DNA of 25,300 nucleotides from a virus, in IMG/VR virus record IMGVR_UViG_3300031772_000260, positions 1-25,300 of that record; one strand, 5' to 3'. This document shows, piece by piece, positions 1-25,300 of the stretch. The translations under genes and the position numbers were made by a program. Numbering within the stretch: the first letter of the stretch is position 1; every line of letters starts with the position of its first letter. The notes under the pieces are model-generated. The model did not search any database. It saw only the letters and a program-made list of their open reading frames with translations, and was not told where the DNA came from.

Positions 1-1
1 A

Positions 2-1531
2 AATGTAAATCAACAAGCTTTAGATCAACTAAATTGGAATGAAGATGTTGATAAATGGACTCTTGGAACATCAAATTCACAAGCACCATTTATGGTAGAT
101 TTAGTAGGACATAATTTGATCGATATTATAAGTCCTCAGGTTAATTTCTTAAGTTATGATGTTAGTGTAGATGACACAACAATACATAGTTACATAGCAA
201 TTTCTGCTTATCCTACGGGAGATGTTACAAAAAGACAATTTAAAATTGACGTATCTTCATACGCAGCTAATGTAACTGTGGGTTCTTTAATTAAAAAATC
301 TGTTGAAGATATTCCAGGTGTAACTTATGTTACAGAGAAATGGTACGATGGTTCAACTTATATAATTCAAACTGCTGAAGCAGTAGATGCAGGAACAGTA
401 GCGGTTCAAAAACCTATAGATGATCCTTCTATTGCAACATCATATAAATTCATAAAACTTAATGGATTAAATCTTACATACAGACACTTACCAGGTTATG
501 ATACTAATGGAGCTCCTAATGCAGAAGAAGGACTTAAAAAGATTTATGGAATATTAATAAATGATTCTGGAGTTAATAGAGGATTACTTAATCCAGATAT
601 GATTAATTATCGTTATATCGTTGATACAATGGCATATGGTCTTCAACCTGAAATGGGTGGAAAAGCATATCTTTCAATGTTAGCTAAAGCTCGTGGAAAG
701 ACTACTGCTATTCTTAGTGCTCCTGCAATTTCTCAATTTGCGTCTTCAACTAATCCTTATTTTTGTGATACATTTGTAAGTGGAGTAGATCCTATTCCAT
801 CATTTAATACGGAGTATATTGCTCAAGGTGGTAATCCTGACATGCCAAGATCATTTAGATTTAGTTTTCCAACAGAAGATGACGGCGCTAAATACACAGG
901 TGTATTTGGACCATTTTTACAATATGATGAAGGTGGAAAAATTATTAATGTTCCACCGGCTGCAGATGTAGCAAATGCATACGTAAGAAAATTTTTAGGT
1001 GGTAATCCTTTTGCAATTGTAGCCAATAGAAACGGTGTTCTTTCAAATCCAAATCTTACAGGTGTTGAATATATGATTGATAAAATTGATAGAGATAATC
1101 TAGAACCTTTTGGATACAACTCAATTATTATGAGACCAACTACTGGACAAATAATGATTTATTGCAATACTACAGCATTTCAACTTGTTAAGAGTGATTT
1201 CAATAATCTTCATGTTAGAGAATTACTTAATACAATAGAAATACAGGTTGAAGAAGTATTAAAACAATATGTATTTGATTTTAATAATCCAGTAACTAGA
1301 TTAAATATAATTAATTCAATTACTCCGATACTTCAAACTATTCAAGATGCAGGTGCATTAAGCAAATACGATGTTGTTATGGATGAAACTAATAATACTC
1401 CAGACATTATAGCTGATGGATTTGGAATAATTGATATTGGTGTTTGGGTAACTGGCGCTCTTACTAAAATTGTTAATAGAATTACTGTTAATAAAAATGC
1501 AGGAGTTAGCTCAGGCGGATTTGTATTTTAA
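2..1531 (+). CDS. Contractile tail sheath protein, T4 gp18-like (5'-truncated)
   Basis: This is the subunit of the contractile sheath around the tail tube. The frame is open from the window edge through the first ATG at 92 with no stop, so the gene begins upstream; 509 codons are visible. The last ~170 residues carry the sheath C-terminal pattern: ANRNGVLSNPNLTG, then I-I-M-R-P-T-T-G, then HVRELLNTIEIQVEEVLKQY followed by F-x-F-N-N-P-V-T-R, and the ending D-E-T-N-N-T-P-D-I-I with a hydrophobic last strand. These correspond to the region by which sheath subunits join and grip the tube in gp18-type proteins. The tail tube gene follows 27 bp downstream, the usual myovirus order. There is no SD before the next gene. 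The family call is by motif and synteny only. Confidence 0.9.
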   Translation, partial: NVNQQALDQLNWNEDVDKWTLGTSNSQAPFMVDLVGHNLIDIISPQVNFLSYDVSVDDTTIHSYIAISAYPTGDVTKRQFKIDVSSYAANVTVGSLIKKSVEDIPGVTYVTEKWYDGSTYIIQTAEAVDAGTVAVQKPIDDPSIATSYKFIKLNGLNLTYRHLPGYDTNGAPNAEEGLKKIYGILINDSGVNRGLLNPDMINYRYIVDTMAYGLQPEMGGKAYLSMLAKARGKTTAILSAPAISQFASSTNPYFCDTFVSGVDPIPSFNTEYIAQGGNPDMPRSFRFSFPTEDDGAKYTGVFGPFLQYDEGGKIINVPPAADVANAYVRKFLGGNPFAIVANRNGVLSNPNLTGVEYMIDKIDRDNLEPFGYNSIIMRPTTGQIMIYCNTTAFQLVKSDFNNLHVRELLNTIEIQVEEVLKQYVFDFNNPVTRLNIINSITPILQTIQDAGALSKYDVVMDETNNTPDIIADGFGIIDIGVWVTGALTKIVNRITVNKNAGVSSGGFVF

Positions 1532-1558
1532 TAAATAAAATAAAATAAATTAACAAAG

Positions 1559-2155
1559 ATGGCAGATTTCACATCACAAGGCTCATTCGGCTTATCACAT
1601 TTTAGAAATTCTCGTGCATCGCAGGAATTATTTGAACCGGTATATTTAAACTTGTTCACGATACAGATTCAATTGCCTGAGGGTGTTGGTTCAATTCCAG
1701 AGAATACTAATCTTTTGTTAGAGAATGTACAAAAAATTTCTGGCTTAATTTCTCATAAATTTCCTACAGCTCTAATATCACAGTATTACAAATGGGCAGT
1801 TAGAAGGTTTGTAGGTGCTAAACCAGATAACACCTTTATGGATTTAACAATAGATTTTGAAGTTAACATAGATAAAACTCAAAGTGCTTACGTACTTAAA
1901 ACTCTTCGTAAATGGGCAGATTTAGCATATGATCCGCTTACTGGTCGTACCGGTATTAAAGCTGATTATGTTGCTCCTTGGATGTTAATTACAATGTATG
2001 ATAGAGCAGCAAGACCATTCTGGCAATGGAAATGCTACAATGTATTCCCAATGACAGTATTACCGGCTCCTGAATTAGATTATCAAGCAACTGATGTTTA
2101 CAAAATAACAGGATTTGGAATAGGTGTCGATATGTGGGATGAAACAATTGTATAA
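1559..2155 (+). CDS. Tail tube protein, T4 gp19-like
   Basis: A 198-aa protein directly after the sheath gene. It would form the inner tube through which DNA passes. The sequence is typical of gp19-type tubes: an N-terminal segment with N-L-F-T-I-Q-I-Q-L-P, a central stretch of predicted beta strands (the region around M-D-L-T-I-D-F-E-V) with K-T-L-R-K-W-A-D-L-A-Y-D-P-L-T-G, and a C-terminal half with W-Q-W-K-C-Y-N-V-F-P followed by A-P-E-L-D-Y-Q-A-T-D-V-Y-K-I-T-G-F-G. The W-x-x-x-N-x-F-P ... D-Y ... Y-x-I-T-x-F order is what tube proteins show near the C-terminus. Length is slightly above the ~165 residues of T4 gp19. The start ATG is preceded by an A-rich leader without SD. Confidence 0.85.
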   Translation: MADFTSQGSFGLSHFRNSRASQELFEPVYLNLFTIQIQLPEGVGSIPENTNLLLENVQKISGLISHKFPTALISQYYKWAVRRFVGAKPDNTFMDLTIDFEVNIDKTQSAYVLKTLRKWADLAYDPLTGRTGIKADYVAPWMLITMYDRAARPFWQWKCYNVFPMTVLPAPELDYQATDVYKITGFGIGVDMWDETIV

Positions 2156-2166
2156 TAAATTATTAA

Positions 2167-2517
2167 GTGAAAAGATTAGTAAAAGAAAGTTTAGTAGAAG
2201 AACGATGGGTATCAACAGATACAGGTGCAGAACGTTATGCTAATTATCAATCTATTACTCCTGAATTAAAAGATGAAGATATTAAGGAAATGATTCCTCC
2301 TACTACAATCAAACTTTCTCCTGAAGAATTTAATAATTATGTCGAAAATTTAATACAGATGATTCCAAAATCTCCTATGTTAGCAATATATGTATTTAAA
2401 GAAGTAATGAAAGAACATCCGTATTTAAGTAAAAAACCAATAGGATTTAAAACAACAAATCCGTATGAACCTATAATAAATAAATTCTTAAAAAAATTTA
2501 AACCGTTAGAACATTAA
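2167..2517 (+). CDS. Small tail-cluster protein of unknown function, GTG start
   Basis: A 116-aa protein between the tube gene and a terminator, starting with GTG 11 bp after the tube stop. I do not recognise the family. Its first residues, M-K-R-L-V-K-E-S-L-V-E-E, closely resemble the start of the AAA+ ATPase coded at 10394-12043 (M-R-K-L-V-P-E-S-I-E-E), so it carries one of the recurrent N-terminal tags of this genome. The rest is helical and charged (region P-E-E-F-N-N-Y-V-E-N-L-I-Q-M-I) and ends in a lysine-rich stretch. Its position suggests a tail assembly or structural accessory; no function can be stated. Confidence 0.7.
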   Translation: MKRLVKESLVEERWVSTDTGAERYANYQSITPELKDEDIKEMIPPTTIKLSPEEFNNYVENLIQMIPKSPMLAIYVFKEVMKEHPYLSKKPIGFKTTNPYEPIINKFLKKFKPLEH

Positions 2518-2524
2518 AAATACT

Positions 2525-2554
2525 AAAAAGGATAAAGAAATTTATTCTTTTTTT
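2525..2554 (+). terminator. Intrinsic terminator after the tube/116-aa genes
   Basis: AAAAAGGATAAA (2525-2536) pairs with TTTATTCTTTTT (2541-2552), 12 bp with one G-U pair, around a GAAA tetraloop, and further T residues follow. It lies 8 bp after the stop of the 116-aa gene and separates the sheath/tube transcript from the gp26-like gene. Confidence 0.7.
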
Positions 2555-2612
2555 ATGAAACTTTGTCAGTTTTGTGTGATATTATAATATATACTATAAA
2601 TAATATATAAAT

Positions 2613-3563
2613 ATGACACTGGAAAGCCCCGAAAACGAAAAGATTCTTAAAGAATATGCTGAAAAGCAAGAAAATCCATCTTCTGTATCTCAAGTTGGAC
2701 CAAAAATAACAGAAATACCTGGAACTAAACTTCCTTGGGAAAAAGAACTTCCTATAGCAAATCAAATTGGTTGGATTCCTCTTCCTATTGCAGATCTCCC
2801 TACAAGAGGATTATTTTATCCCGCAGAAACTTCTATAGCAATTCGTTCAGCTGCTGGCGCAGAAATTAGACATTGGTCAACTTTACAAGAAGAAGATCTT
2901 TCATCTCTTGATGATATGCTTAACTATGTTATTGAACGTTGTGTTACAATTAAAAGTACCAATGATGAAGGTGTACGTTTATCTTGGAAAGACATTAAAG
3001 AAGTAGATAGATTTTACATTCTTTTAGCAATACATGAATTAACATTTCCTAATGGAGAAAATAAACTTCAAGTTAAACTTTCTGATACAAAAAAAATAGA
3101 TGTTAAAAAAGATATGGTAAATTATATTTCACTTGATCCTAAGTTAATGCAATACTATGATGATGTTGAAAGATGTTTTGTTCTTAAAATAAAGGGTGGA
3201 AAAACAATAAAATTAGATATTCCTAGTGTTGGAGTAACACAATGGCTTAAAAATTACATAATTAGAAATCAAAGAGCACAACAACCTATTGATGAAGATT
3301 ATTTATCATTTGCACCATTTATTATTAGAAATTGGAGAGGATTATCAGAAGATACGTATAATAAATTTGTTGAAGATTCTCATCGATGGGATATTACAGC
3401 AATATCTCTAATGGTTCATGTTAAAAAACTTTTCAGCGATACAATAAATCCTGTTGTTAAATTTACTGATGAAGGAGGTGTGGAGCAAACAGCTCCTCTT
3501 AACTTTCAAGGCGGGATTAAATCTATTTTCCTTATTTCAGATCCATTTGGACAATTGGAATAA
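2613..3563 (+). CDS. T4 gp26-like baseplate/tail assembly chaperone, upstream frame
   Basis: A 316-aa protein between tube and tape measure genes. Residues ~55-110 read I-A-D-L-P-T-R-G-L-F-Y-P followed by an I-A-I-R segment, E-I-R-H-W-S-T-L-Q-E-E-D and a helix with Y-V-I-E-R-C-V. This 'LPsrGxfYp ... iR ... tvxEE' pattern is that of T4 base-plate proteins of the gp26 family (PF12322), as I recall it. In myoviruses the slot between tube and tape measure holds the tail assembly chaperone, commonly made in a short and a frameshifted long form. Here too another frame continues past the stop (see the next CDS). The likely role is to chaperone the tape measure or assemble the hub. The start ATG has no SD. 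Family call moderate; the synteny argument is stronger. Confidence 0.7.
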   Translation: MTLESPENEKILKEYAEKQENPSSVSQVGPKITEIPGTKLPWEKELPIANQIGWIPLPIADLPTRGLFYPAETSIAIRSAAGAEIRHWSTLQEEDLSSLDDMLNYVIERCVTIKSTNDEGVRLSWKDIKEVDRFYILLAIHELTFPNGENKLQVKLSDTKKIDVKKDMVNYISLDPKLMQYYDDVERCFVLKIKGGKTIKLDIPSVGVTQWLKNYIIRNQRAQQPIDEDYLSFAPFIIRNWRGLSEDTYNKFVEDSHRWDITAISLMVHVKKLFSDTINPVVKFTDEGGVEQTAPLNFQGGIKSIFLISDPFGQLE

Positions 3564-3825
3564 AATTGAATTTATATTTTCTCATAAACTTCATATTTCA
3601 CCTATAGATCTTCAACAACTTGAGTTTTATAGAATTCAGTATCTTCTAAAAGAATATGAAGAATATATTCAAAAAGAAAATGAAGAATATGAAAAACAAA
3701 AAAAAGAAGCAGAAAGAAAATCCAAATCTACATCAATAGGACAATCAAATTATGGAGGAATTAAAATTCCTAAAGTTGAAATGCCTAAAATGGATATACC
3801 AAAATTTAATATGCCTAAATACTAA
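3454..3825 (+). CDS. Out-of-frame extension of the chaperone-like gene (probable frameshift product)
   Basis: This frame is open from 3448 to 3825 in the +1 register relative to the gp26-like gene and overlaps its last ~115 bp. The only in-frame starts in the overlap are non-ATG (TTG at 3454), so independent initiation looks poor. From about 3562 it reads K-I-E-F-I-F-S-H-K-L-H-I-S-P-I-D-L-Q-Q-L, then a charged coiled-coil (Y-L-L-K-E-Y-E-E-Y-I-Q-K-E-N-E-E-Y-E-K), and ends in a five-residue periodic tail (P-K-V-E-M-P-K-M-D-I-P-K-F-N-M-P-K-Y). Helical EE-rich extensions reached by frameshift are characteristic of tail assembly chaperones. The exact shift site is not resolved: +1 at GAA-TAA-A (3558-3564) would join Q-L-E directly to K-I-E-F. 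A sequencing indel is the alternative. Confidence 0.6.
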   Translation: MLNLLMKEVWSKQLLLTFKAGLNLFSLFQIHLDNWNKIEFIFSHKLHISPIDLQQLEFYRIQYLLKEYEEYIQKENEEYEKQKKEAERKSKSTSIGQSNYGGIKIPKVEMPKMDIPKFNMPKY

Positions 3826-3850
3826 GACGCGAAAGCGTCTTTTGTTATTT
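3824..3850 (+). terminator. Intrinsic terminator after the chaperone-like gene
   Basis: AAGACGC (3824-3830) and GCGTCTT (3835-3841) form a perfect 7-bp stem with a GAAA tetraloop, followed by TTGTTATTTT. The first arm overlaps the stop codon of the frameshifted extension, which supports that frame being the real end of the gene. Confidence 0.8.
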
Positions 3851-3883
3851 TATAAAGATATATAAAATAAATTTATCTTACAA

Positions 3884-6580
3884 ATGGCAAAAACCTCTCC
3901 GGAATTATTATCAGATATATTAGGTGTATTGGGACAAATTAATACTAAATTAGATGCTATGAAGAGCGGTACAGAAACTAAAACTGCAGCCGGTCCAGAA
4001 AATAAAGCATCAAAAGGAATGGGTTTAAATTTAAATGAATTTGCACAAGATAAAAAGAAAAATGATAGTATAAGAGATACTGCTGATGCAATTAAAATAT
4101 TATCATCTGCTTTAGGACCATTATCTTCAGGCCTTATGAAATTTGGTTTAGTCCCTAAAATGTTTAAAACATCTATCAAAAATTTTTTAACAGATATATT
4201 ACAAATAGGAACACCCGAAGCAGCGATAAAAGCAAAAACAGCAGCAGAATCTATGGCAATTCTTGGAGATGCTTTACCTAAATTAGCTAAAGGAGTTTTT
4301 AGATTTGGTATAATGTCACAACTTGGATTAGTTGCAGCCACATGTGCAGGTATTGATATGTTAATGGTTACATTAGCAGCAGCTGGAGCTGCAGGAAATG
4401 CACCATTATTAGCCGGCGCAGCAGCTTTAGCTGCAGTAGGCGTTGCATTAAATGGAATAGCTAATGTGTTAAAAAGCATAGCAGTAGTAGTTTTAGCGTT
4501 TGCCGCAGCTATTGTTATAATGGTTGGCGCTATATTTTTAGCAAAAAAATTATTTCATGTTGGACCATTAGCAGCCATGGGTATTATAGTAGCATCTATT
4601 GCAATTCTTGCTGGTGGATTTGCACTTATAGGAATGTTATCTCCTTTAATAACAGGTGCTGGAATTGCTATAACAGCTATGGGAATAGGTTTAGGACTTT
4701 TAGGAATAGGCTTATTAGCGTTTGTAGGTTCTATTGCTCTAATAAATAAAATAACAGGATCTCAGGAAAAAACTGATGCAGCTATTAAATCAGCATTGCG
4801 TTCTACGATGTTAATTAGTTTGTTATTTGCGGGCTTAGGTTTAATTGGAGGCCTTATTAGAAAAGGTGGCGATGCTGTTCAACATATGGGAAAAGGCATG
4901 ATGTTTTTAGCAGGAGGATTATTGTTATTAGGTGGAACAATGGCATTATTAAATTTGATGAAAGTAGATCTTGGAGAAATGCTACCTTCATTAGCTAGAG
5001 GATTAGCGATATTAGGCTTAACATTTGCAGGAATAGGTTTATTTAGTCCACTTATATTAATGGGAACTGCTGCTCTTCTTGCTATTTCTATATCAATAGG
5101 TTTATTTTCATTAATTTCATTAGGCATAGGAGCAATAATTACTAAGCTTGGCGGAGAAAAAGGATTATCTGTTATGACGGATAATATAAGTTTATTAATT
5201 TCTTCAGTATTAAAAGGTGTAATACATGGTGTTTCTAATGGTTTATTAGGAGAACCTGGCGATCGTCCAGAAAGTTTTTTTGGAAAAGTTGGTAAAATTG
5301 TAAAAAACGTAGGAATCTTAATAGGGTCAATAGGATTATTAATGGGGGTTTCTTATGCTCTTGTTTATTTCGCTTTTGCATTAAAAGCATTTACGCATGC
5401 AGGTATTATAAAAACTGTAATAGGTTATAAACCTAATGGTGATCCAATTTTTGGAGAATCAGTTAATGTAATTTCTGCAGGAGAAAATATAGCCAAATCA
5501 ATAGGATCATTTTTTACAACTTTAACTAAAACATTTAAAGATCCTACTATTATTCCTAATAATGAAGATACTGAAAAAATAGTAGATATTTTAATGGGAA
5601 ATCAAGGATTTAGAATATTAGGTATACGTTGGGCTGGCAAAAAACGTCCAGGCTTAATAGATGCATTATCTAAATTTGCAAATTTAATTTCTATATTTGC
5701 TAAAGTAAATAAAATACCTATATATGATATAGATGCTAACGGAAATACAAAGATAAAAGAATATACTGATACTCCTACAATTGCAAAGAATATTATTTTA
5801 ACGCTTAAATCATTTTTTAAGGCTTTTAAAGATAATCAATCAACATTAAATGATATATCTACAGAAGCAACAGAAAAAATAGCAGAAGTTCTTTTTGGTC
5901 AAAGCGCATTTAAATTTTTAGGACTTAAAGTTGGAAGAGATAAACCTGGAATATTAGAACCTATTTTAAAATTTACAGAAGTACTAGTACAATACGCTAA
6001 ACTAGGTGCTAATAATGAATTACCTATTGAATTTGATGAAAAAGGAAAAGTAATCAAATCAATACCGATAGAAACAATTGCTACAAATATGGTTACAGGA
6101 ATTTCTTCATTTTTAAATGCATTTAATACTGCTTTTTCTGCTCCCGGAATTGTTGATAATATAAGTAAACAATCCAAAAGTATGGACAAAGCGTTAGGTA
6201 ATTTTTCTTCAGTAATTACAAAATTTGATGATTTAGCAAAATCTTTGACAAGTATAGATAAATTATCTGAATCAATAGGTTCTTTAGCAACCAATATCGG
6301 AAATCTTGTAGTTAATATGGATAGTTTAAAAACTGATAATTTAGAAAAATTAGCAAAAATTGCAGCTCAACATGCAGTAACTACACAGGGCGTAACTATT
6401 AATACTCAAGGTGCAACAACCACAGCAACATCGGGCCTAGCAACAGGCCAACCCGATTGGGATATAATTGCAGATAAAATTGGTAGTAAAATTGCTGAAA
6501 AACTATCTTCTCAAAATACAGGAGAATTTCAATTCCGTTTCATGGATACAGATGCTGGTAATTTAAGTATTAAAAGATAA
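3884..6580 (+). CDS. Tape measure protein
   Basis: An 898-aa protein at the end of the tail block. It would set tail length and occupy the tube lumen. The N-terminal ~140 residues are helical and charged. Residues ~145-420 are very rich in Ala, Gly, Leu and Ile, with many hydrophobic stretches (for example A-A-A-G-A-A-G-N-A-P-L-L-A-G-A-A-A and G-I-G-L-G-L-L-G-I-G-L-L) separated by short charged links. This alternation is typical of phage tape measures rather than of ordinary transporters. The C-terminal half has repeat-like segments (T-I-A-K-N-I-I-L-T-L-K-S-F-F-K-A-F and T-I-A-T-N-M-V-T-G-I-S-S-F-L-N-A-F). At about 1.5 angstrom per residue it would correspond to a tail near 130 nm, an inference. 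Position after the chaperone-like gene supports the call. Confidence 0.8.
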   Translation: MAKTSPELLSDILGVLGQINTKLDAMKSGTETKTAAGPENKASKGMGLNLNEFAQDKKKNDSIRDTADAIKILSSALGPLSSGLMKFGLVPKMFKTSIKNFLTDILQIGTPEAAIKAKTAAESMAILGDALPKLAKGVFRFGIMSQLGLVAATCAGIDMLMVTLAAAGAAGNAPLLAGAAALAAVGVALNGIANVLKSIAVVVLAFAAAIVIMVGAIFLAKKLFHVGPLAAMGIIVASIAILAGGFALIGMLSPLITGAGIAITAMGIGLGLLGIGLLAFVGSIALINKITGSQEKTDAAIKSALRSTMLISLLFAGLGLIGGLIRKGGDAVQHMGKGMMFLAGGLLLLGGTMALLNLMKVDLGEMLPSLARGLAILGLTFAGIGLFSPLILMGTAALLAISISIGLFSLISLGIGAIITKLGGEKGLSVMTDNISLLISSVLKGVIHGVSNGLLGEPGDRPESFFGKVGKIVKNVGILIGSIGLLMGVSYALVYFAFALKAFTHAGIIKTVIGYKPNGDPIFGESVNVISAGENIAKSIGSFFTTLTKTFKDPTIIPNNEDTEKIVDILMGNQGFRILGIRWAGKKRPGLIDALSKFANLISIFAKVNKIPIYDIDANGNTKIKEYTDTPTIAKNIILTLKSFFKAFKDNQSTLNDISTEATEKIAEVLFGQSAFKFLGLKVGRDKPGILEPILKFTEVLVQYAKLGANNELPIEFDEKGKVIKSIPIETIATNMVTGISSFLNAFNTAFSAPGIVDNISKQSKSMDKALGNFSSVITKFDDLAKSLTSIDKLSESIGSLATNIGNLVVNMDSLKTDNLEKLAKIAAQHAVTTQGVTINTQGATTTATSGLATGQPDWDIIADKIGSKIAEKLSSQNTGEFQFRFMDTDAGNLSIKR

Positions 6581-6657
6581 TTTTTCATATTCTTTTAACA
6601 AGCTCTTAAAACTATTATTATATTTTTCATATAATATTTAAAATTGTAAGATATATA

Positions 6658-7590
6658 ATGAGTACTATAGCATCACAAATTGGAGATATAGAAAATATTG
6701 ATTTAATGTCTGTTTACAACGCCGATTATGAATATCATAAACTTTTATTAAATATTCTTGTAAAAGGCGTTTGGAAAGATAATAGAACAGGCATTAAAAC
6801 GTTATCTTTATTTGGGCCTCAACTTACATTTAAAAATATAGAAAATAAGTTTCCTTTAATTACAACTAAAAAAATTCATTGGAAAAGTGTTGTAGGAGAA
6901 CTACTTTGGTTTTTAACAGGAAACACAAACAAATTTGTTCTTAAAGAAAAATATGGATGTAGTATCTGGGATGAGTGGGGAGATAATTTAACTGGAGAAT
7001 TAGGACCAGTTTATGGAAAACAATGGGTTGCTTGGAAAGATTATAAAACTAGATGGGTTGATGCAATAAGTGGTCCCGGAATGACTATGTCAATCTATAT
7101 TAATCAAATTCAAAATATTATTAATAAATTAAAAATAAACCCCGATGATAGAAGATTAATTGTAAGTGCTTGGAATGTTGCTGATATTGAAGACATGGCA
7201 TTACCCCCTTGTCATTATATATTTCAATTATATAGTGCACTATATCCAAAAGAACAGAAGCGTCGACTAAGTCTCAAAATGAACATGAGAAGTACTGACA
7301 TGTTTTTAGGAGCACCGTTTAATATAGCTTCATACGCATTATTACTTATGTTAATTGCAAAAGAAGTAGATATGATACCACAGGATTTAATAATAAGTTT
7401 TGGTGATGCACATATATATGAAAATCATTTTGAATATATTAAAGAACAATTAACAAGAGGAACTACATCAATTCCTTATGTAACATTAACTCCTTTAAAT
7501 AAAAGCATATGGGATATAACAATGGAAGATATATCTTTACAAAAGTACAATGCACATCCTAATTGGAAAAATATACCAGTAGCAGTTTAA
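6658..7590 (+). CDS. thyA: Thymidylate synthase (ThyA type)
   Basis: Converts dUMP to dTMP with methylene-tetrahydrofolate, supplying dTTP for an AT-rich phage. All ThyA landmarks are visible in its 310 residues: D-N-R-T-G (41-45, phosphate-binding Arg43), the Arg pair D-D-R-R (163-166), the catalytic Cys185 in L-P-P-C-H, M-R-S-T-D (210-214), G-A-P-F-N-I-A-S-Y with Asn222, and F-G-D-A-H-I-Y-E-N-H (248-257). The Asn in PFN is the residue that distinguishes dUMP enzymes from dCMP hydroxymethylases, which carry Asp, so ordinary thymidylate synthesis is favoured. It is longer than the E. coli enzyme (264 aa), with an insertion around residues 110-145. Its partner dTMP kinase lies at 23485-24210 on the other strand. 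Confidence 0.97.
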   Translation: MSTIASQIGDIENIDLMSVYNADYEYHKLLLNILVKGVWKDNRTGIKTLSLFGPQLTFKNIENKFPLITTKKIHWKSVVGELLWFLTGNTNKFVLKEKYGCSIWDEWGDNLTGELGPVYGKQWVAWKDYKTRWVDAISGPGMTMSIYINQIQNIINKLKINPDDRRLIVSAWNVADIEDMALPPCHYIFQLYSALYPKEQKRRLSLKMNMRSTDMFLGAPFNIASYALLLMLIAKEVDMIPQDLIISFGDAHIYENHFEYIKEQLTRGTTSIPYVTLTPLNKSIWDITMEDISLQKYNAHPNWKNIPVAV

Positions 7591-7601
7591 ATTTTAAGAT
7601 A

Positions 7602-7835
7602 ATGAAAAAAGAAAAATTTAAATTAACTAAATTTTTTCTAGATAACATTAAAAGATCTAGAAATAAAATGTATTATTATATGAATAAATTAGAACACATA
7701 AATGAAATAGATAAATGTGTTAATTGTGGATGTGAAACTCCTTATTTTATAAATATACATATAGATCTTAGAAATTATTATGTAAAAGGTGCTGGACAAC
7801 TTTGTAAAGATTGTTATGATAAAATATATAATTAA
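7602..7835 (+). CDS. Small zinc-ribbon-like protein
   Basis: A 77-aa protein starting at the ATG 11 bp after thyA; a TTG further upstream (7563) would overlap thyA and is less likely. The C-terminal half holds two cysteine pairs, K-C-V-N-C-G-C and L-C-K-D-C, about 30 residues apart, which suggests one zinc site. The N-terminal half is lysine-rich and helical. It sits in a tight run with thyA and the following membrane protein. I do not recognise the family; nucleic-acid binding is possible but not shown. Confidence 0.65.
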   Translation: MKKEKFKLTKFFLDNIKRSRNKMYYYMNKLEHINEIDKCVNCGCETPYFINIHIDLRNYYVKGAGQLCKDCYDKIYN

Positions 7836-7837
7836 AA

Positions 7838-8074
7838 ATGTTTGAAAAAATTTGGAATGCAATAAAATTATTTATAATTAACCATAAATTACATTATTGG
7901 TTAGAAAATAATTTTTTATATTTAGCAGGAGTAGGTATGATATTAATAATTATTTTAATTATATTACTAATAATAAAAATAAATAAGGATATTAAAAAAT
8001 TAGATAAAGAAAAAAGAAAAAGAGATAAACAAATTCTTAAATTTTTAAGTGATAAAAAAAATAAAACATATTAA
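7838..8074 (+). CDS. Small single-pass membrane protein
   Basis: A 78-aa protein whose ATG lies 2 bp after the previous stop, so the two are probably translated together. One strong hydrophobic segment spans residues ~27-47 (L-Y-L-A-G-V-G-M-I-L-I-I-I-L-I-I-L-L-I-I). It is followed by a very basic helical tail (D-K-E-K-R-K-R-D-K-Q-I-L-K-F). The shape, N-terminal amphipathic helix plus one TM plus charged cytoplasmic coil, is compatible with a holin-like or spanin-like lysis protein, but the lysozyme gene is 8 kb away and no specific motif supports this. Function unknown. Confidence 0.6.
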   Translation: MFEKIWNAIKLFIINHKLHYWLENNFLYLAGVGMILIIILIILLIIKINKDIKKLDKEKRKRDKQILKFLSDKKNKTY

Positions 8075-8079
8075 ATTAT

Positions 8080-8922
8080 ATGGGCAGAATTAAATCTTTG
8101 GCACTCACAATAAATGCGTTTGACGCATCAGAACTTTTAGAATCATTAATATTAGAAATTCGAGATCAAGTAGATTGGGTAGCAGCATTTTATCAAAAAA
8201 AATCTTATTGTCAAAATCCTATGGATTCTGCTGATATGGAAGAATTGCAACGATTAAAATCAATTGGTTTAATTAGTGAATTGATTGAATTTATACCCGA
8301 TTTTACTCGAGAAACACGACAACAAGAAACGGATAAAAGGAATATGGGAATTAATATAATGAGAGAAAAAGGGTATTCTCATATTTTAAATATCGATGCT
8401 GACGAATTTTATGATAAAGATCAATTTAAAGAAGCTAAGCAACAAATTAATGAAAAAGGCTGGCCTATTACATATTGGAGTTATGTTAATTATTATAGAG
8501 ATTTTGAACATTATTTAGTTTATCCGTTTAGGCCATTTGTTCCAGGCATACATTCTACTTACTTTACATATACTTTCAACGGGCCAGCTCCAGGACCCAC
8601 AGATCCCACTCGGCGTATCTTAAATCCGATGAATATAGGTACATACCTTTTTCCAGATGAAGTGATTAGAATGGGTCACGGTGCATGGGTTAGAAAAAAT
8701 ATTCGTAAGAAACTTGAAAATTGGAGTGCTAAAGATCATTTTCCAAAAGAACTAATAGATAAAGCAGTTGAAAGATGGGAAAATTGGAAAGAAAATGATG
8801 ATGGAACATGTCCAGATGCAATCATGTTGTTCAACGTTCCGGAAAATAGTGTACATGTAAATAAATTAAAAATACCTATTCATAAATTTAAAGTACCTTG
8901 GTTAATAGAAAAAGAAGCTTAA
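8080..8922 (+). CDS. GT-A fold glycosyltransferase (family 2-like)
   Basis: A 280-aa probable sugar transferase. The N-terminus begins with a strand L-A-L-T-I-N-A-F-D-A followed by E-L-L-E-S-L-I-L-E-I, like family 2 transferases that start with an 'xxxtxNE' strand. Residues 83-111 give the central signature: E-T-D-K-R-N-M-G then G-Y-S-H-I-L-N-I-D-A-D-E-F-Y, with D106-A-D-E109 as the metal/nucleotide-sugar binding DxD-type motif. A late M-G-H-G-A-W-V-R-K-N segment may supply the His that many of these enzymes use. The substrate cannot be read; phage versions modify DNA, virion proteins or host surface glycans. It is the last gene of the rightward block and its stop overlaps the stop of the convergent gene. 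Confidence 0.75.
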   Translation: MGRIKSLALTINAFDASELLESLILEIRDQVDWVAAFYQKKSYCQNPMDSADMEELQRLKSIGLISELIEFIPDFTRETRQQETDKRNMGINIMREKGYSHILNIDADEFYDKDQFKEAKQQINEKGWPITYWSYVNYYRDFEHYLVYPFRPFVPGIHSTYFTYTFNGPAPGPTDPTRRILNPMNIGTYLFPDEVIRMGHGAWVRKNIRKKLENWSAKDHFPKELIDKAVERWENWKENDDGTCPDAIMLFNVPENSVHVNKLKIPIHKFKVPWLIEKEA

Positions 8923-8931
8923 GCTTCTTTT
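8910..8931. terminator. Palindromic bidirectional terminator in overlapping stop codons
   Basis: AAAAGAAGC / TTAA / GCTTCTTTT is a perfect 22-bp palindrome that can fold into a 9-bp stem with a TTAA loop on either strand, with a T-run at each 3' end. It lies within the last codons of both convergent genes, whose TAA stops overlap at 8919-8922. Confidence 0.85.
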
Positions 8932-9401
8932 GTTTTCAATGTTAATGGTATATTTAATTCTTTACATTTTTTTCGAAATTTCCAATCTAGACTATGAATA
9001 GTTCTAGCTCCTATATTACCATTATAAATCCAACGGCCTTGATTATCCTGAAAAGTAATATAAATCATTTTTCCTGGGCCTGACGTTGAAAATCGTATAT
9101 TATATTTTCCTAATTGTGCTCTTGCGAATGTCATCCCCATCGAAGCATTAGGATCATTTTTAACATAAATATCATATTTTCTATTAAAGAAAAATGCAAC
9201 TGTATATCTACTTATTTTTTTTAATGCATCTAATGTTTCAATAACTTCTGAAAAATCTAGATCTTCTACATCAAAATTTATATAATCATTAAGTTTTTTA
9301 TAATTACTTTGTAATTCTATAAATTCAGGATGACCAATACCCATATCATGAATAGCATCTGAATCTTCAGTAAATTTTTCATTTATGAATTTTGCTCTCA
9401 T
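8919..9401 (-). CDS. DMGIG-tag protein of unknown function, 160 aa
   Basis: The protein begins M-R-A-K-F-I-N-E-K-F-T-E-D-S-D-A-I-H-D-M-G-I-G (residues 1-23), the same module found at the starts of the genes ending at 10330 and 14674. After it come a helical linker (residues ~30-65) and a beta-rich half (Y-N-I-R-F-S-T-S-G-P-G-K-M-I-Y-I-T-F, G-N-I-G-A-R-T-I-H-S-L-D-W). It is the last of the leftward block; its start overlaps the upstream stop as ATGA (9398-9401), so translation is probably coupled. I do not recognise the C-terminal domain. Its final K-E-A is coded by the terminator palindrome. Confidence 0.75.
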   Translation of the reverse strand: MRAKFINEKFTEDSDAIHDMGIGHPEFIELQSNYKKLNDYINFDVEDLDFSEVIETLDALKKISRYTVAFFFNRKYDIYVKNDPNASMGMTFARAQLGKYNIRFSTSGPGKMIYITFQDNQGRWIYNGNIGARTIHSLDWKFRKKCKELNIPLTLKTKEA

Positions 9402-10330
9402 CGATTGTTTTTATATTTTAATTCTTCTATGGATTCAGCAACAATTTTAGGATTTTCTTTCATAGCTGCTTTAATTCTTTCTTTTCTTTTGCTAGGAACA
9501 TTATCAGTTGCATCAAAGAAATAATTTACAGGCTCAGGAATAACAAGCGTAACTGTTAAAGGATCAACTTTTACCATATTTTGTGTTGCTTCATCTTGCA
9601 CAACATAATATTTAATAGCTCCACTATTTGTTATGATAATTTTTCTAACTATACCTTTTATTTCTTTTATTTCAGGAGTTGCATTAGATCTTACAGCATT
9701 TGCTTTAACCACAGAACCAATTTGTACTTGTTGTGTTTGATCAGGAGTTAAAGTAGGAAGTTGTTCTAATGTATGATTAAGAGGTTTAATTTCATAAGTA
9801 TACATCATGTTAGGACCACCTAAATTATTAGCACCACCAAAACCGCCTCTTGACGTCCCACCCATACCACCACGAAAACTGTTCATTGAAAATCCTGCGC
9901 CGTAACCTTCTTTTATCTTTTTAACTTTCCTTTTTTTCATATTATCATCTGATAATTTTTCATCTATATGATATATATTTCTAGAATTATTAATTAAATT
10001 TTCTTTAATACTTTTTTTATTAATTAGATCTCTAAATGGTCCAGATTGAAATTCAGAGTCAGCTGAATAATCTTTAATAGTTATATATTTTTGGTAATAA
10101 TAATTTAATTTTTCCCAATATTCAGTAAAAAATATTTCATGCGATCCCGTATTATTAATAATATCTTTTATATCTTTAACATTTAATATGTATTGCGCTA
10201 CAGTATATAACCACTCATAAAATTCTTCCTTTGTATTAAATGATCTTTTTACGTATAATCCTATACCCATATCTTTAATAGGATCTGATTCATCAGTAAA
10301 TTTTTCATTTATGTATTTTATAGGTCTCAT
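9398..10330 (-). CDS. DMGIG-tag protein with Gly-rich linker and SH3-like C-terminal region
   Basis: A 310-aa protein with three visible parts. Residues 1-24 are the shared tag (M-R-P-I-K-Y-I-N-E-K-F-T-D-E-S-D...D-M-G-I-G). Residues ~25-130 are helical and Asn/Lys-rich. Residues ~131-175 begin M-K-K-R-K-V-K-K-I-K-E-G and run into a Gly-rich linker (S-F-R-G-G-M-G-G-T-S-R-G-G-F-G-G). Residues ~200-275 look like a small beta barrel (V-Q-I-G-S-V-V-K-A ... G-I-V-R-K-I-I-I ... Y-Y-V-V-Q-D-E). The internal Met131 (9940) could be a second start, so this may be a fusion or a two-product gene. The end carries an A-E-S-I-E-E-L stretch. A strong hairpin lies just before the start. No known family recognised. 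Confidence 0.7.
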   Translation of the reverse strand: MRPIKYINEKFTDESDPIKDMGIGLYVKRSFNTKEEFYEWLYTVAQYILNVKDIKDIINNTGSHEIFFTEYWEKLNYYYQKYITIKDYSADSEFQSGPFRDLINKKSIKENLINNSRNIYHIDEKLSDDNMKKRKVKKIKEGYGAGFSMNSFRGGMGGTSRGGFGGANNLGGPNMMYTYEIKPLNHTLEQLPTLTPDQTQQVQIGSVVKANAVRSNATPEIKEIKGIVRKIIITNSGAIKYYVVQDEATQNMVKVDPLTVTLVIPEPVNYFFDATDNVPSKRKERIKAAMKENPKIVAESIEELKYKNNR

Positions 10331-10339
10331 TATAGTTGA

Positions 10340-10373
10340 AGAATCACAAGGATCCGAAGATCCTTGTGATTCT
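10340..10373 (-). promoter_or_regulatory. 15-bp perfect hairpin with UUCG loop just upstream of a start codon
   Basis: AGAATCACAAGGATC (10340-10354) and its exact complement (10359-10373) flank four bases. In the leftward transcript the loop is UUCG closed by C-G, the most stable tetraloop class. The stem ends 9 nt before the AUG at 10330 and 20 nt after the ATPase stop. No U-run follows in the leftward direction, so it is not a standard terminator; RNA processing, mRNA protection or translation control are possible. Confidence 0.6.
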
Positions 10374-10393
10374 ATTTGATAATTTTTGATATT

Positions 10394-12043
10394 TTAATGT
10401 CCCATGACATCTTCTCTACTTCCAAATTTTATTTTTCCGAATGCTTGTCTAAACATATCCATAGCTGGTTTGTATTTTTCTTTACCCTTTATGTCTCCAG
10501 TTTCTTCATGTATATAAGGATGTGTTTCTACTATAAGCCATAATGCTTTAGCTGCTAAAGAAGGATCTTCTAATTTTATGAAATATTCAATATAATTTTC
10601 GAGTTCTTTTGGCTTTAATTTCATATCTTTAGAAGCTGAACAAGCTGCTCCAATTAAAGCATTTGATTGTGCAACATCATATCCTGTTCCTTTTTTCTTT
10701 GGCATAGGTGCTTTTTTAGGATCAGTAAATATCATCTTAATTTCTTCTGGTCTAAATGATTCTAATAAAATTAAGAATGCAACAAACGCCTCAACAGTAG
10801 AAGAGTGGATCGTACCACCTATTACGTTTTCCATATCTGCTCTTGAAAATACAATATCGCCATAATCTTGGCATGCGCCTAACATTTTTGAAAGTGCTTC
10901 CCATGTACGAGGTGTCGTATTAACTTTTACAGTATTATCAAAGAAATAATAATGATCTCTATTAAAATCTACAAATGTAAGAATTCTATCATCTATTTTT
11001 GCGCCTTTACCCCATTCAATCCATTCATCAACGCCTGGAACAAAATTCCAGTGTTGCAAACGATTTGCAAGTGCAGAACCCATTTCTGTTTGACCGCCTT
11101 CAGGATCATCTAATTGTCGGTTAGATGCACATATAATAGCCCATTTACTTCCTAATTTTCTATCTCCAATTATTCTTTCATCAATTAATTTTAAACATGT
11201 ATTCTGAACTTCTGGTGTAGCTCTTGAAAGTTCATCTAAAAAAATAATTCCGCCTTCTCCCCAGTTTGCAATATCATTTCTTCTTGCATCTTCTTCAGGA
11301 TCTTCGGGAGTTGGTTCATATACAGGAAGCCAGTTTTTTGGAATATCTTTTGCTTCTGCGCCGCCGTGATCATATATTTTAATTGATGGTAACGACCAAT
11401 CGTCGGGCATCATTTTTGCAGTTTGAACATCTATACATCTATGGCCAGCACCTAAAGTTTTGATAACAGCTTTTGTGATAGCAGTTTTTCCAATTCCAGG
11501 AGCTCCCCAAATAATAGGTGCCATAAGTAATGGATTTCTGGTTTGCATTAATAATCTTTTAATAAGAAAATCAGCATTTACATTTCTAACTTTATCTTCT
11601 CCAGAGTAAGGTAATTTAACTCTTTCTTCATTAAGTTTTTTTCTTAATTTTCTAATACTTAAACTTTCTGATAATTTATGTTTTGTTTTATTTTTTGCAG
11701 CCTGTTCTTTATATTCTTTTTGTATTCTTGCTAACATAAGTTCACCGTGTCTATTTTTTGCTAATGAAGGTTCCATCGCTACATCGACATCGTTTGGAAT
11801 AAAATCAACAAAATTTCCTATATCAGGATCATTACACATTATGCCAATATTTGCTGGTACTACAGCAGGTATAGGTTTATCTTTATAAAATGCAGTAAAA
11901 AATTTACCTATTTTTTTAAAAACACCTTGTACGAGGCCCTTTGCTTTGTTAAACCACTGCTTAACATCTATAGCTTCATTTAATTTTTTACCATTAACCA
12001 CCTGTAAGGTTTCTTCAATCGATTCAGGAACTAATTTTCTCAT
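10394..12043 (-). CDS. MoxR-type AAA+ ATPase
   Basis: A 549-aa ATPase. Walker A is G-A-P-G-I-G-K-T at residues 180-187, Walker B I-I-F-L-D-E at 266-271, the sensor-1 Asn in I-I-C-A-S-N (308), and a candidate arginine finger in A-L-A-N-R-L-Q-H-W (R328). The stretch L-S-R-A-T-P-E-V-Q-N-T-C-L-K-L after Walker B is typical of MoxR proteins. The first ~150 residues are an unusual extension: M-R-K-L-V-P-E-S-I-E-E at the very start, L-N-E near residue 22, then L-S-E-S-L-S-I-R-K-L-R-K-K-L-N-E-E at 124-140. MoxR ATPases act with VWA partners to remodel proteins, and such a partner is coded immediately upstream in the same transcript (12081-14012). Confidence 0.88.
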   Translation of the reverse strand: MRKLVPESIEETLQVVNGKKLNEAIDVKQWFNKAKGLVQGVFKKIGKFFTAFYKDKPIPAVVPANIGIMCNDPDIGNFVDFIPNDVDVAMEPSLAKNRHGELMLARIQKEYKEQAAKNKTKHKLSESLSIRKLRKKLNEERVKLPYSGEDKVRNVNADFLIKRLLMQTRNPLLMAPIIWGAPGIGKTAITKAVIKTLGAGHRCIDVQTAKMMPDDWSLPSIKIYDHGGAEAKDIPKNWLPVYEPTPEDPEEDARRNDIANWGEGGIIFLDELSRATPEVQNTCLKLIDERIIGDRKLGSKWAIICASNRQLDDPEGGQTEMGSALANRLQHWNFVPGVDEWIEWGKGAKIDDRILTFVDFNRDHYYFFDNTVKVNTTPRTWEALSKMLGACQDYGDIVFSRADMENVIGGTIHSSTVEAFVAFLILLESFRPEEIKMIFTDPKKAPMPKKKGTGYDVAQSNALIGAACSASKDMKLKPKELENYIEYFIKLEDPSLAAKALWLIVETHPYIHEETGDIKGKEKYKPAMDMFRQAFGKIKFGSREDVMGH

Positions 12044-12080
12044 AGTATTATTTATTGTTATTTTTATTATATATTAAAAT

Positions 12081-14012
12081 TTACATTTCGCCAATTGATG
12101 TTTTTATAGCTTTTCCAAATGGAGCGGCCCATCCATCATTATCATATATTACCCAAATAAATTTATTTGCGTATTTTGGAGTTGCTGGATTTGATGCGTA
12201 ACCATCAGTTAAAAATATACAAAGGTTAATTGCATCATTATAATTCTTTTTTATCCAATCTAATGGTTTCTGGAAATTTGTTCCACCGCCGCCTTTAATA
12301 TTTTTAGGTTTCCATACTTTTGTACCTCTTTTAACAGTTTGTACTGAGCCTGGATCTACTCCATCATCAAAGAATAAAATAGTTATTTCTTTTATCCTTT
12401 TTGAGAATATTATATCATTAACTTCTCCGATAATTCTATCAAACGTATTTCCATGAAACATTGAACCAGATACGTCAACACAAACAACTACTTTTTTGAT
12501 TGCATCTTTTTTAGGTTTTTGACCACGTTTTAAATATTCATCACTTTTGTATAAGTGTTTTTTAGCTCCAAGCCTATATTGTTTTTCAGGAGATAATGCA
12601 GTTCCAACATATATTTTTAATAATGATTTCCACATAACAGTTCCTTTAAGAAGTTTTCCTAATTTTTGAATTAAAGAATCACCTCTTCCGCTGCCTGCTT
12701 GTTTAAGTTTTTCTGCTGATTTAATAATATCTCTTGCATTAGCTTCCCATTTAGATCTTCCGTCTTCACCTGTACGTATTTCATCATCATCATAGCCAGA
12801 AGCTCGAGCAATTTGTTCTCCTGTTCTAGTATCAATTATACCGCCACTTCTGCCTTGATCAGAATTTTCTAATTTTCGATGTATTCTTTTATTTTCACCT
12901 TCTACATCTTCTTCTGGTTGTTGAGAAGTTGGTTGTGCTGCGCCCTTTCCCGCGCCTTTAGCAATTTGTTTTGCATCTTTTACATCGCCACTTGCGTTTG
13001 TACTATCAGGAGCTGGCGCATTTTGTGCTTTTTCACTTTCTGCTTTATCTGCTTCTGAACTTCCACTTCCACTTCCTTTTCCTTCGCCAGCATCACTAAT
13101 AGGAGTTATTTCTCCCTTAGTATAACTTTTTTCATTTAATAATAGTCTTGGAAAATAATTTTCATTTATAATATCTACTTCATAAGTACCATCAGCGTTT
13201 ACTTGTGTAACTTGGCCTTTTTGACCAGTTGCTTTAATTTTAACTTTAGTGCCTACCGCAATATCGTTATTCCCTTGGCCTTGCCCTTGACCCTGTCCTT
13301 GACCTTGACCTTGTCCTTGCCCTTGACCTTGCCCTTGACCCTGTCCTTGACCCTGTCCTTGGCCTTGACCCTGCCCCTGGCCTTGACCTTGACCAGCACT
13401 TGGAGGCGGAGGAGGTAATTTAGGCATATTTTTTAATATATCATGATAAATTTGTTCAACGGGAAGATTTAAATATTTTTTATCATACAGTCCTTGAATT
13501 TCTTCCAAAACAAATTTTTCATCAAAATCATCTGTAGTATCTACAATTATAGGATTAATCTCTAGATCTGCTGCGATGTTAAATATTTTTTGATCAAACC
13601 CTTCTCCTCTTTGCATATGCATAAATATACAATGCATAATTTCATGAATTATAACGAAAATTTTTCCCATCCATGAAAGACCATCAGCAAATTCTGGATT
13701 AACAAATAATCTAACTCCATCTGTTGCCATAGTAGGTACTAGCCATGTATAAATAGTCGGATTCATTTCATGTACATAAGGACGATAAAGAGGAGATTGT
13801 GTAACTATTTTATATTTAGCTTTTTCCATCTCTTCTTTTACTTTCTTGACATTTATAACTTTTCCAGTATAAGGAGATACTGCTTCTTCCATATCTTCAA
13901 TTTTTGCACCCATAGGTATAGAAGGTAAAGGTTTTTTTGCTTCATCCAAGGTTACTCCAGATTTAAGTTTATATAAAAAATCTTCTAATAATGGATAATA
14001 ATTTTCGTTCAT
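12081..14012 (-). CDS. Metallopeptidase-like / VWA domain partner of the AAA+ ATPase
   Basis: A 643-aa protein with an N-terminal zinc-site motif I-I-H-E-I-M-H (H123-E124-x-x-H127) followed by N-I-A-A-D-L-E-I-N (145-153), as in the DUF2201-type putative metallopeptidase domain. Next comes P-P-P-P-P-S-A and a tract of Gly-Gln repeats (207-247). Residues ~252-305 look like an SH3/KOW-type barrel (V-G-T-K-V-K-I-K-A-T-G-Q-K-G-Q-V), then an acidic low-complexity linker. The C-terminal VWA domain shows the MIDAS motif D513-V-S-G-S, G-G-G-G-T (Thr578) and L-T-D602-G. Bacterial proteins of this build occur beside MoxR ATPases, exactly as here with 37 bp between the genes. It probably delivers substrates to the ATPase; peptidase activity is not certain. 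Confidence 0.87.
   Translation of the reverse strand: MNENYYPLLEDFLYKLKSGVTLDEAKKPLPSIPMGAKIEDMEEAVSPYTGKVINVKKVKEEMEKAKYKIVTQSPLYRPYVHEMNPTIYTWLVPTMATDGVRLFVNPEFADGLSWMGKIFVIIHEIMHCIFMHMQRGEGFDQKIFNIAADLEINPIIVDTTDDFDEKFVLEEIQGLYDKKYLNLPVEQIYHDILKNMPKLPPPPPSAGQGQGQGQGQGQGQGQGQGQGQGQGQGQGQGQGQGQGQGQGNNDIAVGTKVKIKATGQKGQVTQVNADGTYEVDIINENYFPRLLLNEKSYTKGEITPISDAGEGKGSGSGSSEADKAESEKAQNAPAPDSTNASGDVKDAKQIAKGAGKGAAQPTSQQPEEDVEGENKRIHRKLENSDQGRSGGIIDTRTGEQIARASGYDDDEIRTGEDGRSKWEANARDIIKSAEKLKQAGSGRGDSLIQKLGKLLKGTVMWKSLLKIYVGTALSPEKQYRLGAKKHLYKSDEYLKRGQKPKKDAIKKVVVCVDVSGSMFHGNTFDRIIGEVNDIIFSKRIKEITILFFDDGVDPGSVQTVKRGTKVWKPKNIKGGGGTNFQKPLDWIKKNYNDAINLCIFLTDGYASNPATPKYANKFIWVIYDNDGWAAPFGKAIKTSIGEM
13272..13394 (-). 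repeat. 6-bp tandem repeat coding (Gly-Gln)20-Gly
   Basis: Twenty and a half copies of a hexamer, CAA/CAG plus GGN on the coding strand, coding residues 207-247 of the VWA protein. Copies differ at third positions (GGT, GGC, GGA, GGG and CAA, CAG), so the dipeptide is kept while the DNA has drifted. It forms a flexible linker between the metallopeptidase-like domain and the rest. Confidence 0.9.
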
Positions 14013-14029
14013 ATTTTTTATTTTTTTAT

Positions 14030-14674
14030 TTAAATTTCTTTAATTATATTGCCTTTTACTTTACATTTATTTTTTATAGTAGTTTCTGACAAAATCTGTG
14101 ACGGTGAATAATGTATATCACCATATACTTCTTTTGGAAAATATTGTAAGGTTGTTATAGGATTGCTACATATTGATAAATTTCCTTTTATTATAGAAGG
14201 AATATATTCTAGCGTACTTAATTCATTATTATTTATATATAAAGATTCCCCTATAATTTCTGCTATACCTTCTAATGATTTTAAATTATTATAACTTGCA
14301 CCATAACTCTGTTTAACTACACGTGGACCAAATTGTAAATCTTTTAAATTATTGTAGCTACACATAAAAGATCCCGTTACACTATATGGACCACCTTTTA
14401 AACTTGTTAATTCATTATTATCACAATGAAATCCTCCAGATATATGATTAAATTTTATGTAAACTGGAAAATCAGTAAATCCTTTATCTGAAAGAAGTGT
14501 AGTATGATAAACATTAATTGAAAATTTTTTTGTAAATCTATAATCATTTATTCCTGCATTTTTTAACCATTCTTCAATACGGGATTTTAAACCAATACCC
14601 ATATCTTCAATAGGATCTCCGTTTTCAGTAAATCTTAAATATTGATTATATAAATGTTCTTTTAATAATTTCAT
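14030..14674 (-). CDS. DMGIG-tag protein with degenerate leucine-rich repeats
   Basis: A 214-aa protein. The N-terminus (residues 14-28) has R-F-T-E-N-G-D-P-I-E-D-M-G-I-G, the tag also carried by the genes ending at 9401 and 10330, here preceded by M-K-L-L-K-E-H-L-Y-N-Q-Y. Residues ~30-70 are a short alpha/beta linker (I-E-E-W-L-K-N-A-G-I-N-D-Y). Residues ~70-190 hold about five repeats of ~20 residues with the pattern 'G-x-F-x-C-x-x-N-x-L-x-x-L-x-x-x-P-x-x-V', for example F-H-C-D-N-N-E-L-T-S-L-K-G-G-P and F-M-C-S-Y-N-N-L-K-D-L. This fits a leucine-rich-repeat-like solenoid, likely a protein-binding surface. Function unknown. Confidence 0.75.
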   Translation of the reverse strand: MKLLKEHLYNQYLRFTENGDPIEDMGIGLKSRIEEWLKNAGINDYRFTKKFSINVYHTTLLSDKGFTDFPVYIKFNHISGGFHCDNNELTSLKGGPYSVTGSFMCSYNNLKDLQFGPRVVKQSYGASYNNLKSLEGIAEIIGESLYINNNELSTLEYIPSIIKGNLSICSNPITTLQYFPKEVYGDIHYSPSQILSETTIKNKCKVKGNIIKEI

Positions 14675-14675
14675 A

Positions 14676-15686
14676 TTATAAAATTATCATATATTCTATT
14701 TGTACTGCAAATGTTTGTGGATTAAATAAATAAAATCCTGTAATTAAATTTTCAACATTTGAATTTTCTGGATCTTGCGCTGCTAACCATATTTTTAACA
14801 CGCCGACTTTTTCCCATTTGTTATTTGATTGTACATAATCTAAATAATCAGCAGCACTCATTGTATCATCAGTACTAGCGCCATTTAACCCTACATCAAC
14901 CGCTTTGTAATATCTAAGATAAGCATCAGTATTTCCGGTGCTTGGTTCAAAATAAACTAAATAATCTGGCGCATGATTAATATCTATGTACATAGAAGAT
15001 TGATCAGTAACAGAATTTGGGTAAGTAATTTTTAATACATATCCCAACATTGCTCCATTAGGATATTTAAAAGCAGGAATATTAGATGACGTATCTTCCG
15101 CTAATATACTATTTGTACTGGTATCAAACTGAAATAAACTTACATCTAAAGAAGTTATATTATAATTATATCCTAATACATTCGATGTAAATGATAATGC
15201 ACTTGGATCATATGAAGCACTTACAGTTATTCCTCTATTATCAAATTCTATATTAAGTGCATTTTCTATATTTATTTGATTAGTATAATCAGCAGTTACA
15301 TATATTGAGTCTTGATAATACCTAAAATTTTTGTAATAATTAATGGACATATCAACACTTAAATAATATTGATGATTTGAACCAGTATATATTACTGATG
15401 CATCAAAGGGAAATATTTGAACTTTACTAGAAATACCTCTAGTTAAACCTTGTACAAATATTACTTCTCCGGGTTGTAAAATTTTAGTTTGTTGTACCCA
15501 TCCAGTAACAGGCTGCAGTATGTCCCCCAATGACATCGACATTATGATATCACTTCCAGATATTACTCCAACTTGTTGATTTGGTAAAAATTCAAAAATT
15601 GCTGAATCAGATTCACCTGGACATTGTGGTAAATCTGGATTAACATAATCATTAGAAGTATTATTATTAAATAAGTCAGTGGACAT
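14676..15686 (-). CDS. Beta-rich possible virion protein, unknown family
   Basis: A 336-aa protein, rich in Ser, Thr, Asn, Tyr and Asp with few Lys/Arg, and predicted largely beta: V-I-S-G-S-D-I-I-M-S, E-V-I-F-V-Q-G-L-T-R-G, Q-Y-Y-L-S-V-D-M-S-I-N-Y-Y. It has no signal peptide or membrane segment. This composition is common in phage structural or adsorption proteins (baseplate, fibre or decoration), but no motif identifies a specific one. It lies between the LRR-like gene and the lysozyme gene and has the same 21-bp upstream element as the lysozyme gene, suggesting joint expression timing. Virion role is an inference from composition. Confidence 0.65.
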   Translation of the reverse strand: MSTDLFNNNTSNDYVNPDLPQCPGESDSAIFEFLPNQQVGVISGSDIIMSMSLGDILQPVTGWVQQTKILQPGEVIFVQGLTRGISSKVQIFPFDASVIYTGSNHQYYLSVDMSINYYKNFRYYQDSIYVTADYTNQINIENALNIEFDNRGITVSASYDPSALSFTSNVLGYNYNITSLDVSLFQFDTSTNSILAEDTSSNIPAFKYPNGAMLGYVLKITYPNSVTDQSSMYIDINHAPDYLVYFEPSTGNTDAYLRYYKAVDVGLNGASTDDTMSAADYLDYVQSNNKWEKVGVLKIWLAAQDPENSNVENLITGFYLFNPQTFAVQIEYMIIL

Positions 15687-15704
15687 AATTATTTAATTAT
15701 TTTA

Positions 15705-15725
15705 TTTATTTATTCAAAATTTAAT
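15705..15725 (-). promoter_or_regulatory. Upstream element copy 1 (candidate promoter)
   Basis: This 21-bp element is identical to 16723-16743. On the coding strand it contains A-T-T-A-A-A-T-T-T-T-G-A-A-T-A-A-A-T and ends 18 bp before the ATG at 15686. AAATTTTG matches the Bacteroidota -7 consensus TAnnTTTG in all but one position. A clear -33 element was not found. Confidence 0.45.
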
Positions 15726-15742
15726 CAAAGAAATTAAACTTT

Positions 15743-16711
15743 TTATTTTGATGATAAATCTTTTGCAAATAAATCATATTCTTTTTGTCTTCTAATAATT
15801 AAACCAGGATATTTTTTTGAAATACCCGATAATTTTATATTTTTTGCAGCCATTATATGATTATTATCTTTTAAGTGTTTTATAAATTCAGTTTGTCTAA
15901 ATCTAGAAATTCCCATATTATATGACATAGAAACCATTGCGTTAAACATATTCTGAGTTATTTTTATGTCTTTTCCTTCGGCCTTCCATTCTTTGAACAT
16001 TCTTTTAATACCATTTTCAGCTTTTTTAATATCAAGTGCAAATAATTTATTAGCTTCATTTAAAGTAATAATTTCTCCTAATTTGTATTTAGAAGTTCTT
16101 ATAGGTTCAGCGTGTCCATAACCAACAGTTATCATACCATCATTCTTTTTAATGAGTTTACCTTTTTTATCTTTAATAGTATAATTTATTATATATGGCA
16201 TTAATTTTAATTTTTCGCTTTCTTTTATAGAATTTTTTGCTTCTTCAGATGTTTTTACAGTTGCAATATCTATAGCCATTTCTACTATTTTATATGTTAT
16301 ATTATTTTTAAGTATAGAAAGAGGTTTAATATTTGTTATTTTAGTTAATTCGGGAAAGGATAATTTTTCGTTTTTAAGAATTTTTGATTTTATATTATCA
16401 ATTGTATAATGCGAAACTTCTGCCCATTGATTATTTTTAATTACAAAATTAGATAATAATATTACAGCCAAAATACTTGCTATATATTTTTTTAATTTTG
16501 AATTTGTTGTTTCATTGAATTTTTTTATTAAATTGTTTAATAATATTTTTTTATTTTTTATTTTATTTACTATATTTCGTATTTTTTCAACATTAAATTC
16601 TTCATTAATAGATTCTAATAATATATTTTCATATAAAAGATCATTATTAGCAATATTATAGATTTTAAAATATTCTATAGATTCATTTAAAGTTGTTGAA
16701 ACAAGACGCAT
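15743..16711 (-). CDS. GH24 (T4-type) lysozyme with long membrane-anchored N-terminus
   Basis: A 322-aa peptidoglycan hydrolase. The lysozyme domain covers residues ~155-318: E-S-E-K-L-K-L-M-P-Y with Glu166 aligned to T4 Glu11, M-I-T-V-G-Y-G-H (Thr195 aligned to T4 Thr26), an upstream D191, Q-N-M-F-N-A-M-V-S-M-S-Y-N-M-G (253-267) and G-L-I-I-R-R-Q-K-E-Y-D-L-F (303-315). The first ~150 residues are extra compared with T4 lysozyme. They are Asn/Lys-rich, include a hydrophobic segment at ~76-91 (Y-I-A-S-I-L-A-V-I-L-L-S-N-F-V-I) and start M-R-L-V-S-T-T-L-N-E-S-I-E, similar to other tagged proteins here. It could be the cell-lysis enzyme held by a membrane anchor, or a virion-associated lysozyme; the sequence does not decide. 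Confidence 0.88.
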   Translation of the reverse strand: MRLVSTTLNESIEYFKIYNIANNDLLYENILLESINEEFNVEKIRNIVNKIKNKKILLNNLIKKFNETTNSKLKKYIASILAVILLSNFVIKNNQWAEVSHYTIDNIKSKILKNEKLSFPELTKITNIKPLSILKNNITYKIVEMAIDIATVKTSEEAKNSIKESEKLKLMPYIINYTIKDKKGKLIKKNDGMITVGYGHAEPIRTSKYKLGEIITLNEANKLFALDIKKAENGIKRMFKEWKAEGKDIKITQNMFNAMVSMSYNMGISRFRQTEFIKHLKDNNHIMAAKNIKLSGISKKYPGLIIRRQKEYDLFAKDLSSK

Positions 16712-16722
16712 TTCTATTTTAT

Positions 16723-16743
16723 TTTATTTATTCAAAATTTAAT
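16723..16743 (-). promoter_or_regulatory. Upstream element copy 2 (candidate promoter)
   Basis: The same 21 bp as at 15705-15725, here 11 bp before the lysozyme ATG and just downstream of the terminator at 16771-16788. Being placed between a terminator and a start codon supports a promoter role. Confidence 0.5.
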
Positions 16744-16770
16744 ATGATATTTGTATTTATCTCATAAAAA

Positions 16771-16788
16771 AAGAGGCTTAAGCCTCTT
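16771..16788 (-). terminator. Intrinsic terminator after the four-TM protein gene
   Basis: AAGAGGC / TTAA / GCCTCTT forms a 7-bp stem with a TTAA loop. In the leftward direction it runs into seven U (16772-16766). It begins one base after the TAG that ends the alternative frame of the upstream gene. Confidence 0.85.
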
Positions 16789-16869
16789 CTAAATTCTATC
16801 AAAATTTGTGTGTTCTCCGGGATTTACGGGAATTCCCCATTTGTCTACATTTTTATTTAATTTTTTTTT
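16789..16869 (-). other. Possible -1 frame C-terminal extension of the four-TM protein
   Basis: In the -1 frame relative to the 409-aa gene, starting within a run of nine A (16869-16861), the sequence codes K-L-N-K-N-V followed by D-K-W-G-I-P-V-N-P-G-E-H-T-N-F-D-R-I and a TAG at 16791-16789, directly abutting the terminator hairpin. This frame has no ATG, GTG or TTG start. A-AAA-AAA is a classic slippery heptamer and A9 runs also promote polymerase slippage; a missed A in sequencing would give the same picture. Confidence 0.5.
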
Positions 16870-18086
16870 ACTTCAGGTAACTTAGGAATTGCCTTTGCAT
16901 CTATAACTTCTACACCTCCATTAATATAAGGTGTAAGTACTTCTGGTAGCCCTAGAATTGATTCTTGTGCAATATCTTCATCTTTATTAGTTTCTATAAT
17001 AGATTCCTTTAGTTTAGCTTTATCTATGCTCTCGAGTAATTTAATTACTTCTTCACCTTTTGAAGGTTTCATTATTTCATCAAGATTTTTAATTGTTTGA
17101 GTTGTGCTTTTTCTTTTTAGAGGATCAATTGATCTATTTTTTCTTTGTTCTTGCGGGACGCTTACGTTTTCCTCTTTTTGTAAGAATCCCTGTTCTTTTT
17201 TTGGCTCGGCCGCAGTTTCAGTTTGTTTAGGCGGCCGACCTCGTTTTTTAATAATTTTTTCTGGTTCAACAAAATCTTTTTCAAATTCATAAGATAATAA
17301 TGGATCAACGTCTGGTGTAATACTTACTAGCTGTGGAGCAATTAACTTAGGAGTTAATCTTTCAGCTTCTTCATCTAATTCAGCATTTAATTCAACATTT
17401 TGTTTTAATAATTCATTTTGTAATTCTAATTGTTTTTTAATTTCTTCTTTATCTTTAGTTATATCAGGCTCAACATTTGTTAAATCTATAGGAGATAATG
17501 TTTCTTTAACTCTTTTTTCAACTTCATTAACTATTATTTTATCTACTTCTTCATCCGGAACACTTCCTACTTTTTTATTTGTTTCTTCATTTTCTTGTTC
17601 TCTGGGAATTAATATATTGATTTTTTGAGCAACTAATGCTGTAAGACCAAGAGCAACTATAGGTAAAAGTGCCCCCTGTAGCCAAGATATTATAACTTGA
17701 TACATTTCAGGATTTGCTGCTTGCACACCAAAAAGAATGGATTTTTGAAAATATTGCCAATCTAGATTACCAGATGTCATTATGTGTTTAAATGAAGAAA
17801 AAACATTACCTGTTATTTGCAATCCTGTCAAGAGAATCATAAGAATCCAAGGTAAAAATTTTTCATCTCCTTTTTTGGCCATCAATATAGAAAATAAAAC
17901 GCTTGATTGCCCTACTTCAAATGCAAGTGCTAATAAAATAGCAAGCGATGTAGTATTAGCCATTTGAAAAAAGGTTATTGCATGTAATGTTGATACAAAA
18001 CCTACACAAATATATATGATAAGAAATGTAAGTATTAATCCCCAATAAAGTCCTTTATTTGTAATTTTAATTTTTGATAATCTCAT
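16857..18086 (-). CDS. Four-TM membrane protein with long charged tail and AT-hook-like motif
   Basis: A 409-aa protein. Hydrophobic segments lie at about residues 13-36, 46-70, 77-97 and 131-154. The cytoplasmic part is charged: a coiled-coil-like stretch at ~210-243 (K-E-E-I-K-K-Q-L-E-L-Q-N-E-L-L-K), then K-K-R-G-R-P-P-K (280-287), which resembles an AT-hook, the minor-groove binding motif for AT-rich DNA. Long low-complexity Glu/Lys/Pro regions follow. I do not know the family. The layout would allow DNA or a protein complex to be tethered to the host membrane, but that is inference from one short motif. The gene ends at TAA 16857 with a possible frame-shifted continuation, and is followed by a strong terminator. 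Confidence 0.7.
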   Translation of the reverse strand: MRLSKIKITNKGLYWGLILTFLIIYICVGFVSTLHAITFFQMANTTSLAILLALAFEVGQSSVLFSILMAKKGDEKFLPWILMILLTGLQITGNVFSSFKHIMTSGNLDWQYFQKSILFGVQAANPEMYQVIISWLQGALLPIVALGLTALVAQKINILIPREQENEETNKKVGSVPDEEVDKIIVNEVEKRVKETLSPIDLTNVEPDITKDKEEIKKQLELQNELLKQNVELNAELDEEAERLTPKLIAPQLVSITPDVDPLLSYEFEKDFVEPEKIIKKRGRPPKQTETAAEPKKEQGFLQKEENVSVPQEQRKNRSIDPLKRKSTTQTIKNLDEIMKPSKGEEVIKLLESIDKAKLKESIIETNKDEDIAQESILGLPEVLTPYINGGVEVIDAKAIPKLPEVKKN

Positions 18087-18094
18087 AATCTTAA

Positions 18095-18445
18095 TTATTT
18101 TTTTCTGGCTGTATCTAATGATGCTCCTTTAACATTTATCGTTGTATTAGCTTTCATTTTTTCAGCAACAGATTGAACTGCTTCGGCTCTTTTATTTGCT
18201 TCTCCTGCTCTTTCGCTTTGTAATCTTAATTCAAATTGAAGTTGATTTATAGTTGCAGTAGTTTCTTTTTCTAACTCATTGCATTTTTTATTTAAAGAAT
18301 CTATAATATGAGTATATTCTTTTTGAACTATGGTAATATTCATATTACGATTACAACTTTGTATTGATTTAAAACATAATAATAAAAATAAACAAAGAGC
18401 TATCCACTTCATATTTTTTGTAAAAAAACTTTGAGGAGTAACCAT
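18095..18445 (-). CDS. Spanin-like small membrane-anchored coiled-coil protein
   Basis: A 116-aa protein 8 bp upstream of the four-TM gene. A hydrophobic segment at residues ~13-27 (W-I-A-L-C-L-F-L-L-L-C-F) is followed by S-I-Q-S-C-N-R-N and then a long heptad-rich helix (I-I-D-S-L-N-K-K-C-N-E-L-E-K-E-T-T-A). That is the shape of an i-spanin (Rz-like) bridging the periplasm. Alternatively, starting at Met12 (18412), the I-Q-S-C could serve as a poor lipobox. The nearby lysozyme gene supports a lysis role, but sequence evidence is only architectural. Confidence 0.6.
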   Translation of the reverse strand: MVTPQSFFTKNMKWIALCLFLLLCFKSIQSCNRNMNITIVQKEYTHIIDSLNKKCNELEKETTATINQLQFELRLQSERAGEANKRAEAVQSVAEKMKANTTINVKGASLDTARKK

Positions 18446-18522
18446 ATTATTTTAATTTATTTATTTTATAATTAAAAACTATAAAAGTTTTAACGAATAT
18501 AACTTATATATCAAACTAAAAA

Positions 18523-19347
18523 ATGAAAATTATGAATCATCAAAATATTTATGAATCTATAATTCAGAAAGCTAAATCTGAAAATAGAATTAAATTAAGA
18601 AAAAATCAAGAAAATTATGTTTATTATGAAAATCATCATATAATTCCAAAATGTTTGAATGGTAGTAATGAAGAATATAATAAAGTTTTATTGACTGCAA
18701 GAGAACATTATGTATGTCATAAATTATTAACATATATTTATCCAAATATTAGAGGGCTAGTATTAGCGTTGCAAAGATTTAGATATTCAAAAAAATTAAA
18801 GTTGTATAATTTAACATCTAGAGATTATGCATTTATCAAAAAATTAATATCTTCAATTCCTATGGAAGAAAAAACAAAACAAAAAATAAGAAAGCCAAGA
18901 ACAGAAAAAACAAAACAAAAAATGAGAAAATCTCATAAATCTTTTTCTCTAGAAGCAAGAAAGAATATGAGTAATGCGCATAAAGGAATAAAACATTCAC
19001 AAGAAACTATAAGAAAACAAAGTGAATCTCGTAAAGGAAAACATTATATTAAAAAAAATAAACATTGTTGGATGTTTAGCATGAAATTAAATATATCTCT
19101 TTTAGTTAAAGAAAATGAAATACAAGAATATTTAGATAATGAATATCTTCTAGGAAGATTAGTATCTATAAATACTCGAAAACAAATGAGTAAATCCCGA
19201 AAAGGAAAAAAACATTCTGAAGAAACAAAGAAAAAACAAAGTGAAATTAAACTGGGAAATAAAAATCCATTTTTTGGAAGAAAACATTCGGCTGAAACAA
19301 TAGAAAAATTTAAAAAAAGAATACCGTGGAATAAAAGAAAACTATAA
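18523..19347 (+). CDS. HNH homing endonuclease with NUMOD3-like repeats (copy 1)
   Basis: A free-standing homing endonuclease on the strand opposite its neighbours. The HNH core is N-H-H-I-I-P-K-C-L-N-G-S-N-E-E (His pair, then N) with L-L-T-A-R-E-H-Y-V-C-H-K-L-L completing the site, within residues ~37-70. The C-terminal part has NUMOD3-like DNA-binding repeats (H-S-Q-E-T-I-R-K-Q-S-E-S-R-K-G and H-S-E-E-T-K-K-K-Q-S-E) and ends I-P-W-N-K-R-K-L. The second ATG at 18532 matches the start of the paralogue at 20114, so the true start may be 18532. It sits in a gap between two leftward genes and does not visibly interrupt either. Confidence 0.88.
   Translation: MKIMNHQNIYESIIQKAKSENRIKLRKNQENYVYYENHHIIPKCLNGSNEEYNKVLLTAREHYVCHKLLTYIYPNIRGLVLALQRFRYSKKLKLYNLTSRDYAFIKKLISSIPMEEKTKQKIRKPRTEKTKQKMRKSHKSFSLEARKNMSNAHKGIKHSQETIRKQSESRKGKHYIKKNKHCWMFSMKLNISLLVKENEIQEYLDNEYLLGRLVSINTRKQMSKSRKGKKHSEETKKKQSEIKLGNKNPFFGRKHSAETIEKFKKRIPWNKRKL
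18530..18564 (+). repeat. 35-bp direct repeat (copy 1) at HNH gene start
   Basis: Identical to 20112-20146. It spans the shared start codon and the first eleven codons (M-N-H-Q-N-I-Y-E-S-I-I) of the two HNH genes and could be a substrate for recombination that deletes the gene between them. Confidence 0.9.
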
Positions 19348-19358
19348 TTTTTAGTTTT
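19338..19358 (+). terminator. Weak AT-only terminator after HNH copy 1
   Basis: AAAACTA and TAGTTTT form a 7-bp stem with a 7-base loop spanning the HNH stop codon. The stem is AT-rich and only followed by GTTTAT, so the call is weak. Confidence 0.35.
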
Positions 19359-19388
19359 GTTTATATATCATTATAAAAAATACTTTGA

Positions 19389-20036
19389 TTATTTTTTAAC
19401 TACTTCAGGCTTAACTTTTTCATCTTTAGTAGGTTCAATTACTACTGCGTTACCTTCTATTTTTTCTGTTATAGGTTCTTCTTCTTTTTTAGGTTCTAAC
19501 TCAGCTAAATAGAAACCTTGGCAGGCAGCTGCCCACTTTTCTTGAAGATATTGCAAATCTTTTAATTGTTTTCTTGCTTCTTCAATTTTTGTTCCTACAA
19601 CTACTCCAATTTTTGCATATTTATCAGCTTGTGCTTCAAAATCTTTTGCAAGTCTAAGGCCTGTTCCACCTGGATTTGCTAACATATATGCACAAAATTC
19701 AAGCGCTTGATACCCTAATTGCAACGCAGTGTTTTCATCTGCAAGAGACATAGTTTTTTGAAGTTCTAATTCCATTTTAAGAATACCCATCCATTCTGTT
19801 TTTGACCAAAATGCATATTTATTCATAAAATCAATAAGGTATAATCCTACATCATTAGATCCAAATTTTCCAGGTTCGCTTATAATCCATTTCTTTTCAT
19901 CAAAATCTTTTAAAGCTACTTGAAAATCTTGTTTATATTGTTCAACTTCTTCAGGAGTTGGCTTATTAACTTCTTTTTTTGTTTCTTCTCCATCTTTAAC
20001 AACTGTTAATACAGTTTTTTCTTTTTGGTCTTTCAT
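19389..20036 (-). CDS. Unknown 215-aa soluble protein between two HNH genes
   Basis: Both ends are charged and low in complexity: M-K-D-Q-K-E-K-T-V-L-T-V-V-K-D-G-E-E at the start and repeated Glu/Lys/Pro/Val at the end. The central ~130 residues look helical and globular (G-L-Y-L-I-D-F-M-N-K-Y-A-F-W-S-K-T-E-W-M-G-I-L-K, L-Q-L-G-Y-Q-A-L-E-F-C-A-Y-M). No signal, TM or catalytic motif is visible and I do not recognise it. HNH genes often spread beside essential phage genes, and this one is flanked by two, which hints that it or its neighbours are conserved. Divergent from HNH copy 2 with a 77-bp AT-rich gap. Confidence 0.7.
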   Translation of the reverse strand: MKDQKEKTVLTVVKDGEETKKEVNKPTPEEVEQYKQDFQVALKDFDEKKWIISEPGKFGSNDVGLYLIDFMNKYAFWSKTEWMGILKMELELQKTMSLADENTALQLGYQALEFCAYMLANPGGTGLRLAKDFEAQADKYAKIGVVVGTKIEEARKQLKDLQYLQEKWAAACQGFYLAELEPKKEEEPITEKIEGNAVVIEPTKDEKVKPEVVKK

Positions 20037-20111
20037 TTTTATAAATTTATTTTAATTTAAAAAACAATAGTTATTTATTTTTATATAATATAAAATTAAA
20101 GATAAAAAGTT

Positions 20112-20146
20112 TTATGAATCATCAAAATATTTATGAATCTATAATT
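20112..20146 (+). repeat. 35-bp direct repeat (copy 2) at HNH gene start
   Basis: Exact copy of 18530-18564, spanning the start of the second HNH gene. Confidence 0.9.
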
Positions 20147-20863
20147 AAGAAAGCACAATCTCAAAATAGAGTTAAGTTAAGGAAAAATCAAGAAGATTAT
20201 ATTTATTATGATGATCATCATATACTTCCAAAATGTTTAAACGGAACAAATGAGAGAGAAAATTTAGTTTTATTAACAGCAAAAGAACATTATGTTTGTC
20301 ATAAACTATTAACTTATATTTATCACGAAAACCGAAAAATAGCTTGTGCATTTCATAAAATGTCATTTAGTAAAAGATATGGAACTATTATTTCTTCCAG
20401 AGATTATGAATACGCAAGAAAATTACTTAGTATAATACCTGTATCAGTAGAAACATGTAAAAAATTAAGTAAAGTAGGAAAAGGCAGACCTTCTAGTAAA
20501 AAAGGAAAAAGTTTTGATCAATTATTTTCAGAATTATACGGTGAAGAAGTTGGCTTACAAAAATCAGTAGAATTAAAACAAAAAATAAGAGAAAACTCTA
20601 AAGATAGAAAATGTTCAAAAGAAACAATCGAAAAACATAAAACACATATTCCATGGAATAAAGGTAAAAAAGATTGTTTTTCTAAAGAAACATTGGAAAA
20701 AATGAGTAAATCGCACTTAGGAATTAAATGTCATGATGAAGAATTTAAGAAACACCTCGGGATTAATAATGTTTTATATAAAACTGGAACAACTCATTCA
20801 TCTCAAACAAAGGAAAAAATGCGTATGTCACAACAAAAAAGAAGGGAAAGAGAAAAATTATAA
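20114..20863 (+). CDS. HNH homing endonuclease with NUMOD3-like repeats (copy 2)
   Basis: Paralogue of the gene at 18523. The first ~75 residues are about three quarters identical by eye (HNH core D-H-H-I-L-P-K-C-L-N-G-T-N and L-L-T-A-K-E-H-Y-V-C-H-K-L-L). The C-terminal DNA-binding part differs, with NUMOD3-like pieces C-S-K-E-T-I-E-K-H-K-T-H-I-P-W-N-K-G-K and F-S-K-E-T-L-E-K-M-S-K-S-H-L-G-I-K. Divergence confined to the targeting half suggests that the two recognise different sites. It converges on the nuclease gene at 20858, overlapping it by 6 bp at the stop codons. Confidence 0.88.
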   Translation: MNHQNIYESIIKKAQSQNRVKLRKNQEDYIYYDDHHILPKCLNGTNERENLVLLTAKEHYVCHKLLTYIYHENRKIACAFHKMSFSKRYGTIISSRDYEYARKLLSIIPVSVETCKKLSKVGKGRPSSKKGKSFDQLFSELYGEEVGLQKSVELKQKIRENSKDRKCSKETIEKHKTHIPWNKGKKDCFSKETLEKMSKSHLGIKCHDEEFKKHLGINNVLYKTGTTHSSQTKEKMRMSQQKRREREKL

Positions 20864-21631
20864 TATTAGATAATCATTGCCATTTTTATAATGATATTCT
20901 TTAACCAATTCGCAAAATTGTTGTTCATATTTTTTTAATTCTAAACCAGATAATAAAATTTCTTGTAAAATATCATTTTGTTTATCTACGCATAAAATTG
21001 AAGCTCTGTTACAAACTATATTTTTTTCTTTATACATTTCTCGTATACAATTTGAATAAGCTCCCAATTGTAAAAAGTATTTTAGTTCCTTTGTGCTTCC
21101 TTTTTTAATTTTGCCGTTGGAAGATTTAAAATCGGTTAAAGAAAGACCAAATAATTTATCTTTGTAAAGAATATCTAATTTTCCTCGATAAAATAAAGAT
21201 GGAGAGTATATTCCCATCTCTATTGCTAATATTTCAGAATATTGTGCACAATATTCTGAATAATAAAATTTATAAAAAAGATTTCTTCCTTCTTCTATTT
21301 TATCTTTAGGAATATTATCTATTTCTAATAATTTTGGGCTCTCTACTTGTGTATATTTTAATGCTTCTGAAATATCTTTAGAAGAAGAATATTTTTCTAC
21401 AAAATTTTCAATAAAACAATGCATTGCCGATCCTCGGTTACCAGCGGAAGTCATTATTTGATCAGCTTTAATTTTTCCTACACTTGCAACAAATGCATCC
21501 CATTCTGGATCTGCAAGCATTTCACCAATTACAGTAGATACTGAGGGTACTTTAATCTTAAGGACTGCTTCTGGCAGTCCGTAAGATCCTTTTATCCATG
21601 TAATTTTATCTAAATCAAAGTTAAAAGCCAT
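20858..21631 (-). CDS. PD-(D/E)XK exonuclease (RecB/MGME1-like)
   Basis: A 257-aa nuclease. Visible motifs in order: V-P-S-V-S-T-V-I (28-35), R-G-S-A-M-H (66-71), an Glu at 138 (A-I-E-M-G), R-G-K-L-D (149-153, the metal-binding Asp), L-T-D-F-K-S-S (165-171, Asp167 and Lys169) and Y-F-L-Q-L-G-A-Y-S (185-193). This is the RecB-nuclease/MGME1-like pattern RGxxxH ... GxxD ... DxK ... QxxxY. Such phage enzymes degrade DNA ends in recombination or replication. It lies downstream of a sigma factor and a small membrane-associated gene, with its start overlapping the upstream gene by 22 bp, which indicates one operon. Confidence 0.85.
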   Translation of the reverse strand: MAFNFDLDKITWIKGSYGLPEAVLKIKVPSVSTVIGEMLADPEWDAFVASVGKIKADQIMTSAGNRGSAMHCFIENFVEKYSSSKDISEALKYTQVESPKLLEIDNIPKDKIEEGRNLFYKFYYSEYCAQYSEILAIEMGIYSPSLFYRGKLDILYKDKLFGLSLTDFKSSNGKIKKGSTKELKYFLQLGAYSNCIREMYKEKNIVCNRASILCVDKQNDILQEILLSGLELKKYEQQFCELVKEYHYKNGNDYLIL

Positions 21632-22101
21632 TTAATAAGAGTGGGTATAATGTTAAGCTTAATAATAACTATTACCAATAATGTAGTGGTAATAATGAAT
21701 TTTAATAACCATATTATTGAAAACTTATTAAAATTAAACCTATATACAATTAAATATGAAAGTGTAGGATTTCCTTTATCATCTTCAAATTGATTAAATT
21801 CACAATTAAGACATTCTGCAAAACCTAAATTTTCATCTAAATAACGATTAAGAGGATTTAAAGTTTCAAGCACCTTTGTACGTTTAACAACTTCAGGTAA
21901 TGGAGAATCAGATTCTTCTAAATTAACAGTTACAAAAATGTCATATAATTTAGTACGTTCAAGCTTCCATTTATTATAATTTGATTTTGGATCAGATTCT
22001 TCTCGTCTAATTGTACGTATCCAATCTGCATAATTTTCAAAATCTCTATAGACTTTCATCCACCCCCAATTATGAGGTTTAAACCAATCAAAAAATTTCA
22101 T
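21610..22101 (-). CDS. Unknown protein with C-terminal membrane segment
   Basis: A 163-aa protein between the sigma factor gene (2 bp gap) and the nuclease gene (22-bp overlap). Residues 1-120 are polar and aromatic-rich (M-K-F-F-D-W-F-K-P-H-N-W-G-W), with a C-L-N-C pair near residue 97. The last ~35 residues are strongly hydrophobic (I-I-W-L-L-K-F-I-I-T-T-T-L-L-V-I-V-I-I-K-L), one or two membrane segments. Tail-anchored topology with the body in the cytoplasm is likely. Family not recognised. Next to a sigma factor one might think of an anti-sigma protein, but no such motif is seen. Confidence 0.65.
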   Translation of the reverse strand: MKFFDWFKPHNWGWMKVYRDFENYADWIRTIRREESDPKSNYNKWKLERTKLYDIFVTVNLEESDSPLPEVVKRTKVLETLNPLNRYLDENLGFAECLNCEFNQFEDDKGNPTLSYLIVYRFNFNKFSIIWLLKFIITTTLLVIVIIKLNIIPTLIKWLLTLI

Positions 22102-22103
22102 TT

Positions 22104-22733
22104 TTATTCTTCATTATTTCCAAAATAAGAATCCACTAAATCTGGATATTTTTTATATAATATTTCTGCAACATCTTTTCTGGCTTTTCTAAGTCTTGTT
22201 TTAACAGTAGAAAGATTCCATCCCAAATCATCGGCAATATCATTTAATTGTTTTTGATTAAGTTCCCTTTCAACCATTACAGTTCTATAAGGTTCATTTA
22301 GATTATTTATTGCCGAAATAGATACATCATAAAGTTGTTGAGTTAATTCTTCACCGCTCGGCCCTACACATTCTGTATTCATAACAAATACAGGATTATA
22401 CATTTGAAGCAAACGTGAATTATTACTTAAATATTTGTCATATGATAAATTTTTATTTCCATTTCTTATAATACCAAGAGCTTCATTTTTTGCAATTGCA
22501 TATACCCAAGTTGAAAAATTGTATTGAGGTTTATACTGTTCTATTTTTTCCCAAACAGTAATAAAGGTTTGAGAAGTTACTTCTTTACTCAAATCTCTAT
22601 CTTTAACGTATTTATATGCAAATGAAAGAAGTCCGGGTCTTAATCTATTAACTAATATTTTAAATGTTTCGTTATTTTTATTTTCTATAAATTCTAATGC
22701 TAATGTTTGAATACTTGAGCCTTTTTTAATCAT
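22104..22733 (-). CDS. ECF-like sigma-70 family RNA polymerase sigma factor
   Basis: A 209-aa sigma factor that would redirect host RNA polymerase to phage promoters. Region 2 spans ~20-90: F-A-Y-K-Y-V-K-D-R-D-L-S-K-E-V-T-S-Q-T-F, then V-W-E-K-I and F-S-T-W-V-Y-A-I-A-K-N-E-A-L. Region 4 spans ~140-195 with L-N-E-P-Y-R-T-V-M-V-E-R-E-L-N and the helix-turn-helix Q-L-N-D-I-A-D-D-L-G-W-N-L-S-T-V-K-T-R-L-R-K-A-R. Regions 1 and 3 are absent, as in ECF types. Its role may parallel T4 gp55, the late sigma. The target promoters are unknown; the 21-bp element at 15705 and 16723 is a candidate. Two genes follow in the same transcript. Confidence 0.9.
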   Translation of the reverse strand: MIKKGSSIQTLALEFIENKNNETFKILVNRLRPGLLSFAYKYVKDRDLSKEVTSQTFITVWEKIEQYKPQYNFSTWVYAIAKNEALGIIRNGNKNLSYDKYLSNNSRLLQMYNPVFVMNTECVGPSGEELTQQLYDVSISAINNLNEPYRTVMVERELNQKQLNDIADDLGWNLSTVKTRLRKARKDVAEILYKKYPDLVDSYFGNNEE

Positions 22734-22788
22734 AAATTTCTCTTTTTATTTTTAATTAAATTATATGTATATATGTTGTGTATTTATG

Positions 22789-23100
22789 CTAATCCGAAAT
22801 AACTTGTTCCACAAGGTTTCCTACATTTTTCATAAGTCCTTCCACTTTTACAAATGGAAATTGTCCTATAGCATTAATTATTTGTGTAAGAGTTTGATGA
22901 TCCATGATTTCAACATCTATTGCATTAATAAGTCCAGCTATTTCATTAAAAGGCCTATCACCAATTGATTGTAAAAGAGCCTTTTTAAATTCAGGTTTAA
23001 TTTTATAAGTTGGAACATATGCATTAGTTTCAACCTTTTGTGTTGCATCTACTGCAGGAGATACGGCTGGTGGTGTTGTGATCTGATTTTTGTTTTCCAT
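22789..23100 (-). CDS. Small unknown protein, 103 aa
   Basis: After a Pro/Thr/Val-rich, likely unstructured start (T-P-P-A-V-S-P-A-V-D-A-T), residues ~33-103 look helical and compact (F-K-K-A-L-L-Q-S-I-G-D, I-A-G-L-I-N-A-I-D-V-E-I-M). There is no cysteine, TM or signal. I do not recognise it. It lies 55 bp upstream of the sigma gene and may share its transcript. It has its own A/T-rich leader with no SD. Confidence 0.65.
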   Translation of the reverse strand: MENKNQITTPPAVSPAVDATQKVETNAYVPTYKIKPEFKKALLQSIGDRPFNEIAGLINAIDVEIMDHQTLTQIINAIGQFPFVKVEGLMKNVGNLVEQVISD

Positions 23101-23215
23101 AATAAATGTTATTTTAATTTAGTTTTTTATTTATATGTAAAAAAATTTAAAAAGTTTTTATATATTAATATAATATATTTTAGTGTTAATTTCAATTAAA
23201 AAAGTTAATCTTTTG

Positions 23216-23485
23216 TTATATTTTTAATATATGACCGAGATTAGTTAAATGTTTTAATCTAGTATCTACATCTGATTTAATAATCATACTTCTATCTGTT
23301 ATAACACCAGATTTTGTTCTATAAGTTATAACATAAATAAACCAATCATCATTTGCATCTTCTATGAATACCGTTGTTTGAGAGGAATGGGTTTTTGTTA
23401 AAATATAAAGTTTATTATGATTAGCGTAATCTTTAATATTTTCAACTGCTTCTTTTTTTTGTTTTTTTATAGGTTTTTTGTACAT
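23216..23485 (-). CDS. Small basic unknown protein, 89 aa
   Basis: A short protein with a Lys-rich start (M-Y-K-K-P-I-K-K-Q-K-K-E-A) and a beta-like middle (T-V-F-I-E-D-A-N-D-D-W-F-I-Y-V-I-T-Y-R-T-K). The start ATG directly abuts the dTMP kinase stop (23485), so the two are probably translated in sequence. No family recognised. Confidence 0.6.
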   Translation of the reverse strand: MYKKPIKKQKKEAVENIKDYANHNKLYILTKTHSSQTTVFIEDANDDWFIYVITYRTKSGVITDRSMIIKSDVDTRLKHLTNLGHILKI

Positions 23486-24210
23486 TATTTTGGTATTAAC
23501 ATCACTTTGTCTAAAATATGTTTATATCTTTCAAAAAGTTCTTCAGGGGAAAATAATTTTAATGCTAGTGATTGCGAACCTGCTAAATGTATTTCTATAG
23601 AACAATTAACAATTTCAAAATTTTGATAACTACTTAACGAAAGATAATTATTTCTTACTCTTTTCTGAAAATTTATATCAATTTCATGAATATCGGTTTT
23701 CCCATCTAAATACTTTCTATCAGTGCCTTCACGTTTATTAGCTAAGCGTTCTTCTATAAATGGGATAGGCACATCAAAAAATATGTTTAAATCTGGATAC
23801 GGTAGTTCTAAGAATCCAAATTCAAATTCATCTATCCATTCTTTTATAATTTGTGACTGAGCATCGTTATCGTATTTAGCTCCTTGATATGCCATATTGG
23901 AAAATACATAACGATCTAAAAGAACAACATCATTATTCATTAATTGTTTTTGTAATTCTGGAAGATATAAAAATCTATCCATTGCGTACATATTAGCGAC
24001 AAAAATTGGATTAACTTTATCAATATTTCCATATTCTCCCTTTAGATATGCAGCAATTACATTGCTAGCTTCGTTATTTCCGTATATAGGGAAATGAAGG
24101 TATTCATATTTATATTTATGTTCTTCTAAATATTTTTTTATTAATTCTATTTGTGTTGATTTTCCTACACAATCACAGCCTTCACATACAATTAATTTTG
24201 CATTATACAT
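23485..24210 (-). CDS. tmk: Thymidylate kinase (dTMP kinase)
   Basis: Phosphorylates dTMP to dTDP, the step after ThyA (6658-7590). The P-loop is G-C-D-C-V-G-K-S-T (11-19), the dTMP-kinase signature is L-L-D-R-Y-V-F-S-N-M-A-Y-Q-G-A (97-111, D-R pair at 99-100), L-N-I-F-F-D-V-P follows at 141-148, and a LID-like segment with basic residues reads A-N-K-R-E-G-T-D-R-K (157-166). The D-x-x-x-x-x-G core at the P-loop replaces the usual E-G-x-D-G/A with E-G-C-D-C-V-G. It is longer (241 aa) than typical bacterial enzymes (~210), with extra C-terminal residues (F-S-P-E-E-L-F-E-R-Y). Deoxynucleoside kinases share this fold, so substrate range is not fully fixed by sequence. Confidence 0.85.
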   Translation of the reverse strand: MYNAKLIVCEGCDCVGKSTQIELIKKYLEEHKYKYEYLHFPIYGNNEASNVIAAYLKGEYGNIDKVNPIFVANMYAMDRFLYLPELQKQLMNNDVVLLDRYVFSNMAYQGAKYDNDAQSQIIKEWIDEFEFGFLELPYPDLNIFFDVPIPFIEERLANKREGTDRKYLDGKTDIHEIDINFQKRVRNNYLSLSSYQNFEIVNCSIEIHLAGSQSLALKLFSPEELFERYKHILDKVMLIPK

Positions 24211-24222
24211 ATTAATAAAATA

Positions 24223-24507
24223 TTAAGAGTTTTTATTATGAGTTATATTGTTTATATTTTCAAATATTAAACTAATTGAAAGTCCTATACATAAAAGACT
24301 CCAAAATTTCCAATCTGTATGGAAAATTAATTTTAAACTATACCCAAATACAAATGATTTAAAAAGAAACATACAAATAAAGAATATTGAAGTAAATAAA
24401 TCAGATAAATACGGTAAGTTATTCTTATCTGTTTCTTTTAATGGCGAGATTTTTTTATTTTTGTAATTGTTTAGTTTATCACCTAAAGAATTATTTATTA
24501 AAGTCAT
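24223..24507 (-). CDS. Small two-TM membrane protein
   Basis: A 94-aa protein with hydrophobic segments at ~36-56 (L-F-T-S-I-F-F-I-C-M-F-L-F-K-S-F-V-F-G) and ~67-84 (W-K-F-W-S-L-L-C-I-G-L-S-I-S-L-I-F). The two short charged ends suggest both termini are on the same side. Its ATG overlaps the upstream TGA as ATGA (24507-24504), so it is translationally coupled to the acidic repeat gene. Family unknown; small two-TM phage proteins include some holins. Confidence 0.6.
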   Translation of the reverse strand: MTLINNSLGDKLNNYKNKKISPLKETDKNNLPYLSDLFTSIFFICMFLFKSFVFGYSLKLIFHTDWKFWSLLCIGLSISLIFENINNITHNKNS

Positions 24508-25109
24508 TTCTTTTTTGTTTTAAGATCTAATTTTTTAACTTTCGCTTCGCCACCTTTTTCTTCTTTTTCTTTTGATTCACCGGCTTCATGTTCTTCTTTC
24601 TTTTCCTTTTCTTTAGATTCGCCAGCTTCGTGTTCTTCTTTTTCTTCTTTTTCTTCGGATTCGCCAGCTTCGTGCTTAACATGTTCCTTATTCTTTATAT
24701 CTCCGACTTCATCTTTAGATTTCGAAGTTTCATCTTTATCGCCTTCTCCTTTTTTAAAATCAGGACTTGCTTTTTTAGCGTCAAGAGTATTAACGGGTTT
24801 TTTCTCTCCCTTTGTGTCAGCAGTTTTTATTTCGCCAAACATTCCCGGTTTAAAATCTTTAACCGATTTAAGATCTGTTTGAAGATCATATCCAGGTTCA
24901 AATTCGGCTCCACCCATTTTCATTTCAACTTTAACTTCAACTTTTCCTTTTTGAAATTCTTTTTTCAACCAATTATATGATTTTACATTGGTATCAGGAA
25001 TAACAATGCCTTCTTGATTAGATAAACCTTCTCCGCCATCCATCATTTGTGTAGATTCTTCATAAAGTTTTTCTAAATAATCATCGATGTTAAATTGTCC
25101 TGCTTTCAT
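24504..25109 (-). CDS. Acidic/basic low-complexity protein with 14-residue repeats
   Basis: A 201-aa highly charged protein. The N-terminal ~120 residues are mixed (I-D-D-Y-L-E-K-L-Y-E-E-S-T-Q-M-M), the rest is nearly all Glu, Lys, Asp, Ser and Gly. Residues ~146-187 contain three near-copies of a 14-residue unit starting H-E-A-G-E-S-x-E-K-E (at 146, 160 and 174). The end is basic (V-K-K-L-D-L-K-T-K-K-K). Such proteins are commonly unstructured; phage scaffold, core or internal head proteins can look like this, but nothing identifies one here. TGA is its stop. Confidence 0.65.
   Translation of the reverse strand: MKAGQFNIDDYLEKLYEESTQMMDGGEGLSNQEGIVIPDTNVKSYNWLKKEFQKGKVEVKVEMKMGGAEFEPGYDLQTDLKSVKDFKPGMFGEIKTADTKGEKKPVNTLDAKKASPDFKKGEGDKDETSKSKDEVGDIKNKEHVKHEAGESEEKEEKEEHEAGESKEKEKKEEHEAGESKEKEEKGGEAKVKKLDLKTKKK
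24549..24674 (-). repeat. 42-bp tandem repeat x3 in the acidic protein gene
   Basis: Three imperfect 42-bp units code the H-E-A-G-E-S repeats; they appear on the + strand as runs beginning near 'cgccagcttcgtgttcttc'. Confidence 0.7.
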
Positions 25110-25136
25110 AATATTTCTTTTATTTTATATATCTAT

Positions 25137-25300
25137 CTATTTACTGAAAAAATTCTCATTAGGCCTTGGCATTTTTACTAAAACCCATCTATGTGTTATA
25201 GGATTCTTTTTACAGTATTTATGTAATAAACCTGCTTGATTATATGTTCCATAAAGTTGATCTGACCACCATCCTCTAGTTTGTCTTATATAATTCGGCT
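25137..25300 (-). CDS. C-terminal end of an unknown gene (5' end outside window)
   Basis: Read leftward from the right edge, one frame stays open for 53 codons and ends with TAG at 25139-25137. It reads, for example, R-G-W-W-S-D-Q-L-Y-G-T-Y, then L-H-K-Y-C-K-K-N-P-I-T-H-R-W-V-L-V-K-M-P-R-P-N-E. The amino-acid mix is protein-like (Trp, Tyr and Pro-rich), and the acidic repeat gene starts 27 bp downstream in the same direction. No family assigned. It shows that TAG is a stop in this genome. Confidence 0.6.
   Translation of the reverse strand, partial: PNYIRQTRGWWSDQLYGTYNQAGLLHKYCKKNPITHRWVLVKMPRPNENFFSK

Follow-up and report, generated by a model that had tools for sequence, protein, structure and literature searches.

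A repeated peptide of T4-like huge phages as a probable modular signal for head targeting and processing of single and polyprotein cargo

Why would phage proteins with different cargo domains begin with nearly the same short peptide? The question is raised by a complete 25.3-kb IMG/VR record, itself not cut from a larger genome, referred to here as the window, i.e., the whole stretch of DNA that was analysed. The window aligns collinearly with the 33-60 kb interval of a viral contig that is 405 kb long (IMGVR_UViG_3300027899_000001, hereafter G001). Three proteins carrying a tag that ends in DMGIG had been predicted, and all three were confirmed as minus-strand ORFs. Their N-termini read MRAKFINEKFTEDSDAIHDMGIG in the 160-aa protein (8919-9401), MRPIKYINEKFTDESDPIKDMGIG in the 310-aa protein (9398-10330), and MKLLKEHLYNQYLRFTENGDPIEDMGIG in the 214-aa protein (14030-14674). 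The tags and the first and third genes are as follows.

8919-9401, minus strand: tagged gene 1, 160 aa, conserved cargo
9333-9401, minus strand: tag 1, leader MRAKFINE (9378-9401), predicted cut after I-N-E
9333-9377, minus strand: part of tag 1 predicted to be retained, KFTEDSDAIHDMGIG
10259-10330, minus strand: tag 2, leader MRPIKYINE (10304-10330), predicted cut after I-N-E
10259-10303, minus strand: part of tag 2 predicted to be retained, KFTDESDPIKDMGIG
14591-14674, minus strand: tag 3, MKLLKEHLYNQYLRFTENGDPIEDMGIG, in which the cut site is degenerate and the canonical P1 is not Glu
14030-14674, minus strand: tagged gene 3, 214 aa, LRR-like cargo, weak PHROG matches

The I-N-E that was expected before K-F is present in copies 1 and 2, but copy 3 reads LYNQYLRF at the canonical place. 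The G001 allele of tag 3 reads KEILYE-NNYMSFTETGDP, and in other alleles of gene 3 LYE is retained a few residues upstream of the canonical place; judging by sequence, the window copy of tag 3 would be a poor protease substrate. The LRR-like label originally given to this third protein is based on weak PHROG matches together with its relatives, and LRR-like modules related to it recur behind the tag in G001. For the 160-aa protein, the family search gave no convincing family. Its ortholog in G001 is 69.8% identical and also tagged, and the leader class of tag 1 (M-[RK]-A-x-x-[ILV]-x-E) is shared by 32 of the 120 N-terminal tags.

At the DNA level, the run reported as common to the first two copies, TCAGTAAATTTTTCATTTA, was found exactly at 9367-9385 and 10293-10311, and shuffled DNA gave a mean of 0.20 matches to it even when three mismatches were tolerated. 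Compared with copy 1 over 60 bp, copy 2 is 88% and copy 3 is 70% identical (repeat family D6). A degenerate DNA pattern for D-(P/A)-I-x-D-M-G-I-G matched the window three times, at the three tags, and had 0 matches in 100 shuffles. The codons at fixed tag residues vary synonymously (GGT, GGA, and GGC make up 40, 39, and 19% for Gly), and this freedom at fully conserved residues indicates selection on the peptide and not on the DNA. The idea that the conservation is mainly that of a repeat or recombination element in the DNA was thus rejected.

Other features of the window were also noted. Two related plus-strand ORFs (18523-19347 and 20114-20863; 86% DNA identity over 213 bp) lie opposite to their neighbours, have several relatives in G001, and are probably homing endonucleases, being HNH-like by eye. 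In a 643-aa protein, 12-bp units at 13260-13415 encode (GQ)n between a DUF2201 metallopeptidase-like and a VWA domain; its PHROG name, HNH endonuclease, looks like a misannotation.

The proposed scan of relatives for the tag and its cargo revealed far more tags than the three of the window. The scan of viral contigs with the D-(P/A)-I-x-D-M-G-I-G pattern yielded 103 stretches. Because several contigs overlap and share samples, duplicates were removed by sequence (G003, for example, repeats part of G001 and has an identical capsid protein), and 168 distinct open frames with a total of 231 distinct tags remained. With a slightly wider pattern, 68 tags were counted in G001 (405 kb), 46 in the contig G005 (83.6 kb), and 13 in G002 (162 kb), and the reversed control pattern gave no tags on the same contigs. 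Within the first 21.7 kb of G005 (L036), 41 tags follow in a row on one strand, with about one tagged module per 500 bp. Degenerate tags (DLNVG, DMNIG, QTMGIG) occur on further genes of G001 at 152-157 kb, so the strict counts are lower bounds. The G001 gene counts are approximate, since ORF calling relied on a simple longest-ORF script that was run over the first 400 kb in pieces of 20 kb. Relatives whose capsid proteins are 70-84% identical have at most one tag each, on contigs as long as 133 kb, so the tag is dispensable to this head type. A cellular origin was rejected, as a broader pattern had 26 matches in 257 Gb of genomes, and those translated were chance-like, without the upstream [ILV]xEKF. 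In GenBank phages, the protein search at the sensitivity used did not find the tag and gave weak chance-like matches only. A known family was likewise rejected, with no model covering the tag found among those of Pfam and PHROG, and the literature search found no mention of the DMGIG peptide.

The tag consists of three parts: a leader, an [ILV]-x-E step, and the stretch KF-T-E-D-S-D-P-I-x-D-M/L-G-I-G. When the tags were aligned on S-D-P-I, [ILV] was found at position -8 in 93%, N at -7 in 64%, E at -6 in 95%, K at -5 in 85%, and F at -4 in 97%, and D-P-I-x-D-[ML]-G-I-G was near-invariant. The whole [ILV]-x-E occupies -8 to -6 in 219 of 232 tags (94%), N-terminal and internal alike, and the chance rate of this loose motif is roughly 1.5-2% of positions. 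Among the 13 exceptions without it at the fixed offset, many have the step displaced by a small insertion. The leader (MKLVREH or MRAKF) is conserved at true N-termini only: positions -15 to -9 hold 1.4-2.2 bits in the 120 N-terminal tags compared with 0.5-1.2 bits in the 64 internal tags, in which E, K, and F are conserved to 98, 89, and 98%, respectively. From this comparison, it appears that the leader is needed once per polypeptide and [ILV]-x-E-K-F...DMGIG at each module boundary. The original prediction of an N-terminal leader therefore holds for the leader itself, but the tag also occurs internally and is repeated in polyproteins. Moreover, its most conserved stretch, the DMGIG part (F, S-D-P-I, D, G-I-G), sits downstream of the predicted cut. 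As KF...DMGIG lies mostly beyond that cut, the tag would be more than a removed leader. In the AlphaFold model of a single-module relative, residues 1-20 (pLDDT 51-59) are outside the well-folded cargo.

Complete frames with several tags (n = 38) contain 2-6 strict tags each, or as many as 7 when the matching is relaxed, and the median distance between tags is 122 residues. In 36 of these frames, no more than 45 residues separate the frame start from the first tag. The cargo (227 modules of at least 30 residues) falls into 112 strict clusters, and the largest families are helical (30), ankyrin-like (27), LRR-like (24), and SH3-like (12). Helical, ankyrin-like, and SH3-like modules were found both at the protein terminus and preceding another tag. 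The LRR-like module was always the last one in its tagged protein (24 of 24, e.g., 14030-14674 in the window and 309694-310515 in G001). Pfam searches of 123 tagged ORFs returned mainly ankyrin repeats and no peptidase domain, PADLOC matches were ankyrin-driven or marginal, and Foldseek gave no match to the cargo fold at E ≤ 0.001 for either AlphaFold model.

The 310-aa protein of the window is a fusion in which the tag and a helical module stand ahead of an older core. Its parts are listed below; here and in the following, an arrow marks the place of the cut.

9956-10258, minus strand: helical cargo module, approximately residues 25-125, kin to the largest cargo family
9908-9916, minus strand: I139-K140-E141↓G142, a further predicted protease step where the tagged module meets the older core
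9398-9907, minus strand: older core, Gly-rich and then a small beta-barrel

The family of the helical module has 30 modules elsewhere, alone or inside polyproteins. The sequence at the junction site is LKE↓G, IEE↓G, VKE↓G, ITE↓A, or VEE↓A in relatives, and in the AlphaFold model the junction lies in a low-confidence, probably flexible stretch. The orthologs of the older core are mostly untagged and start near this site, with LKE↓GYGAGF, SIIEE↓GYGAGF, VKE↓GYGAGF, and ITE↓AYGAGF in G001, L164, L168, and L169, respectively. The window fusion retains the former start MKKRKVKKIKE↓GYGAGF in frame, and L167, which is a similar fusion, retains MRAKKVEE↓AYGAGF. These untagged orthologs and in-frame old starts indicate that the module was added upstream and that the old [ILV]-x-E step was kept. 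The SH3-like label of the original prediction belongs to this core, as a weakly supported SH3/KOW-like resemblance. At or near the C-terminus of the core family (the window and orthologs L164-L169), K-[IL]-V-[RPA]-E-S-[IL] repeats the N-terminal leader motif and could perhaps be a docking peptide.

Leaders of the same type occur on untagged genes as well. A leader followed by [ILV]xE heads 11 untagged G001 genes compared with 0.53 expected, and 3 of the 11 are degenerate tags. Over all untagged G001 genes, the general enrichment of N-terminal [ILV]xE is weak, and the specific leader patterns alone are enriched. In the window, the following cases were found.

12011-12043, minus strand: leader-type start MRKLVPESIEE↓T of an AAA/MoxR-type ATPase (10394-12043); MKKLVPESIEE↓T in G001
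16601-16609, minus strand: I-N-E step (LLESINE↓E) in the N-terminal extension of a phage lysozyme (15743-16711); LLQESLNE↓S in G001
2167-2199, plus strand: leader without DMGIG, MKRLVKESLVE↓ERW, in the ORF 2167-2517; MKYVKEYLNE↓EW in G001

A candidate for the enzyme acting at these steps is a gp21-type protease. Peptidase_S77 was detected above the Pfam cut-off in G001 and G003, fused to a scaffold-like region and adjoining the Gp23-type capsid gene, and an S77 protease is also present in relatives of their capsid protein. In BLASTP, the protease matched T4 gp21 with E = 7e-12 over the catalytic region (GEL(D/N)HP, SSR). The window contig itself carries no capsid or protease gene, and we infer both from the collinear relative. 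The capsid proteins have HALNE↓ in 10 of 10 close and HSINE↓ in 4 of 4 distant relatives. By eye, this L/I-N-E matches T4 LTE↓AEIGGDHGY, the automatic alignment being shifted in the divergent stretch; in the match by eye, the G001 capsid protein reads L-N-E↓A where T4 gp23 is cut. The T4 gp23 cut site was deduced from the 456 residues of the mature chain and the 521 of the full protein. Furthermore, the protease-scaffold fusion contains 10 [ILV]NE compared with 1.04 expected (Poisson p 1.6e-7), which ranks it first among 435 untagged G001 ORFs, and the corresponding proteins of relatives contain 9-12. An untagged 181-aa protein beside the tagged-gene block (G001:157439-157984, minus strand) has five [ILV]NE (0.24 expected) and may be a core or scaffold protein. 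Far from the main capsid gene, G001 encodes another Gp23-like protein, which is shorter (308 aa; G001:278804-279730, plus strand).

The original prediction had proposed a T4-like targeting leader with an (I/L)-x-E prohead-protease step. Four computed results support this proposal, namely the [ILV]-x-E in 219 of 232 tags, the gp21-type protease with the gp23-type capsid protein in the clade, the L/I-N-E of the capsid proteins, and the [ILV]-N-E enrichment of the protease-scaffold fusion; packaging and cutting are its predicted part. We hypothesize, with somewhat better than even confidence, that the tag serves a T4-like huge phage as a modular signal for head targeting and processing, on single and on polyprotein cargo. 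As it contains an apparent prohead-protease site, the tag probably marks cargo for loading into the head and for trimming or cutting there. The leader (M-K-x-V-[RK]-E-[HYSN]-[IL] or M-R-A-x-x-[ILV]) would dock the protein to the prohead core, as with the T4 capsid targeting sequence (CTS). The gp21-type protease would cut after [ILV]-x-E, mostly [IL]-N-E, and this would leave a common mature N-terminus, KF(T/S)E(D/E)SDPIxD(M/L)GIG, on every cargo. In polyproteins, a single leader would bring a series of modules into the head, the internal tags would be cut so that the modules come apart, and the products would probably enter the host along with the DNA. A more tentative extension, to which we give rather less than an even chance, is a virion-delivered polyprotein with up to seven proteins behind one leader, parted in the prohead, in which the DMGIG N-terminus would be a second signal. 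That this signal might be for head retention or for portal exit is a guess.

The strongest conservation lies downstream of the supposed cut, and the tag is missing from close relatives with the same capsid type. Both observations would also suit a peptide that docks to a target other than the head, such as a phage organelle, a replication complex, or a host protein, in which [ILV]-x-E-K-F binds and is uncut. However, docking of this kind would leave unexplained the leader at the N-terminus only and the E-K-F at every internal junction, the [ILV]-N-E that the capsid protein contains and that is enriched in the protease-scaffold fusion, and the leader with [ILV]xE but without DMGIG on other genes, and we regard it as unlikely. 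Less likely still is a polyprotein linker cut in the infected cell by another protease, by which early multi-domain proteins would give rise to anti-host or anti-defence factors; the ankyrin, LRR-like, and SH3-like cargo does resemble interaction modules, but no other protease candidate was identified and the motif agrees with the site at which capsid maturation is predicted in these phages. An expanded paralogous family, with its N-terminal peptide kept by descent and by recombination between similar DNA and with no common sorting function, would agree with the DNA shared by the first two window copies and with tag counts ranging from 0 to 68 between contigs, but it is just as improbable given the free synonymous codons and the 227 modules in 112 strict clusters.

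Head targeting and processing by the tag would be of practical use, because the contents of huge-phage heads are normally learned by proteomics only. If the hypothesis is true, genome sequences would directly give the cargo lists (one 405-kb relative has 68 tags), two recombinant proteins would be enough to test polyprotein processing by the prohead protease, and the tag could be used as it stands to load chosen proteins into large phage heads.

By capsid protein, the nearest named phages are the Lak huge phages of Prevotella (48-50% identity), and the head is of the T4-like huge-phage kind in both. Lak phages reportedly recode a stop codon, and a protein search with the standard code read did not find the tag in them. 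Similarly to the giant phages SPN3US and phiKZ (gp245 and gp175 proteases), in which many head proteins are cut after Glu, cuts after Glu are predicted here, and the SPN3US paralogs gp53 and gp54 have an identical 15-residue N-terminus (PMC5694885). In contrast, the cut motif in SPN3US is A-x-E and mostly long propeptides are removed (PMC10052503), and the available parts of these reports contain no repeated tag between retained domains. Among known concepts, polyvalent proteins (PMC5512222) come nearest to delivered proteins with several domains; they are multi-domain phage proteins for which packaging and injection are predicted, and some of them are processed. They are large and multi-enzyme, some with their own peptidase domain, whereas the proteins described here are made of small modules with one uniform peptide between them, and the Pfam search of the 123 tagged ORFs did not show the combination of disparate enzymatic domains and an own peptidase. 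The N-terminal 10 residues of T4 IPIII are sufficient for targeting and packaging, processing is controlled by positions 8 and 10, and many of the packaged T4 internal proteins pass into the host (PMC9026906). Like the CTS of IPI, IPII, IPIII, and Alt, which is cut by gp21, the tag has a short N-terminal leader common to unrelated cargo that is ended by a hydrophobic-x-Glu step, and a gp21-type protease and a gp23-type capsid protein are present in G001. Unlike with the CTS, a conserved part of 15 residues would remain on the predicted product. The mature regions of the T4 internal proteins are divergent (PMC9026906), whereas conserved sequence follows the predicted cut here, a difference that is not strictly defining. 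Neither a retained conserved part nor polyproteins are known for the internal proteins of T4; in the phages described here, the signal is repeated within polyproteins and is carried by dozens of cargoes per genome, compared with few in T4.
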